Assembly (NCBI RefSeq): GCF_001485535.1
Contig: NZ_BCMZ01000001.1
Span: 434,001-498,000 of the forward strand
Direction of reading: 5' to 3'
Origin: Halobacterium sp. CBA1132
GTDB taxonomy: Archaea; Halobacteriota; Halobacteria; Halobacteriales; Halobacteriaceae
Length of the DNA stretch: 64,000 nucleotides
Position numbers and translations under genes: made by a program. The notes below the pieces were generated by a model, which worked only from the letters and a program-made list of their open reading frames with translations, made no database searches and was not told the origin of the DNA. Positions 1 to 64,000 of the stretch are shown here, in pieces. Positions within the stretch are counted from its first letter, which is position 1. Each line of letters opens with the position of its first letter.

Positions 1-59
1 CCGAGGACTTCGGCATCGACTCCGACTCCGCGACGTACAAGTACGACACCGGCGGGTGA
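1..59 (+). CDS. C-terminal end of an unidentified protein (partial)
   Basis: An open frame enters from the left edge and stops at TGA 57-59, coding for about 18 residues ending in YKYDTGG. The codons are GC-rich in the third position like neighbouring genes, so this is probably a real gene end. Too little remains to identify a family. It lies 53 nt upstream of the S66 peptidase start on the same strand. Confidence 0.5.
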   Translation, partial: EDFGIDSDSATYKYDTGG

Positions 60-112
60 CTGGGTCACACACCCACTGAACGCTTTTGTGGGGCCAGCGC
101 AGTCCTCCCCGT

Positions 113-1171
113 ATGTCGAGTGAGTTCGTCACGCCGCCCGCGATGGAGCCCGGCGATTCCGTCGCCGTCCTCGCGCCCTCTTCCGGTGGCGCCCACGACG
201 CACCGCACCTCCTGGAACTCGGCCTGCAGCGACTCCGAGACGTCTTCGACCTCGACCCCGTGGTCTACCCGACAGCCCGGCAGAGCGACTCATTCCTCCG
301 GGACAACCCGCGGGCGCGGGCCGCCGACATCCACGCGGCGTTCCGCGACCCCGACATCGCGGGCGTGTTCGCGACCATCGGTGGCACCGACCAGCTCCGC
401 GTCCTGCGCCACCTCGACCCCGAGGTGCTGGGCGAACACCCGACGCGGTTCTTCGGGATGTCCGACAACTCGAATCTCGGGCTCTACCTCTGGACGCACG
501 GCGTCGTCTCGTACAACGGCGGCCAGCTACTGAACGAGATAGCGACCCCGGGCGGCGTTCCCGAGTACACCGAACGGTACTGCCGGCGGGCGTTCTTCGA
601 GGACCAGCTCGGCGAACTCGAATCCGCCGACGAGTGGAGCGACGCGCCGAGCCACTGGTGGACGGACCCGAGCCTGCTCGGCGAGCGCCCCGAGTACGAA
701 CCCAATCCGGGGCGCCGATGGGCCGGCGGCGAGGACGCCGTCTCCGGGCGGCTGTGGGGCGGGAGCCTCGCCATCGTCGACTGGCACCTCGCCAGCGACC
801 GCTACCTCCCGGCGCCCGAGCGACTCGACGGCGCGGTCCTCTGTATCGAGACGGCCGAAGACCTCCCGAAGCCGATGATGGTCGGCGCGACGCTGATGGC
901 GATGGGGGAACGCGGGCTGCTGGAGCGGTTCTCGGGCGTGCTCGTCGGGCGGCCGCCGACCCGGAGCTACCTCGACGAGCCACCGGAACCCCAGCGCCGG
1001 CGGTACCGCGAGAACCTCTACGACGCCGTCGTGGAGTGGGTCGGGCGGTACAACCCCGACGCGCCCGTGGTCTGCGGACTCGACTGGGGGCACACCAACC
1101 CCGTCGCACCGCTCCCGGTGGGCCGCGAGGTCGAAATCGACCCGTCGAGCGAGCGCATCGTCGTGCGGTAG
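113..1171 (+). CDS. S66-family peptidase (LD-carboxypeptidase / MccF-like)
   Basis: 352-residue protein of the S66 serine peptidase family, which includes murein LD-carboxypeptidases and microcin-C immunity protein MccF. The expected Ser-Glu-His triad is visible: Ser117 in GMSDNSN, Glu246 in CIETAED and His327 in WGHTNP. Haloarchaea lack murein, so the substrate is probably a peptide or aminoacyl-nucleotide conjugate, as for MccF; this is inference. ATG 113 is preferred over an upstream TTG at 86 because the T-rich box (CGCTTTTG, 81-88) lies about 29 nt before ATG 113, the usual leaderless spacing here. No signal peptide is seen, so the protein is likely cytoplasmic. Confidence 0.88.
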   Translation: MSSEFVTPPAMEPGDSVAVLAPSSGGAHDAPHLLELGLQRLRDVFDLDPVVYPTARQSDSFLRDNPRARAADIHAAFRDPDIAGVFATIGGTDQLRVLRHLDPEVLGEHPTRFFGMSDNSNLGLYLWTHGVVSYNGGQLLNEIATPGGVPEYTERYCRRAFFEDQLGELESADEWSDAPSHWWTDPSLLGERPEYEPNPGRRWAGGEDAVSGRLWGGSLAIVDWHLASDRYLPAPERLDGAVLCIETAEDLPKPMMVGATLMAMGERGLLERFSGVLVGRPPTRSYLDEPPEPQRRRYRENLYDAVVEWVGRYNPDAPVVCGLDWGHTNPVAPLPVGREVEIDPSSERIVVR

Positions 1172-1210
1172 AGCGTGCGAACTAAGGCGCCGTCCCCCGT
1201 CGGTTCGGCT

Positions 1211-2893
<1,683 letters not shown>

Positions 2894-2952
2894 ACGCGGC
2901 CGGCGTCGCCGCGACACCCCGTATTATGAGGCTCCCGCGTGGAGTTGAACAC

Positions 2953-3909
2953 ATGTTCAACGACAGCGGCTGGACCGCCGACGAGCTGCCCGACCAGTCC
3001 GGGCGGAACGTCGTCGTGACGGGCGCGAACAGCGGTATCGGCTACGAGGCGACGGGAGCGTTCGCGGCGGCGGGCGCCCACGTCGTGCTGGCGTGCCGGA
3101 GCGTCGAACGCGGCGAGGAGGCAGCCGACGACGTCCGCGAGAAGTACCCGGGCGCGTCGCTGACCGTCCACGAACTCGACCTCGCGGACCTCGACTCCGT
3201 GGCGGCGTTCGCGGACTGGTACGAGACGACTTACGACTCGCTGTCCGTGCTCGCGAACAACGCGGGCGTGATGGCGATTCCGCGCTCGGAGACCGCGGAC
3301 GGCTTCGAGACGCAGTTCGGCGTCAACCACCTCGGGCACTTCGCGCTCACCGGCCATCTCCTCGACGTGCTGCGGCGGACGAGCGGTGCGACGCGCGTCG
3401 TCACGCAGTCCAGCATGGCCCACGAGAGCGGCGAAATCGACTTCGAGGACCTCCAGCACGAGGACGAGTACGACAAGTGGGGGGCGTACGGCCAGTCGAA
3501 GCTCGCGAACCTGCTGTTCGCGTACGAACTCGACCGCCGGCTGCGCGCCGCGAACGCCAGCGTCACCAGCGTCGCTTGCCACCCCGGGTTCGCCGCGACG
3601 AATCTCCAGTTGCGCGGCCCCGAAGCCGAGGGGTCGCGGCTGCGCCTGCTCGCGATGAAGGCCGCCAACGCCGTGCTCGCGCAGAGCGCCGAAGCGGGCG
3701 CGTGGCCGCTGCTGTACGCCGCCACGCACCCCGCCGTGGACGGCGGCGAGTATGTCGGCCCCGGTGGTTTGCTGAATATGCGCGGCCACCCCGAGGAGCA
3801 GGAGTCCAACGACCGCTCGCAGGACGAGTCGACCGCGCGCAGGCTCTGGTCGGTCTCCGAGGACCTCACTGGCGTCTCCTTCGACCTCCCCGCACCGAGC
3901 GACGACTGA
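2953..3909 (+). CDS. Short-chain dehydrogenase/reductase (retinol-dehydrogenase-like)
   Basis: 318-residue classical SDR. The dinucleotide-binding motif TGANSGIG is at residues 23-30, the structural NNAG motif near residue 103, and the catalytic YxxxK (YGQSK) at about Tyr178/Lys182. The region HPGFAATNL and overall length resemble the RDH/WW-oxidoreductase-like branch, NADP(H)-dependent enzymes of broad substrate range. ATG 2953 is chosen over ATG 2926 because a TATTAT box at 2922-2927 lies about 29 nt upstream, predicting a leaderless transcript. It sits between the mutase and epimerase genes, but nothing in the sequence links it to methylmalonyl-CoA metabolism. Confidence 0.85.
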   Translation: MFNDSGWTADELPDQSGRNVVVTGANSGIGYEATGAFAAAGAHVVLACRSVERGEEAADDVREKYPGASLTVHELDLADLDSVAAFADWYETTYDSLSVLANNAGVMAIPRSETADGFETQFGVNHLGHFALTGHLLDVLRRTSGATRVVTQSSMAHESGEIDFEDLQHEDEYDKWGAYGQSKLANLLFAYELDRRLRAANASVTSVACHPGFAATNLQLRGPEAEGSRLRLLAMKAANAVLAQSAEAGAWPLLYAATHPAVDGGEYVGPGGLLNMRGHPEEQESNDRSQDESTARRLWSVSEDLTGVSFDLPAPSDD

Positions 3910-3939
3910 CGCGACGGGCGCACGCCGGAGCCTTGATGG

Positions 3940-3955
3940 GGTGGCGCGCGCCACC
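3940..3955. promoter_or_regulatory. 16-bp perfect palindrome before the epimerase gene
   Basis: GGTGGCGCGCGCCACC is its own reverse complement and ends 9 nt before the epimerase start codon. It could be an operator or part of an RNA stem. With no loop it differs from the hairpin family elsewhere in the window. Function unknown. Confidence 0.35.
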
Positions 3956-3964
3956 TCTGCGCGT

Positions 3965-4354
3965 ATGCACGTCGACCACATCGGCGTCGTCACCGACGAC
4001 GCTGACAGGCTCACGGGGCTGTACGGGACGCTGTTCGACGCGCCCGCAGTCCACGAAGAGACGTTCGACGGCCTCCGCGTCGTCTTCCTCGACCTCGACG
4101 GCGACGGCTACTTCGAACTCCTCGAACCGGTCGCCGCGGACACCGACATTAGCGCGTACCTCGACCGCGAGGGGCCGGGCATCCACCACGTCGCGCTCGC
4201 GACCGACGACATCGAAGCCGCGCTCGCCACCGCTCGCGAGGCGGGCGTCGAACTAATCGACGAACAACCGCGAGAAGGCGCGTGGGGTCACGACGTCGCG
4301 TTTCTCCACCCACGGGACACGGGTGGCGCGCTCGTGGAGTTCGTCCAGCACTAG
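3965..4354 (+). CDS. mce: Methylmalonyl-CoA epimerase
   Basis: 129-residue vicinal-oxygen-chelate protein that interconverts the (S)- and (R)-epimers of methylmalonyl-CoA for the mutase. Two beta-alpha-beta-beta-beta halves are visible: HVDHIGVVTDD at residues 2-12 and GIHHVALATDD from about 72. The metal ligands are expected to be His4, the His of GIHHVAL, and Glu in LVEFVQH near the C-terminus. The start at ATG 3965 fits the family N-terminus (M-x-V-D-H-I-G). A perfect 16-bp palindrome (3940-3955) lies 9 nt upstream. The stop codon shares CTAG 4351-4354 with the convergent Nudix gene. Confidence 0.92.
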   Translation: MHVDHIGVVTDDADRLTGLYGTLFDAPAVHEETFDGLRVVFLDLDGDGYFELLEPVAADTDISAYLDREGPGIHHVALATDDIEAALATAREAGVELIDEQPREGAWGHDVAFLHPRDTGGALVEFVQH

Positions 4355-4869
4355 TCCGCGAGAATCGCGCTGACGTGCGGGCCGATGGCGTCCGGCGGGT
4401 CCGCGGCGTCGAACCACCGCGCCTCCACGATGTCCTCGGACAGCGAGAGGTTGCGGTCGTCGGGTTCGGCCGCGAAGAACACCCACAGGCCGGTGACGCC
4501 GTCCCCGCCCTCCACGAGCGCGAACGACTGCTCGATGACGCGCTCGACGCCGGTCAGCGTACACGTCGCGCCGACGTCGTCGTGGACGCGGAACTTCGCG
4601 GTGTCCTCGTGGAACTCGCCGCGCTCCGTCGACCCGCCGGGGAAGTCCCACGCCTCGGCGTGGTCGCGGTAGCGGACGAGCAGTACCTCGTCGCCGTGTC
4701 GGAGCACGACGCGCGCGCCGCCCAGTGACCCCGATTCGGCCGCTTGCAGGCAGTCGGTGTAGACGGCGCGCGGGACGACGGTCTCCTCCTCGACGACGTG
4801 GAACGCTCCGTAGTCTCGTTCGAGGCCGGCGAGCCGCTGGCGGACTCGGTCCCGACCACTAGACGACAC
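4351..4869 (-). CDS. Nudix-fold protein with a degenerate Nudix box
   Basis: 172-residue protein whose centre (about residues 50-150) matches the Nudix fold: GARVVLRHGDEVLLVRYR, then WDFPGGSTERGEFHED. Classical Nudix hydrolases carry G-x5-E-x7-R-E-U-x-E-E-x-G-U. Here the first G and E fit, but the core REUxEE reads FRVHDD, so the catalytic Arg-Glu pair is absent and the metal-binding glutamates are aspartates. Either the substrate or metal chemistry differs, or the protein binds nucleotides without hydrolysing them. The N-terminal 45 residues (VRQRLAGLERDYG...) form a helix plus a strand that recurs in haloarchaeal Nudix proteins as I recall. GTG start. Convergent with mce, sharing CTAG. Confidence 0.82.
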   Translation of the reverse strand: MSSSGRDRVRQRLAGLERDYGAFHVVEEETVVPRAVYTDCLQAAESGSLGGARVVLRHGDEVLLVRYRDHAEAWDFPGGSTERGEFHEDTAKFRVHDDVGATCTLTGVERVIEQSFALVEGGDGVTGLWVFFAAEPDDRNLSLSEDIVEARWFDAADPPDAIGPHVSAILAD

Positions 4870-4942
4870 GGGACCACAAATGGAATCCTCGGGTTTAGTT
4901 CGTTTGGCTCCGACAGACGCCCACGGCTCCGTCTACGGGAGT

Positions 4943-5584
4943 CTACGGCGCGGGCCCGAAGCTCTCGACTTTCGCGGCGTCGATGTCGAAGCCGGCGGCG
5001 TCGAGGGCGCCGACGGCTGCCTCGCAGAACCCGGCGAACCCGTAGACGAACGGTACGGCGTCGGTGGGCCCGGTTAGCGACCTGACTGCGGCGTCGACGC
5101 CGTCGGAGACGAAGACGACGCGCGCGCCGGCGTCGGCGAGCGCTGCGAGGCGGTCTTCGTGGACCGGTTCGTCGTCCTGATAGACGACGGTGACGTCGGC
5201 GCCGTCAGCGAGCGCGCGCTCGCCGACCGCGACCGCCGGCCCGACGCCCGGCCCGCCCGCGAGCACGACGACGCTGTCCTCACCCTCGTAGTAGTCGTCG
5301 CCGAACGGCCCCGAGACGACGACCTCGTCGCCGGGGTCGCGCGACGCCAACCACGGCCCGAGCGTCCCTTCGGGGTCTACTTCGACCGTAATCTCGAACG
5401 TCTCCGCGACATCCGGCGAGGAGAGCGTGTAGAAGCGACCCTCGCGCTCCCCCTCGAACTCGCCGAACACCTGTACGAACTGGCCGGGCTCGGCCTCGAA
5501 CCCGTCGGGGCTCTCGAACACCACGGCGACGGTGTCGGGGCCCGCGTCGCGGACTGCCCGCACCGGAACTGCTGTCTCGTCCAT
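4943..5584 (-). CDS. Ferredoxin-NADP reductase-like FAD/NAD(P) oxidoreductase
   Basis: 213-residue protein of the ferredoxin reductase superfamily. The N-terminal flavin-binding beta-barrel contains RFYTLSSP (the RxYS/T flavin motif) near residue 50, and the NAD(P)-binding half begins with VVVLAGGPGVGPA near residue 107. No iron-sulfur cysteines and no fused ferredoxin domain are present, so it probably shuttles electrons between NAD(P)H and a separate partner such as a 2Fe-2S ferredoxin. The partner and direction are unknown. The korAB operon, which makes reduced ferredoxin, starts 275 nt away on the opposite strand; a functional link is possible but unproven. Confidence 0.82.
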   Translation of the reverse strand: MDETAVPVRAVRDAGPDTVAVVFESPDGFEAEPGQFVQVFGEFEGEREGRFYTLSSPDVAETFEITVEVDPEGTLGPWLASRDPGDEVVVSGPFGDDYYEGEDSVVVLAGGPGVGPAVAVGERALADGADVTVVYQDDEPVHEDRLAALADAGARVVFVSDGVDAAVRSLTGPTDAVPFVYGFAGFCEAAVGALDAAGFDIDAAKVESFGPAP

Positions 5585-5859
5585 ACGTCGGGTTCGCGCC
5601 CGCGACCCAAATGGATTCGCTTCCCGGTCGACCGACCCCCGAGCGAGCTGTCACCACGGCACAACGACAACTCGGGAATCGGAATTTCCCGGTAGACACG
5701 CGGGCGTAACGCGCGCGTGTAACGGCCGTCCATCACAGCCCCCCGGTCTATCATGGACGAATGCCCAATTATACCGGCTCGTCACCGAGAATCCGCTGTT
5801 TCGGACGGACGTACGGCTTCAGAAGCCTTTTTGCAGGGGGCACGGCTACCCCCACTCAC
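5585..5859. promoter_or_regulatory. Divergent intergenic region with korA promoter
   Basis: 275 nt without a convincing gene, between the minus-strand flavin reductase and korA. A TTTTT box at 5828-5832 lies about 30 nt before the korA ATG, predicting a leaderless start. A second AT-rich patch (CAATTATACC, near 5766-5775) could be an upstream promoter. No tRNA-like fold seen. Confidence 0.45.
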
Positions 5860-7602
5860 ATGCACGACGACCTGAACTGGGCCATCGGCGGCGAAGCCGG
5901 CGATGGAATCGCGTCCACCGGGAAAATTTTCGCGCAGGCGCTGTCCCGCGCGGGTCGCCACGTCTTCACGTCGAAGGACTTCGCGTCCCGAATCCGTGGC
6001 GGCTACACCGCCTACAAGGTTCGAACCTCCGTCGACGAAGTACAGAGCGTCGTCGACCGACTCGACGTCCTCATCGCGCTCACCGAGCGCACCGTCGACG
6101 AGAACCTCGACGAACTCCACGAGGAGTCGGTCATCATCTTCGACGGCGACCGAACGGAGTTCTCTGACTTCGAGGCGCCCGACGACACCGTCGGCCTCGA
6201 CATCCCCCTGAAGTCGCTGGCGGAGGACGCCGGCGGCGCCATCATGCGAAACATCGTCGCGCTCGGCGCCGTCTGCGCGGTCACCGACTTCCCCATCGAG
6301 AACCTCGACGAGTCCCTCGACAAGCGCTTCGGGAACAAAGGCGAGAGCATCGTCGAGAACAACAAGGAGGCCGCTCGGCTCGGCTACGAGTACGTCAAAG
6401 ACGAGTACGCCGGCGTCGAGAACTCCTACGAACTGGAGACCACCGACAACGACTACGTCCTGCTGAACGGCGACGAAGCCATCGGCATGGGCGCCATCGC
6501 CGCCGGCTGCCGGTTCTACGCCGGCTACCCCATCACGCCCGCGACGGACGTCATGGAGTACCTCACCGGCCGCATCGAGCAGTTCGGCGGCCACGTCGTT
6601 CAAGCCGAGGACGAACTCTCCGCCATCAACATGGCACTCGGCGCCGCCCGCGCCGGCGCTCGCTCGATGACCGCGACCTCCGGTCCCGGCATCGACCTGA
6701 TGAGCGAGACGTTCGGCCTCGTCGCCACCAGCGAGACGCCGCTGGTCATCACGAACGTCATGCGCTCGGGCCCCTCCACGGGGATGCCCACCAAGCAAGA
6801 ACAGGGCGACCTCAACATGATGCTGTACGGCGGCCACGGCGAAGTGCCGCGGTTCGTCCTCGCGCCCACGTCGGTCGCGGAGTGCTTCCACAAGACCGTC
6901 GAGGCGTTCAACCTCGCCGAGAAGTACCAGCTCCCCGTCTACCTCACCGCCGACCTCTCGATGGCGGTCACCGAGCGCACCTACGAACCCGACGAGTTCG
7001 ACATGGACGAAGTCGAAATCGACCGCGGGAAGCTCGTCGACGAGGACGAAATCTCCGCGTGGCAGAACGAGAAAGACCAGTTCAAGGCCCACGCCGTCAC
7101 CGCCGACGGCATCAGCCCGCGCGCCGTCCCCGGCACCAGCGGCGGTGTCCACATGTCCACCGGCCTCGAACACGACGAACTCGGGCGCCGAACCGAGGAC
7201 ACCGACGTCCGCGTCGAACAGGTCGACAAGCGCAACCGCAAAGTCGAGACCGCCGAGGAACGCGAGGACTTCGACTACCGCGAGTTCGGCGACACCGACG
7301 CCGACAACCTCGTCATCTCGTGGGGGTCCAACGAAGGAACCATCGTCGAAGCGCTCGGCTACCTCGACGACCTCGACGTGCGCGTGCTCTCCGTGCCCTA
7401 CATCTTCCCGCGACCCGACCTCACCGAGGACGTCAACACGGCCGACGAAGTGGTCGTCGTGGAAGCCAACGCCACCGGCCAGTTCGCGGACGTCATCGAA
7501 CACGACACCCTCGAACGCGTCGACCGCATCAACAAGTACGACGGCGTCGACTTCAAGGCGGACGAACTCGCCGACGAAATCAAGCAGACACTGGAGGCCT
7601 AA
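5860..7602 (+). CDS. korA: 2-oxoacid:ferredoxin oxidoreductase, fused gamma-alpha subunit (2-oxoglutarate type)
   Basis: 580-residue subunit with an N-terminal gamma domain (about 1-190, beginning DDLNWAIGGEAGDGI) fused to the alpha domain (about 205-580; GDEAIGMGAIAAGCRFYAGYPITPATD, the ATSGPGIDLM segment). With KorB it oxidises a 2-oxoacid plus CoA to acyl-CoA, CO2 and reduced ferredoxin, replacing the NAD-linked dehydrogenase complex. Haloarchaea carry two paralogous pairs, por and kor. I favour kor because the lengths (580 and 289 residues) fit the shorter pair, from memory of Halobacterium. The start at ATG 5860 fits the family N-terminus; an ATG at 5761 would add 33 residues unlike the family. 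korB follows after 3 nt. Confidence 0.87.
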   Translation: MHDDLNWAIGGEAGDGIASTGKIFAQALSRAGRHVFTSKDFASRIRGGYTAYKVRTSVDEVQSVVDRLDVLIALTERTVDENLDELHEESVIIFDGDRTEFSDFEAPDDTVGLDIPLKSLAEDAGGAIMRNIVALGAVCAVTDFPIENLDESLDKRFGNKGESIVENNKEAARLGYEYVKDEYAGVENSYELETTDNDYVLLNGDEAIGMGAIAAGCRFYAGYPITPATDVMEYLTGRIEQFGGHVVQAEDELSAINMALGAARAGARSMTATSGPGIDLMSETFGLVATSETPLVITNVMRSGPSTGMPTKQEQGDLNMMLYGGHGEVPRFVLAPTSVAECFHKTVEAFNLAEKYQLPVYLTADLSMAVTERTYEPDEFDMDEVEIDRGKLVDEDEISAWQNEKDQFKAHAVTADGISPRAVPGTSGGVHMSTGLEHDELGRRTEDTDVRVEQVDKRNRKVETAEEREDFDYREFGDTDADNLVISWGSNEGTIVEALGYLDDLDVRVLSVPYIFPRPDLTEDVNTADEVVVVEANATGQFADVIEHDTLERVDRINKYDGVDFKADELADEIKQTLEA

Positions 7603-7605
7603 CTC

Positions 7606-8475
7606 ATGAGCTCAGAGAACGTCCGATTCACCGACTTCAAGTCCGATAAACAGCCGACGTGGTGCCCGGGTTGCGGCGACTTCGGCACCATGAACGGCAT
7701 GATGAAAGCGCTCGCGGAGACCGGCAACACGCCCGACGACACGTTCGTCGTCGCGGGTATCGGCTGCTCCGGCAAAATCGGGACGTACATGCGCTCGTAC
7801 GCGCTCCACGGCGTCCACGGCCGCGCACTCCCGGTCGGCACCGGCGCGAAGCTCGCCAACCCCGACCTCGAAGTGATGGTCGCGGGCGGCGACGGCGACG
7901 GCTACTCCATCGGCGTCGGCCACTTCATCCACGCCGTCCGCCGGAACGTCGACATCACGTACGTCGTGATGGACAACCGCATCTACGGCCTCACCAAGGG
8001 GCAGGCGTCCCCGACCAGCCGGTCCGACTTCGAGACCTCCACCACCCCCGAAGGCCCGAAGCAGCCGCCGGTCAACCCGCTCGCGCTCGCCATGTCCGCC
8101 GGCGGGTCGTTCATCGCGCAGAGCTTCTCCTCTGACGCGCTGCGCCACACCGAAATCGTCAAAGAAGCCATCGAACACGACGGCTTCAGCCTCGTCAACA
8201 CGTTCAGCCCGTGTGTGACGTTCAACGACGTCGACACCTACGACTACTTCCGCGACTCCCTCGTCGACCTCTCCGAAGAAGACGACTACGACCGCCACGA
8301 CTACGACCAAGCCAAGGACGCCATCCTCGACGCCGACAAAGAATACATGGGCGTCCTCTATCAGGACGAGAACTCCACGCCGTACCACGAAGCCCACGGC
8401 GTCACCGAGAACATGGCCGAGATTCCCGACGGCGCTCCCGACGGCGCCACCGACCTCGTCCGCGAGTTCTACTAG
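7606..8475 (+). CDS. korB: 2-oxoacid:ferredoxin oxidoreductase, beta subunit
   Basis: 289-residue thiamine-diphosphate-binding beta subunit. CPGCGDFG near residue 20 and GIGCSGKIG near residue 50 carry cysteines typical of the family's iron-sulfur site. GGDGDGYSIGVGHF near residue 92 and MDNRIYGLTKGQ form the TPP/Mg pocket. It pairs with the upstream korA in an operon with a 3-nt gap. Its stop codon TAG is the first base triplet of the hairpin element described next, so that element likely forms the 3' end of the kor transcript. Confidence 0.88.
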   Translation: MSSENVRFTDFKSDKQPTWCPGCGDFGTMNGMMKALAETGNTPDDTFVVAGIGCSGKIGTYMRSYALHGVHGRALPVGTGAKLANPDLEVMVAGGDGDGYSIGVGHFIHAVRRNVDITYVVMDNRIYGLTKGQASPTSRSDFETSTTPEGPKQPPVNPLALAMSAGGSFIAQSFSSDALRHTEIVKEAIEHDGFSLVNTFSPCVTFNDVDTYDYFRDSLVDLSEEDDYDRHDYDQAKDAILDADKEYMGVLYQDENSTPYHEAHGVTENMAEIPDGAPDGATDLVREFY

Positions 8476-8641
8476 TACCTTTTTGCTGCGTTCGGGCGGC
8501 TTCGCCGCCCTCACTGGCAAAAAGCTACGCTAAAAAGCCGTCCTCACCCCCTACCGGGGGTTCGTCGGCCCGAGCGCTTCGCGCTCGGTGTCCTCACGAG
8601 TTCTGCGAGTGAGGGCTCGGCAAGCTCTGCTTGCCGGTGAA
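8473..8641 (+). repeat. 169-bp multi-hairpin repeat element, copy A
   Basis: Begins with the korB stop codon: TAGTACCTTTTTGCTGCG is shared with copy B (12231-12398, opposite strand). It holds an outer CTTTTTGC/GCAAAAAG stem around a hairpin at 8494-8510 (stem GGGCGGC, loop TTC), then hairpins at 8570-8588 (stem CCGAGCGC, loop TTC) and 8619-8635 (stem GGCAAGC, loop TCT). A further hairpin at 8643-8659 (stem GGCGCGC, loop TCC) follows just outside. The T5 tract at 8480-8484 straight after the stop codon could act as an archaeal U-tract terminator. No coding potential seen. Confidence 0.85.
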
Positions 8642-8739
8642 CGGCGCGCTCCGCGCGCCGATGCTTCTTCGCTTTCTCTCTTTCCAGACCGCGCAGCGGC
8701 GCCGCCGTGTTTATCCTCGCTGGCCGCGAGCGTAGACGC

Positions 8740-9813
8740 ATGACAGACGTTTCACCGGCGCCGTTCCGGTACGAGGGCGAGGTGCCGCCCGGCGAGAAGC
8801 GCCACTTGCGCTGCGAAATCGGGGAGACGTACCTCGGCGACCCCGTGGAGATGCCCGTTACCGTCGTGAACGGCGAGGCGGGCGGGCCGACTGTCGGGCT
8901 GGTCGCGGGCATCCACGGCGACGAACTGAACGGCGTGAAAGTGCTGCAGGAGGTCGCCGCCGCCTACGACCCCGCGGACCTCCACGGAACGCTGGTGTGC
9001 CTGCACGTCGTCAACGTCCCGGGCTACCTCGCCCAGCAGCGCGACATCCCCATCTACGACCAAGACCTCAACCGCTCGTTTCCGGGACGCGAGCGTGCGA
9101 ACACCGCCGAGCGGATGGCCCACGAGGTGTACCGACGGTTCGTCGCTCAGTGCGACTTCGTCGTGGACTTCCACACGTCCACGCGGAACCGCACGACGAT
9201 GTACCACGTGCGCGCGGACACCACTAACCCCGACGTGCAGCGCCTCGCGGAAGCGTTCGGCGCGAACGTAATTCTCGACGGGGCGGGCGACGACGCGTCG
9301 CTGCGTGGGGTCGCGACGCGCGACGGAATCCCCACGATTACCGTGGAGATGGGGAAGGCCCACCGCTTCCAGCGCCCGCTCGTCGAGAAGGCGCTGGTCG
9401 GCGTCGAGAGCGTGCTCGCGGAGTACGGCGTCCTCCCGGACGGCGAGGTGACGGTGCCGAACTGGCAGGAAGTACTGGGCGGCAACCAGGAGAAGCGGTG
9501 GCTGCGTGCGGACACCGGCGGCCTCGTGGAGATGCAGTGGGGGCCGACGCCGCTGGTCCACGAGGGCGAGACCATCTGCACCATCAGCGACCACTTCAGC
9601 ACCGAGGAGCGCGTCGTCGAAGCGCCCTTCACGGGTATCCTCGTCGGCATTCTGGAGAACCCCGTGGCGGCGCCCGGCCACCCGCTCTGTCACCTCGCTC
9701 GCATCGACGCCGACACCCACGCCGAAATCGAGCGCGAAATCGAGGCCGGCGAGTTCGACGGCTACCGGCTGCTCGGCCTGCGGTGGATGGGCGACGGGGA
9801 GGAAGCCGAGTAA
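8740..9813 (+). CDS. Succinylglutamate desuccinylase/aspartoacylase-family zinc hydrolase
   Basis: 357-residue zinc carboxypeptidase-fold protein of the AstE/AspA family. Metal ligands are in GIHGDELNG (about residues 60-68, HxxE) and DFHTSTRNRT (His near 147). The catalytic Glu is in TITVEMGKAH near residue 203. The C-terminal 100 residues form a beta-rich domain typical of the family. Such enzymes remove acyl groups from amino acids, or act on RimK-type modified products; the substrate here is not deducible. ATG 8740 is chosen because TTTATCC at 8709-8715 lies about 28 nt upstream. It is the first gene in the segment bounded by the two inverted hairpin elements. Confidence 0.87.
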   Translation: MTDVSPAPFRYEGEVPPGEKRHLRCEIGETYLGDPVEMPVTVVNGEAGGPTVGLVAGIHGDELNGVKVLQEVAAAYDPADLHGTLVCLHVVNVPGYLAQQRDIPIYDQDLNRSFPGRERANTAERMAHEVYRRFVAQCDFVVDFHTSTRNRTTMYHVRADTTNPDVQRLAEAFGANVILDGAGDDASLRGVATRDGIPTITVEMGKAHRFQRPLVEKALVGVESVLAEYGVLPDGEVTVPNWQEVLGGNQEKRWLRADTGGLVEMQWGPTPLVHEGETICTISDHFSTEERVVEAPFTGILVGILENPVAAPGHPLCHLARIDADTHAEIEREIEAGEFDGYRLLGLRWMGDGEEAE

Positions 9814-10019
9814 CCCGATTCCGCCCTCTCGCGGGCGTCAGGAACGTTCCCGCGTGTTTTTTACCTGCGACGCGACTTACGTTCGAGTAACAGTGACTGC
9901 GGACGCCGACGCGGCCGGCTACGGGGACGGGCACTCGCCCGCGCGCCGACGCCCACAGCCCGGCGTCCGCACGACTATCGCGGCCCGAGCGCCGCACCCA
10001 CACACCGACCCTCTACGCC

Positions 10020-11258
10020 ATGTCTGAGCACTACGACGTCGTCGTCGCCGGCGCCGGTCCGGCAGGAGCACAGTGTGCGCGAGACCTCGCCCAGCGGGAC
10101 TACGACGTCCTCGTGCTGGAAGCCGAACCCGAGGACGGGTTCCCGCGCCAGTCGAACAAGTCCACGGCGGGCACGTTCGCGTCGATGACGGGCGCGTTCG
10201 GCATTCCCGACGACGTCGTGATGCAGTACACCGACGAGGTCGTCCTCGAATCCCCGAACGAGCACTTCGTGCAGACCCAACCCGGAGCAGTGCTTGAGTT
10301 CGCGGAGTTCAAGCAGTGGCTCGTCGCGGAGGGCCGCGAGCACGGCGCCGAGTACCGCTTCGACTCGCGCGTGAACAACCCGATCATGGAGGACGGGAAC
10401 ATCGTCGGCGTGCAGTACGCTGGCGACGAGGAGGTGTACGCCGACATCGTCGTGGACGCGACGGGGCCGGCGGCGCCGCTCGCGAAGAAACTCGGCGTCT
10501 GCGACCTCCAGCGCCAACATCAGGCGGTCGGCATCGAGTGGGAGATGGAGGGCGTCGACGTCGACCACCCCGACTTCGCTGACCTGCGGAACGCGATGAT
10601 GCTGCGCCTCGACCACGACGTCGTCCCCGGCGGCTACTCGTGGATTTTCCACACGGGCGGAGACACGGCGAAGGTCGGGCTCTGTTACATTCAGGGCGAG
10701 CGCTACCAGCAGTACGGCGACACGTCGCGCAGCATCGACGAACACCTCGAAGCGTGGCTCGACGAGGACCCGCGCTTCGAGAACGCCGAGCGCATCGCGG
10801 ACACACAACAGCACCGCGGCTCCGCGCACATCCAGATGCCGGACAGCTTCAGCACGGACAACTTCATGGCCATCGGCGACACCGTCCCCACCATCGACCC
10901 GCTGTGGGGGGAGGGCATCCACAAGGGCATGGAGTCCGCTCGCGCCGCCGCCATCACCGCCGACCGCTGTCTGATGGGGACGGCGACGGACACCTCGGCG
11001 GACGCGATGGCCATCTACGACGACCTCTGGCGGAGCCGCGTCGCCCCCGACATGCGACGCCGGCTTGCGATGACGCAACTGCTGTACCTCGCGCCGAACG
11101 AGCGCTACGACCGCCTGATGGACGACCTCAACGCGATGGACGTGGAGACGCTCAGCGAGGCCAACCAGGGCGGGCTGGGCGGGCTCTCGGACCTCATTCA
11201 CCTCGACGACTTGCCGCTGCTCGCGCGGTTCGCGAAACAGCGCCTCGCGGAGCGGTAG
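10020..11258 (+). CDS. Geranylgeranyl reductase-family FAD-dependent oxidoreductase
   Basis: 412-residue flavoprotein. The N-terminal Rossmann motif VVVAGAGPAGAQCA is at residues 7-20, with an acidic residue closing the fold near 35 (LVLEAEP). A second FAD motif, NFMAIGDTVPTIDPLWGEGI, is near residues 280-300 and is characteristic of the geranylgeranyl reductase family, which saturates isoprenoid chains of archaeal ether lipids or related compounds. Haloarchaea usually have several paralogs, so specificity (digeranylgeranyl-glycerophospholipid or another isoprenoid) is open. The 206 nt upstream hold a T6 run (9855-9865 region) but no gene. Confidence 0.83.
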   Translation: MSEHYDVVVAGAGPAGAQCARDLAQRDYDVLVLEAEPEDGFPRQSNKSTAGTFASMTGAFGIPDDVVMQYTDEVVLESPNEHFVQTQPGAVLEFAEFKQWLVAEGREHGAEYRFDSRVNNPIMEDGNIVGVQYAGDEEVYADIVVDATGPAAPLAKKLGVCDLQRQHQAVGIEWEMEGVDVDHPDFADLRNAMMLRLDHDVVPGGYSWIFHTGGDTAKVGLCYIQGERYQQYGDTSRSIDEHLEAWLDEDPRFENAERIADTQQHRGSAHIQMPDSFSTDNFMAIGDTVPTIDPLWGEGIHKGMESARAAAITADRCLMGTATDTSADAMAIYDDLWRSRVAPDMRRRLAMTQLLYLAPNERYDRLMDDLNAMDVETLSEANQGGLGGLSDLIHLDDLPLLARFAKQRLAER

Positions 11259-11318
11259 GTCGTACTGGTCCTCGCCGCCTTCCCAAGCACTAACCGCGCG
11301 CCGGCCGTCTATTCGGGT

Positions 11319-12146
11319 ATGTCTCAGAACGAACAGCGACGCGCACCGCTGGCGAACGAGATGCCGATGCTCGGCCTCGGCACGTGGCAGAACGACGACG
11401 CCGACCAGTGCGCCGACAGCGTCCGAGCGGCGCTCGAAGCCGGCTATCGGCACATCGACACCGCGCAAGCGTACGGCAACGAGGAGGCCGTCGGCCGCGG
11501 CATCGAGGCAGCCGACGTTCCCCGCGAGGACGTCTTCCTCGCGACGAAGGTCTGGATCGAGAACCTCGCGCACGACGACGTGATTTCGACGACCGAGGAG
11601 AGCTTGGAGAAGCTCGGCGTGGATTCCGTGGACCTCCTGTACGTCCACTGGCCGTCCGGCGAGTACGACGCTGAGGAGACGCTGTCGGCGCTCCAGCAGC
11701 TCCAGGCGGACGGACTCGTCGACCGAATCGGCGTGAGCAACTTCGAGCCCCGGCACCTCGACGAGGCCCGCGACGTGCTCGGCGAGGACCCGTTCGCGAA
11801 TCAGGTCGAGATGCACCCGCTGCTTCCGCAGGACGAACTCCGCGAGTACGCGGCGGGCCGCGACCTCGAACTCGTCGCGTACTCGCCGCTCGCGCGCGGC
11901 GACGTCTTCGACGTCCCCGAGATTCAGGCCGTCGCGGAGAAACACGGCGTCAGCGAAGCGCAGGTCAGCCTCGCGTGGGTTCGCGAGAAGGGCGTCACCG
12001 CCATCCCGAAGGCCACCAGCGAGGCCCACATCGTGGACAACTTCGAGAGCCTCGCGGTCGACCTCGACGACGAGGACGTCGCGAAGATCGACTCCATCGA
12101 CGCCCGCGAGCGGCAGGTCGACCCTGGGTTCGCGCCGTGGAACTGA
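11319..12146 (+). CDS. Aldo/keto reductase
   Basis: 275-residue AKR-superfamily TIM-barrel oxidoreductase. The catalytic tetrad is intact: Asp in HIDTAQAYGNE, Tyr four residues later, Lys in LATKVW and His in YVHWPSGEY. The NADPH-binding end motif IPKATSEAHIVDN is near residue 230. It reduces aldehydes or ketones with NADPH; closest in style to 2,5-diketo-D-gluconate reductase-like AKRs. Last gene before hairpin element copy B. Confidence 0.88.
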   Translation: MSQNEQRRAPLANEMPMLGLGTWQNDDADQCADSVRAALEAGYRHIDTAQAYGNEEAVGRGIEAADVPREDVFLATKVWIENLAHDDVISTTEESLEKLGVDSVDLLYVHWPSGEYDAEETLSALQQLQADGLVDRIGVSNFEPRHLDEARDVLGEDPFANQVEMHPLLPQDELREYAAGRDLELVAYSPLARGDVFDVPEIQAVAEKHGVSEAQVSLAWVREKGVTAIPKATSEAHIVDNFESLAVDLDDEDVAKIDSIDARERQVDPGFAPWN

Positions 12147-12230
12147 ACTAGCGCAGTCACTGTAGCATTCTTTCTCCGTAGCCTCGAGAAATCGTAGCAG
12201 CGAGCATTCGCGCGAGCGAAGCGAGCGCGA

Positions 12231-12398
12231 TTCACCGGCAAGCAGAGCTTGCCGAGCCCTCACTCGCGGAATCGTGAGGACACCGAGCGCTTCGCGCTCG
12301 GGCCGACGAACCCCCGGTAGGGGGTGAGGACGGCTTTTTAGCGTAGCTTTTTGCCAGCGAGGCGGCCGGAGGCCGCCGAGCGCAGCAAAAAGGTACTA
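12231..12398 (-). repeat. 168-bp multi-hairpin repeat element, copy B (inverted relative to copy A)
   Basis: Read on the minus strand it starts at the stop codon of the CysD-like gene with TAGTACCTTTTTGCTGCG and follows copy A almost base for base to GGTGAA. The first hairpin (12361-12377, stem GGCGGCC, loop GGA on the plus strand) differs from copy A in both arms, yet still pairs perfectly. The central hairpin (12283-12301) is flipped, so relative to the element its loop reads GAA instead of TTC. The third (12237-12253) is conserved. The sequence between the aldo/keto reductase and this element (12147-12230) holds no gene. Confidence 0.85.
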
Positions 12399-13367
12399 CA
12401 TATACCCGAGGTCGCGCAGGCGCTCCATGAGGTCTTCTTTGTCTTGGGCGCGGCCTGCGCGCTCGGTGGTGTTTTCGAGGTCTTGGAGCCACGCGGGCTC
12501 TTCGGCGGATTTGTCGGTGGAGATTTCGCTGCCGAGCGAGCGGAAGCCCTTGAAGTACTTCGGGGAGACGGGGATGTCGTTGTGGCTGAGGCCGTTCGGG
12601 AGGTCGTCGTAGTCTTGGGGGACGTAGCCGTCGTCGGGGTACTCGTCGACCGTCTCGGGGACGACGTAGAACCAGAAGGCGTCCCAGACCGCGGCTTCGT
12701 CGAACTGGAGAATCGGCTGGATGCGGTCGTGGGGCGGGTAGACGTCGGGGTCGTGGCGCGGGCTGAAGAACGTCTCGTCGGCGCGGGCTTCCTGTTCGTC
12801 CCAGCGGATGCCGGAGAGGATGCCGTCGACGTCGTGTTCTTCGAGGGCGTTGTTGAGCGCGACCGTCTTCAGGAGGTGGTTGCCGACGTAGGTGTCCAGC
12901 AGGAACGGGAACGAGTCCTCCTCGTATTCGAGGAGGTCGCGGACGTGGTGCTGGTTCTGTTCGTTGAGCGCGTCGATGGGGATGTCGTCGCCGGGTTCGA
13001 GGTCGTTGGCGTCGACGTAGTCGCCGACGTCCTCGTTGCGGGCGTAGACGACGTCGAGGTCCCACTCGTCGGCCCAGTGGTCGACGAAGTCGTGGAGTTC
13101 GTCGAAGTGCTGGAAGTGGTCGATGAAGATGGTTGGCGGGACTTCGAGGTCGAACTTCTCGGCGACCTCTTTCACGAAGTACAGCGTGAGCGTGGAGTCC
13201 TTCCCGCCGGTCCACATGATGGCGGGGTTGTCGTACTCTTCGAGGCCCTTCCGGGTGACTTCGATGGCCTTCTCGATTTTGTCTTCGAGCGTCGGGTAGT
13301 CCTCGGGGGACTCGCCTTCGCCGTCGGTGTAGTCGACGTCCAAGTAGTCGGGGAAATCCTCGCTCAT
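12396..13367 (-). CDS. PAPS reductase / CysD-family adenylyl-sulfate protein (N-type ATP pyrophosphatase)
   Basis: 323-residue PP-loop protein. The ATP-binding loop WTGGKDSTLTL is near residue 49. The C-terminal part (FKGFRSLGSEIST ... ENTTERAGRAQDKE) matches the signature of CysD, the small subunit of ATP sulfurylase, better than CysH. No CysN GTPase or sulfite reductase is nearby, so a role in sulfate assimilation is uncertain. Many haloarchaeal paralogs are labelled phosphoadenosine phosphosulfate reductase family. ATG 13367 is chosen; the long upstream extension in frame is Ser/Thr/Arg-rich and antisense to the next gene. The stop codon begins hairpin element copy B. Confidence 0.8.
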   Translation of the reverse strand: MSEDFPDYLDVDYTDGEGESPEDYPTLEDKIEKAIEVTRKGLEEYDNPAIMWTGGKDSTLTLYFVKEVAEKFDLEVPPTIFIDHFQHFDELHDFVDHWADEWDLDVVYARNEDVGDYVDANDLEPGDDIPIDALNEQNQHHVRDLLEYEEDSFPFLLDTYVGNHLLKTVALNNALEEHDVDGILSGIRWDEQEARADETFFSPRHDPDVYPPHDRIQPILQFDEAAVWDAFWFYVVPETVDEYPDDGYVPQDYDDLPNGLSHNDIPVSPKYFKGFRSLGSEISTDKSAEEPAWLQDLENTTERAGRAQDKEDLMERLRDLGYM

Positions 13368-13446
13368 ACGCCCGGAATCGACGCTGGAACGTATATGCTT
13401 GTGGTTTTGCAGTAGCGGTGTCAGTAGTCGGGGACAGCGGCAGAAC

Positions 13447-14451
13447 TTACGGTCCAGGCGTGGGCGCGGACTTCTGGAGCGCGGTCTCGGCGATGTTGCC
13501 GCCGTAGTCTGCGCTCCGGGACAGCGAGTCGACGACGAGGCCGAGGTGCTGGGCGTGGTGGGGGTCGAGGTCGTGCAGGAGGTCGTCGATTGCGCGGGTG
13601 TGTTCGTCGATGTCGCGCACGTCGGCGCGCGCGTCGTTGGCAAGTTGCGTGGCTTCGTCGGGGTCGTCGGTAAACAGTGCCTCCATCGCGGTGGCGACGA
13701 TGTCGGTGGCGTCGGCTTCGAGGTCGCCGAGCGCCGCCGCGACTTCGCCGGGGACGTCGTCGTCGAGGTCGCGGGTGACGTTCGCGATTTTCGCGGCGTG
13801 GTCGGCGACGCGTTCCAGTTGGCGGGCGCTGGAGTGGTAGTCGAAGGCTGTCTCGCGGCCGAGTCCGATCTCTTGGGCGACTTTCGGGGAGCGCAGCGCG
13901 CCGCGGAAGATGCGGGAGACGACGTACCAGAGGCGGTCGACGTCGTCGTCGCGCTCGATGACGTCGGTGGCGACGTCGAGGTCGCGGTCGCCGAGCGCGT
14001 CGACGGCGTCGCCGAGCATCGACGTGGAGATGAGGTGCATGCGGCGGACGGCGTTGTGAATCGACAGCTCCGAGGAGTCCAGGAGGTCTTGGATGACGAC
14101 GCGGTTGCCGGTCTCCTCTAGGACTTCGAGGCCGACGAGGCTCTGGGTGGCGTTCCGGATGACGCGTCGCTGGTCGGCGCTGATGCGGTCGGCTTCGAGC
14201 GCGAGCACGTCGAAGCCGCTGACGTACATCGTCATCACCGCGCGCATGAGTTCGTCGCCTTCCATCCCGGAGATGTCGAGAGTCCCCTCTTCGGTGTCCG
14301 TGGGGGAGACCGGCGTCAGCAGCAGCGACCCGCTGTCGGGGTGGAAGCCGACTTCGTCGCCGGCTTCGACGTCGTGGTCGCGCGCCCAGTCTTTCGGAAT
14401 CGAGACGGTGAACGTCGAACCCCCCGTGACTTGGACCTTCCTGCGTTCCAT
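13447..14451 (-). CDS. PhoU-like regulator with N-terminal AbrB/SpoVT DNA-binding domain
   Basis: 334-residue protein. The N-terminal 45 residues (KVQVTGGSTFTVSIPKDWARDHDVEAGDEV) are a swapped-hairpin AbrB/SpoVT domain. The rest holds two PhoU-type helical repeats with metal-cluster motifs (about 105-205, including EIGLGRETAFDY and ARQLERVADHAAKIAN, and a second near 290-325). This architecture is common in haloarchaea and suggests a PhoU sensor that binds DNA directly. It is divergent from pstSCAB-phoU with 226 nt between, so it is the best local candidate to control phosphate uptake. A TTTATATT box 25-32 nt upstream of ATG 14451 predicts a leaderless mRNA. Confidence 0.88.
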   Translation of the reverse strand: MERRKVQVTGGSTFTVSIPKDWARDHDVEAGDEVGFHPDSGSLLLTPVSPTDTEEGTLDISGMEGDELMRAVMTMYVSGFDVLALEADRISADQRRVIRNATQSLVGLEVLEETGNRVVIQDLLDSSELSIHNAVRRMHLISTSMLGDAVDALGDRDLDVATDVIERDDDVDRLWYVVSRIFRGALRSPKVAQEIGLGRETAFDYHSSARQLERVADHAAKIANVTRDLDDDVPGEVAAALGDLEADATDIVATAMEALFTDDPDEATQLANDARADVRDIDEHTRAIDDLLHDLDPHHAQHLGLVVDSLSRSADYGGNIAETALQKSAPTPGP

Positions 14452-14677
14452 ACTTCGCCGTTGAGAGTGTACCAATATAAATTCTTCCACCCATATATAT
14501 CTCGTGCGTGCCACGGGGTAGTATCAAAATAGCGGCTTCTACGCCCTTCCAACGGCATTATTTGACTGTTGGGTCGTTCTCGAACTGCCGAAAAATACCT
14601 GTGGCAACGTCTACATAGGTATATCTATATAGATAACATAGTAGGGTATTTATCTACATCTCCCTCACTATCAGTTG
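14452..14677. promoter_or_regulatory. Divergent phosphate-control region (phoU-like / pstS)
   Basis: AT-rich against its surroundings. For pstS, TATTTAT at 14647-14653 lies about 28 nt before the ATG. For the minus-strand AbrB-PhoU gene, TTTATATT lies near 14475-14483. A 14-bp perfect palindrome TATCTATATAGATA occupies 14622-14635, centred about 20 nt upstream of the pstS TATA box. That is where an archaeal activator, or a repressor overlapping BRE, would bind. Other AT-rich patches (ATATATAT near 14493) could be additional promoter elements. No gene is present. Confidence 0.7.
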
Positions 14678-15688
14678 ATGACTCGCAACGAGTCGGCTGT
14701 CAGTACGCGACGCAAATTTTTGACCGGTGTCGGTGCCGTCGGCGCCGCGGCACTGGCCGGTTGTCAGAGCACCAGCGACAACGGTGGGTCGGGTGGACTC
14801 TCAGGCACCATCGACATCGCGGGGAGTTCGACCGTCTTCCCGCTCGCCACCACGATGTCGGAGGCCTTCCGCGGTGACGACGTCGGAGAGCCCCACAAGC
14901 AGGTCAACTTCAACCTGCAGTCGACCGGGACCGGTGGCGGCTTCGCGAACCACTTCTGTCCGGGCAACACCGACTTCAACAACGCCTCCCGACAGATTCG
15001 CGACCAGGAACTCCAGCAGTGCGGCGACAACGACATCGAACCCGTCGAGCTGACCGTTGCGACCGACGCGCTCACGGTCATCGTCAACAACGACCTCGAC
15101 ATCGACAGCATCACCGTCGAGGAACTGGCGACCATCTGGTCCGCCGAAGAGCAGCCCGAACAGTGGAGCGACGTCAACTCCGACTGGCCGGACGAACCCC
15201 TCGAACTGTACGGGCCCTCGGACGCCTCCGGCACCTACGACTACTTCATCGAATCTATCCTCCACAGCGGCGACGAGAAGCTCAGCCACCGGCAGGACTA
15301 CTCCGGAACCGAGCAGGACCGGACCATCATTCAGGGCGTCGAGGGCTCCCAGTACGCGATGGGGTACATGGGCTTCGCGTACTACTCCACGAACAAGGAT
15401 CAGGTGAAGGCCCTCGCCGTCGACAACGGCGACGGTGAACCCGTCAAACCCAGCCTCGAAACCGCGCGCAGCGGCGAGTACCAGCCGCTCTCCCGGCCGC
15501 TGTTCACGTACCCCGCGAAGTCCTCGCTGGCTGAAGAACACATCGCGGAGTTCACGCGCTTCTGGATCGAGAACGCTACCAGCGAGTCGCTCGTCGCCGA
15601 CCGCGTCGGCTACGTGCCGCTCAGCGAGGAAGCCAAGCAAGAACAGCTCGAAGTCCTCGAGACGGCCATCGAGGAAGCGCAGAGTTAA
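14678..15688 (+). CDS. pstS: Phosphate ABC transporter substrate-binding lipoprotein
   Basis: 336-residue PstS-type binding protein. A twin-arginine signal (STRRKFLTGVGAVGAAALAGC) ends at a lipobox Cys near residue 28, so it is Tat-exported and lipid-anchored, usual for haloarchaea. The mature protein shows IDIAGSSTVFPLA, a phosphate-binding segment, and the SDASGTYDYFIE motif near residue 185. It delivers phosphate to PstCA. The ATG at 14678 is preferred over TTG 14675 by the TATA spacing. First gene of pstSCAB-phoU. Confidence 0.95.
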   Translation: MTRNESAVSTRRKFLTGVGAVGAAALAGCQSTSDNGGSGGLSGTIDIAGSSTVFPLATTMSEAFRGDDVGEPHKQVNFNLQSTGTGGGFANHFCPGNTDFNNASRQIRDQELQQCGDNDIEPVELTVATDALTVIVNNDLDIDSITVEELATIWSAEEQPEQWSDVNSDWPDEPLELYGPSDASGTYDYFIESILHSGDEKLSHRQDYSGTEQDRTIIQGVEGSQYAMGYMGFAYYSTNKDQVKALAVDNGDGEPVKPSLETARSGEYQPLSRPLFTYPAKSSLAEEHIAEFTRFWIENATSESLVADRVGYVPLSEEAKQEQLEVLETAIEEAQS

Positions 15689-15743
15689 CCCCCGAAACGG
15701 CCGAACAAAGAGCTTATAGGTTCAGCATGACCCCAACAAATTA

Positions 15744-16703
15744 ATGAGCGGCGACAGCCTGGCGGACGACCTCACTCGTCGGACCCAGAACGCGCCACCG
15801 GAGTTGCTCTCGCGGACGTTCTTCTTCGTGTGTGCCGCGCTCTCGATAGCCACGACTATCGGCCTCATCGTCTTGTTGACGACGGAGGCGGCGAAGTTCT
15901 TCACGTTCTCGGCGTCGCTGGTCGGCGTGGAGGGGCAGACGGCGACTGTCGTCGAGTTCCTCACAGGTACCGAGTGGCAACCAACTAGCGGGAAGTTCGG
16001 CGTGCTCGCGCTCGTCACGGCGACGCTGATGGTGATGATCGGGTCGTCACTCATCGCGTTGCCGCTCGGCGTCGGCACCGCAATCTACCTCAGCGAGTAC
16101 GCCAGTCCGCGCGTGCGGTCAATACTCAAACCCGGGCTGGAGATTCTGGCGGGCATCCCGACGGTCGTCTACGGCTTCTTCGCCATCATCTACATCACGC
16201 CGATGCTCCAGCCGTTCGTCCCCGGACTCGGGACGTTCAACATGCTGTCGGCGTGTATCGTCGTCGGCATCATGATCATCCCGATGGTCGCGTCCATCAG
16301 CGAGGACGCGATGTCCGCCGTTCCCGAGGAACTCCGGCAGGCCGGCTACGGGATGGGCGCCACGAAGTTCGAAGTCTCGACCGGCATCGTCGTGCCGTCT
16401 GCGCTCTCGGGCATCTTCTCGTCGTTCATCCTCGCGCTCTCGCGGGCCATCGGCGAGACGATGGCGGTCACCATCGCGGCCGGGTCGACCGCGCAGTTCC
16501 TCAACCCTATCAATCCCGCCGCGTACGCCGAGCGCGCGCTCCCGATGACCGCGGCGATGATCAAACTCATCGGCGGGGACGTCACGGGCGGCGGCATCGC
16601 CTACCGGAGCGTGTTCGCCATCGGCATCACGCTGTTCGTCATCACGCTCGCCATGAACGTTATCAGCGACTACGTCGCACAGCGATACCGGGAGGAGTAC
16701 TGA
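15744..16703 (+). CDS. pstC: Phosphate ABC transporter permease PstC
   Basis: 319-residue integral membrane protein with about six hydrophobic helices. The BPD permease loop EELRQAGYGMGATKFEVSTGIVVP near residues 195-218 docks onto the PstB ATPase. Starts 55 nt after pstS and is followed by pstA after 1 nt. Forms the membrane channel with PstA. Confidence 0.94.
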   Translation: MSGDSLADDLTRRTQNAPPELLSRTFFFVCAALSIATTIGLIVLLTTEAAKFFTFSASLVGVEGQTATVVEFLTGTEWQPTSGKFGVLALVTATLMVMIGSSLIALPLGVGTAIYLSEYASPRVRSILKPGLEILAGIPTVVYGFFAIIYITPMLQPFVPGLGTFNMLSACIVVGIMIIPMVASISEDAMSAVPEELRQAGYGMGATKFEVSTGIVVPSALSGIFSSFILALSRAIGETMAVTIAAGSTAQFLNPINPAAYAERALPMTAAMIKLIGGDVTGGGIAYRSVFAIGITLFVITLAMNVISDYVAQRYREEY

Positions 16704-16704
16704 G

Positions 16705-18351
16705 ATGGCAATGAACACCGAATCAGGCGGGTTCGGGCGCGTCAGCCGGACGGCGGGCACGCTGTTCCGCTACCTGCTGTTGGCGGCGACGCTGTTCGGT
16801 CTCGTCTTCGTCACGATACTGCTGGTCTACGTCGCCAACGACGCCATCCAGCCGCTGACCGCGGACCCCGGCTGGCATCTGACGTTCCTGCTCACGCTCG
16901 TGATACCGACGCTGGCGGCCGGCGCGTACGCCAACCGGCGCGGCATCGAAGCGCTCCGAACGGGCGTGTTCACCATCGGCTTCGTCGTCGTCGCGCTGAT
17001 GTTCAGCGGCGGTGTCGCCATGATATTCGTCGACATCGTCGAGCCGTTGGCGTGGCTGGCGTTCCTGCTCGCGCTCGCCGTCCCCACTGCGGTCACGATG
17101 GTCGTCCTCAGATACGACCACCGCGTCCCGTTCGTCGCGCAGTTCCTCGTGACCGTCGCAGCGTTCTACCTCTCGCTGTTCGGTGTGCCCGGCCCGCTGG
17201 GTTCGCTCGCGGGCGTCCCCGCTATCGTGCCGGGCATCTTCGGATTCGTTGCGGGCCTGCCGTTCGCGCCGGCGCCGTGGCTGATGATGGCCGGGACGTT
17301 CGGCCCCGCTGTGGCGTACGTCGGAAGCCGGTACGTCGCCGGTGACCGTGACCGGCGCGCGCACGTGCTCGTCGCCGCGGCCGTCCTCGCTGTCGTCCTC
17401 GCGGGCGGCGCGCTCGGGCCGTTCGTGGGCGTCGACCCCGTGCCGGGCGTCGTCGTCGCGGCTGTCGGCCTCGCGCCGCCGCTGGTCTACGCGGCCGGCA
17501 CCGCCGTCAACCGCCCCGTCGAACGCATCGGGCTGCTCGTTCCGGGCACCGTCATTGTGGGCTCGCTCGTCGGCGCCGTCGCCGTCGACATCGTCGGGTT
17601 CGCCGGCCCGCAGTCGTGGGTCGACTGGCAGTTCCTCACGGGTTCGCACAGCAGCACGGCCGCCGAAGCCGGCTTCTACCCCGCCATCGGCGGGTCGATT
17701 CTGCTGATGATGACCATCGCCGTGCTCGCGTTCCCCGTGGGCATCGGCGCCGCCGTCTACCTCGAAGAGTACGCGCCGAACAACCGCTTCACGCGCGTCA
17801 TCGACGTGAATATCTCGAACCTCGCGGGCGTGCCGTCGGTCGTCTACGGCCTGCTCGGCCTCGGCCTGTTCGTCACGTACCTCGACCAGCCCCCGGGAAC
17901 CGTGTTGCTCGGCGGCGCGACGCTCGGTCTGCTCATCCTCCCCATCGTCATCATCTCCGCGCGGGAAGCCATCCGCGCGGTGCCCGAGGAGACCCGGGCG
18001 GCGTCGTACGGGATGGGCGCGACCAAGTGGCAGACCGTCAAGAACGTCGTGCTGCCGCGGTCGTTCTCCGGCATCCTCACGGGCACGATTCTCGCGCTCG
18101 GGCGCGCTATCGGCGAGACGGCGCCGCTCATCATGATCGGCGCGCCGAACGTCAAGTATACGCTGCCCGCCGGACTCTCGGAGGCAGCCAGCGCGATGCC
18201 GCTGCAGGTGTACGCGTGGTCGAGCCTCTACGCCGGCGAGGAGTTCTACCAGAAGGCGGTCCCGGCGGGCGTCGTGGTGCTCGTCGCCATCCTGCTGGCG
18301 ATGAACTCCATCGCCATCGTCCTGCGGAACAAGTACCAGTCCACGGAGTAA
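16705..18351 (+). CDS. pstA: Phosphate ABC transporter permease PstA, long form
   Basis: 548 residues, far longer than bacterial PstA (about 280-300). The C-terminal 240 residues are the standard permease domain, with [17 protein letters not shown] and the docking loop [24 protein letters not shown]. The N-terminal 300 residues add about seven more hydrophobic segments, with several tight Gly/Pro turns. A long PstA is, to my knowledge, usual in haloarchaea; the role of the extra membrane part is unknown. Start at ATG 16705, 1 nt after pstC; a second ATG lies two codons later. pstB follows with 2 nt between. Confidence 0.93.
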
Positions 18352-18353
18352 CC

Positions 18354-19232
18354 ATGAGTGACAACACACCAGAGACCGACGAACCGGCCCGCGGGGAGAC
18401 CGCCGACCCGACGAACGACGACATGCTCGTTGAGACCGACGTCGCAAGCGCGACGTCCGAGTCCACGTCCGGCGCGACCCCCGACCCCATTATCCGGTCG
18501 CGTGACCTCGACGTGTTCTACGGCGAGGAACGCGCCCTCGACGGCATCGACATCGACATCCCGGAGAACCGCGTCACCGCCATCATCGGTCCCTCCGGCT
18601 GCGGGAAGTCGACGTTCCTGCGATGCATCAACCGCATGAACGACCGCATCGACGCCTGCCGCGTGACCGGCGAACTCGCCCTGCGCGGGAAGAACGTCTA
18701 CGACGCCGACGTCGACCCGGTGGCGCTGCGGCGCCGCGTCGGGATGGTGTTCCAGGAACCGAACCCGTTCCCAAAGAGCATCTACGACAACGTCGCCTAC
18801 GGCCTCGAAATTCAGGACGTCGAGGGCGACCACGACGAAATCGTCGAGCAGTCCCTGCGGCGCGCGGCGCTGTGGGACGAGGTCAGTCACCAACTCGACA
18901 GCTCCGGGCTGGAGCTGTCGGGCGGCCAGCAACAGCGGCTCTGCATCGCGCGCGCCATCGCGCCCGACCCCGAAGTCCTGCTGATGGACGAGCCGGCGTC
19001 GGCGCTGGACCCGGTGGCGACCAGTCAGGTCGAGGACCTCATCGAGGAACTCGCCGAGGACTACACCGTCGTCATCGTCACGCACAACATGCAGCAGGCC
19101 GCCCGCATCTCCGACAAGACGGCCGTGTTCCTCACGGGCGGGGAACTCGTGGAGTTCGGCGACACCAACCAGATCTTCGAGAACCCGGAGCACGACCGGG
19201 TCGAAGATTACATTACGGGCAAGTTCGGGTAA
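18354..19232 (+). CDS. pstB: Phosphate ABC transporter ATP-binding protein
   Basis: 292-residue ABC ATPase that powers phosphate import. Walker [10 protein letters not shown] is near residue 80, the Q-loop [10 protein letters not shown] near 139, signature LSGGQQQR near 185 and Walker B LLMDEP near 206. The first 45 residues form an acidic, disordered extension ([19 protein letters not shown]), a haloarchaeal trait. Operon position is between pstA and phoU. Confidence 0.95.
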
Positions 19233-19237
19233 CAACC

Positions 19238-19918
19238 ATGCCACGAGAGAGCTACCAAGAGAAACTCGACGCGCTCCGCAACGACGTCCTCTACATGAGC
19301 GAAGTGGTCGTCGACCGCCTGCGGTTGGCGCTGGAAGCGATGGAACAGAAAGACGAACAGGCCGCGATGGACGTCATCGAGGGCGACGACGAGGTCAACC
19401 AACTGTATCTCGACCTCGAAGAGGAGTGCATCGACTTGCTCGCGCTCCAGCAGCCGGTCGCCGGCGACCTCCGACTCATCGCGTCGTCGTTCAAGATTAC
19501 GACCGACCTCGAACGCGTCGGTGATCTCGCGACGAACCTCGCGGAGTACACCCTCGACGCGGACCGGGACATGTTCCCCGAGGTCGACATTCAGGCCATC
19601 GGCACGACAACCATCGAAATGATAGAGGACGCGATGGACGCGTACGCCGACGCGGACATCGACGCCTGCTACGCTATCGCCGAGCGCGACGACGACCTCG
19701 ACGAGCGCTGCCGGCAAGCCTCCGAGACGGTGATGCGCGACCTCATCGAGACCGAAATCGACGTCGAATCCAGCGACGAGGACGTCGAGGCGCTGATGCA
19801 GGACGTCTCCCGGATGTTGCTGACGGTGCGGGACTTAGAGCGCGTCGGCGACCACGCCGTCAACGTCGCCGCGCGCACGCTCTACATGGTCGAGAAGGAC
19901 GACGAACTCATCTACTGA
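19238..19918 (+). CDS. phoU: Phosphate signalling protein PhoU
   Basis: 226-residue all-helical protein with two PhoU repeats. Each carries the metal-cluster motif: FKITTDLERVGDLATNLAEY near residues 88-107 and MLLTVRDLERVGDHAVNVA near 190-208. It restrains PstB activity when phosphate is ample; in archaea no PhoR is usually present, so it likely acts on the transporter or on the AbrB-PhoU regulator. Five nt separate it from pstB. Confidence 0.94.
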   Translation: MPRESYQEKLDALRNDVLYMSEVVVDRLRLALEAMEQKDEQAAMDVIEGDDEVNQLYLDLEEECIDLLALQQPVAGDLRLIASSFKITTDLERVGDLATNLAEYTLDADRDMFPEVDIQAIGTTTIEMIEDAMDAYADADIDACYAIAERDDDLDERCRQASETVMRDLIETEIDVESSDEDVEALMQDVSRMLLTVRDLERVGDHAVNVAARTLYMVEKDDELIY

Positions 19919-19963
19919 GCCGCCGACCAAATCCTTTTGCGCGCGCTCGCGCTACAGCGACGC

Positions 19964-20653
19964 ATGGACACCCACCCCGAGTTCGACGCGTACGTCGGCA
20001 GCGACGGGGTGACTCTCGACACCCGTGACGTCGCGTTGCTGCGCGCAATCGACGACGAGGGCTCGCTCAGTAGCGCGGCCGAATCGCTGGGGCGCTCGTA
20101 CGCACACGCCCAGCGCCGCGTCGTCGAACTGGAGGACGCGTTCGGGTCGCTCGTGGAGCGCCAGCGCGGCGGCTCCGGCGGCGGCGGCAGCGAACTCACG
20201 GACACGGCGACCGAACTACTGGCGACGTTCGAGCGCGTGCAGACGAGCTTCGAGGGCGTCACCGAGGTCGCGGAGACGGTGCTCTCGGGGACGGTCGTCG
20301 AGCGCGACGGCGAACTCGCGACCGTCGAGACGGACGCGGGGTGCGTGCGCGCGCTCGTCCCCGAGGGCGACGGCGACGTCTACCTCACGCTACGCGCGGA
20401 CGCCGTCACGCTCACCGACCCCGCGGACACGCCGACGCCCGAGCACACGAGCGCGCGGAACCGCTTCTCGGGCACCGTCACCAGCGTCGAGACCGGCGAG
20501 CGCGTCGCCCGCGTCGCCGTCGACGTCGGCGCGGACGACCCGGTGCTCGCGCTCGTCACCGAGGACAGCCGCTCGCGACTCGACCTCGAACCCGGCCGCG
20601 ACGTCGTCGTCTCCTTCAAAGCCACCGCGACCCGCGGCGTCCCCGTCGAGTGA
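19964..20653 (+). CDS. ModE-family regulator with C-terminal TOBE domain
   Basis: 229-residue protein. Residues 20-110 are a LysR/ModE-type winged helix (LLRAIDDEGSLSSAAESLGRSYAHAQRRVVELE); the later part has one TOBE/Mop-like beta-barrel (FSGTVTSVETGERVARVAVDVG). A second degenerate barrel may lie at 110-150 (LSGTVVERDGELATVET). ModE binds molybdate or tungstate and controls their transport. No mod genes are in the window, so the ligand is inferred from family only. The gene lies 45 nt after phoU but has its own CTTTTG box at 19934-19939, 29 nt before the ATG. Confidence 0.85.
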   Translation: MDTHPEFDAYVGSDGVTLDTRDVALLRAIDDEGSLSSAAESLGRSYAHAQRRVVELEDAFGSLVERQRGGSGGGGSELTDTATELLATFERVQTSFEGVTEVAETVLSGTVVERDGELATVETDAGCVRALVPEGDGDVYLTLRADAVTLTDPADTPTPEHTSARNRFSGTVTSVETGERVARVAVDVGADDPVLALVTEDSRSRLDLEPGRDVVVSFKATATRGVPVE

Positions 20654-20706
20654 CATAGCCGTCGCTACGCGGCGAGCGTCGAAGAAAACGAGTGCTCAGG
20701 CGCGGC

Positions 20707-21117
20707 TCAGAACGGGGACTCGACGCCGTCGTCGGGGCTCGTCGCCGCGGCGTCCTCCTCTACGTCGGCCTCGTCGGCGTTCAGTTCGTCCGCGAGCTCG
20801 CCGCGCTCCTCCAGTTCGGCGAGGATGTCGCTGCCGCCCACGAACTCGCCGTTCACGAACGTCTGCGGGATGGTCTCCCAGCCGCTGCGCTCTTCGAGCG
20901 CGACGCGGAACTCGTCGAGGCTCTGGAGCGCGTCCACCGTGTGCACGTCCGGTCGGTACTGCGAGATGAGGTTGATTGCGCGCTTCGAGAACCCGCACTG
21001 GGGCATCCGCGCGTCCCCCTTCATGAACAGCACCACGTCGTTGTTCTCGATCGCCTCGGCGACGATTTCGTCGACCGCCTCCTGCTCCATCGCGGAGTCC
21101 ATCGGGTCGAAAGCCAT
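20707..21117 (-). CDS. Monothiol glutaredoxin (Grx4/GrxD-like)
   Basis: 136 residues. The monothiol active site CGFS is in ARMPQCGFSKRAI near residue 42, preceded by VVLFMKGD. WETIPQTFVNGEFVGGSDILAELEERGEL gives the TIP and GG-D glutathione-binding motifs. CGFS glutaredoxins carry and deliver Fe-S clusters. The C-terminal 25 residues are an acidic tail (ADEADVEEDAAATSPDD). ATG 21117 fits the family; a longer in-frame extension is antisense-like to gfcR and is rejected. Confidence 0.9.
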   Translation of the reverse strand: MAFDPMDSAMEQEAVDEIVAEAIENNDVVLFMKGDARMPQCGFSKRAINLISQYRPDVHTVDALQSLDEFRVALEERSGWETIPQTFVNGEFVGGSDILAELEERGELADELNADEADVEEDAAATSPDDGVESPF

Positions 21118-21248
21118 ACTCGTCCTACGGCGAGGACAGAGAAAGGCCTTGGGTAGCGTGGCCGAGCAACGCGAGGCCACGTTAGAGCGAGCGGGGAGGA
21201 ACGACCCGCGAGCCGCGTGACTGAACGAAGCCCGCGAAGCGAGCGTCG

Positions 21249-21880
21249 TCAGTCGTCGTTGCCGACGCGGATGACTTGGAACAGGGATTCGAGGGGGACG
21301 TCGCCGACGTCGCTGATGCCTTGTTTGTCGACGAGGACGCCGCAGGCGACGGGTTTTCCGTCGGCTTCGCGGATGGCTTCGACAGTCTCGGTGATGGTGG
21401 TGCCGGAGGTGATGGTGTCGTCGACCACGAAGCACTCGCGGTCTTCGACGCTCGCGAAGTTCCGGCTGAAGCTCCCGCCGAGTTCGTCGATGTCGCCTTC
21501 GTCCCACTGGTGTTTGCGGGGGTGTACGTCGCGAGGTCGGTCTTCAGTTCGTTCGAGACGGCGGTGGCGAGCGGCACGCCGGCCTTCTCGACGCCGACGA
21601 TGAGGTCGACGTCGTGGCTGTGCTCGCGGAGCGCGTCCGCCAGCGCCATCCCGATGGCGTTGAGGCGCGCGCCGGCTTCACCGATATTGCTCCAGTCCAC
21701 GTGAACGTCCTGTGGGCCGCTCACTGGTGCTTCGTCGACGGGAGCCGACGTGCCGGCGCGCTCGACGAGCCAGCTCGCGGTCTCCCGGGAGACGTTCAGT
21801 TCGTCCGCGATTTCGCCACGCGACAGCCCGCGGGCTGCGAGCTCCGACGCGCTGTCGATGAGGTCGTCGACGTTCTTCAT
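21249..21880 (-). pseudogene. gfcR: GfcR-like phosphoribosyltransferase-fold transcriptional regulator, frameshifted
   Basis: The N-terminal HTH (DLIDSASELAARGLSRGEIADELNVS) is followed by an orotate-PRTase-like domain (VDLIVGVEKAGVPLATAV). In the starting frame homology ends at LATYTP (C5 run, 21518-21522 on the plus strand as G5). In the next frame it resumes at once: RKHQWDEGDIDELGG, then FVVDDTITSGTTITE (the PRPP loop), to VGNDD and TGA at 21249. One more C would restore a 210-residue protein. As read, the frame runs on with a nonsense tail to 21182. GfcR activates spED and glycolytic genes in Haloferax; here it overlaps gdh by ATGA. The cause may be real mutation, phase variation, -1 slippage or sequencing error. 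Confidence 0.85.
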
Positions 21881-22944
21881 CTACTGTCGAATTGAACCGC
21901 CGTCTTGATGGTCGTTTCGTCGTCGACGAACGCTCGGTCGAACTCGTCGAGGTCGTAGACGCCGGTGACGAGGTCGTCGAAGAACCACTCGGGGAGCGCT
22001 TGGAGGGTGTCGACGGCGGCTTCGAAGTGCCGGACGCCGGAGTTGACGCTGCCGACGAGGGCCTTGTTCTGGAGGACGAACTCGCGGTGGAGGCGGCCGC
22101 CCGCGACTTCGAAGTCCCAGTCCTCGGGGACACCGAGCAGCGCGCCGACGCCGTTGGGCGCGAGCGCGTCGACCGTCTCGAAGGCGTGTTTCGGGTAGCC
22201 GGTGGCTTCGTAGACGAAGTCCATCGGTTCGTGGGCGGCCGGAATGTCGGGCACCGGGGTCTCCCGGGAGTCGACGTAGGTGGCGCCCAGTGATTCGACG
22301 ATGTCGATTGTTGGGTCGGGGCGGTCGCGGCGCCCGAGGCAGTACGTGCGCTCGAAGCGCTCGTCGGCGTCCAGCATCGCGAGCGTGAGCAGGCCCAGCG
22401 AGCCGTTCCCGAGCACGAGCGCGCTCTCGGGCCGCCAGTCGAACGCCGAGCGCGCGGCGAACGCGTGCTCGAAGCCCTTCTCGGAGATGCTGACGGGTTC
22501 GACGAGGAAGCCGCGCTCGGCGAGCGTGTCGGGAATCTCCACGAGGAACTCGGCGGGGCTGGTGAAGTACTCGGCCATGAAGCCGTGCGCGCCCTCGATG
22601 CCGCGCTCGTGGTACTGGCCGCCGGGCGCCATGTCGGGCTCGCCGCGCTCGAAGTAGTCGTTGGTGCCGTTCGGCCGGCGGCGGACCGTCGGCACGACGA
22701 CATCGCCGGCGTCGAGGTCGGTGCCGTTCGGGTCCTCGACGACGCCGACGGCCTCGTGACCGAGCACGAGGTGGTCGTCGCCCTCGGGGAAGCCGCCGTG
22801 GCTACCCGCGATGACTTCGTGGTCGGTGCCGTCGACGCCGACGCGGAGCGTGCGCACGAGCGCTTCGCCGGGGTCTGGGTCGGGTCGCGGCAGGTCGACG
22901 ACGCGCGGCGTCCGGTCGTCGCGGGTGACGGCGATTGCGTCCAT
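21877..22944 (-). CDS. gdh: Glucose 1-dehydrogenase (zinc MDR family)
   Basis: 355-residue medium-chain dehydrogenase of the haloarchaeal/Sulfolobus glucose dehydrogenase type. It oxidises D-glucose to gluconolactone with NAD(P), the first step of the semi-phosphorylative Entner-Doudoroff route. Catalytic zinc ligands fit those known for Haloferax mediterranei GDH: Asp in GVDGTDHE near residue 38, His63 and Glu64 in LGHEAVG, and Glu near 150 (LVEPVSI). The structural zinc site appears absent, also as in that enzyme. Rossmann motif LVLGNGSLGLL is near 178. The stop codon overlaps the gfcR start (ATGA), implying coupled translation. Confidence 0.93.
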   Translation of the reverse strand: MDAIAVTRDDRTPRVVDLPRPDPDPGEALVRTLRVGVDGTDHEVIAGSHGGFPEGDDHLVLGHEAVGVVEDPNGTDLDAGDVVVPTVRRRPNGTNDYFERGEPDMAPGGQYHERGIEGAHGFMAEYFTSPAEFLVEIPDTLAERGFLVEPVSISEKGFEHAFAARSAFDWRPESALVLGNGSLGLLTLAMLDADERFERTYCLGRRDRPDPTIDIVESLGATYVDSRETPVPDIPAAHEPMDFVYEATGYPKHAFETVDALAPNGVGALLGVPEDWDFEVAGGRLHREFVLQNKALVGSVNSGVRHFEAAVDTLQALPEWFFDDLVTGVYDLDEFDRAFVDDETTIKTAVQFDSR

Positions 22945-23064
22945 GCCTCGCTCTCACACCCACACCGACTAAATATTTATTATACATCGAGTAAGTGCGC
23001 CATCGGCGTGGCGGCGCCGCCGTCTCCCACCCACACCTAAATTGGTGCCGCCCGTCGAACCGGT
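22945..23064. promoter_or_regulatory. Divergent control region gdh / HAD hydrolase
   Basis: For gdh, a palindromic TAAATATTTA (22970-22979) lies 26-35 nt upstream of the ATG and should serve as the TATA box of a leaderless mRNA. Just above it is TATACATCGAGTA (22981-22993), placed where a regulator such as GfcR would touch BRE. The HAD gene on the other strand starts at 23065 with no clear own TATA; AAATTGG at 23039-23045 is a weak candidate. Confidence 0.55.
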
Positions 23065-24273
23065 ATGGAACGGTACGACCGACTGTACGCACTCTACGAC
23101 GAGTTCGACGCGGAGACGATACGCGCCTACCAGGACCTCGTGGACCTGTTCCCGCCCGTCGACTCCCGCGTCGCCCTCGAATACTGGGAGTCCGCCAGCG
23201 ACGAACTCTCTGACCGCAAGGACGACGTCCGGACGGCCTTCGACGACACGTACGCCGCGCTCGCGTCGCGAGCGTCCCGCGAGCAGGCGTTCGCGGCGCT
23301 GGACCTCCACGCCAAGTACGAGCGCGGCGTCAACGTCCTCGTCCTCGACGTCGACGAGACGCTGCGCTCGGCGGGCCACACTGACAACGAGATTCCCCGC
23401 GAGACCCTCCACTTGCTCACGGAGTTCCACGAGCAGGGGGTTCCTATAGTCATCTGCACGGGGCAGACTTTGGAGAACGTCAAGGGGTTCCTGATTCAGG
23501 GGCTGGGCAACGAACTCGTCCACTCCGGGAACGTCTCCATCGTCTACGAGGCCGGCACCGGCGTGTTCACGCCCGGCCACGGCCCGGACACGAAGCAACT
23601 CCTCTACGAGGGACTCGACGACGACGTACGCGGCGTCTTCGACGACGTGCGCGCGAGCGTCCTCTCGGCGGCGCCGGAGGGAATCCGACAGGGCTGTCAC
23701 CTCCAAGGCAACGAGTTCAACGTCACGCTCAAACCGAACTTCGAGACGGGCAGCGAGCGCGCCCGCGACCTCATCGACGACGCGCTCCGGTACGAACTCG
23801 AACTGCTGGCCGAGTGCGTGGCGGACGCGACCGTCGAGCACGTGCGCGCGTTCTACGCCGAGCGAGACCCCGAAATCGAGGGCGTGCTCGCGGACGCCGA
23901 CCAGCGCCCCGAGAACGTCACTGTCCCCGAGGACGTGCGCGCGGTGCTCGAACGAATCGACGTGGCGTACTACGAGGCCGACGCCGCGGAAATCGCGTCC
24001 AGGGAACTGAACAAGGTCGTCGGCGTGCAGGCGGCCTTCGACGTGCTCGGCGCCGACGACCCGTTCGCGCTCGTGATGGGCGACAGCAAGAGCGACCTGC
24101 GCGTGATGGAGTGGGTCGCCGAGGAGGACGCGGGCATCGCGGCGGCGCCCGACCACGCGTCCAAGCGCGTCCTCGAACACGTCTGGGACACCGACGACCT
24201 CGTCTTCGACGAGGGCGCGGCCGAGGAAGTGCTGCGGACGGCGTGGGCGCTGAATCGGCTCGCAGAACAGTAG
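23065..24273 (+). CDS. HAD-superfamily hydrolase (unknown substrate)
   Basis: 402-residue protein. HAD motif I is VLVLDVDETLR near residue 92, motif II VICTGQT near 131 and motif IV MGDSKSDLRVMEW near 345, with Lys candidates between, so a phosphatase is likely. The first 85 residues are a helical extension and the middle part (about 150-320) a cap. It sits between gdh (divergent) and the aldolase and dehydratase genes of the same pathway, so a sugar-acid phosphatase role in spED flux is a reasonable guess, not shown. It ends directly against the stop codon of the next, convergent gene. Confidence 0.82.
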   Translation: MERYDRLYALYDEFDAETIRAYQDLVDLFPPVDSRVALEYWESASDELSDRKDDVRTAFDDTYAALASRASREQAFAALDLHAKYERGVNVLVLDVDETLRSAGHTDNEIPRETLHLLTEFHEQGVPIVICTGQTLENVKGFLIQGLGNELVHSGNVSIVYEAGTGVFTPGHGPDTKQLLYEGLDDDVRGVFDDVRASVLSAAPEGIRQGCHLQGNEFNVTLKPNFETGSERARDLIDDALRYELELLAECVADATVEHVRAFYAERDPEIEGVLADADQRPENVTVPEDVRAVLERIDVAYYEADAAEIASRELNKVVGVQAAFDVLGADDPFALVMGDSKSDLRVMEWVAEEDAGIAAAPDHASKRVLEHVWDTDDLVFDEGAAEEVLRTAWALNRLAEQ

Positions 24274-24543
24274 TTAGCTGGCGAGGCTGAAGCGGACGGT
24301 GTCGCCCTCGCGGAGGCGGCTGCCGGCGGTGAGGTGCTCGTTCTCTGTGGCGTCTCGGACGACGACCGTGTCCGTGCGGAGGCGCGACCCCTCGAGGACG
24401 CCCGCGCGGACGTGCGGCCCGAGGTCGTCGGCGAGTGCGTCGACGACGTCGGCCACGGTGGCGTCGTCGTCGACGCCGACGCGGGCGCTGTGGGTGCCCG
24501 TGCGAGCAGCGACCGTCCCGGTGAGCTTCACTTCGACGTCCAT
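24274..24543 (-). CDS. MoaD/ThiS-like beta-grasp protein without C-terminal Gly-Gly
   Basis: 89 residues with the ubiquitin-like pattern of MoaD/ThiS and haloarchaeal SAMP proteins: VEVKLTGTVAARTGTHSARVGVDDDATVADVVDALADDLG, then REGDTVRFSLAS. Sulfur carriers and SAMP modifiers must end in GG; this one ends in Ala-Ser. So it cannot be adenylated in the usual way and probably has a structural or binding role. ATG 24543 is preferred to a GTG 27 nt earlier. Stop codon directly abuts the HAD gene stop. Confidence 0.78.
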   Translation of the reverse strand: MDVEVKLTGTVAARTGTHSARVGVDDDATVADVVDALADDLGPHVRAGVLEGSRLRTDTVVVRDATENEHLTAGSRLREGDTVRFSLAS

Positions 24544-24617
24544 GCTCGCTCGTAACGACCCGTCCGACAAAAAGTTTACTCACGTGTGGAAAAGTCGTCG
24601 CGGGAACCACGGCGCTT

Positions 24618-25586
24618 ATGCTCGCGGCGGGCGACCCGCCGCACGTGCCAGACTACGCACCAGCCCCCGGCGCGGACGACCCGCTCGACGTCCACGGGGT
24701 CGTTCCACCGATTGTGACTGCGTTCCACGACGACGAGACGGTCGACGTCGAACGCACCGCCGACCACGCCCGTTTCGTCGTCGACCGCGGCGTCGACGGC
24801 GTCTTCCCGCTCGGGACGAACGGCGAGTTCCCCCTGTTGACGGGCGGCGAGCGCCAGCGCGTCGTCGAAGCCGTCGTCGACGAAGTCGGTGGCGACGTCC
24901 CGGTCATCGCCGGTGTCGGCGCGCCCAGCACTCGGCAGACGGTTGCGCACGCCGAACACGCCGACGAAGTCGGCGCCGACGGCGTCGTCGTCGTCACGCC
25001 GTACTACTACCCGCTGGACGACGAGGCCGCGGTCGCGCACTACGAGCGCGTCGCCGCCGCCATCGACATCCCGGTGTACATCTACCACATCCCCTCGAAA
25101 ACCGGGAACTCGCTGTCCCTCGACGTGCTCGACGACCTCTCGGCTATCGACAACCTCGCGGGCGTCAAGGACTCCTCGAAGGACGTTCCGTGGCTCGGAC
25201 AGGCCATCGACGCCCACCCCGAACTGACGTTCCTCTCGGGGTCGGACTCGCTGCTCGTCCCGGGGCTCGACCTCGGTTGCACGGGGATGGTGTCGGCGGT
25301 CGCGAACGCGTTTCCGGAACTCGTCGTGGACCTCTACGAGGCCTACGACGGCGGCGACATCGGCCACGCACGCAACCTCCAGAGCACCGTCTACGACGTC
25401 CGCACCGCGCTCAAGCAGGGCCCGTACATGGCGGGCGTCAAGACCGCACTCCAGTTGCGCGGTTTCGACGCCGGCCCGCTGCGCTCGCCGCTGCGCGCGA
25501 TGGACGACGACCAGCGCGACCGCCTCGAAGCCCGGCTTGAGGAACTCGGCTTCCTCGAAACCATAGATTTACACCCAAACGAGTGA
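24618..25586 (+). CDS. kdgA: 2-keto-3-deoxy-(phospho)gluconate aldolase (DHDPS family)
   Basis: 322-residue class I aldolase of the dihydrodipicolinate-synthase fold. The Schiff-base lysine is Lys184 in LAGVKDSSKD and the catalytic Tyr is near residue 155 in YIYHIPS. GTNGEFPLLTGGER is the family's substrate loop. It cleaves KD(P)G to pyruvate plus glyceraldehyde (3-phosphate). Gluconate dehydratase follows 10 nt downstream, making pathway assignment far more likely than lysine synthesis, for which dap genes stand at 59-64 kb. The first 20 residues (AAGDPPHVPDYAPAPGADD) are a disordered extension. Confidence 0.9.
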   Translation: MLAAGDPPHVPDYAPAPGADDPLDVHGVVPPIVTAFHDDETVDVERTADHARFVVDRGVDGVFPLGTNGEFPLLTGGERQRVVEAVVDEVGGDVPVIAGVGAPSTRQTVAHAEHADEVGADGVVVVTPYYYPLDDEAAVAHYERVAAAIDIPVYIYHIPSKTGNSLSLDVLDDLSAIDNLAGVKDSSKDVPWLGQAIDAHPELTFLSGSDSLLVPGLDLGCTGMVSAVANAFPELVVDLYEAYDGGDIGHARNLQSTVYDVRTALKQGPYMAGVKTALQLRGFDAGPLRSPLRAMDDDQRDRLEARLEELGFLETIDLHPNE

Positions 25587-25596
25587 ACGTCCGAAT

Positions 25597-26835
25597 ATGG
25601 GAATAGATTACAGCGACCTTCACGACCCGAACGCGGAGTACACGATGCGCGAGCTCTCCGCGGAGACGATGGGCGCCGACCGCCAGCGACCCGCGCCCCG
25701 AGACCTCGAAATCACCGACGTGCAGACGACGATGGTCGACGGGAACTTCCCGTGGACGCTCGTCCGCGTCTACACGGACGCGGGCGTCGTCGGCACCGGC
25801 GAAGCCTACTGGGGCGCCGGCGTCCCCGAACTCGTCGAGCGGATGAAGCCGTTCGTCATCGGCGAGAACCCCCTCGACATCGACCGGCTCTTCGAGCACC
25901 TCGTCCAGAAGATGAGCGGCGAGGGCTCCGTCGAGGGCGTCACCGTCACCGCGATCTCCGGCATCGAAATCGCGCTCCACGACCTCGCCGGGAAAGTGCT
26001 GGACGTGCCCGCCTACCAGCTGCTCGGCGGGAAGTACCGCGACGACGTGCGCGTGTACTGTGACTGCCACACGGAAGCGGAAGCCGACCCCGAGGCGTGC
26101 GCGGACGAGGCCGAGCGCGTCGTCGAGGAACTCGGCTACGACGCCCTCAAGTTCGACCTCGACGTGCCCTCCGGCCACGAGAAGGACCGCGCGAACCGCC
26201 ACCTCCGCCCGGGCGAGATTCGCCACAAGGCCGAAATCGTCGAGCGAGTCACCGAGCGCGTGAAAGACCGCGCGGACGTCGCCTTCGACTGCCACTGGAC
26301 GTTCTCCGGCGGCTCCGCCAAGCGCCTCGCAAGCGAACTCGAGGAGTACGACGTGTGGTGGCTCGAAGACCCCGTTCCCCCGGAGAACCTCGACGTGCAG
26401 GAAGAGGTCACGAAGTCCACGACGACGCCCATCGCGGTCGGCGAGAACCGCTACCGCGTCACCGAGGAACGCCGCCTCATCGAGAATCAGGCCGTCGACA
26501 TCGTCGCGCCCGACCTCCCGAAGGTCGGCGGGATGCGAGAGACCCAGAAGATTGCGGACGTCGCCAACCAGTACTACGTGCCGGTGGCGATGCACAACGT
26601 CTCCTCCCCGATTGCGACGATGGCGAGCGCGCACGTCGGCGCCGCCATCCCGAACAGCCTCGCCGTCGAGTACCACTCCTACGAACTCGACTGGTGGAGC
26701 GACCTCGTCGAGGAGGACGTCATCGAGAACGGCTCCATCACCGTCCCCGAGGAGCCCGGTCTCGGCCTCACGCTCGACATGGACGCCGTCGAGGAACACA
26801 TGGTCGACGGCGAGACCTTGTTCGACGAGGCGTAA
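25597..26835 (+). CDS. gad: D-gluconate dehydratase (enolase superfamily)
   Basis: 412-residue mandelate-racemase/muconate-lactonizing-type dehydratase that converts gluconate to 2-keto-3-deoxygluconate, step two of spED. Magnesium ligands: Asp in FDCHWTF near residue 230, Glu in WLEDPVPP near 256 and Glu in VGENRYR near 284. The catalytic Asp-His dyad follows: VAPDLPK and VAMHNVSSP. Transcribed with kdgA (10-nt gap). The stop codon lies in the loop of a perfect hairpin (26823-26844), and the last codons are echoed three times downstream. Confidence 0.9.
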   Translation: MGIDYSDLHDPNAEYTMRELSAETMGADRQRPAPRDLEITDVQTTMVDGNFPWTLVRVYTDAGVVGTGEAYWGAGVPELVERMKPFVIGENPLDIDRLFEHLVQKMSGEGSVEGVTVTAISGIEIALHDLAGKVLDVPAYQLLGGKYRDDVRVYCDCHTEAEADPEACADEAERVVEELGYDALKFDLDVPSGHEKDRANRHLRPGEIRHKAEIVERVTERVKDRADVAFDCHWTFSGGSAKRLASELEEYDVWWLEDPVPPENLDVQEEVTKSTTTPIAVGENRYRVTEERRLIENQAVDIVAPDLPKVGGMRETQKIADVANQYYVPVAMHNVSSPIATMASAHVGAAIPNSLAVEYHSYELDWWSDLVEEDVIENGSITVPEEPGLGLTLDMDAVEEHMVDGETLFDEA

Positions 26836-27012
26836 GCCTCGTCGTGCTCGACAGACGGGCGCAGCGAGTCTGTCGGCGTTCGACCCCGCCTAGCGGGGTC
26901 GAGCGAGTGAGTCGCAGCGTGAACGAAGTGAGCGACCGTCTCACTACGTTCGACGAAGCATGAGCTTCATCGAGCACGCTGAGCTTCGCTCAGCGACGTT
27001 CGACGAGGCGTA
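26823..27012 (+). repeat. Palindromic array repeating the end of the gluconate dehydratase gene
   Basis: The last codons of the gene (TTCGACGAGGCGTAA) recur as TTCGACCCCGCCTAG at 26879, TTCGACGAAGCATGA at 26949 and TTCGACGAGGCGTAG at 26999, each reading Phe-Asp-x-Ala-stop but in different frames. Between and over them are hairpins: 26823-26844 (stem CGACGAGGC, loop GTAA), 26849-26875 (stem CGACAGAC), 26880-26902 (stem TCGACCCCGC, loop CTA), 26951-26972 (one mismatch, loop ATGA) and 26977-26995 (stem CGCTGAGC, loop TTC). No gene lies between 26836 and 27036. Confidence 0.75.
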
Positions 27013-27036
27013 GCTGAGACGAACGACGAATCGCCG

Positions 27037-27798
27037 CTATTCCTCGAGTTCGCGGTCGCGCACGACGAGTACGGGCGCGACCGCGCCCTCCGCGACGCGC
27101 TCGGTTTCGTCGCCGAACAGCACCGCGAACGGCGACTCGCTGCCTTCGCCCATGACGATGACGTCGAACTCGTCGGAGCGGTCGACGATGCTGCGGACGG
27201 GGTACTCCGAGGCGCTGGTCGTGGTGGTGATCTGGTCGGCGGGGACGCCGCGGTCGGTGAGCGTCTCGCGGACGTACGCGATGCCGTCGTCGGCGTCGAA
27301 GCCGCTGCCGGTCCGTTCGATGCCCCAGAGCGTAACCGAGCCCTCGCTACCCGCGAACAGCGTGGCGACGAGGTCTGCGAGCCGGTCGGCGTCGATCTCG
27401 CCTCGAATCGGCACGACGACATCGTGTATCTCGCCGATGGGGTTCGGTAGGAGGACGGCGGTCGCGTCGACCTCCGTGGCGACGCGCTCGACGGTCTGGT
27501 CGCGGTCGTGCGTGAACGCGACCCGGGTCTCGACCTCGCGGCCGGCCTCGCGGAACGTCTCCGCGATGTCCTCGACGGCTTCCTGCGCGCGGTCCTCGAA
27601 CTGCATGCTCGCCTGCTCGGTCGGCGTCTGCTCGGGGAGGACGTGGTAGCCCAACACGACCACTTCGGCGGGCGCGAGGAATTCCGCCAGCGACGCCGAG
27701 ATGGACTCGCCCTCCAGCACTTCCACGGGCACGAGCACGCGCGACGGCTCGCGGACGGAAAGCGATTCGCCGTCGGTCGCGGATTCGTCGGTTACCAT
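27037..27798 (-). CDS. Universal stress protein (two UspA-like domains)
   Basis: 253 residues. Two nucleotide-binding alpha/beta halves: the first starts RVLVPVEVLEG near residue 19. The second ends with FDVIVMGEGSESPFAVLFGDETERVAEGAVAPVLVVRD, a G-x2-G-x9-G-S/T-like ATP loop with the last positions altered. The stop of the upstream permease overlaps this ATG (TAATG), so the two are co-translated. UspA partners of haloarchaeal amino-acid permeases are thought to modulate transport. Confidence 0.87.
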   Translation of the reverse strand: MVTDESATDGESLSVREPSRVLVPVEVLEGESISASLAEFLAPAEVVVLGYHVLPEQTPTEQASMQFEDRAQEAVEDIAETFREAGREVETRVAFTHDRDQTVERVATEVDATAVLLPNPIGEIHDVVVPIRGEIDADRLADLVATLFAGSEGSVTLWGIERTGSGFDADDGIAYVRETLTDRGVPADQITTTTSASEYPVRSIVDRSDEFDVIVMGEGSESPFAVLFGDETERVAEGAVAPVLVVRDRELEE

Positions 27799-29234
27799 TA
27801 GAGGACCCCCTTGAGTTGCACGTCGCTCGCGTAGTACTTGTACCACCCGGCGGCCGCGGCCATGATGGCGAGTCCGATTACCTGGGAGGCGCGCTGCATG
27901 AACCCGATGAGACCGAAGCTCGCGACCGCGCCGACGCCCGCGACCAGCCAGTAGGCGGGCACGCGGAAGTCGGGGTCGTACCACTCGGGTTCGTCGCGGC
28001 GCATCGAGATGAGTGCGACGCACATCAGCCCGTACATCACGAGGTGGAGGAACGACGCGACCTCCGCGAGCACCTCGACTTCACCGAGCGCGACGAGCAC
28101 GAGCACTGGCCCACCGGCCATCGCGAGCGCGACGTGGGGCGTGCCGTACTTGAGATTGAGGCGGCTCGCGTACTGCGGGACGAGGGCGTCCTTACTCACC
28201 GCGAATACCGCTCGCGACGTGGACAGAATCGAGGCGTTCGCGCTGGAGACGGTCGCGAGCAGTCCGGCGACGAGGATGGCGAGTGCGCCCGCGTCACCGA
28301 AGTACGCCCGCGCGACTTCGACGATGGCGGTCTCGCCGAACCGCGACAGCGGGCCGCTGCCGAACGCGCTCGTCGCCACGAAAATCGTCGACACGTAGAG
28401 GATGCCGACGATGATTACCGACCCGACCATCGCCAGCGGGAGGTTCCGGCCGGGGTTCTTGATGTCGCCGGCGACGGTGGCGACCTGCGCGAACCCCAGG
28501 TAGGAGGTGAACACGAGCGCTGCCGTCGTGAACATCGGCATCGGGCCGAACGGCATGAACGTCTCGGGCGTGCTCGAAGCTCCGAACACGCCGACGGCGT
28601 CGAGGCCGCCGTAGCCGAGGAAGACGACGAGAATCGTCAACAGCAGGCCGACCACGTAGTTCTGGAGTTTCGCGGCGTTCTCCGTCCCGAAGAGGTTCAG
28701 CGCCGTGAGCGCCACGCCGAACACCAGCGCCAGCGGCACGACCACGGGAATGTTTCCGACGGGAACGCCGGCTTCGAGCAGCAGCGCGGCGGCGTAGTTC
28801 CCGAACCCGACGAGGTAGAACGCGGTCGCGAACACGAGCCCGAGCCAGATGCTGATGCCGACGACGGCACCGGGGAGCGCGCCGAGCGCCCGCGAGATGA
28901 AGTAGTAGCCGCCGCCGGACTTCGGCATCGCGGTCGCCAACTCCGAAGCCGGGAGCGCCACGAGCAACGCGATGACCGCGCCGATGGCGAACGACCCCGC
29001 GGCCGCGGGCCCGGCGTTGCCGGCTGCCAGCCCCGGGAACACGAAGATGCCCGCGCCGATCATCGTCCCGACGCCGATGGCGACGCCGCCCTTCAGGCCG
29101 ATGGAGCGTTCGAGTTCCGTCCCCTCCTCGGTGACGGTCGTCTCGCCGGTGTCGTCCGTCGGCGGCGCGACCGAGGCGGGCGACTCACCGTGTTCGTCCG
29201 TCCCCCCGGAGTCGGGGGGTTGCGACGTTCCCAT
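27798..29234 (-). CDS. APC-family amino acid permease
   Basis: 478-residue membrane protein with about 12 hydrophobic helices. The APC start [23 protein letters not shown] is near residues 45-67, with the substrate-site GAGIF glycines intact. [13 protein letters not shown] near 110 is also typical. An acidic Ser/Thr-rich cytoplasmic N-tail occupies residues 1-40. Substrate not deducible; cationic amino acids are common for this branch. Translationally coupled to the Usp gene. Confidence 0.88.
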
Positions 29235-29280
29235 GCCCGAGAATCCACGGCCGCGGCAGAATAATCTGATGGCGGATTGA

Positions 29281-30003
29281 CTACTCGCCCAGCTGCGCGT
29301 CCGTAATTTCGATGTGGCCGCGGTCACCCTCCCAGACCGCCTCGTACTCCAACTCGATTGGGCGAGACATGTGCGGGCCGTCCGTGACGAACGTCTCGAA
29401 CTCGCCGCCCTCCCCGAGGACGTGGACGCCGTACTCGTCGTTGAGGGATTCGAGTTCGTCCAGCGCCTCGCGGTCGAGCGTGCGCCCGAGCCACGACTCG
29501 TCGAGGCCGTACGCCGCGACTTGGACGACCGTAATCTCGAAGCCGGCGGCGAGCATCTCGTCGGCGAGGTCGCGGGGGTCGCGCTGCCACAGCGGCGCGA
29601 ACACCTCGCAGCCGAGCCGCTCCGCCATCGCTTCGATGCGGGAGGTCTGGTACTCGCTCTCGACGGCGCCCGCGGTGACGCCCGCGAGCCCGCCGTCGAG
29701 GTCGGCCGCGAGGTCGAGGAGGGCGGCCTCCAGCGGTTCGAGTTCGGCGTCGCCCTGTTCGCCGGACTCGCTTTCGGCCGTCGCCTCGAAGTCCGCGGGT
29801 TCGACGTCCACGAGCGGGATGCCGATGCTCTCGGCGGCGAGGCTCGCGAGGCGCGTCGCGGGCACGTGATACATGTACGAGTCGCCTTCCGGGTGGACTG
29901 TGACGAGCCGCGCAACGTCCAAGCCCTCCTCTAGGGCGCAGTAGAGCGCCCACGAGGAGTCTTTCCCGCCGGAGAACAGGCTCACCCACTGGCCGTCAGT
30001 CAT
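29281..30003 (-). CDS. dph6: Diphthine-ammonia ligase-like ATP pyrophosphatase
   Basis: 240-residue N-type ATP pyrophosphatase. PP-loop [12 protein letters not shown] is at residues 9-20; the family-specific C-terminal block is [16 protein letters not shown] near 198. Dph6 performs the last amidation of diphthamide on translation factor EF2. The middle ([25 protein letters not shown]) also fits the archaeal Dph6 group. Starts close to, but separate from, the DUF373 gene upstream. Confidence 0.85.
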
Positions 30004-30039
30004 ACCTCCGCTTGCACCGCGGCGTTGAAATACCCCACT

Positions 30040-31191
30040 CTACGGCTCGACGGACTCCTCCCCGTCCTCGACGCCGTCGCCGACGCTGAATCGCGTCGCC
30101 ACGCGGATGCCGACGACGCTGACGAGCACGCCCGCGACGACGAACGCAGCCAGCCGCTCTTCCGGCGAGAGCACGAACCCGCCGACGGAGAGCGCGCCGA
30201 CGTCGGTCGCCGGCACGGATACGGAGTCGAGTTCGCCCGCTAACTCCATGAAGTACGCCGCGAACCCGCGGACGACCATTCCGACCGCGAGCACGCCGAA
30301 CGGGAGATTGAGGAACGATGTGCGAACCTCATCTCGGCGGATGAACTCGTCGAACAGTCGCCCGGCGCTGGCCGCCAGTCCGCCCAGCGTCACCCACGGG
30401 ACGCTGAAGTACGTGAACGCCATCGCGGTCAACAACAGCGGCGTCTCCGCGGGCAGATTGGAGACAGCGAGCGCGCCCGCGAACACGCCGACGAGCGCGA
30501 GGCCGCCCGCGACGACGTACGTGACGATGGAGACGCGCCCGGAGTACAGCGCGTCCCGCGCCTGCGCGGGCACCTCTGCGAGGTAGTTCTCGATGCTCAA
30601 TCCCTTGTAGAGGACGAACAGGCCGATGACGGCGGTGATGGCCGCGACGGCGACCGCGAGGCTGCCGGTGACCATCAGCAGCGCCGGGAACACCAGCAAC
30701 ACGATGCCCAGCGGCACCAGCACCGTCTGTCGGAGTTCCTCGTCGGCGAGGAACTGCTTGAGGAGGTAGTACGTGGATTCGAGGTCGCGGGCCTGCCGGA
30801 CGACGACGCGGTCGACGGCGTCCACTTGGAGGCGGCTCTCCACGATGGGGACGACGCGCTCGTCCTCCGCGCTGTCGATGACGACGACCGCCGAATCGGG
30901 GTCGTAGCGCGCGATGAGGTGGTCCAGTTGTTCGGCGACCGAGCGGTCCGCGGAGACGCTGTCGCCGCTCCCGGAGATGGCCGCGACGACCGCGTCGTCG
31001 TCGCCATCCCGGAGGTCGCGGGTGACGCGCAGCGCCTCCAGCAGGCAGTTCACCGCGGAGTCCTCGGGGTCGGCGACCCCCATCTCCACGACCAGCGACT
31101 GCACGGCCTCCCAGCCCGCGACCGGCGTCTGCAGCCCGGTCTGACGGGGGATGTCCCCAGTCCGGTCCACACAGACGACCAGCGTACGCAT
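30040..31191 (-). CDS. DUF373-family membrane protein
   Basis: 383 residues. The soluble N-terminal 150 residues (TLVVCVDRTGDIPR ... VVVIDSAEDERVVPIVESR) are followed by about six to seven hydrophobic helices from near residue 155 (VPLGIVLLVFPALLMVTG). This matches the archaeal DUF373 family. No function is established. The acidic C-terminus (GDGVEDGEESVEP) is probably cytoplasmic. Confidence 0.82.
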   Translation of the reverse strand: MRTLVVCVDRTGDIPRQTGLQTPVAGWEAVQSLVVEMGVADPEDSAVNCLLEALRVTRDLRDGDDDAVVAAISGSGDSVSADRSVAEQLDHLIARYDPDSAVVVIDSAEDERVVPIVESRLQVDAVDRVVVRQARDLESTYYLLKQFLADEELRQTVLVPLGIVLLVFPALLMVTGSLAVAVAAITAVIGLFVLYKGLSIENYLAEVPAQARDALYSGRVSIVTYVVAGGLALVGVFAGALAVSNLPAETPLLLTAMAFTYFSVPWVTLGGLAASAGRLFDEFIRRDEVRTSFLNLPFGVLAVGMVVRGFAAYFMELAGELDSVSVPATDVGALSVGGFVLSPEERLAAFVVAGVLVSVVGIRVATRFSVGDGVEDGEESVEP

Positions 31192-31296
31192 CTATCCTCT
31201 ACAGCGTCACGCCGTCGTGATAAAAACCCCGCGTTCGGCGAGACGGCGCTGTCGCTGTGCGCCGGGAAATACGGAGAAATCCGCAGTAGAACGTCG

Positions 31297-32199
31297 TTAG
31301 AGGTGGCCGGACTTCTGGAGCTTGCGGAGGTCCTCGGTGTCGAGGGTCTCGCCCTCCTTGAACCGCTCGTAGATCTCCTCGGCCTCCTCGCGGGCTTCGG
31401 CCTGCTCGGCGGCGCGCTCGTCCTCGCGCTCCTCTTCTTCCTGCTTGTCGAGTTCGCGGAGGCGCTTCTGGACGCGCACGAACGCCTCGTGGTGGGCGTC
31501 GGCGGCTTCCTGAGCCTCGACGAACTTCTCGTGCATCTCGTCGGCCTCGTCACGGATGTCGTCGGCCTCGCGGTAGGCCTCGATCATCTCGTTGTGGTGC
31601 TCTTGGGCCTTGTCCGCGAGCTCCGTCACCTTCTCGTGGTGCTCGGAGGCTTCCGCGCGGACTTCCTCGGCCTCGTCGACGAGCTCCTCGAGGTCGCCGG
31701 ATTCGTCGAGTTTCTCCTTGCGGTCCTGGTACTCCTCGCGCTTGTCCTCGATCTTCTCGATGAGCTCGCGCTCGTCTTCGGTCGAGAGGACCTCGGTCTG
31801 CTGCTTGAACTCGAGCTGCTCGATCTCCTCTTTGAGCTCCTCGAGGTCTTTGCCCTCGTCGAGCTCGAGGTCTTCTTTGCGCTGCTCGACCTCGTCGAAG
31901 AGCTCGTTCGCGTCGGCGTTGAGCTCGTTACGGATCTCCTTGTGCTCTTGGACGCGCTCGTTGAGCTCGTCTCGCTGCTCTCGGTGCTCTTGGGCCTCGT
32001 CGACCTTCTCTCGCGTCTTCGCGTTGAGTTCGTCGCGGTCGGAGGCGCGGGAGCTGGCGAGCTGGTTGAGCTCGTTACGCCGGTCGCGGAACTGGCCGGC
32101 GTTCTTGATGAGCTGACCCTTGGACTTCTCCTGGAGCTCTTCGTCTGTAATGAGTTCTTCTGCGCTCGAAACGTCGATATCTTGTTCTTCCTCAGCCAT
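31297..32199 (-). CDS. Long coiled-coil protein, conserved in archaea
   Basis: 300 residues, almost wholly predicted coiled coil: heptad-like runs of Glu, Arg, Lys, Gln and His from about residue 20 to 280, no hydrophobic core domain, no signal peptide. Similar archaeal proteins are sometimes mislabelled phosphoserine phosphatase; nothing here supports an enzyme. A structural or nucleic-acid-related scaffold is possible. Confidence 0.75.
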   Translation of the reverse strand: MAEEEQDIDVSSAEELITDEELQEKSKGQLIKNAGQFRDRRNELNQLASSRASDRDELNAKTREKVDEAQEHREQRDELNERVQEHKEIRNELNADANELFDEVEQRKEDLELDEGKDLEELKEEIEQLEFKQQTEVLSTEDERELIEKIEDKREEYQDRKEKLDESGDLEELVDEAEEVRAEASEHHEKVTELADKAQEHHNEMIEAYREADDIRDEADEMHEKFVEAQEAADAHHEAFVRVQKRLRELDKQEEEEREDERAAEQAEAREEAEEIYERFKEGETLDTEDLRKLQKSGHL

Positions 32200-32502
32200 T
32201 GTTCAAACCTCGATGCCGTCCTGCTGGAGCGGTCGCGACAGCCGTCGCTCGGAGCGTATTACTTCCCGGTCGGAAGGAGAACGTCCTGTCATTCTCTCGG
32301 GCTGTACACGAACGCACGCAGCGTTCTGGTAACGGGTACTACTCCGCCACGCCACTTAAAATTTCCGACGGCGCGTCGCGTGCAAGCAGTTGTCAGACCC
32401 CGTTCCTCGGGTGGTAACGGCCCCCACAGTCACCGGGGTGTGTCACTTAAACACCGGGCGCGGAGCGCCGTACACAAGTGCGGCTACCCGCAACCCCAGC
32501 GC
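32200..32502. other. Intergenic region between coiled-coil gene and DUF371 gene
   Basis: 303 nt between divergent genes. CACTTAAAATTTCC (32354-32367) reads as a TTTTAAG TATA box on the minus strand, giving a leader of over 100 nt for the coiled-coil gene. CACTTAAACACC (32444-32455) could serve the DUF371 gene on the plus strand. No convincing reading frame or tRNA fold. Confidence 0.45.
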
Positions 32503-32916
32503 ATGGAAGAACTCGTGCGGGCGACCGGCCACGAACACGTCGCCGCCGAACACGCGTCCACGCTGGAACTGACGACCGACGACTACCTCACACCCGCCGG
32601 CGACTGCATCGTCGGCATCGAAGCCGACCGCTCTCCCGCGGACTTCGACCAAGAGTTCGTCGCTGCCTGCCAGGACGAGGACGCTACCATCACGCTCGTC
32701 CTCGAAGCCGACGACCACCGCGACACCGTCACCGGCTCCGGCCACCCCGACCTCGAATACACGAACGACCGCAGCATGGTCGGGCGCACGAGCACGTACG
32801 TCGACGACCGCACCATCTTCGTGGACGCCGACAAGGCCGCCGCCGACCTCGACCGCGACCTCGTCGCTGCGCTCGCCGACGGCGCCGACCTCACGGCGAC
32901 GCTGCGCGTCGAGTAA
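32503..32916 (+). CDS. DUF371-family protein
   Basis: 137 residues, matching DUF371, a small archaeal family of unknown function: ATGHEHVAAEHASTLELTTDDYLTPAGDCIVGIEAD, then HRDTVTGSGHPDLEY and SMVGRTSTYVDDRTIFVDADKAAADL. Conserved His and Asp residues suggest metal or nucleotide binding, but no motif proves it. No signal or membrane segment. Same strand as the endonuclease III gene, 56 nt apart. Confidence 0.83.
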   Translation: MEELVRATGHEHVAAEHASTLELTTDDYLTPAGDCIVGIEADRSPADFDQEFVAACQDEDATITLVLEADDHRDTVTGSGHPDLEYTNDRSMVGRTSTYVDDRTIFVDADKAAADLDRDLVAALADGADLTATLRVE

Positions 32917-32972
32917 CCCACAGCACGGGAGTCGCCGCGGCGCTTTTTGCGCTCCGCGACCCACCACCGAGC

Positions 32973-33881
32973 ATGGACGACGAACCCGCCAAGAACATCT
33001 CGGGTGGCGAGAACGCCGGGGGTCGCTTCACCGAGTTCGAACCCGGCGACGGCACCAGCCGTGCAGAAGCCGTTGTCGACCGCCTCGGCGACATGTACTG
33101 GCAGAAGACGTACGGCGGCCGGGACGCCTTCGAGTGTCTTGTCCGCACGATTCTCAGCCAGAACACCAGCGACGTCGCCAGCCAGCCCGCTCACGACGCG
33201 CTGATGGACCGATACGATGGCGACGGCGACCTTGCGGCGGCGCTCGCCGACGCCCACCGGGACGAACTCGCGGAGACCATCTCCTCGGCTGGCCTCTACA
33301 ACCAGAAGTCCGAGACCCTGATTCGCATCGCGGGCCGCGTCCGCGAGGAGTACGGGGGCGAGGACGCCTTCGACGAGTTCGTACGCACGGGGCGCGTGGA
33401 GCAACGCTCCACGGACGGAGCGAGTAGCGAGGGACGGCGTCCCTCGGACCATTCGAGCGGGCGGAGCCCGCGAGAAGACGGTGAAACCACGAGCAATGAC
33501 CCCGACGAGGTGCGCGACGCCCTACTCGACATGAAAGGCGTCGGCCCGAAAACAGCCGACTGCGTGCTGCTGTTCGCGGGCGGCCGCGGCGGCGTCTTTC
33601 CAGTAGATACGCACGTCCACCGCATCACGCGGCGCCTCGGCATCGCCGCCCCGGACGCCGACCACGAGGCCGTCCGCGAGGCGCTGGAGGCTGACGTTCC
33701 AGAATCGAAGTGCGGGTTCGGACACACGGCGATGATTCAGTTCGGCCGCGAGTACTGTTCGGCGCGCAAGCCCGCGTGCCTCGACGGGCCCGAAGCCTGC
33801 CCGCTGTACGACCTCTGCGACCGCGTGGGCGTCGACGAACTCGCCGAGGACGTCGTCGACCCCGCGGAGGCCGCCGACTAG
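32973..33881 (+). CDS. nth: Endonuclease III with a palindrome-encoded insertion
   Basis: 302-residue DNA glycosylase/AP lyase of base excision repair. The helix-hairpin-helix LLDMKGVGPKTADCVLLF carries the catalytic Lys; the catalytic Asp is in FPVDTHVHRITRRLG. The C-terminal 4Fe-4S cysteines are in YCSARKPAC and CPLYDLC. Between the helix ending DEFVRT and DPDEVRDALLDMKG there are about 37 extra polar residues (Gly, Arg, Ser, Glu-rich) encoded by three perfect hairpins (33395-33471). The frame is kept and both flanks are normal, so the enzyme probably tolerates it as a surface loop. CTTTTTG box 29 nt before the ATG. Confidence 0.9.
   Translation: MDDEPAKNISGGENAGGRFTEFEPGDGTSRAEAVVDRLGDMYWQKTYGGRDAFECLVRTILSQNTSDVASQPAHDALMDRYDGDGDLAAALADAHRDELAETISSAGLYNQKSETLIRIAGRVREEYGGEDAFDEFVRTGRVEQRSTDGASSEGRRPSDHSSGRSPREDGETTSNDPDEVRDALLDMKGVGPKTADCVLLFAGGRGGVFPVDTHVHRITRRLGIAAPDADHEAVREALEADVPESKCGFGHTAMIQFGREYCSARKPACLDGPEACPLYDLCDRVGVDELAEDVVDPAEAAD
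33395..33471 (+). repeat. Three in-frame hairpins inside the endonuclease III gene
   Basis: Perfect hairpins at 33395-33413 (stem CGTGGAGC, loop AAC), 33428-33446 (stem CGAGGGAC, loop GGC) and 33457-33471 (stem GCGGGC, loop GGA). All have 3-nt loops. They lie in the inserted stretch just before the helix-hairpin-helix and add coding length without a stop codon. Confidence 0.8.
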
Positions 33882-34237
33882 AGGCTCTTCCAGCAGGTGT
33901 CCGTGAACGACGCCAGCGGGATGTCCACGTTCGAGTCGACGCTGACGAATAGGCCCGTGTACTCGTCGTCCGGGAAGTGGAACACGGTCACCTCGTCGAA
34001 GCGGTGCATCGAGCAGCGGAGGTCGCCCGCGTCGAAGAGGTCTTCGAGGTGGGTGCGACTGATGCCTTCGAGCACGAGGTTCCGGTGGATGTCCTCTGCT
34101 TGCTCGTCGAGTCGCGCGCCGATGTCCTCGCGGGCGTAGCGTATATCGTACCCGTCCCGGTCGTACTCGGCGACGACCCGCAGTGCGTCGTCGGCTTGCT
34201 GCCGGAGCTTCGCGACGAGTCCGTCACCTCCTGCCAT
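33878..34237 (-). CDS. Conserved haloarchaeal protein of unknown function
   Basis: 119 residues, mixed alpha/beta and soluble: an N-terminal helix (LVAKLRQQADDALRVVAEYDRDGYDIRYAREDIGARLDE) followed by strands FDEVTVFHFPDDEYTGLFVSVD. I recall similar haloarchaeal proteins without known role. Start set at ATG 34237; an upstream ATG adds five residues. Convergent with nth, sharing CTAG 33878-33881 as both stop codons. Confidence 0.75.
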   Translation of the reverse strand: MAGGDGLVAKLRQQADDALRVVAEYDRDGYDIRYAREDIGARLDEQAEDIHRNLVLEGISRTHLEDLFDAGDLRCSMHRFDEVTVFHFPDDEYTGLFVSVDSNVDIPLASFTDTCWKSL

Positions 34238-34281
34238 ACGGCGTGGTAACAACCGTGAAGGTTTGAAAGTTCGGCCGGGCG

Positions 34282-34731
34282 CTACGCGCTGCTCCCGTTT
34301 ATGGTCTCGTTGCCCTCGTAGCTGAAGTCGTCACCAGCCGACGGCCCCGCCGAGAGGAACGGGAGGTCGAGTTCCCACTCCGCGACCACGGAGAACCGCG
34401 AGAACGGATTCGAGAGGAACTCTGAGAGGTCGCCGACGCCCGCGAACCGCATCTGAACGTCGACGGCGATGACCCGCGTGTCCATTGCGTGACCGACCGC
34501 GCTGAACCCGAAGTCGCCGGCGGCGCCGAGGTTCGTGAACATGTCGAGGTGGAGCCAGAACGTGATGTTCGACTCTGCACCGCCGACGTCGAACCGGTAG
34601 CCGCCGTCGCCCTCCACGGCTTCCCCGGTCTGCGTCGCTGCAACGGTCTGCGCGGCGACGGCGGGGCCGACGAACGCCGCCGACACCACCAGCGCCACGA
34701 CGAACGCGCTGACTGCTCGTGTCTCCCTCAC
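34282..34731 (-). CDS. Predicted secreted protein of unknown function
   Basis: 149 residues. A Sec-type signal peptide (TRAVSAFVVALVVSAAFVGPAVA) ends near residue 26 at an Ala-x-Ala site, so it is exported. The mature part has no cysteine, no membrane anchor and alternates short strands with Gly/Ser (AGDFGFSAVGHAMDTRVIAVD). GTG start. No family recognised. Confidence 0.65.
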   Translation of the reverse strand: MRETRAVSAFVVALVVSAAFVGPAVAAQTVAATQTGEAVEGDGGYRFDVGGAESNITFWLHLDMFTNLGAAGDFGFSAVGHAMDTRVIAVDVQMRFAGVGDLSEFLSNPFSRFSVVAEWELDLPFLSAGPSAGDDFSYEGNETINGSSA

Positions 34732-34807
34732 ACGCTACCGTACCGGAACGCGGAGTATAGTGCTGTCGGCTCCCGAAACAGAGCAGGGACAGTGGGGACG
34801 AGCCGCG

Positions 34808-36733
34808 TCAGACGAAGCGGAACGTTTCGAGGTTCTTCGGTGCGAACGTCCGCATGTTGTAGTCGTGGTAGAGCGCGCTGGAGAGGTCCTGCGTGGAGGA
34901 CTCGTCGCCGTGCACGCACAGCACCTTCTCGGGGCGCGGGTTCATCGTGCGCACGAAGTCTTCGAGGCCCTGCCGGTCAGCGTGACCGGAGAAGCCGTCG
35001 ACCGTTTCGGTGTCCATCTCGAGTTCGAGGCGTTCGGTGCGGCCGCTGCCGCGCGAGTCGGGCATCGGAATCTCGTCCCAGCCGGACTGGATGCGGCGGC
35101 CGAGCGTCCCCTGCGCCTGGTAGCCGACGAACGTCATCGTGGAGTCCGGGTCCGGGCCGATGTGCTGAATCCAGGACATGATGGGGCCGCCCGTGACCAT
35201 ACCGGACGTCGAGAGGATGATGCACTGGTCGCCGTCAGCGACCTCCTGTCGTTCGTCCTCGCCGCCGTCGATGTGGTTGAACTGCGGCGCGAGGAACGGG
35301 TTCTCGTCCTCGTGGAAAATGCGGTCCCGGAGGTCGTCGCGGAGGTACTCGGGGTAGGTGGTGTGGATGGCGGTCGCCTCCCAGATCATGCCGTCGAGGT
35401 GGATGGGCATCTCGGGGATGTCGCCCTCCCGCATCGCCTCTTCGAGGACGAGCATCATCTCCTGCGAGCGGCCGACGGCGAACGCCGGAATCAGGACCTT
35501 CCCGCCCTGCTCGTAGGTCTCGTTGATGACGCGCTTGAGCTTCTCCTCGGAGTCCTCTTGGTCGGTCTGGTAGTCGTTGCGCCCGCCGTACGTGGATTCG
35601 AGGACGAGCGTCTCCACGCGCGGGAAGTCGTTGACGGCGCCGTTGAACAGGCGCGTGTCGTCGTAGTGGATGTCGCCGGAGAACGCGACGTTGTAGAGGC
35701 CGTCACCGATGTGGAAGTGCGAGACGGCGCTCCCGAGGATGTGGCCGGCGTTGTGGAATGTGAGTTTCACGTCCGGTGCGATGTCCGTGACGTCGCCGTA
35801 CTCCAGCGGGATGCAGTGCTTGATGGCCTCGCGGACCATCTCGGAGTCGTACGGCGGCGTGCGACCCTCCTTGGCGGCGACGTCGAGGTAGTCCAGCGTC
35901 AGCAGGCCCATCAGGTCACGGGTCGGCTCCGTCGTGTAGATGGGGCCGTCGTAGCCGTACTTGAAGAGGAGGGGAATGAACGCGGAGTGGTCGAGGTGCG
36001 CGTGCGTGAGCACGACGGCGTCGATGGAGTTCGCGCCAGCGCCGAGCGCCTCCTGCACTTGGAGGTACGGCACCTCGTCCTCGCTGCCGGGCTTGTCGCC
36101 GCAGTCGACGAGGATGCGCGTCTCGGGCGTCGAGAGGATGAAGCTCGCGCGGCCGACCTCGCGGCAGCAGCCCAGCGTGGTGATGCGGACGTACTCGTCG
36201 TCGCTCATCTCCTCGCGGTGAATCTGCCGGCCGACCTTCTCGAGGATGTCGCGGCGCTCGTCGCGCTCGGACTTGAGGAAGTTCCGGACGTTCGAGACGG
36301 TCGACGACTCGATGGGCGGCGTGCGCACGACTTCGGGCGTCCAGCCCGCGGCTTCCGTGATTTCGCGGAGCGTGGAGCCGTGGCGGCCGATGACCATCCC
36401 GGGCTTCTCGGCCTCGATGACGACTTCGCCGGTGTCCTCGTGGAAGTCGAGGTCGGTGACGCCGGCGTCGTCGGGGATGACGTTCAGAATCTTCTCGCGG
36501 GCGGTGTCCGGGCGGGAGAGCACCGCGGGGTCGGGGCGGACGGTGATTCGCTTCCGGAGCTTGCTCGCGAGCTGTCGGACGAGGTCGCCGTCTTGGGCGA
36601 ACTGCTTGGGGTCTCGGGTGTAGACGACGAGTTCGGGGCCCTCGTACTTCACGTCGGTCACCGAGATGTCCGGGGGAATCTCGTTCGTGATCTGGTTCTG
36701 TAACTCCTCGAGTTGCTGGTCTACAGTGCTCAT
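34808..36733 (-). CDS. fttA: Archaeal CPSF-like ribonuclease / transcription termination factor FttA (aCPSF1)
   Basis: 641 residues. Two N-terminal KH-like domains (about 1-145; GMVIGRHGSTLREI is the KH GxxG) are followed by a metallo-beta-lactamase domain with zinc motif HAHLDHS near residue 244, and a beta-CASP domain (AFAVGRSQEMMLVLEEA, and STSGMVTGGP). A late His in CVHGDESS completes the site. aCPSF1/FttA cleaves nascent RNA at U-rich ends and terminates archaeal transcription. Essential in archaea tested. A hairpin (36776-36811) lies just upstream of its start. Confidence 0.95.
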   Translation of the reverse strand: MSTVDQQLEELQNQITNEIPPDISVTDVKYEGPELVVYTRDPKQFAQDGDLVRQLASKLRKRITVRPDPAVLSRPDTAREKILNVIPDDAGVTDLDFHEDTGEVVIEAEKPGMVIGRHGSTLREITEAAGWTPEVVRTPPIESSTVSNVRNFLKSERDERRDILEKVGRQIHREEMSDDEYVRITTLGCCREVGRASFILSTPETRILVDCGDKPGSEDEVPYLQVQEALGAGANSIDAVVLTHAHLDHSAFIPLLFKYGYDGPIYTTEPTRDLMGLLTLDYLDVAAKEGRTPPYDSEMVREAIKHCIPLEYGDVTDIAPDVKLTFHNAGHILGSAVSHFHIGDGLYNVAFSGDIHYDDTRLFNGAVNDFPRVETLVLESTYGGRNDYQTDQEDSEEKLKRVINETYEQGGKVLIPAFAVGRSQEMMLVLEEAMREGDIPEMPIHLDGMIWEATAIHTTYPEYLRDDLRDRIFHEDENPFLAPQFNHIDGGEDERQEVADGDQCIILSTSGMVTGGPIMSWIQHIGPDPDSTMTFVGYQAQGTLGRRIQSGWDEIPMPDSRGSGRTERLELEMDTETVDGFSGHADRQGLEDFVRTMNPRPEKVLCVHGDESSTQDLSSALYHDYNMRTFAPKNLETFRFV

Positions 36734-36990
36734 AGTCAGTGAATGAGGCCTCCTGCGTCCGCGTCTCCGTCGGGCCCACTCACGACCCGCCGTCGGCGGG
36801 GTGAGGAGTGGACCGTAGAACGTGGTGAGTAGACACGCGCTGTCGTCATTCCAGTATGGAGACCGGTGTTCCGGCCGAATGCGGCCGGGCCGCGGGGATT
36901 ACTGCAGGAGAACCCGCTTACTCGGCAATATGCGGTTCCGGTTATAAAAGCCTTCGCAAACTTGGTAGTCCTTGACGTGCGCCTGTACGC
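36734..36990. promoter_or_regulatory. Divergent region upstream of fttA with a strong hairpin
   Basis: TTATAAAAG (36943-36951) can serve as TATA box in both directions; it lies about 40-48 nt before the plus-strand gene and about 210 nt before fttA. If fttA uses it, its mRNA has a leader of roughly 180 nt. That leader would hold the hairpin 36776-36811 (core stem CCCGCC, loop GTC, extended by CAC/GTG and CCACT/AGTGG). No gene in the region. Confidence 0.5.
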
Positions 36991-37473
36991 ATGGAACTGA
37001 CAGCAGCGGCGGTCGCGCGCGAACACGAGTGGGTGCTCGAACGGGCGGACGTCGTCGTCCCGCTGGTCAACGACGTCCGCGACGCGCTCGGCGACGCCTT
37101 CGACACGCACGTCGACACCGTGACCGAGGCACAGTACCGCAACGCGGTCGACGACGTGTTCGCGGACGGTGACCGCGCGGTGAACGTCGCGGCGCTCGTG
37201 GCACTGCTCCGCGACCTCGACGTCACCGACGACTACCCGGGGTTCGTCGTGGACGAACTGCTGGGCCGTGAACTCGCCGCGATGCTCGCCGGCGAACAGC
37301 CGCTCCGCCTGCTCGCCGAGTCGACGTTCCACTACGCGGATGTCCACACGAGCGGCGACGGCGCTGCCGGGGAGGACGACTTAGATGCGGCGCTGGCGGC
37401 GGGCGTACAGACGCGGCTCCCGGGGTGGGCGTGGACGGAGACCGAGAGCCCGTTCGGGCCCGCGCACAGGTAG
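36991..37473 (+). CDS. Conserved hypothetical protein
   Basis: 160 residues, soluble, mainly helical (ELTAAAVAREHEWVLERADVVVPLVNDVRDALGDAF), with a Trp/Pro-rich C-terminus (RLPGWAWTETESPFGP). No motif or family recognised. Codon usage matches neighbours and a TATA box lies about 45 nt upstream, so it is probably real. Confidence 0.65.
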   Translation: MELTAAAVAREHEWVLERADVVVPLVNDVRDALGDAFDTHVDTVTEAQYRNAVDDVFADGDRAVNVAALVALLRDLDVTDDYPGFVVDELLGRELAAMLAGEQPLRLLAESTFHYADVHTSGDGAAGEDDLDAALAAGVQTRLPGWAWTETESPFGPAHR

Positions 37474-37523
37474 CTGGCGCTGTCGGGTCTGGTCGCGAGA
37501 GAAGTGTCGGGGGCCGCGGGCGG

Positions 37524-37664
37524 CTACTCTTCGAACTCGATTTCGTCTTCCTGCGGGTCCGGCGGGTCGTCGGCTGCCGTCAGCGTGCGCTCGACTTCCT
37601 GCTCGCGGAGCTGTTCGCGCTTCTTCTGACCCTGCCGTTCGCGGCCGCGTTTCGTGTCGCCCAT
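37524..37664 (-). CDS. Small highly charged protein
   Basis: 46 residues: a basic half (GDTKRGRERQGQKKREQLREQEVE) and an acidic tail (DPPDPQEDEIEFEE). The sharp charge split suggests nucleic-acid or ribosome contact, but no function is known. ATG 37664 fits the start I would expect for this type; the frame continues upstream into less likely sequence. Confidence 0.6.
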   Translation of the reverse strand: MGDTKRGRERQGQKKREQLREQEVERTLTAADDPPDPQEDEIEFEE

Positions 37665-37723
37665 ACTGTGGTGGACGTTCCCATACCACTTAGTTCTCTC
37701 GGCGAGCGCGACCCGCCCTTCGC

Positions 37724-38446
37724 TCACGACAGCGCGTCGTCGACGAACTGGGAGACGACGAGGTCCTCGGCGCTGCGTAGCCGGTACTGGACCGTCGAGC
37801 GCGGGACGCCGAGTTCGTCGCTGAGGTCGCTGACCGTCACCTCACGGGGCCGCGAGTAGTAGCCCGCCTCGACGGCGGCTTCGAGGACGGCGCGCTGCTC
37901 GGGCGTCAACTTCGCGGCGACCCGTGACTCGGCGTTCCAGTTCCCCGCGCCGGAGAGGCGGGACAGCGACAACGACAGCCCCTCGCGGAGCTGTTCCTCG
38001 ATGGCGTCGTACAGCGTGCCCACGGGCTGTTCGTCCGGGTAGAGCACGCGCCAGCGGTACTCGTTGCCCTCGCGCCGCGCCTCGAAGACGACGCCGTCGC
38101 CGACGTGCTCGTGGACGTGGTGGGGGACGGAGTGGCAGCCGTGAACCTCCTCGCGGAACGTGTAGACGGTCCGCGAGTTCGCGGACTCGTCGAGGACGTG
38201 GTACTCGCGGTAGGTGTCACAGTCCGGGAGGTCCAGACACTCGTTGCACCGCGACTCGTCGAGGAACACGTCGTCGAACGCCGCCAACGCCTCCTCCGTG
38301 CCGGTGGCGTGGTCGATGCGCCACATCCGCTCGCGGGTGGTGAAACAGACCGAGGTCCACGCCGTGAGACTGTCGTGTTCGACGAAGCAGTCCATGAGGA
38401 CGTCGCTCCCCGGTTCGTACGTCACGGTGAACTCGAACTCGCGCAC
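37724..38446 (-). CDS. HTH-10 (bacterio-opsin activator-like) transcriptional regulator
   Basis: 240 residues from GTG 38446. The C-terminal HTH-10 domain (LTPEQRAVLEAAVEAGYYSRPREVTVSDLSDELGVPRSTVQYRLRSAE) is typical of Bat/DmsR-like haloarchaeal regulators. The N-terminal sensor half (REFEFTVTYEPGSDVLMDCF) contains CNECLDLPDC near residue 87, a cysteine cluster that could bind metal or sense redox. GTG 38446 is preferred to GTG 38467 because family members start at this M-R-E-F-like point and CTAATA on the minus strand (38472-38477) lies about 27 nt upstream; the longer form would add seven residues. Confidence 0.82.
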   Translation of the reverse strand: MREFEFTVTYEPGSDVLMDCFVEHDSLTAWTSVCFTTRERMWRIDHATGTEEALAAFDDVFLDESRCNECLDLPDCDTYREYHVLDESANSRTVYTFREEVHGCHSVPHHVHEHVGDGVVFEARREGNEYRWRVLYPDEQPVGTLYDAIEEQLREGLSLSLSRLSGAGNWNAESRVAAKLTPEQRAVLEAAVEAGYYSRPREVTVSDLSDELGVPRSTVQYRLRSAEDLVVSQFVDDALS

Positions 38447-38471
38447 GCCCTCCAGTACGGCCGCCACCGGT

Positions 38472-38487
38472 ATTAGTTACTGCTAAT
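38472..38487. promoter_or_regulatory. Inverted repeat over the HTH-10 regulator promoter
   Basis: ATTAG-TTACTG-CTAAT: 5-bp arms around 6 nt, coinciding with the likely TATA box of the regulator gene. Binding here would block its own transcription, so autoregulation is plausible. A separate hairpin (stem CGAGCG, loop AAG) follows at 38497-38511. Confidence 0.4.
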
Positions 38488-38653
38488 CTCCGCCGCCGAG
38501 CGAAGCGCTCGCACTTTCGAGTCTACGAGTCTCTCCCGCCACTCTTGCGTAGATTCGCTGTCTCACCTAGCTATAGGCAGCCAGTCCAGGCGGGCTGGTC
38601 GCGGTCGCACACCTTCACGGGTTTTAAGAGCGCGTCAGGCGTCACTTGGGGTA

Positions 38654-40156
38654 ATGAGCGACGAACAGGAACTCGGCATCACCGAGTCCAAGGAGCACAG
38701 TCCCGGCGACTGGTACGCGGAAGTCGTCCAGAAGGCGGAGCTGGCCGACTACGCGCCGATGGGCGGGTTCATCGTCACCCGGCCGCGCGGCTACGCCCTC
38801 TGGGAGGCGATTCAGGACAACCTCGACGGCTGGTTCAAGCAGACCGGCGTCGACAACGCCTACTTCCCGATGTTCATCCCCGAGTCGTACCTCGAACGGG
38901 AGAAGGACATCGTCGAAGGGTTCGACCCCGAGGTGGCGTGGGTGACGCAGGGCGGTCACGAGGAACTCGAAGAGCGCCTCGCGGTCCGGCCCACTTCCGA
39001 GTCCATCGTTGCGCCGTACATGGCGCAGTGGGTGCGCTCGCACCGTGACCTGCCGCTGCGATTGAACCAGTGGAACTCCGTGGTGCGCTGGGAGGCCACG
39101 GAGACGAAGCCGTTCTTCCGGACGAAGGAGTTCCTCTGGCAGGAGGGTCACACGGCCCACGAGAGCGACGAGGAGGCGTGGGCGGAGACGACGCTGCGCC
39201 TCGACCAGTACCAGCGGCTCTACGAGGACGTCCTCGGGATGCCCGTGCTGCGCGGCCGCAAGCCCGACCACGACAAGTTCCCGGGCGCGGACACCACGAC
39301 CACGGTGGAGGCGCTGATGCCCGACGGGAAGTCCGTGCAGGGCGGCACGAGCCACCACCTCGGGCAGTCGTTCGCGGAGGCGTTCGACATCACGTTCTCC
39401 GACGTCGACGAGGCCGAGCGTACCGCGTACACGACGTCGTGGGGGCTGTCGTGGCGCGCCATCGGCGCGCTCGTGATGAGCCACAGCGACGACCAGGGGC
39501 TCGTGCTCCCGCCGACGGTCGCGCCCAAGCAGGTCGTCATCGTCCCCATCTGGCAGGAGGACACCAAAGACGAGGTCCTCCAGTACTCCTCGGAGATTGC
39601 CGCGGAACTGGAGGCGCAGGGCGTGCGCGTCCACCTCGACGACCGCGACGAGCGCAACCCCGGCTTCAAGTTCAACGAGTGGGAGTTGAAGGGCGTCCCC
39701 GTGCGGTTCGAGATCGGCCCGAACGAGGTCGAAGACGAGGAGGTCACGGTGGTCCACCGGCCGGACGGCGAGGACGCCGTCGAGGACCGCGCGGACATCA
39801 CGGCGGCGGTCCACGACCACCTCGACGACGTCTACGAGAAACTCCACGACGCGGCCGCCGAGCGCCTCGACGAGAACGTTCGGGAGGCCGAGAGCCGCGA
39901 GGAGATTCTGGGTACCATCGGCCAGCACGGCGGCTACGTGAAGGCGCCGTGGTGCGGCGACGAGGGCTGCGAGGACGAAATCAAAGACCAGATTCACGCC
40001 GAAATCGTGCTCGTACCGCTGGCCGAGGACAGCGCCGCGCGCGCCGCCTCGGAGTTCGAGGACGAACATCTCCCGACTCCCGACCACGAGGGCGAAGACT
40101 GCGCGGTCTGTGGGGAGCCCGCCGAGGAGACGGCGTTCTTCGCGAAGTCGTACTGA
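38654..40156 (+). CDS. proS: Prolyl-tRNA synthetase (archaeal/eukaryal type)
   Basis: 500-residue class II synthetase that charges tRNA-Pro. Motif 2 region FFRTKEFLWQEGHTAH is near residue 155, RPTSES near 115 and motif 3-like GTSHHLGQSF near 230. The anticodon-binding domain begins near PKQVVIVPIW. The extra C-terminal zinc-type domain has Cys in APWCGDEGCED and DCAVCGEPAEE and ends in Tyr (FFAKSY), a hallmark of type 3 ProRS. TTTTAAG box about 33 nt before the ATG. Confidence 0.96.
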   Translation: MSDEQELGITESKEHSPGDWYAEVVQKAELADYAPMGGFIVTRPRGYALWEAIQDNLDGWFKQTGVDNAYFPMFIPESYLEREKDIVEGFDPEVAWVTQGGHEELEERLAVRPTSESIVAPYMAQWVRSHRDLPLRLNQWNSVVRWEATETKPFFRTKEFLWQEGHTAHESDEEAWAETTLRLDQYQRLYEDVLGMPVLRGRKPDHDKFPGADTTTTVEALMPDGKSVQGGTSHHLGQSFAEAFDITFSDVDEAERTAYTTSWGLSWRAIGALVMSHSDDQGLVLPPTVAPKQVVIVPIWQEDTKDEVLQYSSEIAAELEAQGVRVHLDDRDERNPGFKFNEWELKGVPVRFEIGPNEVEDEEVTVVHRPDGEDAVEDRADITAAVHDHLDDVYEKLHDAAAERLDENVREAESREEILGTIGQHGGYVKAPWCGDEGCEDEIKDQIHAEIVLVPLAEDSAARAASEFEDEHLPTPDHEGEDCAVCGEPAEETAFFAKSY

Positions 40157-40384
40157 GCCGGCGACTATTTGTCACGGTCGATTATTTAATGGGGGATGCG
40201 GTCGAAGTGGCGAACAACCAGAACCACGACACGAACTTCGAAACGGCGCCAACGAGCGTCGAACACACGGTTCGCGGGCGGGACGGTCGACGCGCCCCGA
40301 CACCTTAATCTACCTTATACGAATCTATATTACCCTTAGTCATTCAGGAGTAGGGTTTTACTGGGTCGTGACAGTGGGTGTCAC
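40157..40384. promoter_or_regulatory. gltB upstream region
   Basis: 228 nt, AT-rich in the last 80. GGGTTTTAC (40353-40361) lies about 27 nt before the gltB ATG, giving a leaderless start. TTATACGAATCTATATTACC (40314-40333) is a second AT-rich patch that may bind a regulator of nitrogen assimilation; no inverted repeat is evident. No gene seen. Confidence 0.45.
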
Positions 40385-43300
40385 ATGCACCAGTCCGACA
40401 GCACGAACAACCTCCTCGCAGACCCGACCGACGAACGGTCGAACTGCGGGGTCGGGGTCGTCGTCGACCTCGACGGTGGCCAGTCCCACCGCGTTCTCTC
40501 TGACGCACTCGACGTACTGGAGAATCTGCAGCACCGCGGCACCACCGGCGCCGAAGAGAACACCGGCGACGGCGCCGGCGCGCTCATCCAGACCCCCGAC
40601 GAGTTCTTCGCCGACGTCTTCGGCGGCGTCCCCGACACCTACGCGGTCGGCTCGTTCTTTCTCCCGCAGGACGCCGACGAGCGGAGCGCAGTCGTCGACG
40701 ACATCGAACAGGGCCTCGCCGACCACGGCCTCGCCGTCGACGCGTGGCGCGACGTCCCCACGGACAACAGCGACCTCGGCGCGACCGCTGTCGACTCCGA
40801 GCCCCACGTCGCCCAGGCCGTAGTACGTCCAGATGGAACTGAGGACTTCCAGAAGGCGCTGTACGTCGGCCGGCAGGCCGTCGAAGCAGCCGTCGACCAC
40901 GAGCGCTTCTACGTCTGCTCGCTCGACGAGGACACCGTCGTCTACAAGGGTCTCCTGAAGGGCGACCAGGTCGCCGACTACTACCCCGACCTCACCGACG
41001 AGCGCGTCGAGACCGGGTTCGCGCTCGTCCACGCCCGCTTCTCCACGAACACGCTCGGCGCGTGGCACCTCGCCCACCCCTACCGGAACATCATCCACAA
41101 CGGCGAGTTCAACACCATCCGCGGGAACGTCAACTGGATGCGCGCCCGCGAGTCGGACCTCGAAGCCGAGGGGTTCACCGACGACGAACTGGAGACGGTG
41201 CTCCCGGTCATCGACGACCCCGAGCAGTCCGACACCGCCAGCGTCGACAACGCGCTCGAACTGCTGATGCAGACCGGGCGCTCGCTCCCGCACGCGCTCC
41301 GCATGCTCGTCCCCGAGGCGTGGCAGCGCGACGACGAGATGAGCGACGCGCGCAAGGAGTTCTACGACTACCACGCCAGCCTCGTGGAACCGTGGGACGG
41401 CCCCGCGCTCGTCATCGGCACCGACGGCGACCGCATCGGCGGTGTGCTCGACCGGAACGGTCTGCGCCCGTGCCGCTACGAGAAGCGCTCGGACGGCACG
41501 CTCGTGATGGCGTCCGAGCAGGGCGCCTTAGAGGGCGACGTCAGCGAGGTCGAGGAGCGCGGCCGCCTCCGCCCCGGTCAGTTGTTCCTCGCGGAGCCCG
41601 GCGAGGGCGTCGTCGACGACGAGGACGTCTTCGAGGAGCTCACCGACGAGCAGTACGGCGAGTGGGTCGAACAGAACCAGCTCCGCCCGGAGACTGGTAC
41701 GGACGTGTTGCCCAGCGACCCGACCGACGACCTGCGCTCCGAGCAGGCGATGTTCGGGTACACGCGCGACGAACTCGACGAACTGGTCGCGCCGATGGTC
41801 CAGGACGGCAAAGACCCCGTCGGCTCGATGGGCGACGACGCGCCGCTGCCCGGCATCTCGGAGTTCAACCACCCGCTGGCGTCGTACTTCCGCCAGCTGT
41901 TCGCGCAGGTCACGAACCCGCCAATCGACTACATCCGCGAGGACCTCGTGACCAGCATGGAGACGCGCCTCGGCCGGCAGAACAACCTCCTCGCGGAGTC
42001 CCCCGAGCACGCCGAACAGGTCGTCCTCGACAGCCCCGTGCTGGCGGACAGCGACCTCGACGCGGTCGTGAACGCGGGCCTGCCGACGGTGACGCTCGAC
42101 CTCTCGTTCGGCCTGGAGGAGTCGCTGGAGGACGCCGTCGAGCGCGTCCAGCGCGAGGCCGCCGAAGCCGTCGAGGACGGCGTCGAACTGCTCGTCCTCT
42201 CCCAGCGCGAGGCCGGCGAGGGCGCGGTGCCGGTGCCGAGCCTGCTGGCGACTGGCGCCGTCCACCACCACCTCACTCGGGAGGGCCTGCGGGCGCGCAC
42301 CGGCCTCGTCGTCGAAGCCGGCGACGTCCGCACCGTCCACCAGCTCGCGGCGACGGTCGGCTACGGCGCGGGCGCGGTCAACCCCTACCTCGCCGTCGAG
42401 TCCGCCCGTGACATCGTCGCCGGGCCGGACGGCCCCGACCCGGAGAAAGCAGTGACGTCGTACCTGACGGCGCTCGAAGATGGCCTGCTGAAGGTGATGG
42501 CGAAGATGGGTATCTCGACGGTCGAGTCCTACCAGGGCGCCCAAATCTTCGAAGTCGTCGGCCTCGACTCGTCGGTCGTCGACCGGTTCTTCGCCGGGAC
42601 GCCGAACCGCACCGAGGGCGTCGGCCTCGACGAACTCGAAGCCGACATCCGCGCTCGCCACGCCGCGGGCTTCGACGACGAACCCGACCTCCAGCGCATC
42701 GGTGAGTTCGAGAACCGCACGTCCGGGCGGTTCCACCAGTGGAACCCCCAGACGGTCCACAGCCTCCAAGAGGGCGTCGACAACGGCGACTACGGAGCGT
42801 TCGAGGACTACGCCGAGCAGGTCAACGACCAGGCCGAACAGCTCCAGACGCTGCGCGGCCTGCTGAACATCGACGCCGACGAGCGCGAGAGCGTCCCCGT
42901 CGAGGACGTCGAACCGGCGTCGGACATCGTCGAGCGGTTCTCGACGGCGGCGATGAGCCTCGGTAGCCTCAGCCCGGAAGCCCACGAGACGAACGCGGAG
43001 GCCGCGAACGGAATCGGCGCGAAGGCGAACACTGGCGAGGGCGGGGAGCCGCCCGAGCGCTTCGACACCGTCAAAGAGTGCGCCATCAAGCAGGTGGCCT
43101 CCGGCCGGTTCGGCGTCACGAGCACGTACCTCTCGGCGGCCGACGACCTCCAGATCAAGATGGCGCAGGGGTCGAAGCCCGGCGAGGGCGGCCACCTCCC
43201 CGGGAAGAAGGTCAACGAGATGATCGCGGACGTGCGGTGTTCGACGCCGGGCGTCGGCCTCATCAGCCCGCCGCCCCAGCACGACATCTACAGCATCGAG

Positions 43301-44836
43301 GACCTCAAACAGCTCATCGCCGACCTCCGCGCGGGCAACCCGGACGCCCGCGTCCACGTGAAGCTCGTCTCCGAGGCGGGCATCGGGACGGTCGCGGCGG
43401 GCTGCGCGAAGGCGGGCGCGGACTGCATCCACATCTCCGGGCACGACGGCGGCACGGGCGCGTCCCCGAAGACGAGCATCAAGCACGCCGGCCTGCCGTG
43501 GGAACTCGGCCTCGCCGAGGCGAACCAGCTGCTCGTGGAGACCGGCCTGCGCTCGCGCGTGACGCTGCGCGTGGACGGCGGCCTGAAGACCGGCCGCGAC
43601 GTCGCGGTCGGCGCGCTGCTGGGCGCTGAGGAGTTCGCGTTCGGCACCGCGTCGCTGGTGTCGGCGGGCTGCGTGATGGCGCGCATCTGCCACACGAACA
43701 ACTGCCCGACCGGCGTCGCGACGCAGGACCCCGACCTCCGCGACCGGTTCCGCGGCACCCCGGAGAAGGTCGCGAACTACCTCACGTTCGTCGCCCGAGA
43801 ACTCCGCGAGCTGCTCGCGGAACTGGGGTACACGAGCGTCGAGGACGCCGTCGGGCGCGTCCAGCACCTCTCCCAGACGGACACCGACCACCCGAAGGGC
43901 AAGCACATCGACCTCTCGCGGGTGCTCACCGAACCCGAGGGCGAGGGCCGCACCCACACCGTCGAGCAGGACCACCCGGACATGGCGCTCGACGAGAGCA
44001 TCATCGAGGACGCGCAGGCGGCCATCGACGGCGACGAGTCGGTGTCGCTGTCCCGCGAGATTACGACCCGCGACCGCACCGTCGGCGCGCGCGTCTCACA
44101 CGCCGTCAGCAGCGAGTACGGCGTCGAAGGGCTGGCCGACGACAGCCTCGACGTGTCCCTGACCGGGAACGCCGGGCAGTCGTTCGGCGCGTTCCTCGCG
44201 TCCGGCGTCACGCTGTCGCTGACCGGCGCCGCCAACGACTACGTCGGGAAGGGGCTCTCCGGCGGCACGGTCGCCGTCGAGACGCCGCCGGAAGCCGGCT
44301 TCGACCCCGCCGAGAACACGCTCGTCGGGAACGTCGCGCTGTACGGCGCGACCGACGGCGAGTGCTACGTCAACGGCGTCGCCGGCGAGCGCTTCGCGGT
44401 CCGGAACTCCGGCGCGCACGCCGTCGTGGAGGGCGTCGGTGACCACGGCTGCGAGTACATGACCGGCGGCATCGTCGTCGTGCTCGGCGACATCGGGCGG
44501 AACTTCGCCGCGGGGATGTCCGGCGGCGTCGCGTACGTCCACGACCCCGAGGGAGACTTCGAGGAGCGCTGCAACACCGGGATGGTCGCGGTCTCCCGCG
44601 ACCTCTCGGAGCGCGACGAATCCGCGATTCGCCGGCTGGTAGAGAACCACGCCGCGCGCACGGACAGCGACCGCGCGGCGGACATGCTCGCGAACTGGGA
44701 GGACGCCGTCTCCGAGTTCGCCGTCGTGATGCCGGACGCCTACCGGGACGCCATCGACGAGCGCCCCGAGGCCGACGCGCGCCGCTCGCTGCCCGCCAGC
44801 GCGACCGACGGGTCGCTGGCCGGGAGCGCGGACTGA
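40385..44836 (+). CDS. gltB: Glutamate synthase, large subunit
   Basis: 1483 residues. It makes glutamate from glutamine and 2-oxoglutarate. The N-terminal 20 residues precede the nucleophile Cys21 in SNCGVGVVVD and are presumably removed to expose it. Domains in order: type-2 glutamine amidotransferase (21-400), central domain (about 450-780), FMN/2-oxoglutarate barrel (about 830-1210; GEGGEPPERFD, SGHDGGTGASP) and GXGXG beta-helix (about 1240-1460). Cysteines near 1095-1106 (CVMARICHTNNC) bind the 3Fe-4S cluster. No small NADPH subunit gene is adjacent, so reduced ferredoxin is a likely donor; this is inference. Confidence 0.96.
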   Translation: MHQSDSTNNLLADPTDERSNCGVGVVVDLDGGQSHRVLSDALDVLENLQHRGTTGAEENTGDGAGALIQTPDEFFADVFGGVPDTYAVGSFFLPQDADERSAVVDDIEQGLADHGLAVDAWRDVPTDNSDLGATAVDSEPHVAQAVVRPDGTEDFQKALYVGRQAVEAAVDHERFYVCSLDEDTVVYKGLLKGDQVADYYPDLTDERVETGFALVHARFSTNTLGAWHLAHPYRNIIHNGEFNTIRGNVNWMRARESDLEAEGFTDDELETVLPVIDDPEQSDTASVDNALELLMQTGRSLPHALRMLVPEAWQRDDEMSDARKEFYDYHASLVEPWDGPALVIGTDGDRIGGVLDRNGLRPCRYEKRSDGTLVMASEQGALEGDVSEVEERGRLRPGQLFLAEPGEGVVDDEDVFEELTDEQYGEWVEQNQLRPETGTDVLPSDPTDDLRSEQAMFGYTRDELDELVAPMVQDGKDPVGSMGDDAPLPGISEFNHPLASYFRQLFAQVTNPPIDYIREDLVTSMETRLGRQNNLLAESPEHAEQVVLDSPVLADSDLDAVVNAGLPTVTLDLSFGLEESLEDAVERVQREAAEAVEDGVELLVLSQREAGEGAVPVPSLLATGAVHHHLTREGLRARTGLVVEAGDVRTVHQLAATVGYGAGAVNPYLAVESARDIVAGPDGPDPEKAVTSYLTALEDGLLKVMAKMGISTVESYQGAQIFEVVGLDSSVVDRFFAGTPNRTEGVGLDELEADIRARHAAGFDDEPDLQRIGEFENRTSGRFHQWNPQTVHSLQEGVDNGDYGAFEDYAEQVNDQAEQLQTLRGLLNIDADERESVPVEDVEPASDIVERFSTAAMSLGSLSPEAHETNAEAANGIGAKANTGEGGEPPERFDTVKECAIKQVASGRFGVTSTYLSAADDLQIKMAQGSKPGEGGHLPGKKVNEMIADVRCSTPGVGLISPPPQHDIYSIEDLKQLIADLRAGNPDARVHVKLVSEAGIGTVAAGCAKAGADCIHISGHDGGTGASPKTSIKHAGLPWELGLAEANQLLVETGLRSRVTLRVDGGLKTGRDVAVGALLGAEEFAFGTASLVSAGCVMARICHTNNCPTGVATQDPDLRDRFRGTPEKVANYLTFVARELRELLAELGYTSVEDAVGRVQHLSQTDTDHPKGKHIDLSRVLTEPEGEGRTHTVEQDHPDMALDESIIEDAQAAIDGDESVSLSREITTRDRTVGARVSHAVSSEYGVEGLADDSLDVSLTGNAGQSFGAFLASGVTLSLTGAANDYVGKGLSGGTVAVETPPEAGFDPAENTLVGNVALYGATDGECYVNGVAGERFAVRNSGAHAVVEGVGDHGCEYMTGGIVVVLGDIGRNFAAGMSGGVAYVHDPEGDFEERCNTGMVAVSRDLSERDESAIRRLVENHAARTDSDRAADMLANWEDAVSEFAVVMPDAYRDAIDERPEADARRSLPASATDGSLAGSAD

Positions 44837-44923
44837 CGCCGCGGTTCCACTCTGACTGCGGATTCGTTGCGCTGTTCGGTGGCGAATAGCCACCGCTTTT
44901 GTGACGGCCACCCTCCTTCCGGT

Positions 44924-45961
44924 ATGGATTCCGCGCTCGTGGTCGGCGGCACGCGGTTCATCGGCCGCCACCTCGTGGAGGAACTGCTCGCCCACGACTA
45001 CCGCGTCACGACGTTCAACCGCGGGCAACACGACGACCCGTTCGCCGAGGACGACCGCGTCCACCACGTGCAGGGCGACCGCACCGACCGGAAGGCGCTG
45101 CTGACGGCGAAACGCGAGGTCGAACCGGACGCGGTCTTCGACTGCGTGGCGTACAAGCCCCGCGAGGTCGAGAACGCAATCGACATCTTCGCCGGCGTGG
45201 ACGCCTACGTCTACGTCTCCAGCGGCGCCGCGTACGCCGACGAGGATGTCCCGAAGCGCGAGGACGAAACCGAACTGGAGCGCTGTACCGCCGAGCAGGC
45301 GACCGACGACTCGCCGGAGACGTACGGCCCGCGGAAGGCCGCCGGCGACCGCATCGTCTTCGAGGCCGCCGAGCGCAGTCGTCAGACTACGTCTGACGGG
45401 CTATCAGAACGTAGTTCTGATAACGGCGTGAACGCGATGAGCGTGCGGCCGCCGGTCGTCTACGGCCCTCACGACTACACGGAGCGACTCGCGTACTGGG
45501 TCGACCGCGTCGCCGAGCAGGACGAAGTCGTCGTTCCCGGGGACGGCACGAACCTCTGGCAGCGCGTCTTCGTCGAGGACGTCGCCCGTGGCCTCCGTCT
45601 CGTCGCCGAAGAGGGGACGCCCGGGGAGGCGTACAACGTCGGCGACCGGAACGCGGTCACACTCGACCGCACGCTCGACTTGATTGCGGACGCGCTGGGT
45701 ACGGACGTCGAGCGCGCGTACACCAGCCCCCGCGAACTCTCCATCGTCGACCTCGACCTCGGGGACTTCCCGCTGTACCGCGACTACCCGCACCTGCTGG
45801 ACACGTCGAAAGTCGAGGCCCTCGGCTTCGAGTCCACGCCCGTCGAGGAAGCCATGGAGAAAACCGTCGATGCCCACCGCGAGAACGGACTCGCGGGCCC
45901 CGACGAGGCGCCGGACCGCGAGGACGAGGAGCGCCTCCTCGACGTGCTCGGCACGGTCTGA
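44924..45961 (+). CDS. NAD-dependent epimerase/dehydratase with a palindrome-encoded insertion
   Basis: 345-residue extended-SDR protein. NAD-binding GGTRFIGRHLVEE is at residues 8-20, YVSSGAAYAD near 90 and catalytic-type YGPRKAAGD near 134. It resembles nucleoside-diphosphate-sugar epimerases and RNA-binding CSP41-like proteins. After RIVFEAAERS about 15 residues (RQTTSDGLSERSSDN) are encoded by two adjacent perfect hairpins, then normal sequence resumes with GVNAMSVRPPVVYGP. Substrate unknown. ATG 44924 has a CTTTTG box 28 nt upstream. Confidence 0.87.
   Translation: MDSALVVGGTRFIGRHLVEELLAHDYRVTTFNRGQHDDPFAEDDRVHHVQGDRTDRKALLTAKREVEPDAVFDCVAYKPREVENAIDIFAGVDAYVYVSSGAAYADEDVPKREDETELERCTAEQATDDSPETYGPRKAAGDRIVFEAAERSRQTTSDGLSERSSDNGVNAMSVRPPVVYGPHDYTERLAYWVDRVAEQDEVVVPGDGTNLWQRVFVEDVARGLRLVAEEGTPGEAYNVGDRNAVTLDRTLDLIADALGTDVERAYTSPRELSIVDLDLGDFPLYRDYPHLLDTSKVEALGFESTPVEEAMEKTVDAHRENGLAGPDEAPDREDEERLLDVLGTV
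45380..45422 (+). repeat. Twin in-frame hairpins in the epimerase gene
   Basis: First hairpin 45380-45398: stem CGTCAGAC, loop TAC. Second 45402-45422: stem TATCAGAAC, loop GTA. Both are perfect. Read on the minus strand, the second has loop TAC and shares the core TCAGA-x-C-TACG with the first, so the two are inverted relatives separated by 3 nt. Confidence 0.82.
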
Positions 45962-46025
45962 AGCGCCGCGAGCGCGCGAACCGACGACGAGTAGACTTTT
46001 ACTCGTCCCCGGGCGAGGCTTGGAC

Positions 46026-47084
46026 ATGTTCGAGAAGTCGAAGTGGATACGCCTCCCGCGCAGCGTCGTGCTCGGCCACGACGTGCTCGACCAGACTCGG
46101 GAGGTCGTCGTCGAGACCCACTTGACGGGGCGGCCGCTGGTCGTCACCAGCGAGACGCCGCGCGAAGTGGCCGCCGACCGCATCGTCGCGCAGTTCGAGG
46201 ACGCCGGCGACGACCCCGAAATCGTCGTCGTCGAGGAAGCGACCTTCGAGGCCGTCGAGGACGTGCTGGACGTCGCTCGCGGGATGGAGGTCGGCTACCT
46301 CGTCGGCGTCGGCGGCGGGAAGCCAATCGACATCGCGAAGATGGCAAGCGACCACCTCAACGTCGGATTCGTGAGCGTGCCGACGGCGGCGAGCCACGAC
46401 GGCATCGTCTCCGGGCGCGGGTCGGTGCCGGAGGGCGACACCCGGCACTCGGTCGCGGCGGCGCCGCCGGTCGCGGTCGTGGCGGACACGGGCGTCATCG
46501 CGGACGCGCCGTGGGACTTGACGACCGCGGGCTGTGCGGACATCATCTCCAACTACACCGCCGTGAAGGACTGGCGGCTCGCGAACCGCCTCCAGAACGT
46601 GCCGTACAGCGAGTACGCGGGCGCGCTCAGTCAGATGACCGCGGAGATGCTCGTGGACAGCGCGGACTCCATCAAACCGGAGTTGGAGGAGTCCGCGTGG
46701 ATGGTGATGAAGGCGCTCGTCTCCTCGGGGGTGGCGATGTCCATCGCGGGGTCGTCGCGGCCCGCGTCGGGCAGCGAGCACCTGTTCAGCCACCAGTTGG
46801 ACCGCATCGCGCCCGGGAAGGCCCTGCACGGCCACCAGGTCGGCGTCGGGTCGATTCTCGCGGAGTACCTCCACTCCGGCGAGCAGGGCGAGTGGCGGTC
46901 GGTCCGGGACGCGCTCGCGAGCCTCGACGCGCCGACGACCGCGGACGAACTCGGCGTCACCGACGAGGAAGTCCTCGAAGCGCTCACGTCCGCCCACGAG
47001 ATTCGGGACCGCTACACGATTCTGGGGTCGGGCATCAGCGAGGACGCGGCGGTGGAAGCCGCGGCGAAGACCGGCGTCATCTAG
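46026..47084 (+). CDS. egsA: sn-Glycerol-1-phosphate dehydrogenase
   Basis: 352 residues. It reduces dihydroxyacetone phosphate to sn-glycerol-1-phosphate, fixing the archaeal lipid stereochemistry. GVGGGKPIDIAKMAS near residue 95 binds NAD(P). PTAASHDGIVSGRGS is a family signature. Zinc ligands are expected from Asp in GCADIISNYTAVKDW and His in SGSEHLFSHQLD and HGHQVGVGS. CTTTTAC box 29 nt before ATG. Shares CTAG 47081-47084 with the convergent gene. Confidence 0.95.
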   Translation: MFEKSKWIRLPRSVVLGHDVLDQTREVVVETHLTGRPLVVTSETPREVAADRIVAQFEDAGDDPEIVVVEEATFEAVEDVLDVARGMEVGYLVGVGGGKPIDIAKMASDHLNVGFVSVPTAASHDGIVSGRGSVPEGDTRHSVAAAPPVAVVADTGVIADAPWDLTTAGCADIISNYTAVKDWRLANRLQNVPYSEYAGALSQMTAEMLVDSADSIKPELEESAWMVMKALVSSGVAMSIAGSSRPASGSEHLFSHQLDRIAPGKALHGHQVGVGSILAEYLHSGEQGEWRSVRDALASLDAPTTADELGVTDEEVLEALTSAHEIRDRYTILGSGISEDAAVEAAAKTGVI

Positions 47085-48115
47085 TCGGCGAACCCGCCGG
47101 TCGCCGCGACGTCCAGCGTCCACAGCGCGAGTCCGCCCGCCATCGCTTGCACGAGCAGCATGCTCGACCGGTAGAGCACGAGCGCGGAGGCGAGTTCGCC
47201 CAGCGAGTGCGGCGTGAGCGCGACGAGTACGCCGCCCAGCGCCACGTCCACGGGGCCGATACCGGCGGGCAGCGGGACGGCGCGCGCGAACCCGGAGACG
47301 GTCACGGCGACCATCACGACCGCCGGCGAGACGACGACGCCGACCGCGAGCAGGCTGACGAACAGCGGGAGCATCCAGCCGAGCCACGCCGCGTGGGCGG
47401 CGGCGACCACGGTGACGAAGCGCCGGCGGTCCGCAGCGAGTCGGCGAAGCGTCGCGAAGAACTCGTCGAGGCCGCGGTGGACGCGCTCGGCGTCGAGGCG
47501 GCCGTCGTCGCCCGGGAGGACGCGCACGAGTACGGGTTCCAGCGTCACCGAGATTCGGCTGATGCCGGCCGCGACGCGCGCCCGTGACGCGTCGAGGACG
47601 ACGCCGGCGACCACGACGACGCCGAGCAGGCCGGCGAATCCCGCGAACAGGCCCACGGTTCCAGACGGGTCCCGGCCGCTCGCGGCGACCGCGAGCACGC
47701 CGACGCCGCCGACGACGGCCGATGCCACCATCATCACGAACTCCCAGCCGGTGACGCCCGCGATGGCTTCGCTGACGGTGACGTCGCCGTGGCGGCTCAC
47801 GGCGTACGCGACGAACCCGCCGCCGCCGACGTTCCCGCCCGGGAGGAAGTTCCGCACGATGGCGGCGGCGTAGAACGCTCGCCGCGCGAGCGCGCCGCGG
47901 ACGCCCCACACCGGGAAGCCGAGCGCGACCCGCGTGCCCTCCCCGCCGGCGAGCAGCGCGAGGGCGGCGCCGACGGGCGCGAACGCGTAGACAGCGAGGT
48001 TGGCGTCGCGGAGGTTCCGGAGCACGCGGTCCCAGCCGACGCCGCCGACTAGCAGGGCGGCGATGGCGACGGCGACGACCACGCGGAACGCGACGCGGCG
48101 GCGGTCGAAGTCCAC
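47081..48115 (-). CDS. Lysylphosphatidylglycerol synthase TM-region family (UPF0104) membrane protein
   Basis: 344 residues with about eight hydrophobic helices. RNFLPGGNVGGGGFVAYAVSRHG near residue 88 and the end pattern PLPAGIGPVDVALGGVLVALT are typical of the flippase-like UPF0104 family, which moves or modifies lipids. GTG start. No catalytic domain is fused, so it is only the membrane part. Substrate unknown. Confidence 0.8.
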   Translation of the reverse strand: MDFDRRRVAFRVVVAVAIAALLVGGVGWDRVLRNLRDANLAVYAFAPVGAALALLAGGEGTRVALGFPVWGVRGALARRAFYAAAIVRNFLPGGNVGGGGFVAYAVSRHGDVTVSEAIAGVTGWEFVMMVASAVVGGVGVLAVAASGRDPSGTVGLFAGFAGLLGVVVVAGVVLDASRARVAAGISRISVTLEPVLVRVLPGDDGRLDAERVHRGLDEFFATLRRLAADRRRFVTVVAAAHAAWLGWMLPLFVSLLAVGVVVSPAVVMVAVTVSGFARAVPLPAGIGPVDVALGGVLVALTPHSLGELASALVLYRSSMLLVQAMAGGLALWTLDVAATGGFAD

Positions 48116-48151
48116 GGTGGTTCGTCTCGGCGGGCGAGGAAAACGGTTGCG

Positions 48152-49207
48152 TCAGTAGAGTCGGCTGCGCCGCCGGCCGACGGCTGGGTGGAACGCGACC
48201 AAGCCGGCGAGCCGCGAGCGCTCCGTGGGGACGAGCCCACGGTCTGCGAGCGTGGCGAGCGCGCGGTCCATCGCGGCGCCGCCGACGCGGGCGGCGGCGT
48301 ACGCGTCCGCGTCGAACTCCGTCCACCGCACCAGCGGCCCGACCGCCAGCAGCAACGCGACCGAGAGCGCGACCGCCGGCACGAACGCGTCGAGGACGCC
48401 GTTCGCGACGAGGAAGACGGGCGCGAGCGCGAGCCCGGTGGCGAGAAACCGCACGATTACGTGGCCGCGGCGGTGGTGGCCGACCTCGTGAGCGATGACC
48501 GCGGTGGTGGCGTCGGCGTCGAGAGTCCGGAACAGCGCGTCCGTCACGAACACGTACCGGGCGCCGGGTAGCACGCCCGCGGCGACGGCGTTCGCGACCG
48601 GACGGCGCCCCGTCTCGACAACTCGAACACGGAGGCCGTCGGCGCACGCGGGGACGACGGCGGCTTCGGCAGCGGTGAGTTCGCGGACGGGGCCAAATCG
48701 CGCGGCCAGCGGCGGGAGCGCGACGGCGATAACCGCGGCGCCGCCGGCGACGGCGAGGAGGCTCGCGGTACCACTGGGCGCGGCTAGCCACACGCCGACG
48801 ACGAACAGCGCGGGCGCGACGAGGACCGCGGCGAACGCGAGGAATCGTCGGACTGTCGCCGCGTAGTCGGTCGCGTTCTCGGTGACGGTCGCCCACGCCG
48901 GCCGCGTGCCGAGGTGGACGGCGAGCGCAGGCAGGACGCCACCGAGCAGCACCGTCGCGGCGAGCACGCCGAACGCGCTGACGGCGTCGGGTCCGGGGAG
49001 AGCCGTGGCGAGCGCGTCCGCGAACTCGGAGTCGGTGAACGCGAACAGGCCGACGAGCGCCGCGGCCGCCTGTAGCAGGCGGTTCGCGCGCCGCAGCCGG
49101 GCGGCGGCCGTCACGCGGTCCGACGAGCGGGCGGCGGCAGCGCCGGCGAGGCGGGCCGTCGCGTACGCGAGGACGGGGAGCGCGAGGAGGACAGCGCGGT
49201 GTCTCAC
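48152..49207 (-). CDS. M48-family membrane metallopeptidase (HtpX/Ste24-like)
   Basis: 351 residues. Zinc site HEVGHHRRGH near residues 236-245 with a further Glu in RWTEFDADAYAA (third ligand) about 60 residues on. NAVAAGVLPGARYVFVTDALFRTLD precedes it as in CAAX/Ste24 proteases. Four hydrophobic N-terminal segments and two after the zinc site anchor it. GTG start. Probably degrades misfolded membrane proteins. Confidence 0.87.
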   Translation of the reverse strand: MRHRAVLLALPVLAYATARLAGAAAARSSDRVTAAARLRRANRLLQAAAALVGLFAFTDSEFADALATALPGPDAVSAFGVLAATVLLGGVLPALAVHLGTRPAWATVTENATDYAATVRRFLAFAAVLVAPALFVVGVWLAAPSGTASLLAVAGGAAVIAVALPPLAARFGPVRELTAAEAAVVPACADGLRVRVVETGRRPVANAVAAGVLPGARYVFVTDALFRTLDADATTAVIAHEVGHHRRGHVIVRFLATGLALAPVFLVANGVLDAFVPAVALSVALLLAVGPLVRWTEFDADAYAAARVGGAAMDRALATLADRGLVPTERSRLAGLVAFHPAVGRRRSRLY

Positions 49208-49247
49208 AGACGAGTGTAGCTGCGGCGAGCACTAACCGTTGTCGCGG

Positions 49248-49433
49248 TCACTGCGATCGGTGGCGGACGTACGCGTACGCGACCGCGAACGCGAGTCCGC
49301 CGGTGAGCCCGGCGAGCACGGCGCTAACGAGGTCCCCGCCGAAAACGAGCAGTTCGGCTGCGACGAACACCGTCACCCACAGCGCCACGACGAGCGCGCC
49401 GAACAGCCACGGGTTCGCCAAGTCGACTTCCAT
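49248..49433 (-). CDS. Small two-helix membrane protein
   Basis: 61 residues with two transmembrane segments (WLFGALVVALWVTVFVAAEL and LVSAVLAGLTGGLAFAVAYA) and a short basic end (RHRSQ). Function unknown. It lies between the M48 and S9 peptidase genes on the same strand with small gaps, suggesting one operon. Confidence 0.7.
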   Translation of the reverse strand: MEVDLANPWLFGALVVALWVTVFVAAELLVFGGDLVSAVLAGLTGGLAFAVAYAYVRHRSQ

Positions 49434-49463
49434 GGCGGACGATGACGTCCGCGCCGTAAGTAG

Positions 49464-51257
49464 TTAGACGTGTTCGTCGAGGAAGTCGACGACGGCGCGG
49501 TAGGCGGTGAGCTTGTTCTCCAGTTTGGAGAAGCCGTGGCCCTCGTCCTCGAAAATCAGTTTCTCCGTGGGCACGTGCTCGCCAGCCTGTTCGACGATCT
49601 GTTCGGCCTCCTCGACGGGGACGCGGGGGTCGTTGGCGCCGTGCAGCACGAGCAGGGGCGCGCGGATGCGGTCGGCGTTGTTGACGGGGCTGATGGCTTC
49701 GAGGAACTCGCGGTCCTCGGCGAGGCTGCCGTACTCGGCCTCGCGGTGTTCGCGGCGCCACTCGCCCGTGTTTTCGAGGAACGTGACGAAGTTCGCGATG
49801 CCGACGATGTCGACGCCCGCCGCCCACAACTCGGGGTACTCGGTGAGCGACGCCAGCACCATGAACCCGCCGTATGAGCCACCGTACGCGACGATGCGGT
49901 CCTCGTCGACGTCGCCGCGGCCGGCGAGCCACTCGACGCCCGCCTTCCCGTCCTTCACGGCGTCCATCCGGTTGCGGACGTTGTCGAGGTTCATGTAGTC
50001 GGTGCCGTACCCCGAGGAGCCGCGGACGTTCGGCTCGAAGACCGCGTAGCCGTTGTCCACGAAGTACTGGCGCAGCCCCGAGAACCACGGCCGGCGCTGG
50101 GCCTCGGGGCCGCCGTGGAAGTCCACGACGACGGGGTGGGGACCGTCGCCGTCGGGGAGCGTGAGGAACGCCGGAATTTCGAGTGTGTCGAAACTCTCGT
50201 AGTGGACGAGCTCGGGCTCACGGAACGTCTCCTTCGGGATGCCCGCGGTGGAAGCGTCCGTCCAACGGCGGGTGTCCCCCGAGTCGATGTCGACGACGTA
50301 GACGTTCCCGTTCTCGGTCGGCGAGGACGCGGACACCGCCACGCGGTCGCCGTCCTCGTCGAAACTCAGTCCGAGCACGACGCCGTCGAGCAGGTCGGGA
50401 TCGGGGTGTTCGTCGAGGCTCGCACCGTCGCTGTCCGCGAGCGTGAGTTCGCTGTAACCGTCGACGTTCCGGACGTACGCCAGCCGCCCGGTGTCGTGGT
50501 GGACGGCGACCGATTCCAGCGGCCAGTCGCCGCCGCTGGCGACCTCCTCGATGCTCCCGGCTTCGGGGTCGAGCAAGCCGAGGTAGTGAGTGTCCTCGCC
50601 GCGGTTCGTGCAGACGTAGAGTGCGTCCCCGTCCGGTGTCCACGCCACGGAGGAGAACTGCACGTCCGCCTCGAACGGGGTCGCGTGCGTGACCTCGCCG
50701 GTGGCGACGTCGAGGACGTAGAGGTCGGCGTCGGCGTTCGAGTGGCTCTCGTGGAGCAGCAGGCGGTCGTCGCTGGGGCTCCAGCCCGCCGCCGCCAGCA
50801 TGTCGTAGTCGTCGCCCGCCACGAGCAACTCGGCGTCCTCCCCGGTCTCCTCGCGGCCCTGCACGTAGACGTCGAAGACGCCCTGCTGGCGTCGGTTCGC
50901 GGCGTACGCGATTCGGTCGCCGTCGTGGCTCCAGCCGCCGAACTGGTGTTTCGCGTCCGGGGCGTCGGTGAGCGCGACGTCCTCGCTGCCGTCCGCGGCG
51001 AGCCGGCGGAGCTGCCAGAACTCGTCGCCGCCCGCGTCGGTCCCGTAGACGAGTTCGTCGCGGGTGGGCGAGAACGACGCGAACGCCACGCGCTCGTCGT
51101 GGAATGTCACCTGCGCGGGCCACGCCTCCGGAGCGTCCACGCGCCACACCTGATTCGACCCCGTGGTGTCCAGCAGGAAGGCGAGTTCGCCCCCCGGACC
51201 GAACGTCGGGCCGCCCGCGCTCCGCACGTTGAGGTACCGCTCGATGTCGTAGGCCAT
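49464..51257 (-). CDS. S9-family prolyl oligopeptidase-like peptidase
   Basis: 597 residues. A seven-bladed WD/TolB-like propeller fills residues 1-340 (repeats such as GWSHDGDRIAYAAN, WTPDGDALYVCTN). The alpha/beta-hydrolase domain follows with nucleophile Ser in YGGSYGGFM near 461, Asp in ANDPRVP near 544 and His in EDEGHGFSK near 573. Acylaminoacyl-peptidase-like. No signal peptide, so cytoplasmic peptide turnover is likely. Confidence 0.92.
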   Translation of the reverse strand: MAYDIERYLNVRSAGGPTFGPGGELAFLLDTTGSNQVWRVDAPEAWPAQVTFHDERVAFASFSPTRDELVYGTDAGGDEFWQLRRLAADGSEDVALTDAPDAKHQFGGWSHDGDRIAYAANRRQQGVFDVYVQGREETGEDAELLVAGDDYDMLAAAGWSPSDDRLLLHESHSNADADLYVLDVATGEVTHATPFEADVQFSSVAWTPDGDALYVCTNRGEDTHYLGLLDPEAGSIEEVASGGDWPLESVAVHHDTGRLAYVRNVDGYSELTLADSDGASLDEHPDPDLLDGVVLGLSFDEDGDRVAVSASSPTENGNVYVVDIDSGDTRRWTDASTAGIPKETFREPELVHYESFDTLEIPAFLTLPDGDGPHPVVVDFHGGPEAQRRPWFSGLRQYFVDNGYAVFEPNVRGSSGYGTDYMNLDNVRNRMDAVKDGKAGVEWLAGRGDVDEDRIVAYGGSYGGFMVLASLTEYPELWAAGVDIVGIANFVTFLENTGEWRREHREAEYGSLAEDREFLEAISPVNNADRIRAPLLVLHGANDPRVPVEEAEQIVEQAGEHVPTEKLIFEDEGHGFSKLENKLTAYRAVVDFLDEHV

Positions 51258-51356
51258 AGTAGCGTCAGCCGCCGCAGCGACGATAGCGTTCTGGTCGGGG
51301 AACCGCCGACGGGCAGAACAGAACCGTTTTTACCGGCGTACTGCGTCCCGGCAAGT

Positions 51357-52424
51357 ATGCGCGTGGCGTTCGTCTCGGAGACGACCGCCCACCACGCCGA
51401 CGCCGACGACGTCGACCGCTTGCGCCTGCTCGCGGACCTGCTCACGGCGCGCGGCCACGATGTCCACGTCTGCTGTGCGCAGTGGTGGGAGGGACAACCG
51501 GACACGTTCGAACACGAGGACCTGACGTACCACGCCGTCACTGCCGAGCGCGGCCAGCGCTGGTTCTCCCCGAGAGCGGCCGCCACAATCCGCGACCTCG
51601 ACCCCGATGTCGTCCACGGTACGAGCCGGACGCCCGGCCACGTCTACGGCGCTCGCTGGGGGGCACTGCTCACCGGCGCGCCGCTGGTGCTGGACTGGTA
51701 CGACTCACACGACACCACCGACGGCCTGCGTGGCCGCGCGTACCGCTACGCCGCGCGGAAACCCAGCGCCGTCGTCGCGCCGTCGCGGACCGTGAAGACG
51801 AGCGCACGGGAGTGTGGCGCCAGCGGCGACGACGTCCGCGTCGTCCCGACCGGCATCGACATGGACGAGATTCGGGACGCCGAGCCCGCCGACGGCGGCG
51901 ACATCGTGTTCAGCCGCCGCCTCGACGAGGACGCCAACCTCGAATCGCTGTTCCTCGCGCTCGCGGAGTTCCGCGAGTACGGCTGGAACTGCACCGTCGT
52001 CGGCGACGGCCCGGCCCGCGCGGGCTACGAGCGGCAGGCCCGCGACCTCCGCATCGACGACCGCGTGGAGTTCGTCGGCGAGAAGACGGTCGCCGAGCGC
52101 GTCCGCCTGTTCAAGAACGCCCACGTCTACGTCCACACCGCCGAACGCACCTCCTTCGGTCTCGACTTGCTGCGCGCGCTCGCCTGCGGCTGCGTCGGCA
52201 TCGTCGAATACCACGCCGAGTCCAGCGCGCACGAACTCGTGGAGACCTACGACCGCGGGTTCCGCGCGACCAACGACGAGGAGATCACGAAACACTTGGT
52301 TGCCGCGGGGAATCTCGAACGCAAGGACGTCGACGAGACGTTCGCGAAGTACGACTACGGCAACTTCGCCGACGCGTACCTCGATGTCTACCGGGAAGCC
52401 CAAGAACAGGCCGGCTTGCTCTGA
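51357..52424 (+). CDS. Glycosyltransferase family 4 protein
   Basis: 355 residues with the GT-B fold. The N-terminal half has RVAFVSETTAHHADADDVDRLRLLADLL; the C-terminal donor-binding half has VVGDGPARAGYERQARDL and TSFGLDLLRALACGC (the E-x7-E region lacks the first Glu). Sugar and acceptor unknown; surface glycan or protein N-glycosylation is possible. GTTTTTACC box 30 nt before ATG. Confidence 0.85.
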   Translation: MRVAFVSETTAHHADADDVDRLRLLADLLTARGHDVHVCCAQWWEGQPDTFEHEDLTYHAVTAERGQRWFSPRAAATIRDLDPDVVHGTSRTPGHVYGARWGALLTGAPLVLDWYDSHDTTDGLRGRAYRYAARKPSAVVAPSRTVKTSARECGASGDDVRVVPTGIDMDEIRDAEPADGGDIVFSRRLDEDANLESLFLALAEFREYGWNCTVVGDGPARAGYERQARDLRIDDRVEFVGEKTVAERVRLFKNAHVYVHTAERTSFGLDLLRALACGCVGIVEYHAESSAHELVETYDRGFRATNDEEITKHLVAAGNLERKDVDETFAKYDYGNFADAYLDVYREAQEQAGLL

Positions 52425-52458
52425 GTGCCGAACGGGTCACCGGTTCTGCGATGTCGAA

Positions 52459-52473
52459 CCCCGAAGCTCGGGG
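52459..52473 (+). terminator. Short hairpin after the glycosyltransferase gene
   Basis: Stem CCCCGA, loop AGC, stem TCGGGG; 35 nt after the stop codon and 36 nt before the vapB operator. Terminator or another member of the 3-nt-loop hairpin family. Confidence 0.4.
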
Positions 52474-52481
52474 AAACGCCC

Positions 52482-52501
52482 ATGTATACGTAAATGTATA
52501 C
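52482..52501. promoter_or_regulatory. vapBC operator/promoter with repeated ATGTATAC
   Basis: Two copies of ATGTATAC (52482-52489 and 52494-52501) separated by 4 nt; each contains the self-complementary GTATAC. The block lies 8-28 nt before the vapB ATG, overlapping the expected TATA position. A ribbon-helix-helix antitoxin dimer pair could bind both sites and repress its own operon. Confidence 0.6.
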
Positions 52502-52509
52502 AGTGACGT

Positions 52510-52722
52510 ATGAGCAAGAGCATCCGCGTCGACGAGGACACCCACGCAGCCCTCGCGGCACTGAAAGGTGACGACGAGTCCTTCGACGACCTCCTCTCGC
52601 GGCTGCTCCGCGAACGCCGCGAAACCATCGAAGCCGGTGCCGGCCTCTGGGTGGAGACCGACGCGGCCGAGGGAGCGCGTGCGGCACGGAAGGAGATGAA
52701 AGAAGATGTCGGTGCGAGATGA
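52510..52722 (+). CDS. vapB: VapB-type antitoxin
   Basis: 70 residues. The N-terminus KSIRVDEDTHAALAALKGDDESFDDLLSRLLRERRE matches ribbon-helix-helix antitoxins paired with PIN toxins in haloarchaea. The C-terminal tail (GLWVETDAAEGARAARKEMKEDVG) would wrap VapC. Overlaps vapC by ATGA. Confidence 0.87.
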   Translation: MSKSIRVDEDTHAALAALKGDDESFDDLLSRLLRERRETIEAGAGLWVETDAAEGARAARKEMKEDVGAR

Positions 52723-53111
52723 CGCTGTACGACAGCAGTGTCCTCATCGACTACCTCGACGGGCGCGACGACGCCGTCGAGTACATCCGCGCCCACCACA
52801 GCGACCGCGCACTCGCGCCGCCGCTCGTGCTCTACGAGGTCTACCAGGGCGAGGTGTTCAAATCGGGACCGACCGACTTCGACGCCGTCGACGCCGCCCT
52901 CGAGTGGCTGGTCGTCGTCGACGAGACGCACGAGTTCGCCCGCGCTGCCGCGGAACTACAGAACGCCGTCGCAGCTAATGGGTCTCCGCTCGCTGCCAGA
53001 GACGCGTTCGTCGCTGGCGCCGCGAGTGCGCTCGACGAGCGACTCGTTGTCGCCGACCGGGACTTCGACGTCGACGGAATCAGCGACGAACTCGATGTCG
53101 ACTTTCTCTAG
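52719..53111 (+). CDS. vapC: VapC-type PIN-domain ribonuclease toxin
   Basis: 130 residues. The acidic PIN site is present: Asp5 in LYDSSVLIDYL, Glu near 41 (LYEVYQGE), Asp near 93 (ARDAFVAGAA) and Asp near 112 (VADRDFD). Cleaves RNA when freed from VapB; target unknown. Starts inside the vapB stop (ATGA), so toxin depends on antitoxin translation. Confidence 0.9.
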   Translation: MTLYDSSVLIDYLDGRDDAVEYIRAHHSDRALAPPLVLYEVYQGEVFKSGPTDFDAVDAALEWLVVVDETHEFARAAAELQNAVAANGSPLAARDAFVAGAASALDERLVVADRDFDVDGISDELDVDFL

Positions 53112-53117
53112 ACGACG

Positions 53118-55547
53118 CTACTCGTCGTCCGTGCCGCGGCGCGTCCGTTCCGCGACGCGGACCGCGGCGACGTTCTCCTCGACGTCGTGAACGCGTACGA
53201 TGTCGGCGCCGCGCTCGGCCGCGAGCGCCGTGCCCGCGACCGTCGCGTAGCCGCCTTCGTCGGGGTAGCGGTCGACCGCGCCGAACATCGACTTGTGGCT
53301 GTGTCCAATCAGGACGGGACAGCCGAGCGCGTGGAACTCGTCGGTACGGTCCAGCACTTCGAAGTTCTCCGCCGTCGACTTCCCGAAGCCGAGGCCGGGG
53401 TCGACGACGATTTTCTCTCGGGGCAGGCCGGCCTTCTCCGCGAGCAGCACGCGCTCGGTGAGTTCGTCGATGACGTCGCTCACGACGTCGTCGTAGTGGA
53501 CGTCCTCGCCCGGTTCGACGGGCGCGTTGATGGAGTGCATCACCACGAGCGGCGCGCCGTGCTCGGCGGCGACGAACCGCATCTCGGGGTCTTCGAGGCC
53601 CGTCACGTCGTTGAGGATGTCGGCGCCGGCTTCGAGCGCGCGCCGGCCGACTTCGGCCTTCCGCGTGTCGACGGAGACCATGGCGTCGAGGTCGCTGATG
53701 CGCTCAACGACGGGCACGACGCGGTCCAGTTCCGCCTCCACGGGCACGGGGTCGGCGCCCGGGCGCGTGGACTCGCCGCCCACGTCGATGATGTCTACTC
53801 CGGCGTTCACCATCTCCTCAGCGCGCGCGACCGCGTCCTCGACCGCCTCGTACTCGCCGCCGTCGTGGAAACTGTCCGGCGTCACGTTCAGGATGCCCAT
53901 GACGGCGGTGCCGTTCTCCCACGGGTAGCCGTACTCGTCGGGCTCGGTCTGGATGCCCAGCGTCTCCCGGAGTTCGTCGGCGTACACGGAGAGGCCGTAG
54001 GGCTGGCCGTCGAGTTTCTCCGTGAGGCGCTTGAACTGCGCGAGCGTCCCCATCAGCACGGCGTCCAAGTACCCGCGGGGTTGGGCGTTCAACCCCGATA
54101 GGGAGCACTCGCCGCCGAGACTCAGCATCTCCTCTTTGAGGTACTGGGCTTGCCGCCGCTGGACGCGCGTCTCGACGACGCGGTGGACGCCCTTCCCGCG
54201 CATCCGCCAGACGCCCGGCGGCGTAACGTGCGCGCCCTCCAAGGCCTCGCGCGAGTCGTCGAGGCTGTCCACGTCCTTGCGAATGTTCGTGCGCGTCCAG
54301 CGCTTGCGCGCCTCCGCGACAGCGAACAGCGACCCCGTGACGAGCACGAGGTCGTCCTCGCCGGCGGCGTCGAGCGCGTCGTCGAGCGCGGCTTCGACCG
54401 AGCGCGTAACCGTCGCGTCGGCGCCCGCCTCGTCGAAGACAGTCGCGAGCACGTCCGCGTCCTCGGCGCGCTCGGAGTCGGGCTCGCACGCCCACACGCG
54501 GTCGGGCGTCGGCAGCGCGTCGGCCATCCCGCGGTGGTCCTTGTCGTGCATCGCGCCGAACACGCAGTGGAGGTGCTCGTAGTCGAACTCCGCGAGCGTC
54601 CCCGCGAGCGCCTCGCACGCCGCCGGGTTGTGCGCGCCGTCCAGCACGGTCACCGGGTCCGCGCTCATCACCTCGAAGCGCCCGGGCCAGTACGCCTTCC
54701 GCAGACCGCGCGCCAGTTCGCCCTCGTCGACGCCCGCGACCTGCCGCGCGAGCGCCGCCGCGACCCCCGCGTTCGCCGCTTGGAACGACCCCAGCAGCGG
54801 AATCTGCGCGTCGACCGACCAGCCGTCGCCGGCCAGCGACACCGCGGCCTCCGTGTGGTTCGTGCGGCCCTCGTAGGTCGCGCGCACGTCGCCATCGTCG
54901 CCGACGGTCATCACGTCGCCCGCGTGGTCGCGGACTGCGGCGAGCGCGTCGCCGGTCGTCGCCGTCACGAGTGGGCTCGATTCGGGCGCGACGTGGGCCT
55001 TGTCGCGGGCGATTTCCTCGACGGTGTCACCGAGGACGCTCGTGTGTTCGAGGCTCACCGACGTCACCGCGCTCGCCGCCGGGTCGACCACGCTGGTCGC
55101 GTCGAAGCGCCCGCCGATACCGACTTCGAGCACCGCAACGTCGACGTCCTCGCGGCCGAACTGCCACAGCGCCATCGCCGTCACCGCCTCGAAGAACGTC
55201 GGCGCGTCCCCGTCGGCCGCCCGCTCGTTCACGTGCGGCCGAATCGCCTCCACGAACTCCGTGAGCGCCGCCTCCGACATCCGGCGGCCGTCGACGGTGA
55301 CGCGCTCGCGCACGTCGTCGAGGTGCGGGGACGTGAACAGGCCGACGTCGAGGCCGGCCTCCCGGAGCACGGATTCGAGCAGCCGCGCGGTCGACCCCTT
55401 CCCGTTCGACCCCGCGACCTGCACGTACTGCGGGCCCTCGTGGGGGTCGTCGAGCGCGGCCAGCAGGTCCGCCGTCGAGTCCGTCCCGGGCTTGGGCCGG
55501 TAGCGGCGGAGGTCCAGCAGGAAGTTCGCCGCCTCGTCGTATCGCAT
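53118..55547 (-). CDS. folCP: Bifunctional folylpolyglutamate synthase / dihydropteroate synthase
   Basis: 809-residue fusion. Residues about 1-420 are FolC (ATP loop GSNGKGSTARLLE near 42; FTSPHLDDVRERVTVDG; LDGAHNPAACEAL). Residues about 530-800 are FolP (VTPDSFHDGG; VGGESTRPGADPV; DPGLGFGKS; IGHSHKSMFG). The middle part (HVTPPGVWRMRGKGVHRVVETRV) is a linker domain. Fused folCP is known from Haloferax volcanii. Start at ATG 55547; the longer in-frame extension is Arg/Pro-rich and unlikely. Confidence 0.93.
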   Translation of the reverse strand: MRYDEAANFLLDLRRYRPKPGTDSTADLLAALDDPHEGPQYVQVAGSNGKGSTARLLESVLREAGLDVGLFTSPHLDDVRERVTVDGRRMSEAALTEFVEAIRPHVNERAADGDAPTFFEAVTAMALWQFGREDVDVAVLEVGIGGRFDATSVVDPAASAVTSVSLEHTSVLGDTVEEIARDKAHVAPESSPLVTATTGDALAAVRDHAGDVMTVGDDGDVRATYEGRTNHTEAAVSLAGDGWSVDAQIPLLGSFQAANAGVAAALARQVAGVDEGELARGLRKAYWPGRFEVMSADPVTVLDGAHNPAACEALAGTLAEFDYEHLHCVFGAMHDKDHRGMADALPTPDRVWACEPDSERAEDADVLATVFDEAGADATVTRSVEAALDDALDAAGEDDLVLVTGSLFAVAEARKRWTRTNIRKDVDSLDDSREALEGAHVTPPGVWRMRGKGVHRVVETRVQRRQAQYLKEEMLSLGGECSLSGLNAQPRGYLDAVLMGTLAQFKRLTEKLDGQPYGLSVYADELRETLGIQTEPDEYGYPWENGTAVMGILNVTPDSFHDGGEYEAVEDAVARAEEMVNAGVDIIDVGGESTRPGADPVPVEAELDRVVPVVERISDLDAMVSVDTRKAEVGRRALEAGADILNDVTGLEDPEMRFVAAEHGAPLVVMHSINAPVEPGEDVHYDDVVSDVIDELTERVLLAEKAGLPREKIVVDPGLGFGKSTAENFEVLDRTDEFHALGCPVLIGHSHKSMFGAVDRYPDEGGYATVAGTALAAERGADIVRVHDVEENVAAVRVAERTRRGTDDE

Positions 55548-55605
55548 ATCCGTTTCGAGCGCGGCGGCCCGCTTTAGGCTGTCGGACCCGGGACTGGGGT
55601 GTCTC

Positions 55606-55698
55606 TCAAAGAGCCGTTTGACTCTCCAGAAAGGACTTGATACCGGCGGGCGACGACGCAACTGGAGCGCCACCGGCCCCCGAACCCCCACCCCCCAT
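55606..55698 (-). CDS. Possible small Gly/Ser-rich protein
   Basis: 30 codons from ATG 55698: a Gly-rich head, then PVASSPAGIKSFLESQTAL. It fills the gap between purNH and folCP on the same strand. GGTGA lies about 12 nt upstream as a possible ribosome site. Third-position GC is weaker than in neighbours, so it may be spurious. Confidence 0.3.
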   Translation of the reverse strand: MGGGGSGAGGAPVASSPAGIKSFLESQTAL

Positions 55699-55760
55699 CA
55701 CTGCCCCCTTCACCTGTGTCAGCCTACTGGCGCTCCGCTCTCCTCCGAAACCGAGCCTGC

Positions 55761-57371
55761 TCAGTCGTGGCGGAAGGTGCGGTGCCCGGTGAACACCATC
55801 GCCATCCCGTGCTCGTTTGCTTCCTCGACGACGTCCTCGTCGTTGACGGAGCCGCCGGGCTGGATGACGGCTTCGACGCCCGCATCGGCGGCGGCCTCGA
55901 TGCCGTCCGGGAACGGGAAGAACGCATCGGAGGCCATCACGGCGCCCTCGGCGCTCTTGCCGTCGGCGTCGCGCTCGGCCTTCTTCGCGGCGAGTTCGAC
56001 GGCGTCCACGCGGGAGACCTGTCCGACGCCGAGGCCGACGGTCTCGGTGCCGTCCGCGAAGAGGATGCCGTTGGACTTGACGTGCTTGAGCACGCGCCAC
56101 GCGAACAGCATCGTCTCGAATTCGTCCTCGGTGGGCTCGCGCTCCGTGACGACTTCGAGGTCGTCGCGTTCGGGGGCCCAGAGGTCCCGTTCCTGCACGA
56201 GGCGGCCACCGACCAGGGGCTTCTCCGTGAGCGTCTCCGAGACCTCGCCCAGGTCACCGACGTCGAGCACGCGGAGGTTGTCCTTCGCGGTGAGTACGTC
56301 GAGCGCGCCGTCGGTGTAGCCGGGCGCGACGACGACCTCCTTGAAGGAGTCGACGACGAGTTCCGCGGTCGCCTCGTCGCACTCGCGGTTGAGCGCGACG
56401 ATGCCGCCGAACGCGCTCTTGGCGTCCGTGGCGAGCGCGTCGGCGTAGGCCTCGGCGAGCGTGTCCGCGACCGCGGCGCCCGCGGGGTTGGTGTGCTTGA
56501 TGACGGCGGCCGCCGGCTCGTCGAACTCCTTGATGAGGTTGAGCGCGGCGTCGGCGTCGTTGTAGTTGTTGTACGACAGCGCCTTCGCGCCCTCGTTGCG
56601 CTGGTCGGCGTGGACGACGCTGGCCTCCTCGCAGGTGTCGTCGCGGTAGAGCGCGGCGTCCTGATGGGGGTTCTCGCCGTACCGCAGGTCGCTGTCGCGG
56701 TCGTTGCTCACGAGCCGGCGCACCGGGAAGTCGCCGCCCGTGTCAGCGTCGACGGTGACGCCCTCAGAGGTGACGTCGAGGTCGCCGTTGGCAGCCCACC
56801 GGACGGCGCGCGGGTACGCCTCGAACTCGGCGTCGTAGAGCACGCGCTCCTTGAGGTCGCTCTCGTCGTCGTCCGCGTAGACGGGGACCGGCTCCTGCGT
56901 GACGACGGGGCCGGCGTCGACGTCCTCGGTGCGGACGCTGCCGTCGTCGGCGACGGCGTTCGTGACGACGTGAACCGTACAACCCGTCATGGAGACCTCT
57001 GCGTCCAGCACTTGCTCGTGGGCGTCCGCGCCGGGGAACGACGGCAGGAGGCTCGGGTGGACGTTCAGCGTGAGCGGCGTCGCCTCCAGGAACACCTCCG
57101 AGAGCACGCGCATGTAGCCGTCGAGGCAAACGAGGTCGACGTCGTAGTCGTCGAGCGCGTCGACGACGCGGCGCTCGTGGTCGCGCCGGGACTCGTCGTC
57201 GCGATGCTCGACGACTTCTGTCGGGATGTCCCGCGCCTCGGCCGCGTCGAGGACGGGCGCGTCGGCGTCGTCCGTGAGCACGACGGCGAGGTCGGCGCCG
57301 CCGGGCCGCAGGTCGTCGATGTGCAGGAGGTTTCGGCCGCGGTTGCTGGCCAGACCGGCTACGTTCGTCAT
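55761..57371 (-). CDS. purNH: Fused phosphoribosylglycinamide formyltransferase / AICAR formyltransferase
   Basis: 536 residues. The N-terminal 190 residues are PurN-like (Asn103-x-His105 in LNVHPSLLPSFPG; Asp of VDAGP near 152). The rest is the AICAR formyltransferase half of PurH (RYGENPHQ, SYNNYNDADAALNL, VIKHTNPAG). The IMP cyclohydrolase half of bacterial PurH is absent; archaea commonly use PurO for that step, not in the window. Supplies both formyl transfers of purine synthesis. ATG 57371 has a CTTTG box about 30 nt upstream. Confidence 0.92.
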   Translation of the reverse strand: MTNVAGLASNRGRNLLHIDDLRPGGADLAVVLTDDADAPVLDAAEARDIPTEVVEHRDDESRRDHERRVVDALDDYDVDLVCLDGYMRVLSEVFLEATPLTLNVHPSLLPSFPGADAHEQVLDAEVSMTGCTVHVVTNAVADDGSVRTEDVDAGPVVTQEPVPVYADDDESDLKERVLYDAEFEAYPRAVRWAANGDLDVTSEGVTVDADTGGDFPVRRLVSNDRDSDLRYGENPHQDAALYRDDTCEEASVVHADQRNEGAKALSYNNYNDADAALNLIKEFDEPAAAVIKHTNPAGAAVADTLAEAYADALATDAKSAFGGIVALNRECDEATAELVVDSFKEVVVAPGYTDGALDVLTAKDNLRVLDVGDLGEVSETLTEKPLVGGRLVQERDLWAPERDDLEVVTEREPTEDEFETMLFAWRVLKHVKSNGILFADGTETVGLGVGQVSRVDAVELAAKKAERDADGKSAEGAVMASDAFFPFPDGIEAAADAGVEAVIQPGGSVNDEDVVEEANEHGMAMVFTGHRTFRHD

Positions 57372-57539
57372 GTCTCATCGACCGGCGCGCGCCGGCAAAG
57401 TGGTTGCGGTTCGCGCCCGGGGAGTATGCACGAACTGGCATAGAAACACGCGAATACCGCGTTCGGTACGGAAATAGTATGCATGCTCGTGGTCCGCTCG
57501 ACCGGCAGGCTTTTGCCGCGAGCGCGGCCACTCCGAGGC
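57372..57539. promoter_or_regulatory. Divergent purNH / purB control region
   Basis: 168 nt between two purine genes. AGTATGCA occurs twice in direct orientation (57423-57430 and 57476-57483), 53 nt apart, upstream of both promoters; these could bind a shared purine regulator. purB has GGCTTTTGCC (57508-57517), about 29 nt before its ATG. Confidence 0.5.
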
Positions 57540-58916
57540 ATGACTGACACCCACGCCCTCCACGCCGTGACGCCGCTGGACGGGCGCTACGCCGGCCGCA
57601 CCGAACCGCTCCGCGAGTACGCCAGCGAGGCCGCGCTGATGCGCGCTCGCGTCCGCGTCGAAGTCGAGTATCTGCTCGCACTCGCCGACCTCGACGAAGT
57701 CGACCTCGACCTCACCGACGAGGAGCGCGAGAATCTGCGCACGGCATACGAGGCCTTCGACGACGAGGACGCCGCGCTCGTGAAAGCCATCGAGACGGAG
57801 GGCGCGCGCGGCTACGACGCCACCAACCACGACGTGAAGGCCGTCGAGTACTTCGTCCGCGAGCACGCGCCCGAACGCGCGCACCCCTGGATTCACTTCG
57901 CGCTCACCAGCGAGGACGTCAACAACCTCGCGCACCGCCTGCTCGTCAAGCCCGCCGTCGAGGACGTGCTCGTGCCGGAACTCCGCGAGGTGCGGGACGC
58001 GCTCGTCGAGTTCGCCCACGACTACGCCGACCTCCCGATGCTCGCGCGCACCCACGGCCAGCCAGCCACGCCGACAACGTTCGGCAAGGAGATGGCCGTC
58101 TACGCCGCCCGCGTCGGCCGCACCATCGCGCGCGTCGAGAGCGCCAGCGACGACCTCGCGGGGAAGCTCGCGGGTGCGTCCGGCACGTGGGCCGCCCACC
58201 ACGCCGCCTTCCCCGAGGTCGACTGGCGGGCGTTCTCCCGCGAGTTCGTGGAAGGACTCGGACTGGCGTACACCGAACCGACGACGCAGGTCAACCCCAG
58301 CGACGACCTCGGCGCGCTGTTCGACGCGCTCACGGGCGTCAACGGCGTTCTGGTGGACCTCTCGCGCGACGTCTGGCTGTACGTCTCCCAGCGCTACCTC
58401 GGGCAGGACGCCGCCAAATCAGAGACCGGTTCCTCGACGATGCCGCACAAGGTCAACCCCATCGACTTCGAGAACGCCGAGGGGAACCTCTCGAAGGCCA
58501 ACAGCGACCTCGACTTCCTCTCGGAGTACCTCGCGACGAGCCGCCTCCAGCGCGACCTCTCGGACTCGACGGTGAAGCGCAACGTCGGCGCGTCGCTGTC
58601 GTACTGCCTGCTCGCGTACTCGAAGCTCCAGAACGGGCTCGCGAAGGTCACGCCCAACGAGCGAGTCATGCGCGAGGACCTCGAAGCCAACCCCGAGGTC
58701 ATCGGAGAGGCCGTCCAGACGATTCTCCGCCGCGAGGGCCACGGCGACGCCTACGAGCGCGTGAAGGAGCTCACGCGCGGCGAGCGCGTCACCCTCGAGG
58801 ACTTCCACGACCTCTTCGCGGAGCTGGACGTCGAGGAGTCGGTCCGCGAGGAACTGCTCGCGCTCACGCCCGCCTCGTACACGGGCGTCGCCGGCGACCT
58901 CGCGCGCGACGCCTGA
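57540..58916 (+). CDS. purB: Adenylosuccinate lyase
   Basis: 458 residues of the fumarase/aspartase superfamily. Catalyses two steps of AMP synthesis (SAICAR to AICAR; adenylosuccinate to AMP). Signature GSSTMPHKVNPIDFENAEGN near residue 300 holds the catalytic Ser loop; THGQPATPTTFGKE near 170 gives the general acid His; TSEDVNNLAH is near 122. ATG 57540 fits the leaderless spacing. Divergent from purNH. Confidence 0.94.
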   Translation: MTDTHALHAVTPLDGRYAGRTEPLREYASEAALMRARVRVEVEYLLALADLDEVDLDLTDEERENLRTAYEAFDDEDAALVKAIETEGARGYDATNHDVKAVEYFVREHAPERAHPWIHFALTSEDVNNLAHRLLVKPAVEDVLVPELREVRDALVEFAHDYADLPMLARTHGQPATPTTFGKEMAVYAARVGRTIARVESASDDLAGKLAGASGTWAAHHAAFPEVDWRAFSREFVEGLGLAYTEPTTQVNPSDDLGALFDALTGVNGVLVDLSRDVWLYVSQRYLGQDAAKSETGSSTMPHKVNPIDFENAEGNLSKANSDLDFLSEYLATSRLQRDLSDSTVKRNVGASLSYCLLAYSKLQNGLAKVTPNERVMREDLEANPEVIGEAVQTILRREGHGDAYERVKELTRGERVTLEDFHDLFAELDVEESVREELLALTPASYTGVAGDLARDA

Positions 58917-58975
58917 CACAAACGCGCGTCGAACCCTACCGAACGCTTTTGCCGAATCCGCGAGCAGTCCCGCGC

Positions 58976-59179
58976 ATGGAAGAGAACGGCTGCCCGAAGT
59001 GCGGTCACGACGAAGTCGACGTCGGCTCCATCTCGGCGACCGGCTCCGGGCTCTCGAAGATGTTCGACATCCAGACGAACAACTTCCAGACCGTCACCTG
59101 CACGTCCTGTGGCTACACGGAACTGTACGCGGACGTGGACTCGCGTGGCGCCGACCTCGCGGACGTCTTCTTCGGCTAG
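58976..59179 (+). CDS. Small zinc-ribbon protein
   Basis: 67 residues with two CxxC knuckles: GCPKCG at residues 5-10 and CTSCGYTE near 43. Between them lies a Gly/Ser stretch. Typical of small nucleic-acid-binding zinc ribbons; partner unknown. CTTTTG box 29 nt before the ATG shows its own promoter. Shares CTAG 59176-59179 with dapE. Confidence 0.78.
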   Translation: MEENGCPKCGHDEVDVGSISATGSGLSKMFDIQTNNFQTVTCTSCGYTELYADVDSRGADLADVFFG

Positions 59180-60246
59180 ACCAGCGCGTCTAGCGCGCCT
59201 GTGACGATTTCGGCGGCGCGCTCGACGTCCGACCGACGGACGTACTCGCGTTGCGCGTGCGCGACCGGCCCCTCGTCGTCTGCGAGCACGCCCGGCCCGA
59301 ACACCACGGTCGGCGCGTCCGCCGCGAAGTACGACGCCTCGGTAGCGGCGCCGAACGGCCGCGCGCTCCCGGCGCCCGCGTCGACGAGCGCCTCCACGAC
59401 CGCGCTGTCGTCGGCCGTGTCGAACGCTTCGAGGAACGGCGTCTCCCGCTCGGCCGGGTCGACGTTGACGCCGACCTGCCCCGGAACCGAATCGCGGACG
59501 TGCGCCGCGAACCCGTCGAAGAACTCCGTCTGCGTCTCCGGCGGTACCGTCCGCCGGTCGAACGTAATCGTACACTCGTCGGGCACGCGGTTCGCGGCGT
59601 CCCCGCCCTCGATGCGCGTGGGCGTGAGCGTCGGCGGCCCGAGTTCCGGGTGCTCGGCGGCGCCCCGAGCGGCGTCGTACGTCCGCACCGCTTCCAGCGC
59701 CTGCTCGGCCGCAGCGACCGCGTTCGCGCCCGTTCCCGGTTCCGCGGCGTGGGCGCCCTCGCCGGTCAGTTCGACGGTGCCTTGGAAGCGACCGCGGGCG
59801 CTCGTGCAGGCGTCGAGGTCCGTCGGCTCGCCCACGATGACACCGTCCGCGTCGAGGTCGAGTGCGGCCGCGCCCGTCGAGTCCGTCTCCTCGTCGGGCG
59901 TCACCGCCAGCGTCACGCGGCCCTCTTCGGCGTCGACGGCGAGGAACGCCGCGAGTAGCGCGGCCAGCGGCCCCTTCGCGTCACAGGCGCCCCGTCCCTC
60001 GACGATGTCGCCGTCCCGCGAGAACTCCACGTGCGGCGGCACCGTGTCGATGTGCGTGTTGAGCACGACGTGGGGCACTCCACTCCCCTTCGACGCGAGC
60101 ACGTTCCCGGCGTCGTCGACCTCAGGTTCGCGGCCGTGCTCGCGCAGCGTCGCGACGAGCAACTCGCGCATCTCGCCCACGTCCTCGTGGGAGGGCGTGC
60201 GGACTGCGCGCTCGTGGAAGTCCAGAACGGAGAAGTCGTCAGGCAT
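59176..60246 (-). CDS. dapE: Succinyl-diaminopimelate desuccinylase-like M20 peptidase
   Basis: 356 residues. M20 metal ligands: His in LNTHIDTVPP near 63, Asp in GRGACDAKGP near 90, Glu pair in TPDEETDS near 120 and Glu in VGEPTD near 143. The dimerisation lobe spans about 160-270. Last gene of the lysine operon, overlapping dapF by 8 nt, which favours DapE over other M20 enzymes. Removes succinate to give LL-diaminopimelate. Confidence 0.9.
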   Translation of the reverse strand: MPDDFSVLDFHERAVRTPSHEDVGEMRELLVATLREHGREPEVDDAGNVLASKGSGVPHVVLNTHIDTVPPHVEFSRDGDIVEGRGACDAKGPLAALLAAFLAVDAEEGRVTLAVTPDEETDSTGAAALDLDADGVIVGEPTDLDACTSARGRFQGTVELTGEGAHAAEPGTGANAVAAAEQALEAVRTYDAARGAAEHPELGPPTLTPTRIEGGDAANRVPDECTITFDRRTVPPETQTEFFDGFAAHVRDSVPGQVGVNVDPAERETPFLEAFDTADDSAVVEALVDAGAGSARPFGAATEASYFAADAPTVVFGPGVLADDEGPVAHAQREYVRRSDVERAAEIVTGALDALV

Positions 60247-61057
60247 CGAGTTGGCGCGCGGAGACGACCTCGGCTTCCCCGTCGAGCTCGTGCTCGGTCG
60301 GGCCGCGCAGCGTCGCCGTGGTGCCCGAGAGGTCGACGTGGAGTTCGCCGCCCGGCGGCCGGACCGCGACGCGGTCGCCGCAGCGTCCCTCGCGGCGCGC
60401 GACCGCGGCAACCGCGACCGCGCCCGTCCCACAGGAGTCGGTCTCGCCTTCCACGCCGCGCTCGAACGTGCGCTGGCGGAACGCGTCCTCGCCGTCCGGA
60501 GACGCGAACGTGACGTTCGCGCCGTCCGGGAACGCCTCGTGGTGGCGGATTTCGGGGGCGTCGGCTTCGACGTCCACGTCGTCGACGTCGTCTACGAACA
60601 CGACGGCGTGCGGGACGCCCGTGTTCACGGCGGTGACCTCGTAGCCAGCTAGTTCTTCGCGCTCCATCGGTTCGTCGCGGAACGTCGGTACCTCACGGGC
60701 TTCGAACGACGGTTCGCCCATCTCTACGGTGACCTCCGCGCCGTCGAGGTCCGCGCGTCGCGTCCCCGCCTGCGTGTCCAACATCACGGCGTCGGCGCCG
60801 GTCTGCTCGGCGACCCAGCGGGCCGCACAGCGCGCGCCGTTCCCGCACATGTCGGCTGTGGAGCCGTCGGGCTGGCGCAGCGTCATCACCGCCCGGGGCG
60901 GCGTGTAGCGGTCCTCCAGCGCGAGAAAGAGGACGCCGTCGATGCCGAGGTCGGCGCAGAGCCGCTCGGCGAACGCCCCGCGGTCGGGGACGTAGTTCGA
61001 CGCGTCGACGATTGCGAAGTCGTTGCCGGTGCCGTGGTATCGTTCGTAGGGAATCAT
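60239..61057 (-). CDS. dapF: Diaminopimelate epimerase
   Basis: 272 residues. Converts LL- to meso-diaminopimelate. The two catalytic cysteines are in ADMCGNGARCAARW near 74 and TDSCGTGAVAVA near 210. YHGTGNDFAIVDA at residues 7-19 is the family start. The ATG (61057) overlaps the stop of a 10-codon minigene (TAATG). Confidence 0.94.
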   Translation of the reverse strand: MIPYERYHGTGNDFAIVDASNYVPDRGAFAERLCADLGIDGVLFLALEDRYTPPRAVMTLRQPDGSTADMCGNGARCAARWVAEQTGADAVMLDTQAGTRRADLDGAEVTVEMGEPSFEAREVPTFRDEPMEREELAGYEVTAVNTGVPHAVVFVDDVDDVDVEADAPEIRHHEAFPDGANVTFASPDGEDAFRQRTFERGVEGETDSCGTGAVAVAAVARREGRCGDRVAVRPPGGELHVDLSGTTATLRGPTEHELDGEAEVVSARQLDA

Positions 61058-61089
61058 TAGTCGAGGTGTAGGTGGTGTACGGGAATCAT
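61057..61089 (-). CDS. 10-codon minigene linking lysA to dapF
   Basis: Encodes MIPVHHLHLD. Its ATG overlaps the lysA stop (ATGA, 61086-61089) and its TAA overlaps the dapF ATG (TAATG, 61055-61059). Its first nine bases repeat the first nine of dapF. It keeps ribosome coupling unbroken across the only gap in the operon. May be a relay or leader peptide, or a duplicated remnant. Confidence 0.45.
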   Translation of the reverse strand: MIPVHHLHLD

Positions 61090-62318
61090 CGTTCCGGGGT
61101 GGTGAGGTCGGACAGCGAGTCTCGTTCGCGGGCGAGCCGGTGGTCGCCGCCGTCGATGACGGCGACGGCGGGTCGCGGTCGAGAGTTGTACTGGGACGCC
61201 ATTTCGACGCCGTAGGCGCCCGCGTTCCCGACCGCGAGCAGGTCACCGCGCTCCGGTCGGGGGAGCCGGCGGTCCGCCGCGAGTACGTCTGTGCTCTCAC
61301 AGATGGGCCCGACCACCGTAACTGTGCGGGCGGGGCGGTCGTGGCTGTCGCGGGTGAGCGTCCGCACTTCGTGGTGGGCGTCGTAGAGCGCGGGCCGCAG
61401 GAGCGTCGTCATGCCGGCGTCGACGCCCGCCAGTGTCGGGCCGTCCGTGCGCTTGACGGTGTTCACTTCGGTCAGGAGGACGCCGGCGTCCGCGACGAGG
61501 AAGCGCCCGGGTTCGACGACCAGTTCTGCGTCCACGCCCGCGAGCGCGTCCCGGGTCGCGTCCGCCACCGAATCGAGGTCCAGCGGCTCCTCCTCGGGGC
61601 GGTACGGGACGCCGAAGCCGCCGCCGACATCCACGAATTCGAGGTCCATGGGCGCGTCGCGTGCGACCGCGGCGAGGCGTTCGACGACCTCGCGGTGGGC
61701 GTCGACGTCCGACTCGGAGAGCATCCCGCTGCCGACGTGGGCGTGAATCCCGACCACGTCGAACCCGCGGGCGTCGGCCTCGCGGAGCACGTCCGCCGCG
61801 CGGTCGTGGGGGATGCCGAATTTGGCGTCCGCGCCGGTCGCCACCTCGTCGCTGTGGCCGGCGCCGACGCCGGGGTGGACGCGGACCGCGAGCCGGCCGT
61901 CGAAGCCGCGCTCTTCGAGGCGGTCGATTGTGTCGCGGGCGCCCACGACGAACGTCGCCTCGGGCGCCGCCTCCAATACGTAGTCGAGGTCGCGGGCGGG
62001 CGGATTGACGGCCGTGTAGTGAATCTCGTCGGGCTCGTAGCCGGCGTCGAGCGCGCGGTACACCTCGCCGGCGGACGCGCACTCCGCGCCGGCGCCCGCG
62101 TCCCGGAGCGCTTCGAGGACCGCGCGGCCGGCGTTGGCCTTCACGGCGTAGTGGACATCGGCGTCCGGGAACGCGGCCGCGAGCCGGTCGTAGCTCTCTC
62201 TGACGCGGTCGAGGTCCTGCACGTACAGCGGCGTCTCGTACTCGGCTGCGAGGTCGCGAAGGTCGGCCGCCGACCAGTCCGCGAGCCGCCGCACGGCGCG
62301 GGCCTCGACGCGCGTCAC
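61086..62318 (-). CDS. lysA: Diaminopimelate decarboxylase
   Basis: 410 residues, PLP enzyme of fold type III. Decarboxylates meso-diaminopimelate to lysine. PLP-Lys is in VHYAVKANAG near residue 60; the phosphate-binding GGGFGVPY near 225; EPGRFLVADAG near 265; and the catalytic Cys-Glu pair GPICESTDVLA near 332. GTG start overlapping the dapD stop (GTGA). Confidence 0.95.
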   Translation of the reverse strand: MTRVEARAVRRLADWSAADLRDLAAEYETPLYVQDLDRVRESYDRLAAAFPDADVHYAVKANAGRAVLEALRDAGAGAECASAGEVYRALDAGYEPDEIHYTAVNPPARDLDYVLEAAPEATFVVGARDTIDRLEERGFDGRLAVRVHPGVGAGHSDEVATGADAKFGIPHDRAADVLREADARGFDVVGIHAHVGSGMLSESDVDAHREVVERLAAVARDAPMDLEFVDVGGGFGVPYRPEEEPLDLDSVADATRDALAGVDAELVVEPGRFLVADAGVLLTEVNTVKRTDGPTLAGVDAGMTTLLRPALYDAHHEVRTLTRDSHDRPARTVTVVGPICESTDVLAADRRLPRPERGDLLAVGNAGAYGVEMASQYNSRPRPAVAVIDGGDHRLARERDSLSDLTTPER

Positions 62319-63193
62319 GACCGCAGAACCTCCTCGCGTTGGGTCGCGTCGAGCGTCTCCGCTTCGAGGTCCATCGCGACGACGGCGGGCTTGAACGCGC
62401 CGCCGTCGAAGAGGTCGTGGTCGCCGACGCTGGACTCCACGTAGCGTGTGAACGCGCGGCGCTCCGGGGGCAGTTCGCCGTACAGAATCTCCTCCTCGAC
62501 GAGGTCGTAGACGGGGATACGCGGCGTCAGCAGCGTGTTCTCGCCGACCACGGAGTCCTCGCCGACGACGAACCCGGAGGTGACCCGGCAGCCAGCGCCC
62601 AGCGACACGCCGTCCTCGACGACGACGGGCGCGCTCTCGACGGGTTCGAGCACGCCGCCGATGAGCGTGTTCGCGCCGAGCTTCACGTCCTCGCCGATCT
62701 GCGCGCAGGAGCCGACGGTGTCACAGGAGTCGACGAGCGTGCCGTCCCCGACGTGCGCGCCGATGTTCACGAACGCGGGGGACATCACGATGCAGTCCGA
62801 GCCGAGGTGCGCGCCGCGGCGGAGTACGGTGCCGTCGGGCGTGTTCCGCGTGCCGCGCTCGTAGAGGTCGTCGGTGTCGCGCAGCGGGAGCACGTCGTGG
62901 TAGGTGACGTCGCCGTACTCGCGGGGTTCGGTCTCGCGGAGCGCGAAGTTCAGGAGGACGCCGCGCTTGACCCACTCGACGGCCTCCCACTCGCCGTTGG
63001 TCTTCTCGGCGGCGCGCACGTCCCCGGCCTCCAGCGCGTCGAGGAACCCTTCGAGCGTGTCGGCGTCGTCGGCGCTCGCGGTTTCGGCTGTCAGGTCGCC
63101 GTCGACGGCTTCGCCGTCTGCCTGAGGCGTCTTCGACGCCTCTCCGGTTTCGTGTCGGTGCCACAGGTCTCGTACGTCAGATTCCAGACTCAT
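62315..63193 (-). CDS. dapD: Tetrahydrodipicolinate N-succinyltransferase with a palindrome-encoded insertion
   Basis: 292 residues. Left-handed beta-helix acyltransferase (hexapeptide turns from about 125 to 235: FVNIGAHVGDGTLVDSCDTVGSCAQIGEDVKLGAN). Adds succinate in the lysine route. After the first helix (VRDLWHRHET) about 17 residues (GEASKTPQADGEAVDGD) are encoded by two hairpins; the family block GFLDALEAGDVRAAEK then follows. The insertion lies far from the active site. Starts in the dapB stop (ATGA). Confidence 0.92.
   Translation of the reverse strand: MSLESDVRDLWHRHETGEASKTPQADGEAVDGDLTAETASADDADTLEGFLDALEAGDVRAAEKTNGEWEAVEWVKRGVLLNFALRETEPREYGDVTYHDVLPLRDTDDLYERGTRNTPDGTVLRRGAHLGSDCIVMSPAFVNIGAHVGDGTLVDSCDTVGSCAQIGEDVKLGANTLIGGVLEPVESAPVVVEDGVSLGAGCRVTSGFVVGEDSVVGENTLLTPRIPVYDLVEEEILYGELPPERRAFTRYVESSVGDHDLFDGGAFKPAVVAMDLEAETLDATQREEVLRS
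63104..63142 (-). repeat. Two in-frame hairpins in dapD
   Basis: 63104-63118 (stem GACGGC, loop TTC on the plus strand) and 63124-63142 (stem GAGGCGTC, loop TTC). On the coding strand both loops read GAA. Perfect stems, 5 nt apart, no stop codon in the dapD frame. Confidence 0.8.
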
Positions 63194-63933
63194 AGTTCGG
63201 AAGCAACCTCCTCGAATCGGTAGAACTGGGCGGGCTGGTCGGCGAGCCACGCGGCGGCGTCGAGCGCGCCCGCCGCGAACACCGACCGATCGCCCGCGCG
63301 GTGTGTGAGTTCCAGCACTTCGCCGTTCCCCGCGAGCAGCGCCTCGTGTTCGCCGGTGACGTCACCGGCTCGGCGCGCGTGTACGCCGATTTCGCCCTCT
63401 TCGCGGGGCTGGTCGCCCACGCGACCGTGGACGCGCTCGGATTCGCCCCGTTCGTCTTCGATGCGGTCGAGTAAGACGTTCGCGGTGCCGCTGGGCGCGT
63501 CGCGCTTCCCGTTGTGGTGGGTCTCGGTGACCTCGACGTCATACTCGGGGAGTGCGCCGACCGCTTCCTCGACGGCGTCCAGCAGCGCCTGCACGCCCCG
63601 CGAGAAGTTCGCGCCGAGCAGGACGGGCGCGTCGCTGCCCGCGTCACGAAGTGTGTCCAACTGCTCGTCGTCGAAGCCCGTGGTGCCGACGACGACGGGG
63701 ACGCCGGCGTCCGCGCAAGCGGTCACGTACTCCACGCTCACCTCCGGCACGGTAAAGTCCACGACCGCGTCAGGATTCTCGGCCTCCACCAGCGACCCGA
63801 ACTCGCTGGCGGGGTCGAGGCCGTCGCCGCCGTCACGAGACGTCGCGAACGCCACGTCGACGCCGCGCTCGCTGGCGGCCTCCCGGACCTCGCGGCCCAT
63901 CCGTCCGGTCGCGCCAGTGACCCCGATTCTCAT
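63190..63933 (-). CDS. dapB: 4-Hydroxy-tetrahydrodipicolinate reductase
   Basis: 247 residues. NAD(P)-binding GVTGATGRMGREV at 4-16; VGTTGFDDEQ near 82; the catalytic segment ETHHNGKRDAPSGTA near 136-150 holds the His pair and Lys. Reduces the DapA product. Starts in the dapA stop (ATGA). Confidence 0.95.
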   Translation of the reverse strand: MRIGVTGATGRMGREVREAASERGVDVAFATSRDGGDGLDPASEFGSLVEAENPDAVVDFTVPEVSVEYVTACADAGVPVVVGTTGFDDEQLDTLRDAGSDAPVLLGANFSRGVQALLDAVEEAVGALPEYDVEVTETHHNGKRDAPSGTANVLLDRIEDERGESERVHGRVGDQPREEGEIGVHARRAGDVTGEHEALLAGNGEVLELTHRAGDRSVFAAGALDAAAWLADQPAQFYRFEEVASEL

Positions 63934-64000
63934 GCGGGTACCTCCGCCTCGTCGAGCGCGGCGAGCGCCTCGCGGAGTCGTTCGCGCGTCTCCTCGGACG
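63930..64000 (-). CDS. dapA: 4-Hydroxy-tetrahydrodipicolinate synthase, C-terminal end (partial)
   Basis: The frame enters from the right edge and ends at TGA 63932-63930: about 23 residues reading SEETRERLREALAALDEAEVPA. Position directly upstream of dapB with ATGA overlap, plus this helical C-terminus, points to DapA. It would be the paralog of the KD(P)G aldolase at 24.6 kb. The rest lies outside the window. Confidence 0.7.
   Translation of the reverse strand, partial: SEETRERLREALAALDEAEVPA

Follow-up and report, generated by a model that had tools for sequence, protein, structure and literature searches.

GfcR is a haloarchaeal activator of glucose and fructose degradation, represented among NCBIfam models by NF045507 (transcriptional regulator GfcR, an equivalog with a cut-off of 300 bits). 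PMC11519228 describes GfcR as activating sugar-degradation genes in Haloferax, in agreement with the first-pass annotation, and gives pyrE1 as its name in Haloarcula hispanica.

A second point of reference is technical. Where an assembly undercounts homopolymers, G/C runs come out one base short in various conserved genes that are unrelated to one another. The case considered here, a gfcR gene whose reading frame breaks at a run of five Cs, has to be judged against both.

The gene lies in a stretch of 64,000 nucleotides (the window) from a genome of 3.01 Mb (3,012,807 bases) in four contigs, G000, assigned to Halobacterium on the basis of related named records. The gfcR gene begins at 21880 on the minus strand, immediately behind gdh, and the genes of a semi-phosphorylative Entner-Doudoroff pathway stand close by. 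The features of the locus are as follows.

20707..21117, minus strand: glutaredoxin-family gene downstream of gfcR, left untouched by the frameshift (family profiles)
21182..21880, minus strand: gfcR open reading frame as read, 232 amino acids, of which 120 are native and 112 form an out-of-frame tail
21249..21518, minus strand: 3' part of gfcR in the native frame, to its natural stop (a stretch 99% identical to the restored query)
21396..21428, minus strand: PRPP loop VVDDTITSGTT in the native frame (sequence; relatives share it, with I/V and V/L variants)
21518..21522, minus strand: five-base C run, site of the frame break (sequence, frame reading and relatives)
21519..21880, minus strand: 5' part of gfcR, with the N-terminal region and the start of the PRTase domain (frame reading, family profiles)
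21877..22944, minus strand: gdh (glucose dehydrogenase), intact, its stop overlapping the gfcR start codon (ATGA); Pfam PF16912, 324 bits
24618..25586, plus strand: kdgA-like aldolase (DHDPS family), intact (Pfam; below NCBIfam equivalog cut-offs)
25597..26835, plus strand: gad-like sugar-acid dehydratase (enolase superfamily), intact (Pfam; below NCBIfam equivalog cut-offs)

The frame is lost exactly at 21518-21522, where GGGGG on the plus strand reads CCCCC on the gfcR coding strand. From the ATG at 21880 the gene encodes its native residues up to ...DLATYT and then continues in a foreign tail to a stop at 21182. As assembled it therefore differs from known GfcR proteins: its frame is interrupted at codon 121, it lacks the PRPP loop, and the match to NF045507 ends at residue 128 with 185 bits, below the cut-off, so that the product is not a full-length member. 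PF00156 likewise stays below its gathering score. Adding one base at the run recovers the native frame (PRKHQWDEG...VVDDTITSGTT...RVGNDD, ending at the TGA at 21249-21251) and with it the PRTase domain and PRPP loop. The restored protein scores 345 bits and passes the cut-off; in this and in its place after gdh it resembles GfcR. The first-pass annotation was thus right on the identity of the gene, on the position of the break and on the effect of one added C.

An uninterrupted gfcR is present in 10 of 12 Halobacterium congeners; in the remaining two, gfcR and orthologues of gdh and gad are all absent. Among gfcR-bearing congeners the break is unique to G000. Nor did the whole genome contain a second intact gfcR, the one weak match being another phosphoribosyltransferase-like protein, and a scan of viral contigs found no other copy of the gfcR junction. 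These comparisons bear on two of the four options that the first-pass annotation had listed. The first is a programmed -1 frameshift on CCC, by which full-length GfcR would be made from the sequence as it stands. Judging from the sequence, a prolyl-tRNA paired with CCC could slip back by one base and regain the native frame, but all 10 gfcR-bearing congeners keep a single uninterrupted frame with no conserved slippery site, codon re-pairing offers no support for a tandem -1 slip across ACC and CCC, and the same lesion is present in four unrelated genes (below). We reject a conserved frameshift or slippery site in gfcR, and regard programmed frameshifting as exceedingly improbable. The second is phase variation, in which switching between five and six Cs would turn GfcR off and on. 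It has in its favor the presence of a run at the break and nothing more. The run is short, its length is ordinary (1,258,000 bases, 1.258 Mb, contain 1013 five-base G/C runs and 130 with at least six bases), and no long run is conserved at the site in relatives, which makes phase variation very improbable as well.

Close relatives carry ACG CCC CGC, ACG CCG CGC, ACC CCG CGC or ACT CCC CGC at the break site; six Cs is not the state in any of these. In a tree of gdh and gfcR the window groups with G002, G011 and G004 (support 89/94, drawn open), while G009, G012 and the H. bonnevillei genome fall outside that clade. Read from this tree, the parsimonious ancestor would be ACG CCC CGC (ACGCCCCGC), which is also the commonest form in close relatives. 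A single step, the loss of its G, turns this into exactly the observed ACCCCCGC; the same sequence is reached in two steps if the G first became C and one C was then lost. A run of six Cs before the loss is plausible. The earlier description of the lesion as one missing C holds for the loss of one base; that this base was a C from a run of six is an inference, since loss of the G gives an identical sequence.

Beyond the break, in the native frame, gfcR is still highly similar to its relatives. Three amino-acid changes there are unique to G000 (E to D, D to E and T to S), all of them conservative, and pN/pS between G000 and six relatives, calculated over few sites, is 0.16-0.44 downstream of the break and 0.11-0.26 upstream. 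These figures show no clear decay, and they suit a sequence error as well as a mutation of very recent origin. Such a mutation would be a real one-base deletion caused by replication slippage; gfcR would have become a pseudogene only lately, perhaps during culture, and an intact semi-phosphorylative Entner-Doudoroff gene cluster would have been left without its activator.

How unusual such a state would be can be gauged from an order-wide sample of 155 genomes. Thirteen are without gfcR, and all 13 are also without gdh (absence judged at E <= 1e-40); one of them, G127, retains a gad-like gene, 80% identical. Other lineages have lost gfcR outright, along with gdh, which speaks for a real deletion; gdh was kept without gfcR in 0 cases, which speaks against it, and a pathway without its activator would accordingly be an unusual state. 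Two further genomes have an interrupted gfcR. In G110, from another genus (L190:1747-2381), the PRPP loop of gfcR carries a one-base shift, and the match to the neighboring gdh is likewise split and changes frame; the double interruption suggests sequence quality or locus decay. The locus in G093 (L191, around 2055) contains AGATGTGTATAAGAGACAG beside an N, which we take to be Nextera transposase adapter sequence, and this interruption is an assembly fault in a public genome. Neither supports frequent natural loss of gfcR.

G000 also has a second gad-like dehydratase at C1:1.27 Mb (L185, G000:C1:1260000-1279999). Its neighbors, from a reading of open reading frames, are an oligopeptide-type ABC transporter, an alpha-glucuronidase-like protein, two GH3-like proteins and one FAH-like protein, and the locus looks like a xylan/xylose degradation cluster. 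Given this apparent setting, we rejected the gene as a backup for the glucose cluster.

If the break in gfcR were an assembly error, then the same class of lesion is expected in unrelated genes. This expectation was tested genome-wide by comparing C1:1-1258000 of G000, aligned in stretches, with its counterpart in the close relative G002. A first scan, based on mismatch periodicity, had a power of only about 35% and was replaced by one based on open reading frames. Genes were predicted by codon usage, and a frameshift was called where third-position mismatches followed one continuous frame on both sides of an indel; testable coding sequence came to about 818,700 bp (~0.82 Mb), spread over about 840 genes of G002. 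Inspection led to the dismissal of apparent shifts that lay where a gene start was over-extended. Five interior frameshifts specific to G000 remained, gfcR included, each confirmed by tblastn or frame inspection.

C1:5925-5929, G run on the plus strand: oligopeptide ABC ATPase, one-base loss at a five-G run; G002 has six Gs there
C1:199048-199052, G run on the plus strand: FAD oxidoreductase, one-base loss at a five-G run; G002 has six Gs there
C1:455518-455522, G run on the plus strand: gfcR, one-base loss at a five-G run
C1:1053055-1053059, G run on the plus strand: MrfA/HRQ1-like helicase, one-base loss at a five-G run
C1:1169574-1169578, G run on the plus strand: CARDB-domain protein, one-base loss at a five-G run

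In every case a single base is missing at a plus-strand run of exactly five Gs. Runs of five G or C account for 0.4% of bases, and the chance that all five shifts should fall there is about 1e-12. The genes have no evident common function and both coding strands are represented. Two frameshifts were confirmed in G002, one in a membrane protein and the other in a KaiC-like ATPase, at the counterparts of G000:C1:1051292 and 1068724; neither sits at a homopolymer run. A test of 747 genes for interior in-frame nonsense mutations in G000 confirmed none: of the 15 candidates, most are close to over-extended gene starts, and two mid-gene cases that were inspected proved to be artefacts, one arising from the alignment of a flagellin and one from a gatB start placed too far upstream. 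The restriction of the five runs to G on the plus strand is explained by neither error nor real slippage, and the cases are few. Seven-base runs in C1:1-1258000 number 7 G and 0 C on the plus strand.

Because the same one-base shortening of a G/C run occurs in at least four unrelated genes, the gfcR frameshift is probably a sequencing or assembly error. From this pattern we infer homopolymer undercount, with a probability of roughly 0.75. The living organism would then have an intact gfcR, the assembly being one base short in a six-base C/G run, and the break would be one case of a recurrent, partial undercount of G/C runs. Undercount is favored by the recurrence of one lesion at one kind of run in all five G000-specific interior frameshifts, by the lack of confirmed interior nonsense mutations and of clear decay in gfcR, by the intact pathway genes, and by the absence of gdh from the sampled genomes that lack gfcR. 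Several observations count against it. At 27 six-base G/C runs of G002 with clean flanks, G000 has six bases in 25 and five in two (the reverse, G002 being shorter than G000 at six-base sites, was seen 0 times), so the majority of six-base runs appear at full length, unlike what a general undercount would give. Nor are long G/C runs scarce overall in the G000 assembly, whose total counts match those of G002. The error would thus have to be partial, and a partial undercount would leave overall run counts looking normal; five losses set against 130 runs of six or more amount to a few per cent. At gfcR itself, the relatives lack six Cs and the parsimonious ancestor would need only the loss of a G. 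The assembly may be a PacBio one.

Real replication slippage likewise favors such runs, and this preference for the same sites is why a genuine deletion, although unlikely, keeps an appreciable share of our belief. The sequence as given supports it, G/C runs are natural slippage sites, and the absence of decay suits a very young mutation. It requires, however, five independent deletions of the same kind in conserved, unrelated genes, with no nonsense mutations. Of the explanations first proposed, then, read error is the best supported, and phase variation and -1 slippage are unsupported. The statement that gfcR is broken is correct for the frame in the sequence; a broken regulator in the organism is not established, given that four other genes have the same shortfall.

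Were the deletion real, the glucose-degradation cluster would be intact without its activator, and the strain would offer a naturally occurring gfcR mutant for measuring whether the pathway is expressed constitutively or stays silent. A by-product of the comparison is the close co-occurrence of gfcR and gdh among the sampled genomes. Taken at face value, the window describes a sugar-using archaeon whose own pathway has been deprived of its activator; the pattern across the genome makes it more likely that no such loss took place, and other genes of this assembly that are broken at five-base G/C runs should be treated as suspect too.
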